Assembly: GCA_018883165.1 (NCBI GenBank)
Contig: VEQN01000005.1
Location: forward strand, 1 to 52,874
Length of the DNA stretch: 52,874 nucleotides
DNA from: Candidatus Tayloriibacteriota bacterium
Lineage (GTDB): Bacteria; Patescibacteriota; Minisyncoccia; Phycocordibacterales; CAIZLB01
Direction of reading: 5' to 3'
The position numbers were made by a program, and so were the translations under genes. This document shows, one piece after another, positions 1 to 52,874 of the stretch (the first letter of the stretch is position 1; every line of letters starts with the position of its first letter). The notes below the pieces were generated by a model, which made no database searches, was not told where the DNA came from, and saw only the letters and a program-made list of their open reading frames with translations.

Positions 1-3350
<3,350 letters not shown>

Positions 3351-3411
3351 CCACAATCACTTTTATTTGTTACCTGCCCCACATATCTTCTTGAGAAAAA
3401 ATATGTGGGAT

Positions 3412-3653
3412 TGTCGGAGCTCTAAAGGATGGGTGATATAAAATCACCACTAACGGATGGAGATGCGGGGTTTGGACCCGTAAATGTCTTAAGTCAGTTT
3501 CACTGTCCCAACAGCTGTTGCTTACACTATGGCTTGCAACTTTTTTGACAGCAAACTGCCACGACATTTTTTAGAGCTACCTTTCATGGTACTCTCAACT
3601 CCTTCTACCGCAGGGTTTGCAAAAGCCGATGCGCACCCTTTAGAGCTCCGACA
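3412..3653 (-). ncRNA. Unassigned structured RNA module in the 23S leader, with a tRNA/tmRNA-like 3' domain
   Basis: A perfect 17-bp closing helix (3412-3428 with 3637-3653) encloses several hairpins. Near its 3' side is a T-arm-like hairpin CGGG-TCCAAAC-CCCG followed by CATCTCC-A, which can pair 6/7 with GGAGTTG (3596-3602). Confidence 0.4.
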
Positions 3654-3865
3654 CTATCTCTGGCTTGAAAAGACCATAAAATAAATTTTACGTTCACCAG
3701 GATAGAATTTAGTTTTCAAGGTATATGTTTTCTGAGTGATCTTTCGAGTGCTATTTTCTTAAAAGAAAATGCTCTCTTTCGAGAGCGGTCTTTCCTATAG
3801 CGTCCTATTCAGACGTTATTGGTCTAACCGCATTCGTAAGATGATTAACATAACTGATACGGGCT

Positions 3866-3893
3866 ATTATACGCATAGAGAAACCTTTGTCAA
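3866..3893 (-). promoter_or_regulatory. Sigma70-type promoter for the 23S transcription unit
   Basis: Reverse complement TTGACA-16 nt-TATAAT. Confidence 0.75.
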
Positions 3894-3976
3894 CAAAAAT
3901 ACCTTCAAAAATAGGGCTGGAAATGGTAAAACAGGATGTTTCTAAAAAAGCCATATAATAGGCCATGGGATGAAAC

Positions 3977-4006
3977 AAAAAACACCCCTCTTGAGGGTGT
4001 TTTTTG
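3977..4006 (-). terminator. Rho-independent terminator (bidirectional appearance)
   Basis: 'aaaaaacacccctcttgagggtgttttttg'. Confidence 0.85.
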
Positions 4007-4031
4007 TATAGTTCCCTACGGTATCTAGAGA

Positions 4032-4721
4032 TTACTGCTTTCGAGAAAGTTCGTTTACCGCTTTTTCAATGATTCGTGATGCAGCATCTCGTCCACCAAG
4101 GCCGAATGCTAGACCGAATGCAATTGAGAGAGCAACTACCACTCCAATGAACACAACCTGAACAAGTTCAGCTGCGATGTTGAGTTCAACAAGTGCTGTA
4201 AGTGCAGCAAAGATGATGATAGCCCATTTAGCAATAGCGCCTAAAAGTTTAGCGCTCGCCATATGTGCTGCTGTTGATGCACTTGAAACAATCTTCTGTA
4301 CCACTTCCCCAATCACAACTGAAACGAGAAGAATAAGAATTGCAATGATCACATGTGGGATGTAACCCATTACAACATCTTCAAGATATGCTGTGACCTG
4401 AGTAAATCCAAACACTCGAAGTGCTGAGAGGAAGAAGATTGCAATTACAAACCATTTAATTAATCCTCCAACAAACGCACCTGAGTTGAGATTGATTCCA
4501 CCCTTCTTGAGCATATCTTCGATACCCGCTTGTTTAAGCACTGCATCTACTCGAAGCGCCTTGAAAGCTTTTTCGATAACCTGCCCGATGAATGTTCCAG
4601 CCACCCATCCAACTGTAAATATTATGAGAGCGACGAATAGATACGCGAGTACCTGAATTGCAAAAGGAGCAAAACCAGTAAATGTTGTACCTAATGCATC
4701 ACCCCAAGTCTGAATAATCAT
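4032..4721 (-). CDS. Mechanosensitive-channel-type conserved TM-helix membrane protein
   Basis: Multiple TM segments and a GLAFGLGGRDAA-type C-terminal motif typical of the MscS-related TM_helix family. Confidence 0.75.
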   Translation of the reverse strand: MIIQTWGDALGTTFTGFAPFAIQVLAYLFVALIIFTVGWVAGTFIGQVIEKAFKALRVDAVLKQAGIEDMLKKGGINLNSGAFVGGLIKWFVIAIFFLSALRVFGFTQVTAYLEDVVMGYIPHVIIAILILLVSVVIGEVVQKIVSSASTAAHMASAKLLGAIAKWAIIIFAALTALVELNIAAELVQVVFIGVVVALSIAFGLAFGLGGRDAASRIIEKAVNELSRKQ

Positions 4722-4785
4722 ATGAAAGATATAAGTTGATTTTATATAACAGGGGCGACTACCCCTACACCCCTATTATATCAAT

Positions 4786-5361
4786 TTAGAAGAGTCCAAG
4801 CTTGTCCAAAACAACTTCGTGGGGATAATCCAAAACATCTCGTACCAGCCTATCTCCCACGCCGAGTCTGTACTTAAAGTCTTCTGAATCAAGAATTGCA
4901 TACTTAATCTCTTTACCCATCTCTGCTTCAATAGAGGACATAACTGATTCAACCGTTCCTCTCTTTGTGTTGTCTGCTACCACGAGAATATCGATAGTGT
5001 TATCCCATAATTCTTTAAATATTCCTGAAAACACAACGAGTTTAATTCTTCCAATCTTTGAAATTTTTTTTACAATAGGCTGTTTGTGTACCAAACTTGT
5101 CTGCAAGAGCAGTCTTTGGAATTCAACCAAATATGGAAACCTGTCATTAAGGTACCACACTACCGTGTTCCCTCCTCGTGATGATTTTTTAATTAGTCCA
5201 ACTTTGGCAAGAAAGTTTAATTCCCTTCTCGCTCGACTTGTTTCAACTTTTGACCGATCTACAACATCACTTGTTTCATAATACAAAGTAGGATTAAACA
5301 AAAATAATCTCATTAATTTTACTCTTGCTGCACCTCCAAATATTTTCTCAAGTGTGTCCAT
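4786..5361 (-). CDS. Winged-helix DNA-binding protein with nucleotidyltransferase-like C-terminal region
   Basis: N-terminal wHTH-like sequence (ETSDVVDRSKVETSRARRELNFLAKVGLIKK) and a C-terminal region with alternating hydrophobic beta strands. Confidence 0.6.
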   Translation of the reverse strand: MDTLEKIFGGAARVKLMRLFLFNPTLYYETSDVVDRSKVETSRARRELNFLAKVGLIKKSSRGGNTVVWYLNDRFPYLVEFQRLLLQTSLVHKQPIVKKISKIGRIKLVVFSGIFKELWDNTIDILVVADNTKRGTVESVMSSIEAEMGKEIKYAILDSEDFKYRLGVGDRLVRDVLDYPHEVVLDKLGLF

Positions 5362-5448
5362 TTTCTTTCTGTAGTTATCTGATAAATTCAGTTCGGCTCA
5401 TGAATATCCGACTGTCTTAATATGTAATAAATGTATCATATTTTTAAA

Positions 5449-5482
5449 CAAAAAGCCCCACCCACCGCGAAGAGTGAGGCTC
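5449..5482 (-). terminator. Terminator hairpin downstream of the 5502-6104 gene
   Basis: GC-rich inverted repeat ending in a T-run on the minus strand. Confidence 0.6.
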
Positions 5483-5501
5483 TTTGCAGATAGATGGTGC
5501 G

Positions 5502-6104
5502 TTACGCAGCAAGCGCTGCGGGCTCAACGAAATATGACCGCCAAGCCACGAATTCCTGTTGACGCAAATCACCTGGATCTTCTTCAGTTTTCTGGGCCTT
5601 GAGTTGTGCTTTGATGTCACCAACGCTTTGCATGACAGGTTCGACCAAGTCGAACATATCATCGTAGCGAATGAATTGATACCCTCCTGCTGGTAGTGCA
5701 GGGTCAAGAATCAAACGCGTGACACTCGCATCGTGATGTGCAGCGGCGATTGTCGGCTTTCCCCGAGCAACCGTTTGAACACCGAACTCGACGCCGAGAC
5801 CGATAGATGGAAGATCACACAGTGCGACGAAGAGGTGGCAACGCATCACACAGTTTTCGATATCATGGATCCACACATCACGAGGAGTACCTGCGGCAAG
5901 ACCGAGGAACTCAAGGACGACGCATCCGCGCTTTACCAATTCCGCCTTAAAGCGAACCACTTTATCCCTGAATTCGGGTGGTGCTTGTGTAAGCGCACAA
6001 CCGACGTAAACCCTGACTTCGGGTTCATACTCAAACAATTGGAGCTGTCTAATCATAGTGATTGGGGTTTGAAATTGTCGACGAGCTAACGTTTCGTTTC
6101 CCAT
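5502..6104 (-). CDS. Nucleoside 2-deoxyribosyltransferase-superfamily-like protein (start trimmed from the ORF track)
   Basis: YVGCALTQAP...DIENCVMRCHLFVALCDLPSIGLGVEFGVQTVARGKPTIAA resembles the NDT core (D-P-S/T-x-G-x-x-E-x-G ... GKP). The ORF-track start overlaps rplL, so M80 (6104) is preferred. Confidence 0.65.
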   Translation of the reverse strand: MGNETLARRQFQTPITMIRQLQLFEYEPEVRVYVGCALTQAPPEFRDKVVRFKAELVKRGCVVLEFLGLAAGTPRDVWIHDIENCVMRCHLFVALCDLPSIGLGVEFGVQTVARGKPTIAAAHHDASVTRLILDPALPAGGYQFIRYDDMFDLVEPVMQSVGDIKAQLKAQKTEEDPGDLRQQEFVAWRSYFVEPAALAA

Positions 6105-6156
6105 GTAATGGAAAACCCTACACCTAAAGTATGTCAGCAATATTTCAGAAAGCAAC

Positions 6157-6191
6157 AAACAAAAAACCACCCAATACGGGTGGTTTTTTGT
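6157..6191 (-). terminator. Terminator after rplJ-rplL
   Basis: 'aacaaaaaaccacccaatacgggtggttttttgt'. Confidence 0.85.
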
Positions 6192-6210
6192 GAATACCTG
6201 AATGTAAGGA

Positions 6211-6615
6211 TTACTTAATTTCAACCTTTCCTCCAGCTTCTTCAATCTGCTTCTTGAGAGCATCTGCTTCTTCCTTCTTAAGACCTTCCTTAAGAACTGA
6301 TGGAGCTGCATCAACAAGATCCTTAGCCTCTTTAAGACCAAGACCGAGAACTTCTTTCACAACCTTAATGATTGCAATCTTGTTCGCACCAGCATCCGCT
6401 AGGTGAACGTTGAATGAAGTCTTTTCTTCAGCCGCAGGACCTGCTGCTGCAGGACCAGCTACTGCAACTGCTGCTGCAGAAACGCCGAATTTCTTTTCAA
6501 GGAATTTTACAAGTTCGTGGAGTTCGATAACTGACATCTTTTCGATTGTCTCAACTACTGTCTTGAACTGTGCAGGAGTTTCAATAACCTCTGCTGTTGT
6601 TGTTTCTTCTGACAT
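6211..6615 (-). CDS. rplL: 50S ribosomal protein L7/L12
   Basis: Ala/Gly-rich hinge and C-terminal [42 protein letters not shown]. Confidence 0.97.
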
Positions 6616-6642
6616 ATTTTTTAAAAATTAACTACTACTAAA

Positions 6643-7131
6643 TTATTGCTTCTTCTCCGCGATAGCGTTCAACGCAAGGACAAAGCCTTGGATTGGAGAA
6701 TTGATGATATTGACGAACTGAGCGTACAAAGTCTTCTGTGATGGGATTGATGCGATCGCTTCCATTTCAGATTTAGTCTTAAATACTCCATCAAATACAC
6801 CGCCGAGAATTGATACTTTTCCATCAAGTTTTTTCTGGAATTCGTAGATTTCTCTTGCTGGTGCAAGGAGGTCAGCACTGTACACAAGCGCAAGTTCCCC
6901 TTGAAGTTCAGGCATATCACCTGAAATCTTAGAGTCGTTAAGCACTCGCTTAGTCAATGTCTTCTTAGCAACTGTGAATTGAACGTCTTTTGATCGGAGC
7001 TCTTTTCGAACTACTGTAGACTCAGAAACTGGTAGCTTGTGAAAGTTCACAAACACAACAGATTTTGATGAATCAACAATATTTTTTACTTTAGCTACAA
7101 TCTCGCCTTTCTTTTCTTTTGAAATTGCCAT
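6643..7131 (-). CDS. rplJ: 50S ribosomal protein L10
   Basis: L10 sequence pattern (KxxVVFVNFHKLPVSESTVVRKELRSKDVQFTVAKKTLTKRVL), directly upstream of rplL. Confidence 0.95.
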   Translation of the reverse strand: MAISKEKKGEIVAKVKNIVDSSKSVVFVNFHKLPVSESTVVRKELRSKDVQFTVAKKTLTKRVLNDSKISGDMPELQGELALVYSADLLAPAREIYEFQKKLDGKVSILGGVFDGVFKTKSEMEAIASIPSQKTLYAQFVNIINSPIQGFVLALNAIAEKKQ

Positions 7132-7182
7132 TTTTGTAATGAACGTAAATTATATTTCCGACCTGAAGGTTTAAGACAACCA

Positions 7183-7208
7183 GAAACCCACCGTTTAGGG
7201 TGGGTTTC
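7183..7208 (-). promoter_or_regulatory. Hairpin between L10 leader and rplJ, possible attenuator
   Basis: 'gaaacccaccgtttagggtgggtttc' perfect stem. Confidence 0.55.
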
Positions 7209-7224
7209 AAAGAGAGTAGATTGA

Positions 7225-7318
7225 AAATATGGCCAAATAGCTATATTTTCGACCTCTGCACAGGATTTATGCCTTTTACGACACCTGTGGTCTTTGAAGC
7301 CCTTCGGTACAAGATTAC
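7225..7318 (-). ncRNA. Ribosomal protein L10 leader-like RNA
   Basis: Reverse complement 'cttgtaccgaagggcttcaaagaccacaggtgtcgtaaaaggcataaatcctgtgcagaggtc' resembles the L10-leader core (ACCGAAG...UAAAAGGC..UAAAUCCUG..GAGGU), directly upstream of rplJ. Confidence 0.75.
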
Positions 7319-7335
7319 CTGAAATATATGCTTTG

Positions 7336-10300
7336 TCAAACCTTAAGATATACAAACATTTTATATATCTTAAAGAACCCTGGATACAAGAACGACGCAT
7401 CCTTGAGACTCATCCCTCCTCGATAGTTTTTATATGACTTTTCGATCTCTTTCACAATTGAATCTAAACTAACTTGTATAGATTTAGAATATGCTTTTGA
7501 ATTACTTATCGGATATGCATCAATCCTTCTGAGAATTGCATTTATTTTTAACACATACCTATCAGCAAACTTTTTAGTAACAATCCCCGATTGAATTCGT
7601 GTTCGCAGTGCACGAAGTTCTACTTTAATATCATTAATGGAATATTCTTCAACGGCAATATCTGAGTATGTAGATGTTGCAACTATTGGGATTGAAGCTG
7701 CATCGACCACACCATCACCCTCATAATCTTTTTCTAAAGTAATCGTTGTTGTTGCATTGTCATTAGTTATGTTAATCGTACTTACACTTTGCGGAGTTGT
7801 AGCATCTATATCAAAGATGTATGCCGGCTGACTGTATGACGACTTATACGTACCATCTCTAAAATCTACCCTATCAATCATAAATGATTCTGTTCCTAGG
7901 GACTTTGAAGAAAAGTTAATCTTTCTTGGTTTTACGGGTAATAGTATTATTTTTTCTGAATTTGTATTTTCATACGCTACCCCTTTCATATTACTCGAAT
8001 GCACATACCCTTCTTTCACTTGATAGTCTTCGACAACCCCAATATCTGTTTCCACCTTAACTTTTCCATCCCCCTGTATCTTCACTCTCCAATATGATGT
8101 AACTTCAAGAGGAGCATCTACCTGTTGATTGCTTGGAACTACCGTTACATATGGTGCCGCGGAAAACTTCAGGTCTCTGCCAAATACAATGTCATTTAGT
8201 ATCGTTAGTACAGGTTCTGTTGATGCAAGATTTACATGCTCAATTCTGTTCGGATGTATATTGTTGTATTTGAAAACATCAATCAATATTGTCCTACCAG
8301 CTCGCTTCGAGATATCACCTACAGGTACGACACCATCACCATTTTTTGTATACATTGAATTACGGCTCATTGCACAATATGCATCTGCCGAGACGTTCTG
8401 TTGAACCAGACCCACTCCAAGTGACAACTCCGCCTGCGGACCGCATTTTTCTATATACTCAATTCCATTTTGAGTAAGTACATTTGTACTCAGTATATGT
8501 GTAATTTTTCCAGATAAAGTATCACTAATCGAGTACCTAATATCTTTTACCTTGTCATATACAATTTTGTTACCGATAGCAGCAGTACGGACATCCACAT
8601 CTGAAAACGGAATTTTTCTATCTTTAAACACACCGGTTCTAAATATGAAATCTAACATCATATCTTTTGTACGCAGATGCACAGGGTCTTTGTTTTTGGT
8701 ATGTATTTCAATTCCGGAAGACATTTGATCTAAGGTTATTCTCACAAGTTCATTTACTGATTTAATATTCTTTGAGAACGACCTTGCTGTTGATTGTGTA
8801 AGAATCGCACCATGCAATATTGATTGCCCATCACCATGAAGTACTGATGATACAGATGAAAAAGACCCTTGCTCTGGAGTACCAATTAATACTACAGATT
8901 CGATAAGGTGCCCAAGACCCTCTGACTCTAAATATGATGCAAACTTTTTTGCAACAATACCACCGAAGCTATGACCGACAAGTATCACCTTACCAGTTTT
9001 TGATTTTAAAGCTTTTTCCTTAATCTCTTTAGTCCATATTTTCCTATTCATTAAAACTACTTCATCGGAAGAATATCGCCAGTCATACACTATCACACCC
9101 CAATCCTGTATCATTCTTCTGTTTTTTAACCCGACAAGATATTCTTCCATACCCTTGTACACATCAATATCTAAAAATCCAAGACCAATAGATGATCCAA
9201 TATTTGTTCTAGAGACCATATCTTTAGGATATATAGATTTAGATATAGGTTCTCCGCTCGTATTGAAATACAACTTCTTCACATCAGCATCTCTATTTGG
9301 TTCCCATAACTGATTCTCGAACATGTATCCCCTTGTATATAACCTACTACCCTGAAGACCAGGGAAGAAAAACATTGAGGAACAACATTTCTTAATGTTT
9401 GGCTTTTCGAGAAGCCAAGGCATAACATTAAGTGAACCATCCGCCGAGTCACCTACTCCTTGGATATTTTGAAGCGGAAATCTAGGGCCAGTACCACTAC
9501 CCCACCAATTGTCCCTAGCTTCAACAAATCCACCCTCTGCATATGTTGCGTATCCTATGTGCTCCTCGAAGATATTTCCTACAACAGTTGAAGACGCTGC
9601 ATATGCTTCGAATCCAATACGATTATTCAAAAAAGTATTTGCACTTAAGAAGTTCTCAGCATGTTCGAATGTTGAAATACCAGTTTTTAGTCTTGAGAAA
9701 CTATTGCCACTGAACGTTGTGTATACTTTGTTAAACACTTGTACACCAATTGAACTTGGTGAATCAACAAACTCTGAATTCTCAACAGTGACTACACCAT
9801 TTTCATACGATGACACAACCGCCACCGTCATGTTATTGCGGAATACTGTATCTGATATATACATATTCGAATACTTAAATGATTCAATTACAGATGTAGC
9901 AGTAATGTTGGTTAATGTCACATTTTGTACTGTAAGCTCAGAATGATTCCAAGATGAGATTAAAGCACCACTAGCGTTACAAGTATCAAATACGCTATTT
10001 GATATGATTATCTTTGAATTATCCCATCCATATATCTTTGGACAATCTCCATTTGCCTGTATACCAGATACAACCAAACTGCCACCCATTGTGTATATAC
10101 CGGAGAAAGAATGTCCTGACAGAATACGAGCGCTTGTTCCCACTATCTCCAACTCCCCATATACATATATAGATCCACTATTGAATTGTAACCCTTTCTC
10201 GCCAACTTGAATTACAAGTTTCAAACCCTTAGGTATTGTCAGGTTTCCATTAATCTCATGCGTTGATTGATATTTCCATACTTCATTCGAAGACAGAGTC

Positions 10301-10383
10301 CGATCACCAATCACAGATTCAGCGCTGATGTATGACGGTACAAGTATCCATGCGTACAGTGCAAAAAGAAAAACACATTTCAT
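7336..10383 (-). CDS. Secreted parallel beta-helix protein with C-terminal LCAT-like alpha/beta hydrolase domain
   Basis: Signal peptide; N-terminal N-rich beta-helix-like repeats; PGLQGSRL, VILVGHSFGG nucleophile elbow, NGDGVVPVGD and a late His (IEHVNLAS) as in LCAT-family hydrolases. Confidence 0.75.
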   Translation of the reverse strand: MKCVFLFALYAWILVPSYISAESVIGDRTLSSNEVWKYQSTHEINGNLTIPKGLKLVIQVGEKGLQFNSGSIYVYGELEIVGTSARILSGHSFSGIYTMGGSLVVSGIQANGDCPKIYGWDNSKIIISNSVFDTCNASGALISSWNHSELTVQNVTLTNITATSVIESFKYSNMYISDTVFRNNMTVAVVSSYENGVVTVENSEFVDSPSSIGVQVFNKVYTTFSGNSFSRLKTGISTFEHAENFLSANTFLNNRIGFEAYAASSTVVGNIFEEHIGYATYAEGGFVEARDNWWGSGTGPRFPLQNIQGVGDSADGSLNVMPWLLEKPNIKKCCSSMFFFPGLQGSRLYTRGYMFENQLWEPNRDADVKKLYFNTSGEPISKSIYPKDMVSRTNIGSSIGLGFLDIDVYKGMEEYLVGLKNRRMIQDWGVIVYDWRYSSDEVVLMNRKIWTKEIKEKALKSKTGKVILVGHSFGGIVAKKFASYLESEGLGHLIESVVLIGTPEQGSFSSVSSVLHGDGQSILHGAILTQSTARSFSKNIKSVNELVRITLDQMSSGIEIHTKNKDPVHLRTKDMMLDFIFRTGVFKDRKIPFSDVDVRTAAIGNKIVYDKVKDIRYSISDTLSGKITHILSTNVLTQNGIEYIEKCGPQAELSLGVGLVQQNVSADAYCAMSRNSMYTKNGDGVVPVGDISKRAGRTILIDVFKYNNIHPNRIEHVNLASTEPVLTILNDIVFGRDLKFSAAPYVTVVPSNQQVDAPLEVTSYWRVKIQGDGKVKVETDIGVVEDYQVKEGYVHSSNMKGVAYENTNSEKIILLPVKPRKINFSSKSLGTESFMIDRVDFRDGTYKSSYSQPAYIFDIDATTPQSVSTINITNDNATTTITLEKDYEGDGVVDAASIPIVATSTYSDIAVEEYSINDIKVELRALRTRIQSGIVTKKFADRYVLKINAILRRIDAYPISNSKAYSKSIQVSLDSIVKEIEKSYKNYRGGMSLKDASFLYPGFFKIYKMFVYLKV

Positions 10384-10428
10384 GTCCGTAGATTACATGA
10401 ATGAGATGAAAATGATTTTAAGAAAAAA

Positions 10429-10533
10429 TTAGATTATTGTTTGATACAAGCCTGTCGCTATCAAAACCATGAAACCGAAAATAAGGATTGCGAGAAATCC
10501 ACATATAAGTCTAAAAGCAGTTGTATCAAACAT
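10429..10533 (-). CDS. Small putative membrane protein (34 aa)
   Basis: Translation MFDTTAFRLICGFLAILIFGFMVLIATGLYQTII*, one hydrophobic helix; TACAAT box just upstream of the ATG. Below the ORF-track size cutoff. Confidence 0.4.
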   Translation of the reverse strand: MFDTTAFRLICGFLAILIFGFMVLIATGLYQTII

Positions 10534-10547
10534 GAAATTATTGTAAC

Positions 10548-10583
10548 ACAAAAAGCCCGTCTCTTTCGGGAGCGGGCTTTTTG
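10548..10583 (-). terminator. Terminator of the secreted PG-binding protein gene
   Basis: 'acaaaaagcccgtctctttcgggagcgggctttttg'. Confidence 0.9.
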
Positions 10584-10623
10584 CTGAATCAAGATCTAAC
10601 AGATCTGGACTTCGTTCAAGTTA

Positions 10624-12360
10624 TTACTTGATGAAGTTTACACCTGTTGGAGTCTTGTAATCATCCCAACCATATGTCTGTGTTACAGACACTGAACCAA
10701 CTGTCCATGCAACTGACTCAATGTATGCTGAGTAGATACCTGAAGTCAATCCTGTTGATGACGCAGTAGCTGTAACTGTTACAGGAACTGTTGTACCATC
10801 AGCGATGTTGTTGTCTGGGATTGTTGAAACAAGTACTGAAGCTGTTGTTGTAGCAGCGTAGTCAGATCGTGCGAACTTAACTACTACTGATGTGTTAGCA
10901 AGCTTTGTCATTGTTCCTCCAAGAGCTGTTACGTTCAATGGGAATCGAGCTGTTGCAGCTGTAGATGAACCCTGCTGGTTTGTACCATCGATTGTGATAG
11001 TAGGTGTTCCAGCGAGTGCGAATACAGGAGCAGCAGTGTAAACATACTGAGCAACGTTAGATACTGATGAGCCTGAAGCAGTAGCTGTTGTACCGTTTGG
11101 CTTTTCGTATACTACGTTTCCAACAACCACACTAGCGTATGAGCCAGATGTTGTGTTTGATGGGAAGTCAGCCTTGATTGTGTATGTTACGTTTGTGTCG
11201 TTTCCAGGAACTACTGCACCTGCTGTTGAGTCGAGGTTATCGAATGCAACTGTTGATGCGTAAGACTTAGACTTCAACAATGTTGAACCCTGGTAGAGGT
11301 ACAATGTTGTAGGAGCTGTACCAGAAGTTGTTGTTGTAGCGTACACAGTCATGAGCTTTGAATCACCTGAAGTTGACTTCAAGTTGAATGTACCAAGAGT
11401 AACATTCTGAAGTACATCAGAACCATTTACTCGGTAGTTCATTGATCGGATAGGATTTGAAGCACCTGAGAGTGTCAAAGTAGATGTACCTGGTTTCTTG
11501 AATGTATGTGTTCGAGTGTAACCTGAACCTGATACATCGTAGAAGCTTGATACGCCGTTACCTGAAACCGCTCGTACAGATGATGATCCGTAACCCTGAA
11601 CTGTAACTGTTCGGTCGTTGTCAAGTCCGTTTGTACTGAATGATACAGTTAGAACTTTTGTAACGTCCTTAGCAACTACAAAGTTAAGACCTGAAAGTCG
11701 GTAGTAATATACCTGGTTCTGGTCCTTAGTAAATGTAGACATTGTTACAGGAATTGTAGCAATTACGTTTGATCCATCCCAAACCTTGATTGTGTTGATC
11801 AAAGTTGCTGGGTTTTCTGATGATGAACCATCAGATACTGCAACTTTAAGGTCAAGAGTCTGAACTGAAACATCAGCGATTCGAGCCTTGAACTCAATTC
11901 CGTATACAGGAACATCGTTCTGAGTCTTCACGTTTGAGTTATCAGCAGGTGTTGATGCAAGTCGAGTATCGAGTGTACCTTCAACTCCTGATGTTGTAAC
12001 TGTAGTTGTAGTGTTTGTAGTTGTTGTGTTTGTTGTAACAACTGCATCAGCTGCAACAGCAGCTCGTGTCATAGGACCAAAGAATCCTGTTTGTGGAAGA
12101 CCCTTTGTAGCCTGGTATGCTCGAACTGCAGTTCTTGTAAGAGGACCAAATGATCCCTTCGCAACGCCAGCTGGCATTGTAAGGAGACCCTTTGATTCGA
12201 GGAATGACTGTAGAGCTACTACGTCAGCACCTCGTGAACCTACCTTAAGGTTCATTGTGAATGTGTAAGCTGTAGACACTGTCTGTGCTGAAGCTGCTAC
12301 TGGAGCAACAACTGAAAGCGCAAGAGCAAGTGTAAGAACAGCTGCGAAATATTTCTTCAT
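10624..12360 (-). CDS. Secreted peptidoglycan-binding-domain protein, candidate S-layer/surface protein
   Basis: Signal peptide MKKYFAAVLTLALALSVVAPVAASAQ; PG_binding_1 motif (LKVGSRGADVVALQSFLESKG...GPLTRTAVRAYQATKGLPQTGFFGPMTRAAV); long Thr/Ser-rich beta domains. Confidence 0.8.
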   Translation of the reverse strand: MKKYFAAVLTLALALSVVAPVAASAQTVSTAYTFTMNLKVGSRGADVVALQSFLESKGLLTMPAGVAKGSFGPLTRTAVRAYQATKGLPQTGFFGPMTRAAVAADAVVTTNTTTTNTTTTVTTSGVEGTLDTRLASTPADNSNVKTQNDVPVYGIEFKARIADVSVQTLDLKVAVSDGSSSENPATLINTIKVWDGSNVIATIPVTMSTFTKDQNQVYYYRLSGLNFVVAKDVTKVLTVSFSTNGLDNDRTVTVQGYGSSSVRAVSGNGVSSFYDVSGSGYTRTHTFKKPGTSTLTLSGASNPIRSMNYRVNGSDVLQNVTLGTFNLKSTSGDSKLMTVYATTTTSGTAPTTLYLYQGSTLLKSKSYASTVAFDNLDSTAGAVVPGNDTNVTYTIKADFPSNTTSGSYASVVVGNVVYEKPNGTTATASGSSVSNVAQYVYTAAPVFALAGTPTITIDGTNQQGSSTAATARFPLNVTALGGTMTKLANTSVVVKFARSDYAATTTASVLVSTIPDNNIADGTTVPVTVTATASSTGLTSGIYSAYIESVAWTVGSVSVTQTYGWDDYKTPTGVNFIK

Positions 12361-12459
12361 ATGATAATTAAAATTTGTTTAAAGGTTTTGCTTCACCACA
12401 TTAATTGATAAACAATTTATAATGTGTGGTTACACACAACCTTCGGGTTAAACTAACCT

Positions 12460-12512
12460 GGCGAACCCGTAGAGAAACTCGAAGTAATTCCGAGTACCTG
12501 TACGGGTTCGCC
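12460..12512 (-). promoter_or_regulatory. Structured element in the 5'UTR of the 10624-12360 gene
   Basis: 12-bp perfect stem GGCGAACCCGTA/TACGGGTTCGCC with a nested ACTCG/CGAGT stem. Confidence 0.6.
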
Positions 12513-12840
12513 GTTTGTAATAACTAACTATAATGACTCCATTTGTCGTGAAGAGTCATACCACTTCCCAACCTCATTTCCATCAACATCTTTTTATTAA
12601 TTTTCATTAACGTAAAGTTGAGAACGAAATCGACACGAAGTTTGGAAAAGTTGTCGAATGTAATTTGTATTTCTGAGTACTGAATATCTGTCGTTCTGAT
12701 GTTCAGAAATTGAACTAACTATGGGTTTTTCAATGGTCAGATTGTTACTGGGTAGCGCTCCTATATATATGTAACTTTCAGGAACATATAATAGTGCCTA
12801 TAAATACTGTGCTACATACCATGACGGTATATAGCCCCAT

Positions 12841-12869
12841 ATATTACAGAAAAACACCCCCTTAGTCAA
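12841..12869 (-). promoter_or_regulatory. Sigma70-type promoter for the secreted PG-binding protein gene
   Basis: Reverse complement TTGACT-17 nt-TAATAT. Confidence 0.65.
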
Positions 12870-12941
12870 TGAAAGTCAACCACTCGAGTTTTTGGAAAGA
12901 TGGCTTAAAACAAAGATATAAAAGACATCAAAAGGACAAAA

Positions 12942-13829
12942 TTATTTCGCAAGCGCGTATCTTGACCATCTCCTTTCCCCTGTTTTAGTTAAAACTCCTT
13001 GTTCTACCAACGCCAGAAGCTCTCTTTGTATGGTTTTTTCGCTACATCCTTTAACAACACCTTCCAGATCTTTTATGGAAAGTTCGCCTTTTGCGGCGAT
13101 AGTATTAATAATAAGTTCTTGTCTACCTGACTTTGCAAATGGTGCAGATTTACTCTCTTCCTTACCCGGTATCGTAGATGACAATCCGTGTAAATCCTCG
13201 AGAGTTTTAGAAGTTGCTAATCTTTGTCTGAATACAGCATTAGTAGGATGGAATGAAGATCTCGATGTTCTTGTTAAAGAAGCCTCCTTTGGATTTGATA
13301 CAGAAAGAGTCTCGATTATTGGTTTGGGTTTCTCCAACACAACCTTTTCATCAACTATAGGTTTAGGTGCCTGAATGAACATCTCAGACTCAAAGTCAGA
13401 CATTTTAAGCGAAGGTTGTGGTGATATCTTATGAGACAATTCTTCTACTTCAAACATAAAAGATTTAATTTGTCCGAGGAGGATGTCAGAGTTAGATTCT
13501 GAAATGAGTTTAAGTGCATGTGCCAGTTCTACCAAATTTACCAAGAACAATGACTTAGACAGAATAACATCTCTGTCTTTTATAGAGAGTGTTCCCGAGT
13601 TGCACAAACTTGAGATTGCAATATCGGACATATCCAAAGCAGTACTCCTCAACTTCATTCGTATCTCTTTGTTTTCCTCAATATGCGCAGTTACTAGACA
13701 GGTGGCCTTAGTGATTTGAGACACCTTCTTACAGAGGTAGGACACCTTGTTGTCTTTTATAAAAGACAACAACTTTTCTGTCCCTTGTACCTCTCCAACC
13801 TGCTCTGAAACTTGATTGTCTTTTTGCAT
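12942..13829 (-). CDS. Putative regulator with C-terminal winged-helix (DeoR-like) domain
   Basis: C-terminal GRQELIINTIAAKGELSIKDLEGVVKGCSEKTIQRELLALVEQGVLTKTGERRWSRYAL is a typical wHTH. Confidence 0.65.
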   Translation of the reverse strand: MQKDNQVSEQVGEVQGTEKLLSFIKDNKVSYLCKKVSQITKATCLVTAHIEENKEIRMKLRSTALDMSDIAISSLCNSGTLSIKDRDVILSKSLFLVNLVELAHALKLISESNSDILLGQIKSFMFEVEELSHKISPQPSLKMSDFESEMFIQAPKPIVDEKVVLEKPKPIIETLSVSNPKEASLTRTSRSSFHPTNAVFRQRLATSKTLEDLHGLSSTIPGKEESKSAPFAKSGRQELIINTIAAKGELSIKDLEGVVKGCSEKTIQRELLALVEQGVLTKTGERRWSRYALAK

Positions 13830-13916
13830 AATTTTTAGTGACTTTTAATAGTGACCCCATTATATATAAGACAACTTTAAAAGCAACTTAGTGTACGAAT
13901 GTTTGCGTGATAAAAT

Positions 13917-16241
13917 ATGTACATGGCAAAACGTGAAAAAAAGAAATCTCCTGATACGGACATTAAACAATCTTCTAAGACAAGTTATTTAAAAGAAAGC
14001 ACATGGAAAAGTGTATGGGGAATCTCCCTGTTTATACTATCAATCTTCTTCCTCTTTGCAGGGTTTGGAGGTGGTGGTTTAGTGGGTACAAAAGTACACG
14101 ATATCCTGTCTGATCTCTTAGGATATGGATACTACCTCATCCCTGCAATTCTTTTAATACTCTCCCTTTCTTTCTTTGGGGATCAGGAAAGGAGTTTCCC
14201 ACCGTCAAAGATTGCAGGTACCGTACTCTTCATAGTATCTGGTCTTGGTTTATTTGAGCTTACCAGCGAGACAAGTGGAGGTATCGTTGGGGCCCTCATA
14301 TCAAAACCCCTCCTTCAACTCTTTGACTATGCAACCAGCGTAATTACACTCGTCGGGTTACTACTCATTTCAATCATTGTGATTTACGACGCAGCTCTAC
14401 GCAAAGAGCATGTAATGTTCTGGAGACTCATTCACGGTAAAAAAGATGAAGAAGGAATGGATGAAAAAGTATCTAATAATAAGGATAAAATTAAAGGACA
14501 ACCAATGTCTGATATAAAAGACATGGATGAAGAAGAGATTGATGAGAAAAAAGCAGCTTCTGTCCTTGAAACCATAAAGGCCAAGCTTAAGGCTGAGACC
14601 AAACCTGAACCTATTGAAAAAGAACCTAAGGTGGCTGTGGATAACAAAGCTGAAAATGACAAAGATGATGTCATCCAAGTATCAAGAAAATCTCTACTCC
14701 TTGGTAAAGCATTCGTTCCTCCCCCGCTTTCCCTTCTTGAAGGCGATAGTGGTAAACCAGGAGTTGGTGACATTAAAGCGAACGCAAATGTAATTAAAAG
14801 AACTCTTCAGAACTTCGGTATAGATGTAGAGATGGATGAGGTCTCAATTGGACCATCTGTCACACGGTATGCATTGAAGCCAGCAGAAGGTGTAAAACTT
14901 TCTAAAATCCTTGGCCTTCAGAACAACCTCTCACTTGCTCTTGCGGCACACCCAATTCGTATTGAAGCACCAATCCCTGGTAAGTCACTTGTAGGTATTG
15001 AAATTCCAAACACAGTGAAGACAAAAGTAGGTCTAGGTACACTTCTTGCACAAGATGAATATCAGAAATCTGAGACACCACTCATGATAGCTCTCGGTAA
15101 AGGAATCTCTGGTAAATCATATTTCGGTAACCTAACAAAACTTCCACACCTTCTCATCGCAGGTACAACTGGATCTGGTAAATCAATTACCATTCATGCA
15201 ATCATCACTTCCCTCCTCTACAGAAACTCAGCTGACAATCTCCGATTCATCATGATTGACCCTAAACGAGTGGAGCTCACTCAGTACAACAAGATCCCTC
15301 ACCTTCTCACCCCAGTAATCACAGATGCAAAGAAAGCAATTCTTTCACTCAAGTGGGCAGCAAAAGAAATGGATAGACGATATAACATTCTTGAAAAACA
15401 TTCGGTTCGAGATATTAGCTCTTACCATAAAAACATCCTAACGCCATTACTTGAGAAAAAGAAAAAAGGTGAAATTAAGGATGATGAAATGATCGACCCG
15501 ATGCCATACATTGTTATCGTAATTGATGAGTTGGCAGATATCATGCAAACATACCCTCGAGAACTTGAAGCGGGTATTGTTCGACTTGCGCAAATGAGTC
15601 GAGCTGTGGGTATCCATCTCATCCTCTCAACACAAAGACCATCGGTAAACGTAATCACTGGTCTCATTAAGGCAAACGTACCGTCTCGAATCGCTCTCCA
15701 GGTAGCATCACAAATTGACTCTAGAACAATCCTTGATATGCGAGGAGCTGAGGAGCTTCTTGGTGCCGGAGACATGCTCTATCTCTCAGGCGACATGGCA
15801 ACTCCGCAACGAATCCAGTCAGCATTCATTAGTGAGGCTGAAATGAAACGAGTGGTACAGTACCTAATCGATAATGCAGAGGGTCTTCCATCAGAAATTA
15901 CTCTCACAGGTGAAAGTGTTACTAACGTAACACCTGACCCGATATTTAGCTCTAGCACAGAAGGTGGCCTTGGAGACGACGAAGATGTTGATGATGATTT
16001 GTATGAAGAAGCAAAACAAATCGTACTCGAGGCTGGAAAAGCTTCAACATCATATATTCAGAGGAAACTACGAGTTGGATATGCACGAGCTGCTAGGCTT
16101 ATGGATATCCTCGAAGACAAGGGTGTCATAGGTCCTGCTGACGGTGCTAAACCACGAGAAGTACTCATCGGTCGCGAAGGTGGATCTTCAAATGACGAGG
16201 AATATTCAGAAGAAGCAGAGGAGGAAGAGACAAATTTATAA
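13917..16241 (+). CDS. ftsK: FtsK/SpoIIIE-type DNA translocase (start may be the second ATG at 13923)
   Basis: N-terminal TM segments, Walker A AGTTGSGKS, IMIDPKRVELTQYNKIPHLLTPV, STQRPSVNVITGLIKANVPSRIA, C-terminal gamma wHTH. Confidence 0.95.
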   Translation: MYMAKREKKKSPDTDIKQSSKTSYLKESTWKSVWGISLFILSIFFLFAGFGGGGLVGTKVHDILSDLLGYGYYLIPAILLILSLSFFGDQERSFPPSKIAGTVLFIVSGLGLFELTSETSGGIVGALISKPLLQLFDYATSVITLVGLLLISIIVIYDAALRKEHVMFWRLIHGKKDEEGMDEKVSNNKDKIKGQPMSDIKDMDEEEIDEKKAASVLETIKAKLKAETKPEPIEKEPKVAVDNKAENDKDDVIQVSRKSLLLGKAFVPPPLSLLEGDSGKPGVGDIKANANVIKRTLQNFGIDVEMDEVSIGPSVTRYALKPAEGVKLSKILGLQNNLSLALAAHPIRIEAPIPGKSLVGIEIPNTVKTKVGLGTLLAQDEYQKSETPLMIALGKGISGKSYFGNLTKLPHLLIAGTTGSGKSITIHAIITSLLYRNSADNLRFIMIDPKRVELTQYNKIPHLLTPVITDAKKAILSLKWAAKEMDRRYNILEKHSVRDISSYHKNILTPLLEKKKKGEIKDDEMIDPMPYIVIVIDELADIMQTYPRELEAGIVRLAQMSRAVGIHLILSTQRPSVNVITGLIKANVPSRIALQVASQIDSRTILDMRGAEELLGAGDMLYLSGDMATPQRIQSAFISEAEMKRVVQYLIDNAEGLPSEITLTGESVTNVTPDPIFSSSTEGGLGDDEDVDDDLYEEAKQIVLEAGKASTSYIQRKLRVGYARAARLMDILEDKGVIGPADGAKPREVLIGREGGSSNDEEYSEEAEEEETNL

Positions 16242-16272
16242 TTCATTTACATCCCCTTAATATCGATACCCT

Positions 16273-16632
16273 ATGCTAAAGCCATACGAAGACGGAAAAC
16301 TGATACTGAAAACACTGATGGTTGGAATCTTCGTATTATGTTTGATTGGATATGGCATATTCCAGGCAAAAAAGATCGTGGAGGGTCCTGAACTAAGCCT
16401 GTATTCCCCTACCCCTGGTGGGACAGTAACAGACAACAGGCTTACCGTCTCTGGAAAAGCCTCAAACATCTCAGCCATCTGGCTTAATGACAGACCAATT
16501 GTGACAGACGAATCGGGAGTTTTCAATGAGAAACTAATGGTATATCCAGGGTATAATATAATCACACTCAAGGCTGAGGATAAGTTCGGGTCAAGAGTTG
16601 AGAAAAAAATAGAAGTCGTATATAAGCAATAA
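16273..16632 (+). CDS. Membrane-anchored Ig-like-domain small protein
   Basis: N-terminal TM then TPGGTVTDNRLTVSGKASN...VYPGYNIITLKAEDKFGSRVEKKIEV. Confidence 0.6.
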   Translation: MLKPYEDGKLILKTLMVGIFVLCLIGYGIFQAKKIVEGPELSLYSPTPGGTVTDNRLTVSGKASNISAIWLNDRPIVTDESGVFNEKLMVYPGYNIITLKAEDKFGSRVEKKIEVVYKQ

Positions 16633-16641
16633 TTAATTTAC

Positions 16642-17760
16642 ATGGCAAAAAAGAACGCACCAAAGAAAGATAAGAAAGTATCTAAGGAGGTTACCGAAGA
16701 TACAACTCTGGATACAGAAACAGAAGTAGCAACTGAAAATGAGGAAGAGGTTTCTTCAAAGAAATCTAAATCAGCTCCATCGGAAAGTGAGATCAAGGAT
16801 ACACTTGCACAGATTAAGACTAAGTTTGGTGATGACGCAATCATGAAGCTTGGTGATAAACCAAAAGTAAACGTAAATGTCATTCCAACCGGATCAATTG
16901 GTCTAGATGCAGCACTCGGTGTTGGTGGTATGCCTCGAGGCAGAATCATTGAAATATTTGGGCCAGAGTCTTCAGGTAAGACGACACTCGCCCTCCATGT
17001 TGTGGCAGAAGCGCAGAAGATGAGTGGAATTTGTGCGTATATTGATGCCGAGCATGCGATGGATCCAGAGTATGCAAAACGACTTGGTGTAAAGATTGAT
17101 CAGCTTCTCATCTCTCAACCAGATACAGGTGAACAAGCTCTCGAGATTGTAGAAAGCTTAGTACGATCTGGAAAAATTGATGTCATCGTAATTGACTCCG
17201 TTGCAGCCCTTACCCCTAAAGATGAAATCGAAGGTGACATGGGTGCACACCATGTTGGAAAACAAGCAAGGCTCATGTCTCAAGCACTTCGAAAACTTAC
17301 AAGTATCGTTTCAAAGACAAAGACCGTAGTAATTTTCATCAACCAAATACGAATGCAAATTGGAGTCATGTTTGGAAATCCAGAGACTACACCAGGTGGT
17401 AAAGCACTAAAATTCTACACTTCTGTAAGACTGGATATTCGAAGAATTGCTCAGATAAAGAAAGGTGAAGAAATCATGGGAGGACGAGTGCGAGTGAAAG
17501 TTGTTAAAAACAAAGTAGCAGCTCCATTTAAGCAAACTGAATTCGATTTGATGTACAACGAAGGTATTTCAAAAGAAGGTGAGATGATTGCTCTTGGGGA
17601 AAAGATGGGCATAATTTCAAAAAGTGGTACAAGCTACTCATACGTAGAAGAGAAGCTTGGTCGAGGATATGATGCAACAAGGCAATATCTACGAGAAAAT
17701 ACAGTAACAGCAAACAAGATACTTAAAGAAATTCGAGCGAAGCTGAAGGAACAAGAATAG
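16642..17760 (+). CDS. recA: Recombinase RecA
   Basis: [47 protein letters not shown]; ~48-aa charged N-terminal extension. Confidence 0.97.
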
Positions 17761-17767
17761 AAGGCGT

Positions 17768-17798
17768 AAAACACCCGCAGAGAGCGGGTGTTTTTTGT
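17768..17798 (+). terminator. Terminator after recA
   Basis: 'aaacacccgcagagagcgggtgttttttg'. Confidence 0.9.
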
Positions 17799-17875
17799 AA
17801 TATATACGACTAGACTTCTCCCCTGCTTTGGACTAGAATGCCTGTATTAATTAGCCATTTAGGAATATACACCCA

Positions 17876-18445
17876 ATGCTAGAATATAACGAAATTACAG
17901 TACGAAAGTACATTGTATTTGAAGGAGAGCCATATGAAGTACTTTCTTCACATGTGTTTCGAAAGCAGATGCGAAAGCCAGTAAACGCTACTAAGCTTAA
18001 AAATCTCATGAACGGTCGAGTGGTTGAGCACTCATTCGGTGCAACTGACAAAGCTGAGGAAGCAGATATCGATGAACGCAAAGTAAAGTTTTTATATGCA
18101 AACAGAGGTGAATGGTGGTTTTGCGAAGAGAATGATCCAAGTAAACGATTTAAACTTGAGGAATCCCTCATCGGAACAGCAGCTAAGTTCATGAAAGCGA
18201 ACACTCTTGTTGATGTACTTTCTTTTGAAGACAACATTTTCAGTGTAAAGCTTCCAATCAAGGTTGAACTTAAAGTAACTGACGCTCCCCCAGCAGTTAA
18301 AGGTGACACAGCGAAAGGTGGTAACAAAGTCATCACACTTGAGACTGGTGCAACAATCAACGCTCCAATTTTCGTTGCTGAAGGTGATGTAGTACGAATC
18401 AACACTGAAACTGGAGAATATGTAGAGCGAGTAAGTAACAAGTAA
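17876..18445 (+). CDS. efp: Elongation factor P family protein
   Basis: KOW-like N-terminus, TKLKNLMNGRVVEHSF, C-terminal TGATINAPIFVAEGDVVRINTETGEYVERV. Confidence 0.92.
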   Translation: MLEYNEITVRKYIVFEGEPYEVLSSHVFRKQMRKPVNATKLKNLMNGRVVEHSFGATDKAEEADIDERKVKFLYANRGEWWFCEENDPSKRFKLEESLIGTAAKFMKANTLVDVLSFEDNIFSVKLPIKVELKVTDAPPAVKGDTAKGGNKVITLETGATINAPIFVAEGDVVRINTETGEYVERVSNK

Positions 18446-18460
18446 TATCTATATATGAAT

Positions 18461-18492
18461 ACAGCGGCACCTAGTTTGGTGCCGCTGTTTCG
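18461..18492 (+). terminator. Terminator-like hairpin after efp
   Basis: 'acagcggcacctagtttggtgccgctgtttcg'. Confidence 0.65.
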
Positions 18493-18508
18493 TTATTGAT
18501 GCAAAATA

Positions 18509-19249
18509 TTACTTTGCCAATTGCCACAAAAACTTAAAGTTATTTCTAAATGACTCAACAATCGCTGGGTTACGCATGATAAATGCGATCGGTTCTTTAG
18601 CACTCCATACACCCATTACAACCATAGTATCTGAGACATTAAAACAACTAGGGTTAAAATATTCTTTAGGCAGTCGCTTCATATTGTATTTTGATGCAAA
18701 AGGTCTGTCCTTTTTTATAATTTGCATCAAATCATCATCAGCAATCATTGAGATATAAGCACCTTTTTTGAATATACCCTTGTCTAGATCTGCAAAAAAG
18801 TCTCTTATGCTTTTCCTCTTACCATAATACGCAGAGTATGTGACCACATTCACGATTTCCCCTTTCTTCAATTCCGACGCCATAATTTCATATGCTCGTT
18901 TGAATCCAGATACACCTTGGTACACATTAACTTCATTTCTTTCATTTTCTGGAACCGGAAGCATCTTAATATCTTTCAATAGTTCCTCTAAAGCCTTAGT
19001 CTGTTCTTTTGATTCTTCAATGAGCGAGTCGGGCATTTCCGCTTGGTAATATTTAATATTGTTTTTTACCTGGTATGAGACCAAACCCTTCTTTATTAAA
19101 GATTCAAGACTTGCATACACACTTGAACTAGATATGCCCGATGTAGAGATTATCTTTCCCGTCTTCTGTCTGCCTTGCAAAAGCAAAGTATTGTATACCC
19201 TAATTTCATTATCGTTTAAACCTATTTTTTTAAGTATTTCTAAATTCAT
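18509..19249 (-). CDS. TrmB-family HTH transcriptional regulator (start trimmed to M69 of the ORF track)
   Basis: MNLEILKKIGLNDNEIRVYNTLLLQGRQKTGKIISTSGISSSSVYASLESLIKKGLVSYQ typical TrmB HTH. Confidence 0.8.
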   Translation of the reverse strand: MNLEILKKIGLNDNEIRVYNTLLLQGRQKTGKIISTSGISSSSVYASLESLIKKGLVSYQVKNNIKYYQAEMPDSLIEESKEQTKALEELLKDIKMLPVPENERNEVNVYQGVSGFKRAYEIMASELKKGEIVNVVTYSAYYGKRKSIRDFFADLDKGIFKKGAYISMIADDDLMQIIKKDRPFASKYNMKRLPKEYFNPSCFNVSDTMVVMGVWSAKEPIAFIMRNPAIVESFRNNFKFLWQLAK

Positions 19250-19345
19250 ACATATTACTCTCCAATGTGAGAGAGTTTGTGCACATAATAGTAATACATG
19301 TATACATGATTGTAAATAGCTATTACCCAGCTGTTTAAAACCAAT

Positions 19346-20428
19346 ATGAACAAGATAAAATATATAATTATAGCCACAATACTCGTACTCATCGCGGTGA
19401 GTACGATGCACACAAAGGAAACCAAAGAAGCAAGACTTGGTGCCGTATTCCACAGCACCGGTTTCGCATCTTTTGTGGGTGAAGAATCAAGAAACGGATT
19501 ATTACTAGCACTCAAGGATACAGGCTTCCCTGCCGAACGAGTCGTTATTGAAGATGGTAAATCTGATGTGACAGGATCAGTAAACGCTGTGAATAAATTG
19601 GTACATGTAGATAAGGTACAGGCGATAATTGGACCGGAGTGGACCGAGTTTGGTGCAGCAGTTGCACCAATCGCAAGTACCAACAAAATACCGATTATTT
19701 CCCCGTGGGTGGTTGCTGACTCTGATTTCGTGAAGCCACCGTATTTTTGGTCTATGACGCCATCGGATTTGGGTGAGCACAAAGCACTTGCACAATATAT
19801 GAAAAAGAAATCGGTAAAAAAAGTTGCGGTGATTAAAACCGTGAATACCTGGTCGAACATAAATGCAAAGCAAATAACAACAGAGCTGGCAAATCTTGGT
19901 ATCGAATACATAGAAATTAGCACAAATCCAGATCAGACAGATTTTAGAACCGAGATACTTAAGGTTAAGGAGTACAAGCCAGACTATGCATATTCAGCTA
20001 TATCAGATGACATGGGTCATGCAGCATTATGCAACCAAGTACTTGCACAGATAGGCGACATAATGATTGCTACACATAGCGCACGTGCCAAAGCAAAATC
20101 AACACTTGATAATCTTGGGCGATTTAAGAGCAAAGTTGTCTTTGCAGAGATGCATTCTGGCAACAAGCAAGATGAGTTTAATGAGAAATACAAAGCAATA
20201 TATGGTAAGTACCCTTCAGGCCCAAGCGCGGCGGCCACATATGATGCTGCAGTAATACTAATCAAAGGCCTGGCGAGTAACTTGAGTACAGTAGAATCAA
20301 TTTCTCAAGCTAATTACGAAGGTTACTCCGGCTACATACGATTTGATTCTAAAGGAAAACTTCCACTAAGAAATGCTTCTGTGTTTACATTTGATGAATC
20401 AGGGAAACAAGTTCCTCTTTTTAACTAA
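19346..20428 (+). CDS. Periplasmic-binding protein, branched-chain amino acid (LivJ)-type ABC substrate-binding protein
   Basis: LGAVFHSTGFASFVGEESRNGLLLAL...VQAIIGPEWTEFGAAVAPIA...GPSAAATYDAAVILIKGL; N-terminal hydrophobic segment. Confidence 0.85.
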   Translation: MNKIKYIIIATILVLIAVSTMHTKETKEARLGAVFHSTGFASFVGEESRNGLLLALKDTGFPAERVVIEDGKSDVTGSVNAVNKLVHVDKVQAIIGPEWTEFGAAVAPIASTNKIPIISPWVVADSDFVKPPYFWSMTPSDLGEHKALAQYMKKKSVKKVAVIKTVNTWSNINAKQITTELANLGIEYIEISTNPDQTDFRTEILKVKEYKPDYAYSAISDDMGHAALCNQVLAQIGDIMIATHSARAKAKSTLDNLGRFKSKVVFAEMHSGNKQDEFNEKYKAIYGKYPSGPSAAATYDAAVILIKGLASNLSTVESISQANYEGYSGYIRFDSKGKLPLRNASVFTFDESGKQVPLFN

Positions 20429-20433
20429 GGGTT

Positions 20434-20479
20434 GAAACAACAAAACACCTCCCTGTTACAGGAGGTGTTTTGTTGTTTC
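20434..20479. terminator. Long-stem bidirectional terminator between convergent genes
   Basis: 19-bp inverted repeat gaaacaacaaaacacctcc/ggaggtgttttgttgtttc. Confidence 0.85.
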
Positions 20480-20482
20480 AGC

Positions 20483-20686
20483 TTATGCTGCTACGTAAGG
20501 AAGGAGTCCCATGAATCGGGCTCGCTTGATTGCTGTAGCCAACTGTCGCTGGTGTTTAGCTGTCACACCTGTCTTCTTTCGAGACATAATTCGACCCTGA
20601 GGATTGATGAACTTTGAGATGATCGCAGTATCCTTATAGTCGATATGCTGAATGTTGTTTTGTGTGAAATAGCACTGTTTTGCCAT
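20483..20686 (-). CDS. rpsR: 30S ribosomal protein S18
   Basis: [50 protein letters not shown]. Confidence 0.96.
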
Positions 20687-20732
20687 ATTCGTTTATATAT
20701 ATATGCCGTACTCTACTATGTGAATCTACAAA

Positions 20733-21200
20733 CTAGAATGGAATGTCTTCTGGATTAATTTCCTCTTCTGGATAATCCATGCTTGGCATATTGTCGAGCG
20801 CGTTATCTTCTTTAGAAGATTTTGGTGCTGACTTAGGTTCATATGAACCACCTTGGTTTGAACCAGCATCTCCTCGTCGTTCACCGAATTGAACTCGGTC
20901 AGCAACTACTTCTGTTCGATACTGTTTCTTACCATCTTGCCCATCCCAACTTCGTGTTTGCATTCGTCCTTCTACATAGACAGAACTACCTTTTTTCAAG
21001 TACTGAGCAGCTGTTTCAGCTTGTCTACCAAATACCACAATGTTGTGATAATCAGCTGACTCTTGCTTAGCACCTTTCGCGTCTTTCCAGACTCGATTAG
21101 TTGCTACAGAGAAACTTGCTACCGACATACCTGAAGGCAATGCTTTTAATTCAGGATCCCTTGTTAAATTACCGATAATAAATGCTTTGTTAAGATACAT
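20733..21200 (-). CDS. ssb: Single-stranded DNA-binding protein
   Basis: MYLNKAFIIGNLTRDPELKALPSGMSVASFSVATNR...acidic C-terminus EEINPEDIPF. Confidence 0.97.
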   Translation of the reverse strand: MYLNKAFIIGNLTRDPELKALPSGMSVASFSVATNRVWKDAKGAKQESADYHNIVVFGRQAETAAQYLKKGSSVYVEGRMQTRSWDGQDGKKQYRTEVVADRVQFGERRGDAGSNQGGSYEPKSAPKSSKEDNALDNMPSMDYPEEEINPEDIPF

Positions 21201-21228
21201 GGATGTATTGTATCAATTTGGTTATTGA

Positions 21229-21687
21229 TTAATCAACCTGTACTTCTTCTGGAGCTTCAGTTGGTTCTGTACCAGCTTCTGTGGCTTCCTTAGTTCCTTT
21301 CTTTGAAGAAACTTCCTTTGCACCAACGAGAGTGTTCTCTCGTACAGTTGCAATGAGAAGGTATCGGAGTATTGGCTCAAAAGCTTTTACCTCTTTTTCA
21401 AAAGCAGGAATTTCTTCTGCGTTAAGTTCAAACTTAACCCATCCAAAATATGCCTCTGTGTATCGCTTTTTTTGCGCCTTAACTGTCTTTGATATTTCGT
21501 AAGCGAGATTAGTCATTTCAGGAGTTCCCTCCGCGATGAACGTACCCCCTTTCTTTTCAATCAAAGATTTAAGATGCGAAAATGGAACCGCAACCTCGTC
21601 TTCAGAAAGAGTTGGAACAAAATGGAATCCGAGTTCATATACTCGTACACCCTCTTGTCGCTCATTTGTGTCTTTTTCTATTGACAT
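21229..21687 (-). CDS. rpsF: 30S ribosomal protein S6
   Basis: S6 fold sequence (VYELGFHFVPTL...LAYEISKTVKAQKKRYTEAYFGWVKFELNAEEIPAFEKEVKAFEPILRYLLI) and synteny with ssb-rpsR. Confidence 0.9.
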   Translation of the reverse strand: MSIEKDTNERQEGVRVYELGFHFVPTLSEDEVAVPFSHLKSLIEKKGGTFIAEGTPEMTNLAYEISKTVKAQKKRYTEAYFGWVKFELNAEEIPAFEKEVKAFEPILRYLLIATVRENTLVGAKEVSSKKGTKEATEAGTEPTEAPEEVQVD

Positions 21688-21728
21688 GGGCTACACACTA
21701 CCACAGGTTAAGGTGTAATGCAACCAAA

Positions 21729-22529
21729 TTACTGAAGCTTAAATGCTGAAATAGCGTTATTTAACAAGGCTATTCTGACTGTCTCAAATTCCAGACCCTT
21801 AATCTCCGCTATCTTTTTAACCACCTCAGTGACATACAAGGGTTCGTTCCGTCTCCCCCTGAAAGGCACCGGGGCAACAAATGGACAGTCGGTCTCAGAA
21901 AGCATCCTATTTAATGGCACAAAACGAACTAGTTCCTCATACTGCTTCGCAAACGTGATTACACCCGTGAAAGATATTGTGAATCCCAAATCCAAGAATG
22001 CCTGTGCTTCCTCAATGCTACCAGCAAAGAAGTGTGCATTCCCTCTCAATTTTGTACCATACACACTGAAGCAATCTTTAAGTATTTCTAAAATCTTTCC
22101 ATATGATTCTCTCGCATGAATCATTATTGGCTTATCATATTTCACCGCAAGAGCAATTTGTGCTCGGAAATCCTCTTCTTGAATTCTCAAATATTCCTCC
22201 TTGTTTTCCGCTGGGTCAAGCCTATATACATCAATACCACACTCTCCTACCGCAACGGTCTTTTGATGAGCAACCAACGGCTCAAAATCATGAGTATTAA
22301 ATCTGTTCATAGGTGTTACCTCAGTTGGATGAAGTCCGACAATACCGTATACGCCATCATATTTCTCAGACAAACTCACAATTTGTTTTGATGCCTCAAG
22401 AGTAGTACCGACATTAATCATCAGTACTCCTGCTTCCTTTGCACGTGAAAGGACTTCCTCCCGATCCGGGTCATACTCTTCGAAGTTTACATGTGCATGT
22501 ACGTCAATGTATTTTGCAGATTCAATCAT
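21729..22529 (-). CDS. TatD family metal-dependent hydrolase
   Basis: YIDVHAHVNFEEYDPDREEVLSRAKEAGV, GLHPTEV, MIHARESYG, LSETDCPFVAPVPFRGRRNEPLYV. Confidence 0.95.
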   Translation of the reverse strand: MIESAKYIDVHAHVNFEEYDPDREEVLSRAKEAGVLMINVGTTLEASKQIVSLSEKYDGVYGIVGLHPTEVTPMNRFNTHDFEPLVAHQKTVAVGECGIDVYRLDPAENKEEYLRIQEEDFRAQIALAVKYDKPIMIHARESYGKILEILKDCFSVYGTKLRGNAHFFAGSIEEAQAFLDLGFTISFTGVITFAKQYEELVRFVPLNRMLSETDCPFVAPVPFRGRRNEPLYVTEVVKKIAEIKGLEFETVRIALLNNAISAFKLQ

Positions 22530-22595
22530 ATATACGGTATATCATAGTATTTGACAGTAGTATTGCAAGGTGTACGATTTGTGTAGATATACGGA

Positions 22596-22636
22596 GCATA
22601 GAGATGTGTACATATCTTGTGAGCACATCCCTATGC
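22596..22636 (+). promoter_or_regulatory. Inverted repeat upstream of a small membrane-protein gene
   Basis: gcatagagatgtg ... cacatccctatgc, 12 of 13 pairs. Confidence 0.5.
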
Positions 22637-22688
22637 TTAGCGAACATTCTGTTCTCTGACATAGTTCCAACCAGAAATTCACCCTTCT

Positions 22689-22973
22689 ATGCCAGACTCA
22701 ATCTACCACACCATCTCCTCGATCATCGCAGCATTAATGCTGTATGCATTCTACACACACAGCTTCATGCTTCTCTCTGCCTGCCTCATCTGGTATGGCA
22801 TCGGCATCTATGCTGCAAACTCGCACCTTAACTGGTGCAAGAATGCTGGAAAACATGTCGAGCATCCCTGGAGATTTTTCTGTTGGTTCTCATTCAATGG
22901 TGTCATACTCCTCATCGCAACAAAAACGTATGAGATGTGGCACTCAAAGACTCAAAATCAACTGACTGAATGA
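22689..22973 (+). CDS. Small integral membrane protein, unknown function
   Basis: 94-aa ORF with three hydrophobic stretches, followed by a terminator; bounded by two minus-strand genes. Confidence 0.55.
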   Translation: MPDSIYHTISSIIAALMLYAFYTHSFMLLSACLIWYGIGIYAANSHLNWCKNAGKHVEHPWRFFCWFSFNGVILLIATKTYEMWHSKTQNQLTE

Positions 22974-22985
22974 AATTCCAGTTCA

Positions 22986-23012
22986 GACACCCGTTCCCAT
23001 TAGAACACGGGT
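22986..23012. terminator. Terminator hairpin between convergent genes
   Basis: 'acacccgttcccattagaacacgggtgt' followed by T-rich sequence. Confidence 0.7.
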
Positions 23013-23013
23013 G

Positions 23014-24462
23014 TTACTCTTTTCTCAAAAACAGTGGTTCAACAGGCATCTTATTCTGCTTCACACATTCTTTTATTTTCTTTGAAGTATCTGGGAGAAG
23101 TGGTTGTAACATTAATGCAACACTGTAGAGAGCAATCACAAGTTCTTGTATGAGGACCACGCCTGTTTCTTTATCTGTCTTAATAACTGAAAAAGGTTTT
23201 TTCTCTTGTATAAAGAGATCAAGACTTTGTATACGTGACCACACAAATTGTGATACTTTAACAAAGTCGTATTCTGCACAAATATCAAAAAAAGTATCTG
23301 GAATCTGGACACCACTCACATCTACAGGCCCAACAAGATTAGCCTCCGCCATTTTCATAATTCTACTGGTTAGGTTTCCAATCCCGTTCGCAAGCTTCGC
23401 ATTGTATGCCTCTTTGAATCTCTCCATCGTAAATGGACTATCCTCGAATGCTGACAACTCTGAAAGACAGAAGAATCGCAAAGCATCTGTCCCATATTCT
23501 TTCACTACATCATACGGATTAACAACATTACCAAGTGATTTAGACATCTTTACACCACCCTCCCCTGTGAGAAAACCATCAATCACAATCTGATGCGTAT
23601 TTGGGAGATGAGCAGCCATGAGCATCGCTTGCCACATTGCTGACTGTTGTCTTAAGTTATCCTTTCCACAATATTGTATTGGGGTTCCGTTTCTCCAATA
23701 TATATCAAATGCATCTTCATCTGTTGGCCACCCAAGTGTTGAGATGTAGTTTACCAATGCATCAAACCATACATACATTACATGTTCCTCATCACCTGGA
23801 ACAGGAACACCCCATGACATTTTGCTTTTTTGTCTTGAGATACTAAAGTCTTGCAGTCCACGACTTACAAATGATTTAATCTCATTGAATCGAAAATCTG
23901 GTATTACAAAGTTAGGATGTGATTCATAGAAAGAGAGAAGTTTCTCACCAAATTCCGAGAATTTAAAGAAGTAATTTTCTTCCTCAATAAGTTCCAACTC
24001 TTTGTTTGGATGTATTGGACACTTACCATCAACAAGCTCAGAATCAGTTTTCTCAAGCTCACATCCTACACAATATTTAGCTTGATAGTTTTTCTTATAT
24101 ATATACCCATTCTGAAAACACCTGTTCCAGAACTCTTGTGCTGCTTTTTCATGCTTTGGATCAGTTGTACGAATGAAATGTACATCATTTGAGATATGTA
24201 AAAGATCTTTGAGACCCTTAAATTGTTCTGCATAACCATCCACATATGTCTGTACGCTTTTCCCCTCTTTCAAAGCAGCATCATAGAGCTTCTGACCATG
24301 CTCATCTGTTCCAGTATTAAAAAACACCTCATATCCCTGAAGCTTCTTCACTCGTGCAACAGCATCAGCCCTGATGAGTTCCGTAGCAAAGCCAACATGC
24401 GGATCCGCATTTACATACGGCAATGTTGTGGTTATATAGAAATGTTTTTTTGCTGATTCCAT
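23014..24462 (-). CDS. metG: Methionyl-tRNA synthetase
   Basis: TTTLPYVNADPHVGFATELIRADAVAR (HIGH-like), GVKMSKSLGNVVNPYDVVKEYGTDALRFF. Confidence 0.97.
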   Translation of the reverse strand: MESAKKHFYITTTLPYVNADPHVGFATELIRADAVARVKKLQGYEVFFNTGTDEHGQKLYDAALKEGKSVQTYVDGYAEQFKGLKDLLHISNDVHFIRTTDPKHEKAAQEFWNRCFQNGYIYKKNYQAKYCVGCELEKTDSELVDGKCPIHPNKELELIEEENYFFKFSEFGEKLLSFYESHPNFVIPDFRFNEIKSFVSRGLQDFSISRQKSKMSWGVPVPGDEEHVMYVWFDALVNYISTLGWPTDEDAFDIYWRNGTPIQYCGKDNLRQQSAMWQAMLMAAHLPNTHQIVIDGFLTGEGGVKMSKSLGNVVNPYDVVKEYGTDALRFFCLSELSAFEDSPFTMERFKEAYNAKLANGIGNLTSRIMKMAEANLVGPVDVSGVQIPDTFFDICAEYDFVKVSQFVWSRIQSLDLFIQEKKPFSVIKTDKETGVVLIQELVIALYSVALMLQPLLPDTSKKIKECVKQNKMPVEPLFLRKE

Positions 24463-24500
24463 ATATCGGAAATACTAGCACGAATCCTTTGTATTTAGAA

Positions 24501-25586
24501 TTAGGTAATATTCTCTGTTGTACTAAACCTCTTGTTCTTTTCAACGTCTTCAATGAGTTCCATAAGTACTACAGAAAGAGGTACAGCAAGAAGTGCTCCG
24601 ACGAGACCGGCAAGTTCTGCACCGGCAACAAGGGCAATGATGACCATCAATGGAGGGATGCCAATGACTTTTTTAGCAACCAGTGGGTACATAATATGAG
24701 ATTCAATTTGTTGTATGACAACGTAGATGGCAATGACGATGAGTCCTAGTCCAAAACCACCATCAAGTGTTGCTAGGATAAATGCTGGAATCGCTGAGAT
24801 GGACATACCAACAATCGGTACGAGTTCAAATATGGCAGCGAGGAATGCAAGAAGCAGTGCATGAGGAATACCTGCGATTAAGAGAGCAACATAAGTCAAG
24901 ACCCCTACAAATAGACCGAGGAGCAATTGTCCCTGCATCCATTTACCAATTTTGTTTTGTGATCTCTGCCACAATCCTTTCACATACTTTTCATATCGAA
25001 GAGGTGTAATGATTGATAAGAACTCACCGACACCATCATCCCGCACAGAGAGATAGAACGATATTACCACCACAAGCACAATACTCACGACACCTCCAAA
25101 AAATCCTGTCACCGTATCAAACAAACCTCCAGAAAATTGTGAGAGAGCGCCCGCAGTGTATCCTGCCAAATCACCAATTGAAATTGTATTCGGAATATCT
25201 GGGAAGAATGTCTTTACACTCTTGTATGCGTTACCTGTGAGTGGGTTGAATATATCAATAGTTTTTACATATTTAGGCAAACTATTTAACGCTGATGCGG
25301 TTTCAGAAAATAGTGGAGGTACCACAAACGAAAATGTTGCTGCTGCGACAGCTGCAATTCCGATATACATAATTGAAGCTGCAAATACTCTTTGTATCCC
25401 CCTTCTAGTTAACCATCGTGTTCCTGGCTCAATTACAGATGCAATTACCACAGCAGAGATGAGAACCAAGATGAGGCCCCTGAGTGTAATTGCTGCATAA
25501 ATACACAAAACAAAAATGGCAACCTTGAACAGAGTGCCCATGCTAATTTCTATTGTCAATTTTTGTTTTGGTCGAGGCTCTTCCAT
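24501..25586 (-). CDS. AI-2E family transporter (PerM/YdiK-like)
   Basis: Multi-TM; LAGIPHALLLAFLAAIFELVPIVGMSISAIPAFILA; PLVAKKVIGIPPLMVIIALVAGAELAGLVGALLAVPL. Confidence 0.93.
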   Translation of the reverse strand: MEEPRPKQKLTIEISMGTLFKVAIFVLCIYAAITLRGLILVLISAVVIASVIEPGTRWLTRRGIQRVFAASIMYIGIAAVAAATFSFVVPPLFSETASALNSLPKYVKTIDIFNPLTGNAYKSVKTFFPDIPNTISIGDLAGYTAGALSQFSGGLFDTVTGFFGGVVSIVLVVVISFYLSVRDDGVGEFLSIITPLRYEKYVKGLWQRSQNKIGKWMQGQLLLGLFVGVLTYVALLIAGIPHALLLAFLAAIFELVPIVGMSISAIPAFILATLDGGFGLGLIVIAIYVVIQQIESHIMYPLVAKKVIGIPPLMVIIALVAGAELAGLVGALLAVPLSVVLMELIEDVEKNKRFSTTENIT

Positions 25587-25665
25587 GGGTCTAAGTTGTA
25601 CTTACAGAATACCACTTGAACCCATAGACGTGAAGAGAGGTTTAATATTACAAAATCCCCTTAAT

Positions 25666-26955
25666 TTACCTTATCTTTTTGAGGTACTCTACGAATTGTG
25701 GTTTGTCTTTTTCCCTGAATGGACCAACTATTGCCAAGTTCGCTTTTTGTGCCTGAATTAAATCTTTAGCCACCATATGTACCTGTTTAGATGTAATAGA
25801 AGAAATCTCATCCGCTCGTGTCTTAGGGAGTGAAAATTTTCCTTTAACAACCTCCTCTCTTCCAAAGAAGTTCGCGTAGTCTTCAACAGTTTCAAGATGA
25901 AGCACAAGACCTGACAATCGATACTCTCTGACTTTCTCCATCTCATGTTCTGTTACCCCTTCCTTTTTTATCTTAACCAACTCTTCAACAATTCCCTGGA
26001 TTGCTTCCCCTACTCGATCATTTGAAACACCCGCAGATACGGTTAACTCACCTGTATCAAAACCTGTATTCAAATTTGCATATACGTAATAGCAGATACC
26101 AAGTTCTTCCCTCATCTTATGATACAAACGAGAACTCATACCACCCGAGAGCGCAGCGATGAGTGACTTACCAGCTTGTACTCGCTTATCTCTAAAATCA
26201 AACCCCCTAAACGAAAGGACCAGATGCGTCTGATCTGTTTCTTTGTATTGTATAGACACTTGAGGCTGATTCTGTGAGACCGATGTCTTTTGGAATTGAT
26301 TCTTCTTTCCCGACTTTAATGTACCAAACAATTTCTGTATATCTGTATCAGCACTTTTTTCAGCAATATTACCTGCGACAATAACCACTGTATTCTTGGC
26401 AGTATATTGACCACTGTGATATTTCAACAAATTGTCTCTGTTAAATGAACTTACAGTTTCTTTGGTTCCAATAATATCTCTTCCCGCAGGTTGGTCACCA
26501 TACAACAATTCAGAAGAGAGCTTCTGAACTCGGTATTGGGGATCATCCATATACATATTCATCTCTTGGATAACCACTCCTTGTTCTTTTTTAATCTCAT
26601 CCTCCGGAAACACTGAGTTTAAATATATATCAGACACCATCTCAATAATCTTCGCACCGTGTTTTTTATGTGCTCGTGCATAGTAACCAGTATATGCTCT
26701 TCCAGTGAACGCATTGTAGTCAGCACCAATCCTATCAAACTCCAACGCAATATCTTTTGCAGTTGGTCTTTTTACAGTTCCCTTGAAACACATATGTTCC
26801 AAGAAATGTGCCAATCCACTTTCTATCTTTGTCTCAAAATCTGCTCCAGTACCCACAAGAACCATAGCTAAGACAGTCTCAGTGTTCTTCATCGGAATAT
26901 ATAGATATCGGAGCCCGTTTGTAAGTGTCTTTTTCTTTGGAATTGGTGTTTGCAT
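25666..26955 (-). CDS. M16 family (insulinase-like) zinc peptidase
   Basis: HFLEHMCFKGT (HxxEH) and M16 domain organisation. Confidence 0.93.
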   Translation of the reverse strand: MQTPIPKKKTLTNGLRYLYIPMKNTETVLAMVLVGTGADFETKIESGLAHFLEHMCFKGTVKRPTAKDIALEFDRIGADYNAFTGRAYTGYYARAHKKHGAKIIEMVSDIYLNSVFPEDEIKKEQGVVIQEMNMYMDDPQYRVQKLSSELLYGDQPAGRDIIGTKETVSSFNRDNLLKYHSGQYTAKNTVVIVAGNIAEKSADTDIQKLFGTLKSGKKNQFQKTSVSQNQPQVSIQYKETDQTHLVLSFRGFDFRDKRVQAGKSLIAALSGGMSSRLYHKMREELGICYYVYANLNTGFDTGELTVSAGVSNDRVGEAIQGIVEELVKIKKEGVTEHEMEKVREYRLSGLVLHLETVEDYANFFGREEVVKGKFSLPKTRADEISSITSKQVHMVAKDLIQAQKANLAIVGPFREKDKPQFVEYLKKIR

Positions 26956-26977
26956 ATACCTGAAGTCTACATAAACA

Positions 26978-27018
26978 AAAACAGCCTAGCAACTTGCGTT
27001 GCTAGGCTGATGTTTTTT
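26978..27018 (-). terminator. Terminator of the 27056-27619 gene
   Basis: cagcctagcaac/gttgctaggctg stem followed by T-run on minus strand. Confidence 0.8.
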
Positions 27019-27055
27019 GGAGCCCGAGAATGTCTTACTCGACAACCACAGGTGT

Positions 27056-27619
27056 TCAAGACGACGGTGCCTCTGCCGAACGATCAGAAGCCTCATCAGG
27101 TTCATCAAGCTCACCCCGCATATCAGCACGGAGCACCGCTTCGCGAAGTGGCACTCGTGGTTTTGTAGGAAGCGGAGCCTCCACGAGCAGATCTTCTGGT
27201 GGCGATCTCCGCCACGACAGATGAACAGTGAAACCCAGATCCCGATTCGTAAGCACCGCAAACCAGCGCTCCGTATCATGATCAGAGTATGCACTCGCGT
27301 CATCTGCAAACCCCCGACTCTCAAGGATACTGAGCGCAGCTTTGAAATCATCTTTGTCGATTGCTCGCAGAGCGAAATGGCAAGTTGACGCTGGGTGAAC
27401 CCCAGAAACAACCTTCACAGGAAGACTTCCGGGTTTCCCCACGAAGATGAATCCAGTGTCTTCACTCAAGTCCACACCTTCAGGAAGCCGAGCGCCGAGA
27501 TGCTTCATTGCCCAAGCAATGGCATGTTTTTTTGATTTGCCAGTGTGGATTGCAACCACCGATCCGTAATCTTGGACCAATTTTCCATCGTTAACCAGGT
27601 CTTTGAGCGTGGTGCTCAT
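27056..27619 (-). CDS. Hypothetical protein (start assigned at M44 of the ORF track)
   Basis: GGAGG Shine-Dalgarno 8 nt upstream of ATG (ggaggaaattcagATG); strong terminator downstream; unusually GC-rich coding sequence. Confidence 0.6.
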   Translation of the reverse strand: MSTTLKDLVNDGKLVQDYGSVVAIHTGKSKKHAIAWAMKHLGARLPEGVDLSEDTGFIFVGKPGSLPVKVVSGVHPASTCHFALRAIDKDDFKAALSILESRGFADDASAYSDHDTERWFAVLTNRDLGFTVHLSWRRSPPEDLLVEAPLPTKPRVPLREAVLRADMRGELDEPDEASDRSAEAPSS

Positions 27620-27766
27620 CTGAATTTCCTCCATATCAAACTTCCAGATGTTTGATTTGTTGTGTTGAGGTGCTACACGCTTGGTTTTAAGCCATGCGTA
27701 TGTTTCTTTTGTCTGGACAAAAGATCCTGGATAGGAGAGTACCACCAAAATATTGGTTTGGCAAGG

Positions 27767-29188
27767 TTAGAGATTGGACTGAATTTTTGACACAAGATCA
27801 GGTATTGCAATTCTCTCCTGCTCACCCGTATCTCTGAATCTGATTGTTACAGTATCTTTCTTTTCATCTGTTGCTTCAACAGTATCAAAATCAACCACTA
27901 CACAGAACGGTGTACCAATTTCGTCTTGCCGTCGATATCTTTTACCAATGTTTCCATTATCATCAAACAGTACACGACCAGGAAATACTTTTCGGAGCGT
28001 CGTGTAAATCTCTCTTGCCTTCTCAACAAGCTGCGGTTTGTTTTTTAGAAGTGGAGACACTGCAACCAAAACAGGTGCAACTTTTGGAGAGAGCTTTAAA
28101 TATGCTCTAGGCTCACCACCGAGATTATCCTCTGTGTATGCATTGGAAAGTACTGCGAGGAAAAGTCGTCCTACTCCAAATGTCGGTTCAATACAATGTG
28201 GAATGAGTCGTTTCTTCTCTGGATCAATTTCTGCTTCATCAAAGTATGAAATATCTGTTCCAGATGCTGTCTGGTGTGCCTTAAGATCGAAGTCAGTTCG
28301 GTATGCAAGACCCAAAAGCTCTTTCTGACCAAACGGAAAATCAAACTCTGTATCAACACTATGTTTTGAATAGTGGGCACGATCTGCTTCTGGTACCACA
28401 ATCTTATGGAGCTTGTCCTTACTCAAACCAATTTCATACAAGAAATCTAACTGCTCTTTGTAGAGACTTTCAAATATCTCTTCCCATTGTTCTGGTCGAA
28501 TGAAATATTCGATTTCCATTTGTTCCAATTCACGCACTCGGAAGATGAAGTCTCTTGGTGCAATTTCATTTCTAAATGCTTTACCAATCTGTGCAATACC
28601 AAATGGGAGTTTCGGGTGGAATGAATCAACAACATTCTTAAAGTTTACGAAAATACCCTGTGCTGTTTCAGGTCTAAGATATGAGATTGAAGCCTCATCT
28701 TGAGTTGCACCGACATGTGTCTTAAACATCATATTGAACTGCCGTACATCTCCAAGTGCGTTTCCTTCAGGGCTCTTAATTCCCTTTTCTTTGATGAGTG
28801 CATCCATTTCTGAAATATTCATTCCCCTCGGATCAACACCAACCTCCTCAAGCAAATGGTCAGCTCGATATCTCTTTTTAGTCTTCAAATCTTCTACCAA
28901 CGGATCTGAGAAACCGCCCACGTGTCCTGACGCCTTCCACACCTCCTGATTCATGAGGATCGCAGCATCAACCCCATACATATCTTCTCTGTCGAGTACA
29001 AACTTCTTCCACCACAAATTCTGAATGTTCTGCTTAAGTGCAACACCAAGTGGCCCGTAGTCCCAGGTACCTGCAAGACCACCGTAGATTTCAGATCCTT
29101 GGTATACAAAACCTTTTCTCTTACAGAGAGAAATGATTTTTTCCATAGCATTTTCTGGGTATTTTGCGCTTTGTGATAATTCAGTCAT
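27767..29188 (-). CDS. glyS: Glycyl-tRNA synthetase, class II dimeric type (start trimmed to M34)
   Basis: LCKRKGFVYQGSEIYGGLAGTWDYGPLGVALKQN, RPETAQGIFVNFKNV, GIAQIGKAFRNEIAPRDFIFRVRELEQMEIEYF. Confidence 0.97.
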   Translation of the reverse strand: MTELSQSAKYPENAMEKIISLCKRKGFVYQGSEIYGGLAGTWDYGPLGVALKQNIQNLWWKKFVLDREDMYGVDAAILMNQEVWKASGHVGGFSDPLVEDLKTKKRYRADHLLEEVGVDPRGMNISEMDALIKEKGIKSPEGNALGDVRQFNMMFKTHVGATQDEASISYLRPETAQGIFVNFKNVVDSFHPKLPFGIAQIGKAFRNEIAPRDFIFRVRELEQMEIEYFIRPEQWEEIFESLYKEQLDFLYEIGLSKDKLHKIVVPEADRAHYSKHSVDTEFDFPFGQKELLGLAYRTDFDLKAHQTASGTDISYFDEAEIDPEKKRLIPHCIEPTFGVGRLFLAVLSNAYTEDNLGGEPRAYLKLSPKVAPVLVAVSPLLKNKPQLVEKAREIYTTLRKVFPGRVLFDDNGNIGKRYRRQDEIGTPFCVVVDFDTVEATDEKKDTVTIRFRDTGEQERIAIPDLVSKIQSNL

Positions 29189-29265
29189 ATGTAGGTATAT
29201 TACAGGGATTTGGGTATTTTTCAATATGAAATACAAATACCTTATTTTCATATATACTATATCCC

Positions 29266-30189
29266 ATGAAACGATTTTTAGAAACAATCAAGCTTTCAGT
29301 TGCAAGCAAAGCTTTTTATCAACGAGTTCTTGAAGGGCGAGAACCTATGGGTTTCAGATATTTCTTCTGGCTAAACATGATCTATGCTGTTACCATTGCT
29401 GCAGTATTCCTCCCCATAGTATTTGCCATAACATCCCCAAAGGCGCATCAGGAAGTAATTCAAACTATTCCAGAAAACCTAGAGGTATACGTAAAGAAAG
29501 GTATGGTGAGTACAAATCAACCAGAACCATATGTAGTGGTAAATACGTGGTCAAAAGATAAAAGTGGTGAAGAGGTGGACAAATGTAAAGATGAAAAATG
29601 TACACGACACAAAAAGAGTCCAACCAACCTTGTCGTTATTGATACACAAACACCATTTAGTATTGAGCAGTTCCGATTATACGATACAGCTGTACTTGTA
29701 AAAGCAGACAGTATTATTACCCAGAAAGATAACGGAACAGTGGAGGTAGTTACCAACCCAAAGGAACTAGATTTTACATTTAATCGTGCATGGGTAGAAA
29801 AGATGATCAACAAGTTCTCCTGGCTTGCATACCTTATTCCTGTTGGAATCTTTTTCCTTGGATCAACATTCGGTTACGCCTTTATACTCCTTGCCTATGT
29901 TATCTGGGCACTTATTGCCTGGGCACTCTTGTCTTGGTATCGAAAAGATATAAAAGTAACATTCAGACACGCATACTCAGTCACATTATATGCATCAATC
30001 GTATTCTTTGTACTAGAACTTCTAAGTTACATGCTGCCTTTTGCTGATACAAACACATTCCAATTCATTGTATTCGCAATATTCTTGTATGTCCTCACAA
30101 AGAAGGATACAGAAGTACATGAACATATACCTGGTCAACCAGCAAAGGAAGTTATCGCGGATGATGACAAAAATAACGGAGTAGTATAG
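29266..30189 (+). CDS. DUF1189-like membrane protein
   Basis: N-terminal TM, extracytoplasmic domain, then C-terminal TM bundle typical of DUF1189 proteins. Confidence 0.65.
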   Translation: MKRFLETIKLSVASKAFYQRVLEGREPMGFRYFFWLNMIYAVTIAAVFLPIVFAITSPKAHQEVIQTIPENLEVYVKKGMVSTNQPEPYVVVNTWSKDKSGEEVDKCKDEKCTRHKKSPTNLVVIDTQTPFSIEQFRLYDTAVLVKADSIITQKDNGTVEVVTNPKELDFTFNRAWVEKMINKFSWLAYLIPVGIFFLGSTFGYAFILLAYVIWALIAWALLSWYRKDIKVTFRHAYSVTLYASIVFFVLELLSYMLPFADTNTFQFIVFAIFLYVLTKKDTEVHEHIPGQPAKEVIADDDKNNGVV

Positions 30190-30194
30190 GTAGA

Positions 30195-30229
30195 ATATTA
30201 AAACCCCTCCTCCGAGGGGTTTTAATATT
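30195..30229. terminator. Bidirectional terminator between convergent genes
   Basis: 'aatattaaaacccctcctccgaggggttttaatatt'. Confidence 0.85.
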
Positions 30230-32165
30230 ATCTTCCTCCACCAACCTTTTCTTCCCCAAACTTATATCCCGGATCACTTTCAAGTTTGGTATCGAGATCA
30301 TCTACAGTCTGCTCTACAATGCCACCCGTAAAGGTATCTCGGCCTCGTATACTCTGCTTGGTAATTATCTGCGGAGTTTGTCCAACTTGACCCAAACTTG
30401 GTAGGAATGACACCTGATATGCGAACTCTTTTGCACTTGCTGAAAATCCTGTTCCAGCTGCAAGATCTCCCACTGTCCATGTAAGCTCTCGTGTATCTTC
30501 GTTGTATTTCACTCCTGCATTTCCTGGGTGTGTAATACCAAGCCATTCAACATAAGGTGGCAGTGTTGCTCGATATACCACATCTTTTACATTATTATAT
30601 GAGTTATTGAGACTCACCATGACTGTATATGTTGTGCGCTGATCTGGGACCGGGGTCGATGGGCCAGTATTTTCAAACGGACCCACAGATCGTACAAGTT
30701 TTGATTTGATACCAAGATCAGATGAGACCTTGATTGTCTTAGTCACAGTCGAACTAATCTCTTGAGGCACATTATCTTCGTCTAATCGTTTAGCCTTTAC
30801 GGTAAGATCAAAAGTTAGTGTCTGTCTTCTGAATTCAGAATTATTTTTTAAGGTTGGAGGAAGTGGTGCAAAAGAGAATTGTACACGACCAACAGCACCT
30901 GCTGGTATTTCTTTCAAATCAGCAAGGGTAGTTCTATCCCACATGATTGTATTATCTATTGATCGATAGAATCCTCGCTCCCCTTCTATACTGAGCTTAT
31001 CGAGCATTTCACCACCGAATCGTGCTTCTACTACTACATCTGTAAGTGGAACTGGTAGGTTATTCTGCCATGTTATTTCACCCTTAACATTTACACCGGC
31101 TCTAGCGATATGAGTTGACGCAGTCTTACCATCAAGTGATACGTCAGCACCAAGGAACGGTCGCTTGAGTGCTATTGGTACTGCATTGGTTACGAATATA
31201 GTTCCAATGTCATTCTTATCTTCAGGATTTTCAGTACCGGTATAGAATCGGAACACTCGCTCTTGACTATCCCCTCCAATGAGTGAACCCTTGAGAGTTA
31301 TGATTCGTTCTTCACCAGGTTTAACATCACCAAGTACCCATGTTGTATTTTCAGAAGACGGTACCGGAAATGCTGATATGTATTCAAATCCATATGGGTA
31401 TTCAGCTTTGAGTACCAAACCTTTTATAACATTTGTACTATTTGATTTTACAGTAATCTTAAATTCTGCATATTGTCCAGGAATGATTTCCTTAAACGAA
31501 TCAACATCAACCGCAATCGGTGATGATCCGATGAATATCGGGTAGTCTTTGTCCTTCACAAATATATTACTTGAACCTTCAATTCGATATTCCAAAGATA
31601 CACGAATTCCTTTCTTCAAGTTTTCTTCACCGAACAAAACTGACTTAACTGTTTGTCTTACTGTTTGACCAGGTTTAATTGTACCAATTGGCACCCTATC
31701 ATTTGGTAGTGGTGTTATATGATCCCTAGCACTTCGTGTACCTTCTGGGTACAAAATTACAAGGTCGGCTAGAATGAGATCTGTTTTGTTTCTGTTTGTA
31801 ATATCAATATCTACCGATAACTCTTCCCCTGCTGGTGTTGCAATTGGCCCAAGCATTTTAATATCGATATTGCTGTTAGAAACTGAGTTTGCACCACTAA
31901 ATACCATATATCCAGCAAAAAGTCCTGCAAAGAGAAGACAGATTAAAGCAAGTGTAAATATTTTTTTTGCTATAGACCCTCGATTAGGATCATATTTTCT
32001 AACTTCAACCACAGGATTAACATTCTCCGCATCTTCTCTCCAATCTGACCCAACCATCACACTATGCTTTGGTAGCTTTGCTCGTCTTTGCACAGCAATG
32101 GCATTCTCTTCAGCATTTGAATAGAGTCGTTTTTTTAGTTCTTCAATTTTACCGTCATTTGGCAT
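30228..32165 (-). CDS. Membrane-anchored protein with repeated DUF11/Ig-like extracytoplasmic domains
   Basis: Single TM (FTLALICLLFAGLFAGYMVF) then repeated beta domains (VDIDITNRNKTDLILADLVILYPEGT..., YNNVKDVVYRATLPPYVEWLG...). Confidence 0.65.
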   Translation of the reverse strand: MPNDGKIEELKKRLYSNAEENAIAVQRRAKLPKHSVMVGSDWREDAENVNPVVEVRKYDPNRGSIAKKIFTLALICLLFAGLFAGYMVFSGANSVSNSNIDIKMLGPIATPAGEELSVDIDITNRNKTDLILADLVILYPEGTRSARDHITPLPNDRVPIGTIKPGQTVRQTVKSVLFGEENLKKGIRVSLEYRIEGSSNIFVKDKDYPIFIGSSPIAVDVDSFKEIIPGQYAEFKITVKSNSTNVIKGLVLKAEYPYGFEYISAFPVPSSENTTWVLGDVKPGEERIITLKGSLIGGDSQERVFRFYTGTENPEDKNDIGTIFVTNAVPIALKRPFLGADVSLDGKTASTHIARAGVNVKGEITWQNNLPVPLTDVVVEARFGGEMLDKLSIEGERGFYRSIDNTIMWDRTTLADLKEIPAGAVGRVQFSFAPLPPTLKNNSEFRRQTLTFDLTVKAKRLDEDNVPQEISSTVTKTIKVSSDLGIKSKLVRSVGPFENTGPSTPVPDQRTTYTVMVSLNNSYNNVKDVVYRATLPPYVEWLGITHPGNAGVKYNEDTRELTWTVGDLAAGTGFSASAKEFAYQVSFLPSLGQVGQTPQIITKQSIRGRDTFTGGIVEQTVDDLDTKLESDPGYKFGEEKVGGGR

Positions 32166-32177
32166 GTCAAAAGTATA

Positions 32178-32771
32178 TCACAGGTGACTTTCATGAAGTG
32201 CCCCATCAATACACCCCTGTATATATGTCCTATACTCTCTTATATGAACTAATGTATCTGTCGTAAGTGAGTTAGGCGCTGTCACCAATCCCAAAACCGG
32301 ATCTACGGGGCAATACCCTAACAAGTTCAGTAACTGAACTTGAAAGTACATGTATGTCTCAGATATATATTCAATGACCTTTTGTTTTTCTTGAAAACAA
32401 AAGGATGCGCAGGTATTAACTAGATTGAACACATCAGACACAGGTACATCCTGCGGTGTTAGACGTTTAACAAACAGCAACATCTCAACGCATAACCTTT
32501 TAATTTGAATGGGTAATCTCTTATCATAAAGAGATATCAACTTTTCTGCGTTTGTAAGTCTCCATATTTCCTTCCCCCTTACCAGAGACACCCTAGAGAA
32601 ACTGTAATCCTGGATAGATGCTTTTAATTTAGATGTTGATAGCCTAACTCCTTGTGCAGCTACATATATTAATCCAAGATTGTCCGTAAGCATTAAAAGC
32701 TTTTTACTTGCTTCACCTGTCTGACCACTTTCGATTATATATGCTTTTGTTTGGTAGATGTGATGTGACAT
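32178..32771 (-). CDS. recO: DNA repair protein RecO
   Basis: N-terminal OB-fold pattern (YQTKAYIIESGQTGEASKKLLMLTDNLGLIYVAAQGVRLSTSKLKASIQDYSF) and a helical C-terminus. Confidence 0.8.
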   Translation of the reverse strand: MSHHIYQTKAYIIESGQTGEASKKLLMLTDNLGLIYVAAQGVRLSTSKLKASIQDYSFSRVSLVRGKEIWRLTNAEKLISLYDKRLPIQIKRLCVEMLLFVKRLTPQDVPVSDVFNLVNTCASFCFQEKQKVIEYISETYMYFQVQLLNLLGYCPVDPVLGLVTAPNSLTTDTLVHIREYRTYIQGCIDGALHESHL

Positions 32772-35700
32772 GATACGAATACACCCGGAACTAATTCGAA
32801 CTTTTCACCTGTAAATACATCATCTGTTTCAGCAACCAGATTGAATGAAATTTTCTGCACCGAAGCCTTCTTTGGAAGGTCAGTGTATCCGGTTATGTAT
32901 TTCTCCGCTTGCGAAACATCTGTTGTGGCAACAACCATCTCAATCTCATCTTTAGGTTCAAGATTTGCTTCTTTTCGTTTCTCCTGAACACTTCGTAGAA
33001 TATCACGGAGCACACCCTCAACCTTAAGCTCTTCTGTAACTTCAGTATCGAGTACAATATCTGTTCCACGAACAACAGATTTTACATTCATTTCATCCTT
33101 AACAATCTCTTCCAGTTGCTGAGAAAGGTCGAATTCAGAACCATTGTATGTGAATGCCCTGAGCGGTTGTCTTGCCTTTATTCCCGCCTTAGATCGGAGT
33201 GCAAGACCCATCTCAATCACTTTTCGTGTCTTCGCCATTCCTTCAATTAGCTGAGTGTCTGCTGTTGGCATATGTGGCCACGGAGAGAGATGCACACTTA
33301 CTGCAGTATCAATTTTTGGATCTCGAATTCGTAGATACAAGTATTCTGCAAAGAATGGTGTGATTGGAGCCATGAGCTTTGCAAAAGTAACCAACACATA
33401 CTGAGTTGTCTGAATTGCATGTTCCCTATCAACCATGTCCTCACTCTTGAATCTGTCTCTTGATCGTCTAAGGTACCACGTAGAAAGATCGTCTACAAAT
33501 TCACCAAGACTTCGTGTTGCCTTATCAACGAAGAATCCATCGAGACTTTTCTCAATGATTCCTTTCGTCTCAGAGAGTCTCCCTAATATCCACTGGTCGA
33601 GTACATGAGTACTTGATGGATATGCAACTATTTCTGCTTTTGTTTCAGCAGCATACATGTTATAGAAGGTGTAGACGTTTTCAAGTCTGTTGAACACCTT
33701 CTTGTTTACCTCATCAAGAGCCTTCTCAGAGAATAGCACCTCTTCGGCATGTGATGCTGGAGATGCTGCGAGCATATATCGAAGTGAATCAGCACCATAC
33801 ATATCAAGCGTTGGTTCAAGATCAGGATAGTTTCTCAAACTCTTAGACATCTTTCTACCATCTTCAGCAAGTATGAGTCCTGAAACTGTTACATTCTTGT
33901 ATGGGCTCTTACCAAAAAGTGCCACACCTAATACGAGGAGTGAATAAAACCAACCTCTTGTTTGATCAAGTCCTTCCGCGATGAAATCGGCTGGGAACAG
34001 TTCACTACCATCAACATCAAATGAATGTGTACTCTCGAACGGATAGTGGTTCTGTGCGAAAGGCATAGAACCAGAGTCATACCATACATCAAACACCTCT
34101 CCTACCCGTTTATACACTTCACCTTTTTCATTTTGCCATGTAATACCATCAATATATGGTCGATGGAGATCGAGTTCAAAATCAGGACCATGTGGAAGAT
34201 CTCTGAAATCTACATCATGTATTGACGCTGTTGGATCAGAAATATCTCTCCATTCTGATCGAAGGAAATCTCTTGCTGTTTTTCCAACCGCAGAGGCTGT
34301 TGCTAGTCTCAGTGGCAACCCGTGCGTAATCACAAGAACATGTTCGTCTGTATTCTTTGCATTGATATCATACAAAAGCTCTGTGATCCTCTGTTTTACG
34401 TCAAAGACTGATTCACCGTTTGGAACCCGCTTATATATCTTTTCCTCAAGGGTACTGAAGTATGATAATCGCTCACCCCAATCACCACCATCGAAGTCAC
34501 CTCCATTTATCTCTCTTGCCCGTCTATCAAGCACAATGTTTTTTGGATCAATACCTAATACCTCAGCTACAATCTCAGCTGTTTCTCTTGTTCGTCTGAA
34601 GTCAGATGCATAGATTTTTGTAATCTTGTTAGGAAGATTCTTTAGCTTCTCTGCTGATGCAAGAACCTCTGCTCTACCTTTTGCTGTAAGGCCATACAAG
34701 TTAAGACCTTTCTCAGTGGAATTAATGATGTTTTTAACATTTGTCTCACATTCACCATGTCTCATCAGTGTAAAATGATTTTTCTTTTGGATATGTTTTT
34801 TTAACTCTTCAACACTTCCAATGAAAACCTTCTCCCCAGTCGTTTGGTTTTTCCATACTGGGAGTGGGGCTCCCCAATACCTTGATCGTGATACATTCCA
34901 ATCTCGAACATTTTCAAGCCATTCACCGAATCTATTCTCACCGACTTCTTTAGGGATCCAATTAATCTTTTTGTTTTCTTCAATTAATTTTTCCTGAAGA
35001 TCTGTGACCCGAACAAACCATGATGAGTTTGGATAATTCAAAAGAGGAGTTTCACATCTCCAACAATGTGGGTATGAGTGAGTAATTTTTTCTTTCGCAA
35101 AAAGAAGTGGGTTACCTGCCGAATTAGTAGTATGTGCCAAGAGCTTAATTGCCTCAATATCAGTCTTTTGATGATCTTCTTTAGGCTTTGCAGGAAGACC
35201 CGAAAGCACTCCGTTACCTTCCTTAATCACACCGTCTGGATGTACATGCACAATGAGTGGAATGTTGTGTTTTCGAGCAAGTGTCACGTCATCGCTACCA
35301 AACGCTGCGATATGGACAATACCCGTACCATCCTCTGCAGTTACAAAATCTGCTGCATATACTTTCCAGAGTGCATCTCGCTTAGACTCCCCATCTTCAT
35401 TCAATGTTCCACTGTTTGTATAGAAATTAAAGGGTGGAATATATGAGGTACCAACAAAATCTTTTCCAAGCTTTGAATCAAGAACAGGAGCATTTTCTGG
35501 GAGAATTTTTTTCTCTGTGAGAGGTGCAACGAGCGCAGAAGCAAGCCAAACCTTTCCGTTTGGTGTATCTAGGAGTGAATATTCAAGTTCTGGAGAAACA
35601 GCAAGTGCCATGTTACCCGGCAGCGTCCAAGGTGTTGTTGTCCATGCAAGAAAGTTTGTACCTGAACCATCTTTTAACTCAAAGAGTGTATATGCTGAAA

Positions 35701-36325
35701 GATCTGGAATATCTTTGTACCCCTGCCCCACTTCAAAGTTAGACAGAGTAGTCTGGCATCGAGGACAATAGTGCATGGCCTGATTAGCTTCATACACCAA
35801 TCCTTTCTTGTTTAATTCAGAGAAAGACCACCATACTGATTCAGTGTAGCTTGAATCCATTGTATGATATCCACTTTCCATATCAACCCATCGTCCAAGC
35901 TTCTCTACAATTCGTTTCCAATCTGTGTCATACCGAAACACACTGTCTTTAGCAGCTTTGTTAAACTTTTCAATTCCATATTCTTCAATTGCTTTTTTGT
36001 CTTTCAAGCCTAATTCCTTCTCAATGAGGTTTTCGATTGGAAGACCGTGACAGTCCCACCCCCACTTTCTCTTCACTCTGTACCCCTGCATGGTCTTGTA
36101 TCGAGGAATGATGTCTTTGATTGTTGAAGGGAGCATGTGCCCATAGTGTGGAAGACCAGTAGCATATGGTGGACCATCAAAAAATACATAGTTACCCTTT
36201 GGAGCATCTTTTGTGACAGAGGCTTCAAAAATACGTTGCTCTTTCCAGAAACGTCGAATTGACTCCTCACGAACCTGAGGAGTAACTGGACCTTGTGTAT
36301 TTTTTGAATCTGTTTCTGAAGACAT
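32735..36325 (-). CDS. ileS: Isoleucyl-tRNA synthetase (HYGH/IleS2-like) with an inserted histidine-phosphatase domain
   Basis: PPYATGLPHYGHMLPS, GWDCHGLPIE, GRKMSKSLRNYPDL. Internal residues ~512-705 carry LMRHGECETN, SDFRRTRETAE, REINGGDFDGG and VITHG. Confidence 0.96.
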   Translation of the reverse strand: MSSETDSKNTQGPVTPQVREESIRRFWKEQRIFEASVTKDAPKGNYVFFDGPPYATGLPHYGHMLPSTIKDIIPRYKTMQGYRVKRKWGWDCHGLPIENLIEKELGLKDKKAIEEYGIEKFNKAAKDSVFRYDTDWKRIVEKLGRWVDMESGYHTMDSSYTESVWWSFSELNKKGLVYEANQAMHYCPRCQTTLSNFEVGQGYKDIPDLSAYTLFELKDGSGTNFLAWTTTPWTLPGNMALAVSPELEYSLLDTPNGKVWLASALVAPLTEKKILPENAPVLDSKLGKDFVGTSYIPPFNFYTNSGTLNEDGESKRDALWKVYAADFVTAEDGTGIVHIAAFGSDDVTLARKHNIPLIVHVHPDGVIKEGNGVLSGLPAKPKEDHQKTDIEAIKLLAHTTNSAGNPLLFAKEKITHSYPHCWRCETPLLNYPNSSWFVRVTDLQEKLIEENKKINWIPKEVGENRFGEWLENVRDWNVSRSRYWGAPLPVWKNQTTGEKVFIGSVEELKKHIQKKNHFTLMRHGECETNVKNIINSTEKGLNLYGLTAKGRAEVLASAEKLKNLPNKITKIYASDFRRTRETAEIVAEVLGIDPKNIVLDRRAREINGGDFDGGDWGERLSYFSTLEEKIYKRVPNGESVFDVKQRITELLYDINAKNTDEHVLVITHGLPLRLATASAVGKTARDFLRSEWRDISDPTASIHDVDFRDLPHGPDFELDLHRPYIDGITWQNEKGEVYKRVGEVFDVWYDSGSMPFAQNHYPFESTHSFDVDGSELFPADFIAEGLDQTRGWFYSLLVLGVALFGKSPYKNVTVSGLILAEDGRKMSKSLRNYPDLEPTLDMYGADSLRYMLAASPASHAEEVLFSEKALDEVNKKVFNRLENVYTFYNMYAAETKAEIVAYPSSTHVLDQWILGRLSETKGIIEKSLDGFFVDKATRSLGEFVDDLSTWYLRRSRDRFKSEDMVDREHAIQTTQYVLVTFAKLMAPITPFFAEYLYLRIRDPKIDTAVSVHLSPWPHMPTADTQLIEGMAKTRKVIEMGLALRSKAGIKARQPLRAFTYNGSEFDLSQQLEEIVKDEMNVKSVVRGTDIVLDTEVTEELKVEGVLRDILRSVQEKRKEANLEPKDEIEMVVATTDVSQAEKYITGYTDLPKKASVQKISFNLVAETDDVFTGEKFELVPGVFVSCHITSTKQKHI

Positions 36326-36393
36326 ATGTATAACTTACTTAATATGTGGGTATCGTAGCACGTTTACCACTGTAAAAAAAGATAATAAGACAA

Positions 36394-36438
36394 GCCGTCC
36401 ATGTAACCCCTAATCGCTTGTGGGTTTACATGGACGGC
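36394..36438 (-). terminator. Long terminator-like hairpin
   Basis: gccgtccatgtaaccc ... gggtttacatggacggc; its stem contains the stop codon of the candidate ORF 36426-36758. Confidence 0.6.
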
Positions 36439-36758
36439 TCATTGGTCACCTCTTGGGTGACAGCTTCTTTGAAGTGGTCACCTTTGTGACTGTAATGGTG
36501 ATGAAGTATGTGGAATACCAGTGTGGTCTTTCCCTGTTCAGCTTTCTCTTCTGCCACTTCGTCAGCTTTCGCTTCCTTGGTGGCCGTGATTTTTTGGGTG
36601 GTTCTTGACGAGGGAATGACCGACTGCGCTCCGGCTTTTTCTTCGACATACACTTTGGGGATTGATATTGAACTGACGAGGTTTAGATTCGTGGATTTAG
36701 ACAAAATCCACAAACCTCGATTTATATATAGAATGCTCCTTGTACTCCAAAACGTCAA
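36426..36758 (-). CDS. Hypothetical small protein (start uncertain)
   Basis: ORF with coding-like GNN codon bias in its 3' two-thirds and a hairpin immediately downstream. No clear start; a GTG start is possible. A second overlapping frame (36446-36649) is open. Confidence 0.3.
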   Translation of the reverse strand: MTFWSTRSILYINRGLWILSKSTNLNLVSSISIPKVYVEEKAGAQSVIPSSRTTQKITATKEAKADEVAEEKAEQGKTTLVFHILHHHYSHKGDHFKEAVTQEVTNEPSM

Positions 36759-36764
36759 GTGTGC

Positions 36765-37763
36765 TTACATTTCAACATGAGAATATTTTTTCTTCCCGAT
36801 TCTTCCCTTCATCTTGCAACTTTCTCCACAAAATACGAGAGGTACCGCATCGTGTGCATTTCCCGCTTTGGCGGCACACTGATCGCATACAAGCATTTTT
36901 GAATGACACTCATCGTTGGCACAATTTTCAAATCTTTCTGTTGTCGTTCCACACAAATCACACTTTCCGATTACTTCTCTCTTGTCTGTAAATGCCATCG
37001 TATCTCGGTTATCAAATACAAAGAGTGCTCCCAGGAAATCCTCTCCTGGATATTTTTCCATGTATGTATGCATACCTCCATCAAGCTGATATACATTATC
37101 AAATCCATTCTCCATTAAAAAACCTGACGCCTTTTCACACCGAATACCTCCAGTACATACCGTAAGGATCTTTTTACCTTCTTTTGATGCTTTCTTAACT
37201 TCTTCAAGTGCTGGGAGAACTTGTGGCAACTCTCTAAAGTTGTTCATCTTCGGATTGATTGATCCTTTAAAATGCCCGACTTTAAATTCATAGTCATTTC
37301 GCATATCTACGATGAGAAAATCCTCACCATTCTCATACCATGCTTTAAGTTCTTCTGGTTTCAAATGCACACCTGTTGTTTTGTTTGGATCAATATCAGT
37401 CACTACAACTCCCCCGTCTTTAGCAATTGGCGCATTCTTCATCTTGAGTGCAACAACTTCCTCTCTAACTTTAACTTTAAGTTTAGGAAAAGAACTTCCA
37501 GTGCCAGGACTTCTCTTAAAGACAACGTCACTAAAGTTTCCAAATGTCCCCTCTGAACCATCCTGAAGATGCATAAGTTTTGTATATTCCAAAATATCTT
37601 CTTTCTTTCCTTCGAGAGTTCCATTTATTCCCTCTTGTGCGATGAGCACACGCCCTTTGAGATTAAGGTTTGTACAGATTGTCTTGTGCCAATTCACAAA
37701 ACCCACAGGATCTTGTACTGGGGTATATTTGTAATATAGGATGATTTCGTATGTTGGTGTCAT
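36765..37763 (-). CDS. trhO: tRNA uridine(34) hydroxylase / rhodanese-domain protein (YceA/TrhO)
   Basis: LKGRVLIAQEGINGTLEG, rhodanese loop CTGGIRCEKASGFL, C-terminal Cys-rich zinc-like segment. Confidence 0.92.
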   Translation of the reverse strand: MTPTYEIILYYKYTPVQDPVGFVNWHKTICTNLNLKGRVLIAQEGINGTLEGKKEDILEYTKLMHLQDGSEGTFGNFSDVVFKRSPGTGSSFPKLKVKVREEVVALKMKNAPIAKDGGVVVTDIDPNKTTGVHLKPEELKAWYENGEDFLIVDMRNDYEFKVGHFKGSINPKMNNFRELPQVLPALEEVKKASKEGKKILTVCTGGIRCEKASGFLMENGFDNVYQLDGGMHTYMEKYPGEDFLGALFVFDNRDTMAFTDKREVIGKCDLCGTTTERFENCANDECHSKMLVCDQCAAKAGNAHDAVPLVFCGESCKMKGRIGKKKYSHVEM

Positions 37764-37781
37764 ATGTGTATGTAGTATATA

Positions 37782-39632
37782 TCACATCTTTAATGGTACT
37801 TGAATACCTAAGACTTTGAGGCCATTTTTAAGGACAATATGGAATGCTCGTACCACCGCTACTTTATATCTTGATTCAAAATCATCAATTTGGACAATTG
37901 GAACTGATGCATAGAATGAATTAAATGCAGCAGCTAACTCCATCAGGTATGTTGCAACTACATGAGGAGACTCTTCGCTTTGTGCCTTTTCAAGAGTTTC
38001 CGGGAATCGCACCAACAAGTTCTCAAGTCTTCCAAGTTTAGCTGATGTCTCGGATGGTATTACTGAGATATCAGACACATCAACCATTTCAATGATTCCT
38101 TCTCTTTGTGCCTTATCGAGCACAGACTTTGCTCGTACACATGAATATTGGAGATATGGTCCAGAATCACCTTCAAATGACAATGACTTCTCAGGGTCAA
38201 ATACAACATCCTTACCAATTGCTTGTCGAAGTACTGTGTATTTAATTGCAGCAACCGCAATCATTTCTGCTGCTTTTTTCTTGTCTTCATCTGGCATATC
38301 ACGTTCTTTCATTTTCGAAAGAGCAAGATCAATCATTGATGCAATGAGTGATTCACCTGTAATAACATCGCCCGTTCGTGATGACATCTTACCTGTTGTG
38401 AGTCGAAGCATCCCATGAGAAATATGTCTTGCTTTACTTCCAAACTCCGGGAAGAGTTCTCTAAGGATACACAAAGACACTTTGAAGAAATCATCTTGCT
38501 CATTTGCGGTTACAGTAATGCCATCATCATACTGAAACGCGCCGTATTTCATCGGTGCAAGCCCTATCTCCTTCCCGTCATATGTTGGAAGTCCTTGTCT
38601 TGTGATTAAGACTCGAGTATGAAGTCCGTATTTTTCACCTGGAAAAATAACAGCGCCATTACTCTCCTCAAACAATTTCTTACCCTCTGGTACTGTATGT
38701 TCTTTAATTATGTTCAATGCATCTATAGATGCAGCGCTCTCAAAGAAATACCTATCAAACTTCGTACCCAGAAGCTGGTACAATTCTTCAAAACTTTGAA
38801 GACTCCATTCCTTTCCAAGATCATATATCTCGTTAATCTCAGGATCAGTTCTGAAATATATTGCCTTGTTAATATTCTGTACCTCTTCGTCAATTTTCAA
38901 AAACTCTTCACTGTTAGCAAGACCGGCTTCATTAACCTGCCCCGCCTTCTTTGATGCATCCTCTACCTCTTTGTATTTTGTAGCACCAAGAGCATATGCT
39001 TTTCCAAAAAATGCCACCCTCTCTGAAAGAGGCACTGATTCATCAGGGAGAAAACCTATATGATTCCCTTCTTTGTATTCGGGCATCAATCGAAGACCCC
39101 ATATGGTGAGTGCAACATGTCTTCCAACATCTCCTTGGTAACAAAAACGCTTTACCTCAGCTCCTTGCGTTTCTGTAAGTCGAGCAAGAGATTCTCCGAT
39201 CGTGTTGGCCATCAAATGACCAATATGAAATACCTTAAATGGATTAGGGTCTGTATATTCATACAACACTTTCTTCGGAGCACCTCCGATTACCAAGTTT
39301 TTTGACTTTCCAAACAAGTCCCCTTCCTCGAGGATTTTTGCAATTACTTCCTTGGTAGCTTTTCGTGTCACATAGAAGTTAATGAAACCTGGCCCAGCCA
39401 CCTCAATTTTATCTATACTAGAAATCTGTTTTTCCTTCAGTTTGTCTACAAATTCAATGGCAAGTGCAAGCGGTGATTTACTTGCTTTTTTCGCAAGCAC
39501 AAGCGCGATACTTGTGGCAAAATCTCCTTTTGCCATATCAGCTGGTCTTTCAAGTACAATATCTAGATTAAGGTCTTTGTACCCCAACTCTTCTACAACA
39601 GTAGTTAATGCTTGTTTTATAGCGTGTCTCAT
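37782..39632 (-). CDS. argS: Arginyl-tRNA synthetase
   Basis: EYTDPNPFKVFHIGHLMANTIGESLARL, HGMLRLTTGKMSSRTGDVIT, C-terminal DALR domain. Confidence 0.97.
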   Translation of the reverse strand: MRHAIKQALTTVVEELGYKDLNLDIVLERPADMAKGDFATSIALVLAKKASKSPLALAIEFVDKLKEKQISSIDKIEVAGPGFINFYVTRKATKEVIAKILEEGDLFGKSKNLVIGGAPKKVLYEYTDPNPFKVFHIGHLMANTIGESLARLTETQGAEVKRFCYQGDVGRHVALTIWGLRLMPEYKEGNHIGFLPDESVPLSERVAFFGKAYALGATKYKEVEDASKKAGQVNEAGLANSEEFLKIDEEVQNINKAIYFRTDPEINEIYDLGKEWSLQSFEELYQLLGTKFDRYFFESAASIDALNIIKEHTVPEGKKLFEESNGAVIFPGEKYGLHTRVLITRQGLPTYDGKEIGLAPMKYGAFQYDDGITVTANEQDDFFKVSLCILRELFPEFGSKARHISHGMLRLTTGKMSSRTGDVITGESLIASMIDLALSKMKERDMPDEDKKKAAEMIAVAAIKYTVLRQAIGKDVVFDPEKSLSFEGDSGPYLQYSCVRAKSVLDKAQREGIIEMVDVSDISVIPSETSAKLGRLENLLVRFPETLEKAQSEESPHVVATYLMELAAAFNSFYASVPIVQIDDFESRYKVAVVRAFHIVLKNGLKVLGIQVPLKM

Positions 39633-39669
39633 TTAGACATTATATATCACAAGACGGGAGTATTGGAAA

Positions 39670-40650
39670 TTACCTCTCCAAGTACGCAGGAAGTGGTCGA
39701 CAGCCGAGGAACACATGGTCTGTATTTTGCATACCATCTGAACCAATAAATTTACCTGCCTTACATGTGAGTTTGTCTTTGAATGGAGCACATGATGTAC
39801 CAGCCTTTACAGAGCTTCTTGAGTAGAGATCGATGGTTTCACCCTCCTTAAGTACCTTACCTGCACGTGTACATACAAGTTCTTTCTTTACTCCTGTATC
39901 ATCTCCACAAGAGATTTCTGTGAATGATCCACTGAGTACTCCGTTTACACAACTTCGTTCTTCTGACTGGCAACTACCATCATCAGCTTGTGCACCGAAG
40001 TATGTGAAGCTTTGACCATCAGCAATGACTGTTCCATATGGTCCAGTACATGAGTTTAGGTTTGAAGTGAGAGATACCTTGTCGAATTCTACCCACCCTA
40101 CTACATCAGATCCCCATGCGTATCCTGTGAACTTTTGTGCTGGAGGATTACCAGAAACACTTCCTGAGAGTGTCACACCCTGGAGACTAATCCAACCGTC
40201 CCATCCGCCGCGGTTGTCAGCAGCACTCAATCCTCCTGTGTTTAAATCTGGTGAGATTGCAGCAATTTCACTGTTTGTCATCCCCGCCACCGCACGTGCC
40301 CAACCAGAGAGAGCACTACCTGAGAGTCTAGAGTTAGTACCACGTGTTGAATCAGGTACAGATGACCAATTACCGAACTTTACCCATCCGATGTTTTCAG
40401 ACCATGCAAACCCATCTAGGTTACCTTGTGCATCTACTGTTACTGGTTTAGAACCATCATTAAATGAGATCCATCCAATGTTTTCAGACCATGCATATCC
40501 CACAAGTCGTTGTGGTGGTATTGAGGTGTTTCCGGTTTGGGCTTCTCCTGAACGAGTAGACAATGCTGTACCTACAATGAGTACAACTGCCGTTACAGCA
40601 AAGATTCCAAAGTTTTTAATATATTTAGTAATTTTTGAGGTCATGATCAA
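39670..40650 (-). CDS. Secreted protein with GYAWSENIGWISF-type repeats
   Basis: Signal/TM N-terminus; repeats GYAWSENIGWISFND, GFAWSENIGWVKFGN, GYAWGSDVVGWVEFD. Confidence 0.8.
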   Translation of the reverse strand: MIMTSKITKYIKNFGIFAVTAVVLIVGTALSTRSGEAQTGNTSIPPQRLVGYAWSENIGWISFNDGSKPVTVDAQGNLDGFAWSENIGWVKFGNWSSVPDSTRGTNSRLSGSALSGWARAVAGMTNSEIAAISPDLNTGGLSAADNRGGWDGWISLQGVTLSGSVSGNPPAQKFTGYAWGSDVVGWVEFDKVSLTSNLNSCTGPYGTVIADGQSFTYFGAQADDGSCQSEERSCVNGVLSGSFTEISCGDDTGVKKELVCTRAGKVLKEGETIDLYSRSSVKAGTSCAPFKDKLTCKAGKFIGSDGMQNTDHVFLGCRPLPAYLER

Positions 40651-40719
40651 AGTTCTGTTAATTTATACTTGTATAAATAATACCACAAGGAGAATCTCAA
40701 TACACCACCCTATTGTGAA

Positions 40720-41616
40720 TTATTTCGTATAACTAAACGTTTCAACAAAACCGTCGATGATTGAGGTATCGTCACCACCATTGATATTAACGATAATATA
40801 CAATGACGGTTCCAGAGCAATGACTCGAGTTTCCCTTTTGGTGGTGCCTACAAAGATTGGATCTCCATTCATCGTGTACCCATCCGGAGATATCTTCACG
40901 AAATCAATATTACCTTCTGTATTTGGTACACCCTTAACCCAAGATGAATCTTCAGATCTATATGAAAGAATGAAATCGCCTCGAGTAGCATCGGAAGTCT
41001 TAACCACAGCGGTCTTTGCAATACTGATGACGATCTTATTTTTTCCATATTTTCCCACGTTTTGAATTGCAATCAATCCTGTCTTATCACTTATTGACCA
41101 AGTCTCATCAATCTTAAACCCGATATCATTCTTCTCGCTTATATATGTGTTAGTAAGTTGATCAATGTGATCTTTTGGAGCAAACTTTCCTGTACGTGTT
41201 ATGACACTTATGGACCCAGTAGAAGTTGAATATGTTGCTTTTGAACCACTTGAGGAGGCATTCTGTAAGTACAAATCAACATCACTCAGTTTTGATGTCG
41301 TACTTGGTTCACTGTAGAAATAGTCAGGATTCTTCGCTACACCGCCCGATACAATGAGTCTTGGTCCATCAGGTGTAGGATTACTGCTTGTTGCCGTGTA
41401 TGCGATATATGTAGGGCTATCTGAAAGCTTCCGGAAAAGTGCCTCTCGAGGCTCTTCAGCAGTAACACTCTCGGTAATTCCTTGCTCAGTAACAACTGTC
41501 ATTGGCTCTGAAATACCCTTAGTTTTTGAAGAAAAAAAAGATGTATTTTGAAACACCAATGTAATAACTGCTATCAATACCACAAAAAGAATGATCTGAT
41601 AGATATGCTGTTTCAT
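40720..41616 (-). CDS. Hypothetical membrane-anchored protein (start trimmed to M8)
   Basis: MKQHIYQIILFVVLIAVITLVFQNTSFF TM anchor followed by an extracytoplasmic domain. Confidence 0.6.
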   Translation of the reverse strand: MKQHIYQIILFVVLIAVITLVFQNTSFFSSKTKGISEPMTVVTEQGITESVTAEEPREALFRKLSDSPTYIAYTATSSNPTPDGPRLIVSGGVAKNPDYFYSEPSTTSKLSDVDLYLQNASSSGSKATYSTSTGSISVITRTGKFAPKDHIDQLTNTYISEKNDIGFKIDETWSISDKTGLIAIQNVGKYGKNKIVISIAKTAVVKTSDATRGDFILSYRSEDSSWVKGVPNTEGNIDFVKISPDGYTMNGDPIFVGTTKRETRVIALEPSLYIIVNINGGDDTSIIDGFVETFSYTK

Positions 41617-41716
41617 ACAGAAAGTATAGCACAACATAATTTAACATCTTCAAAGTGCTACACAACCCTTCTCATCGTGATACGATATATGTACTTACCA
41701 CGTAATCAACAAAACC

Positions 41717-42649
41717 ATGATTAATCCTCACGACGAAGAATACTTAAAACTCTTGAGACATATCAAGGAATATGGTGCACGAAAGACAGATCGAACTGGT
41801 ACCGGAACAATTTCAGTTTTTGGATATCAAATGAGGTTTGATTTGCAAAAAGGTTTTCCTCTGCTCACCACAAAGAAAGTATTCTTAACGGGAATTATTC
41901 ATGAACTTCTTTGGTTTTTGAATGGAGACACAAACTTAAAATACCTCGCAGAGAGAAATGTCCATATATGGGATGAGTGGCCATACAAAGCATATTTAGT
42001 TGCAAACAACTTACCAGTACCAAAATCTGATTCAGATGAATGGAAAACGGGTATTAAGGATTTTGTTGCGAAAATAGTTTCTGATGAAAAATTTGCAACA
42101 ACATATGGAAATCTTGGCCCAATCTATGGATACCAGTGGAGGCACTGGAAGACACCAGACGGACGTGAAATTGATCAAATGAAGGACATTGTGAACATGA
42201 TTAAAAAATCACCAGATTCACGCAGAATCATCGTTAGTGCATGGAATCCTGCTGATATTGATGAGATGGCAAAAGCAGGTCTCCCACCTTGCCACTGTCT
42301 CTTTCAATTTTATGTAGCAAACAATAAGCTTTCATGCCAACTCTACCAAAGAAGCTGTGATGTATTTCTTGGTGTACCATTTAACATTGCTTCATATGCA
42401 CTTCTCACGATGATGATTGCGCAAGTTTGTGGATTAGAGCCGGGAGAATTTGTATGGACAGGAGGAGACACTCATCTATACATCAACCACCTCAACCAAG
42501 TGGAAGAGCAGCTTTCAAGAGAAGCTAGACCTGCACCAACTATGCACATAAACAAAGATGTGAAAGATCTATTTGAATTTACATTTGAAGACTTCACACT
42601 TGAAGGATATGACCCCCACCCCGCAATTAAAGCCCCTATCGCAGTTTAA
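41717..42649 (+). CDS. thyA: Thymidylate synthase
   Basis: [31 protein letters not shown], active site [31 protein letters not shown]. Confidence 0.98.
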
Positions 42650-42654
42650 TCGCC

Positions 42655-43197
42655 ATGAAAGTATCCCTCATTGCAGCACTCACACTTGATGGTTTCATCG
42701 CGAGACATTCTAGCGAATTTGCATCTTGGACAAGCAAAGAAGATAAGAGACGTTTTGTATCAAAGACAAAAACAGCTGGCGTTATAATACTTGGATCAAA
42801 AACTTTTGATACTTTTCCCAAGCCCTTGCCCGACAGGTTACACATAATACATACAAGGGATGTTTCTGAGTACACAAAGAAGATTTTGGGGAAATTTAGC
42901 TGGGATACATTACCAGAAAACATATTAATAACATCCAAGGAACCGGAGGATGTGCTGGAAGATTTGGAGAAACGAGGTTTTTCAGAGGTATTCATTTGTG
43001 GAGGCTCACAGATATATTCTCTATACCTCAATGCCAATCTAATTAACTACCTGTACCTCACGATTGAACCTGTACTTTTTGGTTCTGGTATTTCCCTTTT
43101 TAATTCTGAATGTGACTTTAAACTGAGACTCATATCCGAGGAGAGAACAGAATTAGGAACCCTTCTTTTGGAGCATGAGATACTCCAAAATAGCTAA
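42655..43197 (+). CDS. Dihydrofolate reductase family protein (RibD C-terminal-like)
   Basis: MKVSLIAALTLDGFIAR...GVIILGSKTFDTF...VFICGGSQIYSLYL; 5 nt after thyA. Confidence 0.85.
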   Translation: MKVSLIAALTLDGFIARHSSEFASWTSKEDKRRFVSKTKTAGVIILGSKTFDTFPKPLPDRLHIIHTRDVSEYTKKILGKFSWDTLPENILITSKEPEDVLEDLEKRGFSEVFICGGSQIYSLYLNANLINYLYLTIEPVLFGSGISLFNSECDFKLRLISEERTELGTLLLEHEILQNS

Positions 43198-43256
43198 TGC
43201 AGCCTAGTTTTTTTGGCTATTGTTTTTAGACATACAGAGGTATACACTTTGGATAT

Positions 43257-43754
43257 ATGAAAAAGAGTAAAAAGGATTCTAGACCAACCTGGGACGAATA
43301 CTTCATGTCACTTGCAGATGTTGTAGGTCAGCGTGGAACATGTGATCGAGGTAAGTCTGGCTGCGTCATCATGAAAGACAAAAGAATTCTGACGACCGGA
43401 TATGTTGGTGCGCCCATGGGGCTTCCCCACTGTGATGAAGCTGGGCATGAAATGCACAAAGTTACTCACGAAGACGGTACTGAATCAATGCACTGCATCA
43501 GAACGGTACATGCAGAGCAAAATGCAATTGTACAAGCAGCAAGGATTGGAATATCACTCGAGGGTTCAACTCTGTATTGCAAAATGACACCATGTTACGT
43601 ATGTGCAAAGTTAATCATAAACTCAGGGATTGTACGAGTGGTTGCATCTAAAGACTATCATGCAGCAAAGCAGACCAAGCGAGTGTTTAAGCAGGCGAAA
43701 ATAAAGCTTGAAATACTAAACAAAGAAGTAGAGACGTACGCAAATATGAAATAA
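43257..43754 (+). CDS. dCMP deaminase (ComEB-like)
   Basis: HAEQNAIVQAARIG...TPCYVCAKLIINSGI zinc-deaminase motifs. Confidence 0.93.
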   Translation: MKKSKKDSRPTWDEYFMSLADVVGQRGTCDRGKSGCVIMKDKRILTTGYVGAPMGLPHCDEAGHEMHKVTHEDGTESMHCIRTVHAEQNAIVQAARIGISLEGSTLYCKMTPCYVCAKLIINSGIVRVVASKDYHAAKQTKRVFKQAKIKLEILNKEVETYANMK

Positions 43755-43758
43755 ATAT

Positions 43759-44196
43759 ATGAAAGAAAAAATAAAACTCAAGATTAAACGACTACATCCG
43801 AATGCAAAATTGCCGAGCTACGCCCATCACGGTGATGCAGGTTTTGATTTGTTCGTACCAGAAAGTGTGACCATGGAACCAGGTGACCGAAAGACCATCC
43901 CTCTTGGTGTAGCCATGGAAATCCCTGACGGATATGTCGGATTGATGTTTGATAAAAGTAGCCTGTCACATAAACACGGGTTGAAAACTTTTGGTAACGT
44001 CATCGACTCTGGATACCGAGGTGAAATTCACGCAGGTCTCATGAATCAATCAAAGAATACATATACCCTTGAAGCCGGTCAGAAGATTATTCAAATGCTT
44101 ATCATTCCAGTTGAGACAGTTGATATTGAAGAAACCGACATTTTAAATGAATCAGATAGAGGGACTGGAGGTTTTGGTAGCACAGGTAAAAATTAA
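43759..44196 (+). CDS. dut: dUTP diphosphatase
   Basis: HGDAGFDLFVPE, GYRGEIHAGLMN, RGTGGFGSTGK. Confidence 0.96.
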   Translation: MKEKIKLKIKRLHPNAKLPSYAHHGDAGFDLFVPESVTMEPGDRKTIPLGVAMEIPDGYVGLMFDKSSLSHKHGLKTFGNVIDSGYRGEIHAGLMNQSKNTYTLEAGQKIIQMLIIPVETVDIEETDILNESDRGTGGFGSTGKN

Positions 44197-44206
44197 TACG
44201 GGCACA

Positions 44207-44241
44207 AATAAAAAACCACCCGGTTGGGTGGTTTTTTATTT
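44207..44241. terminator. Bidirectional terminator (dut / rplK)
   Basis: 'aaaaaaccacccggttgggtggtttttt'. Confidence 0.9.
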
Positions 44242-44254
44242 TATCCCAGAGTGA

Positions 44255-44680
44255 TTATCCAATTACTTCGATTCCGAGTGATCGACATGTACCTTCAATC
44301 ATTTTCATTGCACCTTCAATGTCTTTTGCATTGAGATCAGGCATCTTCTTTTCAGCGATTTCTCGAACCTGAGCTCGTGTAATCTTACCTACTTTCTTTG
44401 TATTCGGAGTTCCTGAACCCGACTCAAGATTGATTGCCTTCTTGATGAGGTTTGCTGCTGGTGGAGTCTTTAGGATGAAATCGTATGATCGATCTTCATA
44501 TACGCTGATTACTGTTGGGATAACATCACCGGCCATTTTAGCTGTTGCATCGTTGAACTTCTTTACGAATTCACCGATGTTAATACCAGCCTGTCCAAGT
44601 GCAGGACCGATTGGTGGAGCGGGAGTTGCTTTAGCTGCAGGAATCTGGAGCTTAAGCTGTTTAATGATTTTCTTTGCCAT
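44255..44680 (-). CDS. rplK: 50S ribosomal protein L11
   Basis: [34 protein letters not shown]...[10 protein letters not shown]. Confidence 0.98.
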
Positions 44681-44782
44681 AAATTTGTTTGTGTATATAA
44701 CTTATATTTAAATATCCTTAAATTTATGGCCATATCTTCAGTAGAAGCTCTTGAGAGACTGGCCAAGTGAGGATACTGTACC

Positions 44783-45325
44783 TTACATTCTCTTTACTTG
44801 CAAGAAGTCGAGTTCCACAGGAGTTTCTCGTCCAAACATCGATACAAGTACCTTTACCTTACCTCGATCACTATCAACCTCTGACACCTTACCTTCTAGA
44901 TCCTTGAATGGACCATCAGTAATAATAATGAGATCACCAGCTGAGAGGTCAATTGTATGCTTAATATTATCTGTACTCATTCTCTTAAAGAGTGTTTCCA
45001 CCTCATTCTTATCAAGTGGCACAGGTGTTGTACCTGAACCTACGAAACCTGTTACTCGAGGAGTGTTTCGAACCACGTACCATGAATCATCTGTTACAAT
45101 CATATCTACAAGTACGTAGCCAGGATATATTTTCTCCTCTTCCTCTACTCGCTTACCCGCCTTAATTTTAATCTTCTTCTCCGTAGGAACAATTGCATTG
45201 AAGATCTTGTCTTCCATACCTAGAGATTCGATTCGCTGTTTTAAGTTTCGAAGTACCGCATTCTCGTACCCTGCATATGTGTGTACTGCGTACCAATTTC
45301 TTTCACCTTGAACTTGTTTTGACAT
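44783..45325 (-). CDS. nusG: Transcription termination/antitermination protein NusG
   Basis: NWYAVHTYAGYENAVLRNLKQRI...PGYVLVDM...C-terminal KOW. Confidence 0.97.
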   Translation of the reverse strand: MSKQVQGERNWYAVHTYAGYENAVLRNLKQRIESLGMEDKIFNAIVPTEKKIKIKAGKRVEEEEKIYPGYVLVDMIVTDDSWYVVRNTPRVTGFVGSGTTPVPLDKNEVETLFKRMSTDNIKHTIDLSAGDLIIITDGPFKDLEGKVSEVDSDRGKVKVLVSMFGRETPVELDFLQVKRM

Positions 45326-45364
45326 ATGTAATTTAAGTTAAGTTAGTAAATATACTCCAAAGTA

Positions 45365-45556
45365 TTAGTATCCAAGTGATGGAACTACATATTTGATGAG
45401 TGAGACAAAAATTGAATCAAATACACCGAGATATGCTGATACCACGAGTGAAAGAACTATTACCACAACCGTATACTGAGTAGCCTGTTTTTTAGTTGGC
45501 CAAGTTACATGCTGCATTTCAGCCTTTGTTTCATTTATATATTGCTTTAGTCCCAT
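45365..45556 (-). CDS. secE: Preprotein translocase subunit SecE (start trimmed to M36)
   Basis: YINETKAEMQHVTWPTKKQATQYTVVVIVLSLVVSAYLGVFDSIF; upstream of nusG. Confidence 0.93.
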   Translation of the reverse strand: MGLKQYINETKAEMQHVTWPTKKQATQYTVVVIVLSLVVSAYLGVFDSIFVSLIKYVVPSLGY

Positions 45557-45692
45557 ATATGTATTCTTAAATTGATTCCTATTAATTTTTGTATTTAAAA
45601 ACACCCTTCCGGGTGCTTTCTCATATTGACCATATTCTATTACTTTTATGCATTTTGTCAATTAGGCTTGTGGGCGTATATAATATGGAGAT

Positions 45693-46436
45693 ATGCCACC
45701 AAAGCAAGGTCAAAACACCCCCCACATGTCAGTAGTGATACCTGCTTTTAATGAAGAGGATCGACTTGGGCGAACACTTACCGAGGCATCACTCTTCTTT
45801 TCTATCAAACCATACGTCACTGAAATCATAGTCGTTGATGATGGATCAAAAGACAAAACCATTAAGCTAGTGATGAAAGCATTCAACGATCGAGAGATGC
45901 GAAAATTGAAGAATATTAAACCATATTTGAAACGACATACTTTCAATCAAGGTAAAGGTGCAGCAGTTCAAACTGGCATAAAGGCGGCATCTGGTAGCCA
46001 TGTACTTATAATCGACGCCGACGGAGCTACACCAATTAGTGAATTTGATAAGCTGTACAAAGAGATCCACACACATCCAATAGTAATCGGTTCTAGAGAC
46101 ATTGGTTCTGAAGACCGCACCCTTCAAGGGATTCTTAGAAAAGTTATTGGAAAAACAGCACGGATGATCACAAAATTATTATTTAATCTACCCGTCTCTG
46201 ATACCCAATGTGGCTTTAAGATATTTGAAACTACTCTTGCTAAACAACTAGCTGAAGATCAGATAACCAAAAGGTTTGGATTTGATGTTGAATACTTAGT
46301 AAAAGCCCACAAACGAGGAGCACATATTAAAGAAGTAGGTATTAGGTGGCACGACAAAGCTGGTGGAAAAGTAGATCCAATCAAAGATTCGTTTCGTACA
46401 CTGAAGGAATTACTTAAGATTAAGAAGCATATATAA
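45693..46436 (+). CDS. Family 2 glycosyltransferase (dolichyl/polyprenyl-phosphate glycosyltransferase-like)
   Basis: MSVVIPAFNEEDRL...EIIVVDDGSKDKT...NQGKGAAVQTGI...IIDADGATP...DTQCGFKIF. Confidence 0.9.
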   Translation: MPPKQGQNTPHMSVVIPAFNEEDRLGRTLTEASLFFSIKPYVTEIIVVDDGSKDKTIKLVMKAFNDREMRKLKNIKPYLKRHTFNQGKGAAVQTGIKAASGSHVLIIDADGATPISEFDKLYKEIHTHPIVIGSRDIGSEDRTLQGILRKVIGKTARMITKLLFNLPVSDTQCGFKIFETTLAKQLAEDQITKRFGFDVEYLVKAHKRGAHIKEVGIRWHDKAGGKVDPIKDSFRTLKELLKIKKHI

Positions 46437-46467
46437 AAAGACCCACAACCCTGTGGGTCTTTTTATA
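46434..46467. terminator. Bidirectional terminator
   Basis: 'aaaaagacccacaaccctgtgggtcttttta'. Confidence 0.85.
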
Positions 46468-46484
46468 TTACTCACCTTTGTCCC

Positions 46485-47366
46485 TTATCTAATCAAGTAT
46501 GTAAGAGTAACTTCTGATTCAATCTTGTTTGTACCTGTTGGTAGTTCAGGTGCTGGCATTGCAGCTTCAGATTTCACACGAGCACTCATCATATCGTATG
46601 CTGGATAGTACCCCATTCCACCTTCGTTGAAACCAGTTACTCGAACAAGCTTCACGCCAAGCTGCTTAGCAAGCGCCTCCGCTTCGTGTCGTGCCTTGAG
46701 AATAGCTTCTTCTCGAACTTTTTTCTTAAGAGCTTCTGGTTCATCAATTGAACTTACAGGATTACTAGCTTTTGCCCCATTAGCTGCAATTTCAGCTACA
46801 AGAGTACCAACTTTTTTAGAATCATCTTTAATGTCTCTAACTTTAACCTGAAGTGTTTGTGTGGTTTCAAATCCAGTTGGTACAGATTCTGTAATTCCAC
46901 AAGGCTGTGGAGGTATAATACCAATTGAAGGTTCAGCTCTTACACTCTTCGCTGCAGGACATGGTTCATACCTTGTTCCATACTTCTCGTTTGTATAGTA
47001 GTAAGTAGTTTTAATATCATTCTCCTTAATACCAGCTTTTCTGAGTGAGGCAAGAACATTAGATTCGATTACCGCCGCTTTTGATGTTGACTCAGATTCA
47101 GTTGTTCCCTGACTGTTTATTGTAACTGTAAAAGTAGTCACATCTGGTTTTACAAACATTTCTGACCTACCTGTTACACTAATACTTCCATACTGTGCAG
47201 CTATTGATGTGTCTTCACCAATTGTTGAATATGTTTTAACTTCATTTACAGTCTTTACAAGTACAAACAAAGTTAAGACACCAATACAGATAGCTCCAAT
47301 ACCTTTAAGAAAACCATTGAGTTGTTCTGGTGTGAAATTAAAATGATGTGCGTCTTGTGGATTCAT
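46485..47366 (-). CDS. SIMPL (DUF541) domain protein, membrane anchored
   Basis: ISVTGRSEMFVKPDVTTFTVTINSQG...EEAILKARHEAEALAKQLGVKLVRVTGFNEGG. Confidence 0.85.
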   Translation of the reverse strand: MNPQDAHHFNFTPEQLNGFLKGIGAICIGVLTLFVLVKTVNEVKTYSTIGEDTSIAAQYGSISVTGRSEMFVKPDVTTFTVTINSQGTTESESTSKAAVIESNVLASLRKAGIKENDIKTTYYYTNEKYGTRYEPCPAAKSVRAEPSIGIIPPQPCGITESVPTGFETTQTLQVKVRDIKDDSKKVGTLVAEIAANGAKASNPVSSIDEPEALKKKVREEAILKARHEAEALAKQLGVKLVRVTGFNEGGMGYYPAYDMMSARVKSEAAMPAPELPTGTNKIESEVTLTYLIR

Positions 47367-47420
47367 AATATACAGACATATGTCGATTAACTAATATGTA
47401 GATATTATATCACACCTCTC

Positions 47421-48284
47421 CTATCCCTTCTTTATAATTCGTGTATATGCATCAAAAAGGTTCTGAAACAAGGATGCAACGGTCATAGGGCCAACCCCTC
47501 CCGGAACAGGTGAAATCGCATGAACAATATCTGCAACCTCATCAAAATGTACATCTCCGACCGCGACCCTCTCTGGCACTTCCTCAATTGTGATACCAAC
47601 ATCCACAACAACCTGACCCGGGCGCACATGCTGTGATCTAATTAATCGTGGCACACCAGCTGCTGCAATCAATATATCAGCGGGTGTTGTATAAAATTCT
47701 AAATTAGGTGTCTTTGAGTGACACACTGTAACTGTCGCATTTTTGTTTAAGAAGGCCATAGCTGTCGGTTTTCCAACAAGAGAAGAACGTCCCACCACAA
47801 CCACATTCCTACCTTCAATCAACACACCATTGTGTTCGAGAAGTGTAAGAATCCCTCGTGTTGTAGCAGGTACAATCCCATCTGACCTATGAACCCACAA
47901 GGCCTTAACATTCTCTGAGTGTAACCCATCAACATCTTTTAGCGGAGATATGGCCTCAACACACACCTCTCGTCGAATATGCTTTGGGACAGGCATTTGG
48001 ATAATGACACCATGTACTGAATTATCATCATTCAATGCATATATCTCTTTTAAGAGCTCATCCTCGGGTATGTTGTATGGCAGGTGAACATGTACCACCT
48101 CAACACCAATCTTCTGTCCAAACTTCTTCTTATTTTCTATGAACAACGTTGACTCTTTATTCATACCAACCTGAATAATGGCAACCTTAGGTGAAACATA
48201 CCCCTTTGAGACATAGGCATCAATGGAAGTTTTGAGCTCCGAAGCAATCTCATTTCTTAATTTTTTTCCATCGAGTAGCATCAT
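47421..48284 (-). CDS. folD: Methylenetetrahydrofolate dehydrogenase/cyclohydrolase
   Basis: HGVIIQMPVPKH, KDVDGLHSENV, VVVVGRSSLVGKPTAMAFLNKNATVTVCHSKT, ISPVPGGVGPMTVASLFQN. Confidence 0.97.
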   Translation of the reverse strand: MMLLDGKKLRNEIASELKTSIDAYVSKGYVSPKVAIIQVGMNKESTLFIENKKKFGQKIGVEVVHVHLPYNIPEDELLKEIYALNDDNSVHGVIIQMPVPKHIRREVCVEAISPLKDVDGLHSENVKALWVHRSDGIVPATTRGILTLLEHNGVLIEGRNVVVVGRSSLVGKPTAMAFLNKNATVTVCHSKTPNLEFYTTPADILIAAAGVPRLIRSQHVRPGQVVVDVGITIEEVPERVAVGDVHFDEVADIVHAISPVPGGVGPMTVASLFQNLFDAYTRIIKKG

Positions 48285-48300
48285 GAAGTGTATAGCGAAA

Positions 48301-49035
48301 CTAGTTTATAGCAAAAGAAGCTCTCACTGTCACCATCACATCTTTCTCAATACTTGATGTATCGTATGCCCCGTAGTCTGAGACTTCATTTGTACCCCTC
48401 TGCAATACTTGAACCACACCACCGGTGGCAGATTTTAGTTTTCCTACAGAACTTCCTGAAACGCTTGAGATTGATTCAGCTCGAGCACGTGCATCCTTCA
48501 ATGCATCAGAAAGGAGTTTTACTCGCACTGTCGCAAGACCAGAGTAAGAGTACTCTGGTGCCATTGCTGCAAGCATCACACCTTTTTCAATGATATCTTT
48601 TGTGTTTTTTGAAATCGCAGCGACCCGCTCTACATCATTAGATATGACAGTTACTGTCTGTCTTAATGTGTATTTCTTAAATTCAGGAGCTGGTGTCACA
48701 TTTTCATACACCTCATCCATATATATAGTAGAGATATCTAGTTTTGTTTCTTCAAATCCATTACTTACAAAAAACTTTTTGATAATCTGCAAGTCCCTAT
48801 CAAGCTGTACATACCCTTCCTTAACTGTTGTTGCGGTTACTGGTCTAGAAAAATTTACTGTCCATTTTGCTTGATCTGCTGTAATTGATTGCTTAGCAGA
48901 ACCTGTTACAGACAAAACGTTGTCCATAGTTCGTATCTTGTATGCCGCAGATGATGCGATTACAGCTGATAGTAAAAGTGACAGAGCAAGCACCAATGAT
49001 GCTGCTACGAGTGGTTGTTTAAATAAGTCTTTCAT
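48301..49035 (-). CDS. Second SIMPL (DUF541) domain protein (start trimmed to M16)
   Basis: VLSVTGSAKQSITADQAKWTVNFSRPVTA...LLSDALKDARARAESISSVSGSSVGKLKSATGG. Confidence 0.85.
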   Translation of the reverse strand: MKDLFKQPLVAASLVLALSLLLSAVIASSAAYKIRTMDNVLSVTGSAKQSITADQAKWTVNFSRPVTATTVKEGYVQLDRDLQIIKKFFVSNGFEETKLDISTIYMDEVYENVTPAPEFKKYTLRQTVTVISNDVERVAAISKNTKDIIEKGVMLAAMAPEYSYSGLATVRVKLLSDALKDARARAESISSVSGSSVGKLKSATGGVVQVLQRGTNEVSDYGAYDTSSIEKDVMVTVRASFAIN

Positions 49036-49045
49036 AACCAATAGT

Positions 49046-49831
49046 TTACCATAAGAAAAACAGAGCGTAGACAACAGCAATTATAATCCGGTAGTACCCA
49101 AACACAGCAAAGGAATTCTTTTGTATATATAGTAAGAAATACCTCACCACAACAAGGGCCACAAGAAACGCTGTGATAAACCCGGTAGCCAGTAGAGTGA
49201 GATTACCTTCACTTATAATCTCCGGATGCTTGTATATATCCAACGCACTTGCCGCAAGCATCGTTGGAATGGCTAACAAGAAAGAAAACTCTACGATTGT
49301 CTTACGTGGAATCCGCAATGTCTCTCCTCCAATAATAGTAGCAGCGGATCGAGAAACACCAGGTATCATTGCCAAGGTCTGCCAAAGGCCAATAATTACC
49401 GATTGTTTGTACGACACTTGTTTGAATATATTTCCCTCTACTACACCCACCTCATCAGCCTTGGTGTAGTATTTCTCAAACAAGATGATTGCTAGTCCTC
49501 CAACGAACAAAGAAATAACCACAACCCATGGGTTACCAAGCAGGAGTCTCTTCACAAGACCATATAGCATAAATCCAATAATCGCTGTTGGTATAAATGC
49601 CAAAAGAACCTTGAGCATTGAATGTATATCTTTAACGATTGTTTTTCGGTACAAATACACAATGGCTAATATTGCACCCAGTTGTATAATCACTTCAAAA
49701 CTTTTAGTAAACGGGTCCTTTGAGATATCCAACAGATGGCTGGTTAGAATCATGTGTCCAGTTGATGACACAGGCAAGAATTCTGTTATCCCCTCTACAA
49801 CCCCTAATATAATGGAATCAAAGATATTCAT
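49046..49831 (-). CDS. uppP: Undecaprenyl-diphosphatase
   Basis: ILGVVEGITEFLPVSSTGHMIL, WQTLAMIPGVSRSAATIIGG. Confidence 0.97.
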   Translation of the reverse strand: MNIFDSIILGVVEGITEFLPVSSTGHMILTSHLLDISKDPFTKSFEVIIQLGAILAIVYLYRKTIVKDIHSMLKVLLAFIPTAIIGFMLYGLVKRLLLGNPWVVVISLFVGGLAIILFEKYYTKADEVGVVEGNIFKQVSYKQSVIIGLWQTLAMIPGVSRSAATIIGGETLRIPRKTIVEFSFLLAIPTMLAASALDIYKHPEIISEGNLTLLATGFITAFLVALVVVRYFLLYIQKNSFAVFGYYRIIIAVVYALFFLW

Positions 49832-49833
49832 AA

Positions 49834-50376
49834 TTATTTAAAAAATAAAACTGATATTGCAAATATAATTGCGCCAACGGCAAATCCGGCAATTACATCA
49901 GTAAAGTAATGTACTCCTAGGTACACCCTACTAAGACCAACTAATATAATTAGACCTACGCATAATGAGACAAAAAGATATCTCAAAAAACGGTTCTGAA
50001 TGTGACTTTTGTATGCATGTGCAATTAATAAAAAAAATATTACTGAGATACCTGCATGTCCACTTGCAAAGGTGTACCCTGACTCAGTTATGAGTGCATG
50101 TTCTGGTCTAGGTAATTTAAAACCATACTTTAATACAAAAATACTAAAAGCTCCTGAGAGCATCGCAAATGAAAACTGTAGCAGGTGTGTATCCTTCTTT
50201 TGCAGCCACAACAAAAGCACCAATGCGACCGTATACATTGCAAGGTGCACAGGATCGAAGAAGTCACTTACATATACCATACACTTAATTCCAAAAGGAG
50301 TATGATATTCTGACAGAAACCTAAACAACCACTCGTCAAGAATTCCCAACGTATCTGAAACTGTACCTATCATCAT
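49834..50376 (-). CDS. PAP2-superfamily phosphatase
   Basis: KLPRPEHAL, TFASGHAGIS, GLSRVYLGVHYFTDVIAGFAVG. Confidence 0.95.
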   Translation of the reverse strand: MMIGTVSDTLGILDEWLFRFLSEYHTPFGIKCMVYVSDFFDPVHLAMYTVALVLLLWLQKKDTHLLQFSFAMLSGAFSIFVLKYGFKLPRPEHALITESGYTFASGHAGISVIFFLLIAHAYKSHIQNRFLRYLFVSLCVGLIILVGLSRVYLGVHYFTDVIAGFAVGAIIFAISVLFFK

Positions 50377-50427
50377 ATGATTTCAGTATACTACAAAAAA
50401 CTGGTTTTTTTCTGATATACTCTGGTC

Positions 50428-51540
50428 ATGAAATACGTGCCACTCTTACTTCTCCTAGTACTACCGACACCAACACATGCATCTGAAATGTTCATATCTC
50501 CGGGAGAAAAGACAAGAATTGAGGAAATGGTTGATAAGATCATTGAAATAAACACCAACACAAGCTCAACATCAACTAATAATAATGAGGCCAAACTTGA
50601 TGAAATCACGGGCTTAAAGATATTTGAAGAAATAGAAACCTCAACAACAACACTGACCATTCAAGCACCCATGATTAAACTATGGCAGGCATCAGGAGGT
50701 ATCCGCTCAACATTAAAGACTGGTATGAAAAGCAATGAAGTAGTCATACTCCAAGGACTACTCAGTGCATATATTCCTGATTTCAGAAACACATTCGTAT
50801 CTGGATATTTTGGAGCAAAGACAAGAGATGCGGTAAAAAAGTTTCAAAAAATGTATTCACTCCCAGAGACCGGTACGGTTGGTGCAAAAACCAGAGAAGT
50901 CATGAACTCAAAATACCTCATGGATTTATGCCCTTTCAAAAATACAACCCCGAAATTTTTTGAAAATCTAGATAGAAAAACCGCTGTTGCCATAGACTAT
51001 GTCCCTGGTGAACTTATGGTTTTACCTAAAAATATCAGAACTGCCGGTATCGTCTGCCTATCAAAAGAACCAGCCGATCATCTTTCTGAGATGGTGAAAG
51101 CTGCAAAGAAGGCAGGTCATGAACTTATCATACTCTCAGGGTATCGAAGGTATGAGGTTCAGAAACTCCTAAAAGAATGGGGTGTTAAAAATAATATTGA
51201 GGTAGAAGAACATGAAGCAATAGGTCTTGCTGAGGCTGGACACTCCGAACATCAATTAGGATCAACTGTAGACATATCGGGGAAAAGTCTCTCGTACATA
51301 GGTCCAAGCACTGCGTTTGGTAAAACACCTGAAGGTATATGGCTTCAGCAAAACTCGTATAAGTACGGCTTCATCATGAGCTATCCTAAAGGTAAGGAGA
51401 ACATTACTGGATATATATATGAACCGTGGCACTTTAGATATATTGGAAAAGATAGTGCAGAAAAGATATTTACAGAGAATATGACGATTCAAGAATACTT
51501 GAATATGACTAAAAAGACTACCGTTCAAAACGAATCATAG
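50428..51540 (+). CDS. Peptidoglycan-binding + VanY-type D-Ala-D-Ala carboxypeptidase
   Basis: Signal peptide; PG_binding_1 (GMKSNEVVILQGLLSAY...GYFGAKTRDAVKKFQ); VanY motifs SGYRRYEVQ, SEHQLGSTVDIS, EPWHFRYIG. Confidence 0.93.
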   Translation: MKYVPLLLLLVLPTPTHASEMFISPGEKTRIEEMVDKIIEINTNTSSTSTNNNEAKLDEITGLKIFEEIETSTTTLTIQAPMIKLWQASGGIRSTLKTGMKSNEVVILQGLLSAYIPDFRNTFVSGYFGAKTRDAVKKFQKMYSLPETGTVGAKTREVMNSKYLMDLCPFKNTTPKFFENLDRKTAVAIDYVPGELMVLPKNIRTAGIVCLSKEPADHLSEMVKAAKKAGHELIILSGYRRYEVQKLLKEWGVKNNIEVEEHEAIGLAEAGHSEHQLGSTVDISGKSLSYIGPSTAFGKTPEGIWLQQNSYKYGFIMSYPKGKENITGYIYEPWHFRYIGKDSAEKIFTENMTIQEYLNMTKKTTVQNES

Positions 51541-52090
51541 ACCCATCAGCTTGGAGCACAGTCAATTTCATATCATTTAGAAGAATTACCTTGTGTAACA
51601 ACACATCAACCTTCTTCCCTCCTTCATATTGATTTCTAACAATGTAGTATGAGCTTGAATTAGAAGGAGTAATGAATGAGACCGTATCTGTCGCAACTGG
51701 TTCTGACCCATATTCAAAATCATTCTTTTTCACACTGGCCCTCCAAAGACCATACCCTACCGTCTTACCGTTTCTAAACTCCACAAACGAATTATCTGTC
51801 TCAAACCGAAGCACGTACTCTGGATCTAATGGGTTCTTCCAATCTCCAAGCACATGTTGATTAATTGTTTGAAGCGCATCAGCATCTTCTTGTGTTAACA
51901 CTTTAATATCTTCAACTGCTTTACTTTGCATAGTATCAGTGACGGTTGATGTCTGGATTATTTCTTCTGCCCGATGGTTGTAGTTTCGAACTACAAGAGT
52001 TAAGAAGACAGGAAATAGTCCAAAGATAAAGAGTGCTATAAGTAGCTTAGTAGCAAAAACAAAGAAACCTGAACCCTGTTCTTTATGCAT
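51518..52090 (-). CDS. Hypothetical membrane-anchored protein
   Basis: N-terminal TM (FVFATKLLIALFIFGLFPVFLTLV) and lipocalin-like beta C-terminus. Confidence 0.6.
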   Translation of the reverse strand: MHKEQGSGFFVFATKLLIALFIFGLFPVFLTLVVRNYNHRAEEIIQTSTVTDTMQSKAVEDIKVLTQEDADALQTINQHVLGDWKNPLDPEYVLRFETDNSFVEFRNGKTVGYGLWRASVKKNDFEYGSEPVATDTVSFITPSNSSSYYIVRNQYEGGKKVDVLLHKVILLNDMKLTVLQADGSMIRFER

Positions 52091-52153
52091 ATGTATTTGA
52101 TTATAACAAAAAAGAGTCTGCTTATTTATTGCAAGAATCTTTTTTGTGTATAT

Positions 52154-52874
52154 CTACCGGACAATAGAAAACGCACTGTCACTCTGATCAGATCCGATTG
52201 AGACACCAGACACATCAACCATATGTACCTCAATTTTATACTTTTTTGTATCAGTATCACCAATACCCCAGATGGCACCATCTCCTGATCCGACAATACC
52301 ATTGATTGGAGGTGTCCATATATATGAGGAGTTTATCTTACTCACTGATGCAATTCTCTGCTTCTTGTTAGTAACCGTATCAATTATATACACATCATAT
52401 CCATGCAAATTCATGGGTAAAGTTTTAACTGACCATCTAGCCGTTAATGTATTACCGATTCTCACTTTTGCATTTGCTGCTGGAGCTGTCACAGTAACCA
52501 ATGATGGTTTAGCTACAACATCAAACATATCTGACTCAGATACAATTCGGGCACCGTTCTTTGGTGTGCTATATGCTTTTATCTTATAGCTTCCAGGTAC
52601 GATCTCTGAGTTAAGCTTAGTCTGTATAGATGTATCAGAAATCTTAGTACTTGAAGCTGAGATATTTTGTACCACCTTTCCAGACTTATTAAGCAATTCA
52701 ATAAAGATTGGTTGGTTTGTATTAGATGTACTCGCATATGTCCACTCAACACGTATCATCTCCCCTATTTCAATTTTTGTTCCCTTAGTTGGTTTTATCA
52801 ACTGAAGACCATCTGTCTTTTTACTTATACTAAACGCTCGGTTACTCATATCTACCGATATCGCTTTACCCCTT
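52154..52874 (-). CDS. Repeat/Ig-like-domain extracytoplasmic protein, 5' end beyond the window
   Basis: Frame is open through the window edge (…RGKAISVDMSNRAFSI…). The pre-ATG segment resembles the C-terminal repeat end (…SIGSDQSDSAFSIVR), so the gene probably starts outside. Confidence 0.6.
   Translation of the reverse strand, partial: RGKAISVDMSNRAFSISKKTDGLQLIKPTKGTKIEIGEMIRVEWTYASTSNTNQPIFIELLNKSGKVVQNISASSTKISDTSIQTKLNSEIVPGSYKIKAYSTPKNGARIVSESDMFDVVAKPSLVTVTAPAANAKVRIGNTLTARWSVKTLPMNLHGYDVYIIDTVTNKKQRIASVSKINSSYIWTPPINGIVGSGDGAIWGIGDTDTKKYKIEVHMVDVSGVSIGSDQSDSAFSIVR

Follow-up and report, generated by a model that had tools for sequence, protein, structure and literature searches.

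The isoleucyl-tRNA synthetase locus

The window, a 52,874-nucleotide stretch of a contig from a Candidatus Tayloriibacteriota bacterium, contains a gene for isoleucyl-tRNA synthetase (IleRS) whose reading frame houses a complete histidine phosphatase (HP) domain. The gene and its neighbors contain the following features:

32178..32771, minus strand: recO, downstream neighbor of ileS (the ileS-recO order is conserved)
32735..36325, minus strand: ileS, IleRS with internal HP domain, 1196 aa (profile matches, alignment with solved chains)
33839..33853, minus strand: KMSKS motif of IleRS (aa 825-829)
about 34190..34795, minus strand: inserted segment, about aa 511-712, between ...IGSVEELKK and ...ELDLHRPYIDG (flank alignment, insert-less relatives)
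34250..34771, minus strand: His_Phos_1 domain, aa 519-692 (PF00300 match, AlphaFold2 model)
34322..34324, minus strand: catalytic H668 in ITHG (alignment of fused domains)
34511..34513, minus strand: catalytic E605 in REINGG, general acid by homology (alignment of fused domains)
34592..34594, minus strand: catalytic R578 in SDFRRT (alignment of fused domains)
34757..34762, minus strand: catalytic R522-H523 in RHG, H523 being the phospho-acceptor by homology
36137..36148, minus strand: HIGH motif of IleRS (HYGH, aa 60-63)
37782..39632, minus strand: argS, upstream neighbor of ileS

The ileS frame is unbroken and is matched by the TIGR00392 ileS profile with an E-value of 1.7e-249, the match covering aa 16-517 and the region that follows the insert; its score of 830.5 bits, against a cut-off of 621.4 bits, places it within this family. 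The host genome (748.6 kb, 99.7% complete) contains no IleRS besides this one. The closest solved chains are those of Priestia megaterium IleRS2 at 685 bits, as against 289 bits for IleRS1, which supports the type-2-like (IleS2-like) scaffold that an earlier note on this DNA had proposed from the sequence. Its scores with the MupB and MupA versions (719 and 662 bits) fall short of the exception cut-off of 1900 bits, placing it outside the mupirocin-resistant class. Across 51 IleRS sequences, the residues T229-T231, H338 and D346 of the CP1 region are invariant or nearly so, and N238 is conserved in at least 90%; we take these to be the editing residues, by analogy with the E. coli enzyme. The synthetase core, the editing residues and the predicted fold are all intact. 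Between argS and ileS, at 36765-37763, lies a gene for a UPF0176/rhodanese protein (TrhO-like), whose family name points to tRNA modification.

Solved IleRS structures align with the window protein over aa 16-512 and resume at aa 712. In same-order relatives without the insert, the corresponding gap spans only about 15 aa, implying an in-frame insertion of about 190-200 aa. The PF00300 His_Phos_1 profile detects aa 519-692 with an E-value of 2.7e-28 (99.4 bits, gathering cut-off 21.7 bits), and profile searches thereby corroborate the earlier reading of a phosphatase embedded in a synthetase. The full active-site R-H-R-E-H set of branch-1 HPs (R522, H523, R578, E605 and H668) is present, as that reading had also held. 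The host genome encodes two other HPs, both free-standing, and a single-protein scan of genome contigs with the insert as query returned no matches.

Phyletic distribution of the fused domain

In a sample of 380 genomes of the phylum queried with the insert protein, HP relatives were recovered in 213. A match lying within a frame of 1120-1260 aa was seen in nearly all sampled genomes of the same order and in about half or more of those of the same class; reading of the fetched single-insert frames verified the IleRS-HP-IleRS order. The lengths of IleRS frames in 188 genomes of the class are bimodal, with modes at about 910-1050 aa and about 1100-1350 aa. Named records bearing the insert include Candidatus Taylorbacteria, Adlerbacteria, Pacebacteria, Nomurabacteria, Wolfebacteria, Zambryskibacteria, Magasanikbacteria, Peregrinibacteria and Peribacteria, and the insert-bearing genomes have a single IleRS each. 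Absence of the insert was established in two of 61 relatives (L086 of G413 and L087 of G419), and it was likewise absent from the few non-patescibacterial IleRS compared (Treponema, Lentisphaerae, Victivallales, Gemmatimonadetes and others). An artefact of a single genome can be rejected given this recurrence across the order, the class and other patescibacterial lineages. The earlier note was right about the insert; one correction to it is that the feature is family-wide in Patescibacteria and not confined to one odd protein. The phylum-wide spread, the ValRS and tandem versions and the neighboring free gene described below go beyond what that note contained.

Insertion sites and copy number

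The positions of cysteines in relatives place the main insertion site in the loop that links the two knuckles of a zinc-ribbon module. Most single-insert IleRS retain these cysteines (41 of 64, counting the 1+2 pattern), while the family to which the window protein belongs has lost them. Tandem double HP domains occur at this site (family f83, L067-L069, L072, L073, L096, L097 and L141). A second site, following the segment ...WFESGxMPYxxxHYP..., is occupied in the IleRS L071 and in the valyl-tRNA synthetases (ValRS) L095 and L099, and a third, between the catalytic core and the anticodon domain, in L070, L071 and L091. At least three insertion sites can hence be distinguished, with some lineages carrying two or three HP copies; in L071:2176-6882 (G243), a 1569-aa IleRS carries three HP domains at three separate places. 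The sister enzyme ValRS has an HP domain at the equivalent loop in L075-L079, L085 and L092. As HP trees do not group the tandem copies as sisters, the domain entered IleRS and ValRS on several occasions.

Other insertions and fusions were also encountered. A 1275-aa ValRS (L083:1333-5157, G229) contains a HAD_2 domain in the CP1 region and a PF06821 serine hydrolase in addition to an HP insert, and elsewhere in the phylum HP domains are fused to an MFS transporter (L081:2476-4317, minus strand, G329) and to a VTT/DedA-like protein (L082:2987-4369, G293).

These patterns bear on a reading under which the domain is a hosted metabolic enzyme, namely a neighboring general phosphatase gene that was caught in a permissive loop, acts on a substrate unrelated to charging and is retained only through stable expression with an essential gene. 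The evident tolerance of the zinc-ribbon loop for inserts, the HAD and serine hydrolase inserts of the above ValRS, and the transporter and VTT fusions are all compatible with such a passenger. Nevertheless, we consider it unlikely, given that the domain has paired repeatedly and independently with IleRS and its sister ValRS, and that it is coupled to ileS in operons of relatives (see below). Two roles are also excluded as sole functions: that of phosphoglycerate mutase by an iPGM homologue in the host genome, and that of pyrophosphatase by a gene of the DHHA2 (family II PPase) type, family I and membrane pyrophosphatases having been sought in this genome and not found.

Free-standing HP genes linked to ileS

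Several insert-less relatives show the gene order argS-HP-ileS. At least seven of the 27 insert-less loci of the class have a free HP gene upstream of ileS, a lower bound given the little upstream sequence available in some of them; the seven loci come from four families and are hence not independent. The free HP directly adjoins ileS in five of them (L127, L147, L170, L171 and L178), and is separated from it by one HD-domain gene in L148 and by two genes in L173. The intervening HD_4 gene (L148:2045-2548, G332) might encode a nucleotide or tRNA-end hydrolase. A comparable linkage is seen in Candidatus Staskawiczbacteria (L228, L230 and, across one intervening gene, L232) and in L248. The stop codon of the HP gene and the start codon of ileS overlap by 4 bp as ATGA in no fewer than three cases (L171, L230 and L248). 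Nine of 11 ileS-linked free HPs group with the fused HPs in a single clade (ultrafast bootstrap 98, SH-aLRT 92). In the majority of insert-less genomes no adjacent HP was seen at the ileS locus.

Sequence conservation and selection

The R-H-R-E-H set is complete in 110 of 111 HP domains of IleRS and in 10 of 12 of those of ValRS, and the R and H of the RHG motif (R522 and H523 in the window protein) are invariant in all fused domains. The two defective ValRS versions are L079, which has lost the second His, and L085, with a Ser at the acid position. Loss of the catalytic residues in related lineages, which the earlier note named as evidence against activity, is thus not the trend among IleRS. 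The inserted HP of L202:5013-8264 (Zambryskibacteria) is about 30 aa shorter in the region of the conserved GE motif, with all five catalytic residues still in place.

Purifying selection acts on the domain. By the Nei-Gojobori method, three pairs with unsaturated dS give the insert a dN/dS of 0.06-0.13, compared to 0.06-0.08 for the core. In the pair L124/L125 (G163, G307) the insert has a dN/dS of 0.38 and an HP identity of 45% versus 76% for the core, which possibly reflects replacement of the insert; synonymous sites were saturated in the remaining pairs. The HP domain evolves faster than the synthetase core. Mapping of its presence and absence on the IleRS core tree requires about 15 changes, a count that includes L074, which was scored as absent due to a split ORF and bears an HP in its second half. 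This number of changes implies that lineages can do without the insert on long timescales. This patchy distribution and the faster evolution would fit a degenerate insert that serves in binding or as a spacer only. The persistence of the whole catalytic set in all but one of the IleRS domains, at a mean column identity of only 41%, makes such a non-catalytic role very improbable.

Predicted structure and relationship to known systems

An AlphaFold2 model of the full IleRS-HP protein, built with 51 sequences, has a pLDDT of 90.5 and a pTM of 0.85; the HP domain within it reaches a pLDDT of about 90-98 over most of its length, and 92.3 when modeled alone. The model of the synthetase core matches T. 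thermophilus IleRS (PDB: 1ile) with a target-normalised TM of 0.93 and P. megaterium IleRS2 (PDB: 8c8v) with one of 0.84. The window protein shares with type-2 IleRS the full core, the HIGH and KMSKS motifs, the CP1 editing residues, and the anticodon and C-terminal domains, but is distinguished from them by the approximately 200-aa phosphatase in the zinc-ribbon loop.

The predicted HP fold matches solved HPs with a Foldseek probability of 1.00 and TM values of mostly 0.7-0.8, the nearest being Rv2419c (PDB: 4pz9), PspA-type (PDB: 4ij6), TIGAR, 9mmh and PhoE (PDB: 1h2e). The best sequence match of the insert is to PhoE (E 3e-10). It shares the fold and the R-H-R-E-H set with PhoE (PDB: 1h2e/1ebb), the phosphoserine phosphatase PspA (PDB: 4ij5), Rv2419c and CobC, but differs in its identity of only 20-28% to these and in its position inside a synthetase. 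Its scores lie far below the cut-offs of all HP equivalogs (PhoE/PspA, CobC, GpmA/GpmB and SixA), the best being CobC with 71 versus 162.9 bits, and hence the substrate of a known HP cannot be transferred to it. Two NCBIfam models describe partly comparable architectures. NF040702 (ileS_w_GNAT) likewise combines an IleRS with an extra enzyme domain, in that case an acetyltransferase (window protein 277 bits, cut-off 1999), and NF005567 joins an HP to a different nucleic-acid enzyme, RNase H (61 bits, cut-off 326).

Functional considerations

The above features suggest that the insert is probably a working PhoE/CobC-like phosphatase functionally coupled to IleRS; both the activity and the coupling are what we infer from them. 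The HP would be held on an essential enzyme via the zinc-ribbon loop beside the catalytic core, and would employ a covalent phospho-histidine mechanism in which H523 takes the phosphate and E605 protonates the leaving group. Its target might be a small phosphorylated compound or the end of a macromolecule, either encountered at the synthetase or produced close to it. In the relatives with the argS-HP-ileS order the same enzyme would act as a separate, translationally coupled protein.

Among the potential substrates, a nucleotide or a reaction by-product is a tentative candidate. Another phospho-metabolite, a phosphorylated tRNA end, or a phosphorylated protein, the synthetase itself included, are each somewhat less probable, and a domain without any substrate is less so still. 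AMP and PPi are products of every synthetase, and the confinement of the HP to IleRS and ValRS would argue against their simple removal. Compensation for a lost editing domain is rejected given the intact native CP1 residues, and the proofreading role that the earlier note had floated is likewise disfavored, as a replacement, by these residues.

A more specific proposal is that phosphate or pyrophosphate on the 3' CCA of IleRS-bound tRNA, left there by RNases or toxSAS-type toxins, is taken off by the HP, thereby enabling charging. Pyrophosphorylation of tRNA CCA ends by toxSAS enzymes is reported (PMC11559606, PMC11782079), and the HD_4 gene between the free HP and ileS in L148 and the RNase H-HP fusion modeled by NF005567 are in keeping with such a role. 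Against this, the reported targets of FaRel2 are tRNA-Gly and tRNA-Thr (PMC11559606), and not tRNA-Ile or tRNA-Val. Moreover, the closest folds are small-molecule phosphatases, with no RNA-directed HP among them. Hence, we regard this proposal as rather improbable.

A comparably low likelihood attaches to self-regulation, wherein the HP would undo phosphorylation of a partner or of the synthetase itself, for instance close to KMSKS. The tether would provide a high local concentration, any of the several insertion sites around the core would suit this purpose, and HPs acting on phospho-proteins exist, such as SixA and STS-1; yet the insert scores only 25.5 bits with the SixA profile (cut-off 74.5 bits), and neither a kinase nor a phospho-site was identified.

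Returning to a phosphatase coupled to the synthetase, it is a serious possibility, if short of an even one, that the domain represents an unrecognized substrate-specific phosphatase function tied to the charging of tRNA with isoleucine, and also valine, in Patescibacteria, which was acquired repeatedly as a neighbor or as a domain. Such a function might, for example, be the repair of phosphorylated tRNA ends or the clearing of a phosphorylated inhibitor or regulator of IleRS and ValRS.

Enzyme domains inserted in a synthetase are a known kind of architecture, and NCBIfam has one other IleRS with an extra enzyme domain, the IleRS-GNAT; the HP version of it is likely to be new, and is unusually broad in its distribution. 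No description of an IleRS-HP fusion was found in the open-access library searched, consistent with the earlier note, to whose author no characterized synthetase with an internal phosphatase of this type was known. IleRS is essential to every cell. That a large part of one phylum retains a phosphatase with a full catalytic set within this enzyme or next to it suggests a chemical step, hitherto unrecognized, in the charging of tRNA or in its control. The system is directly testable through mutation of one catalytic His and through comparison with the two-protein version that occurs naturally. Elsewhere in the window, the product of 7336-10383 (1015 aa) combines an LCAT-like lipase domain with a beta-helix.
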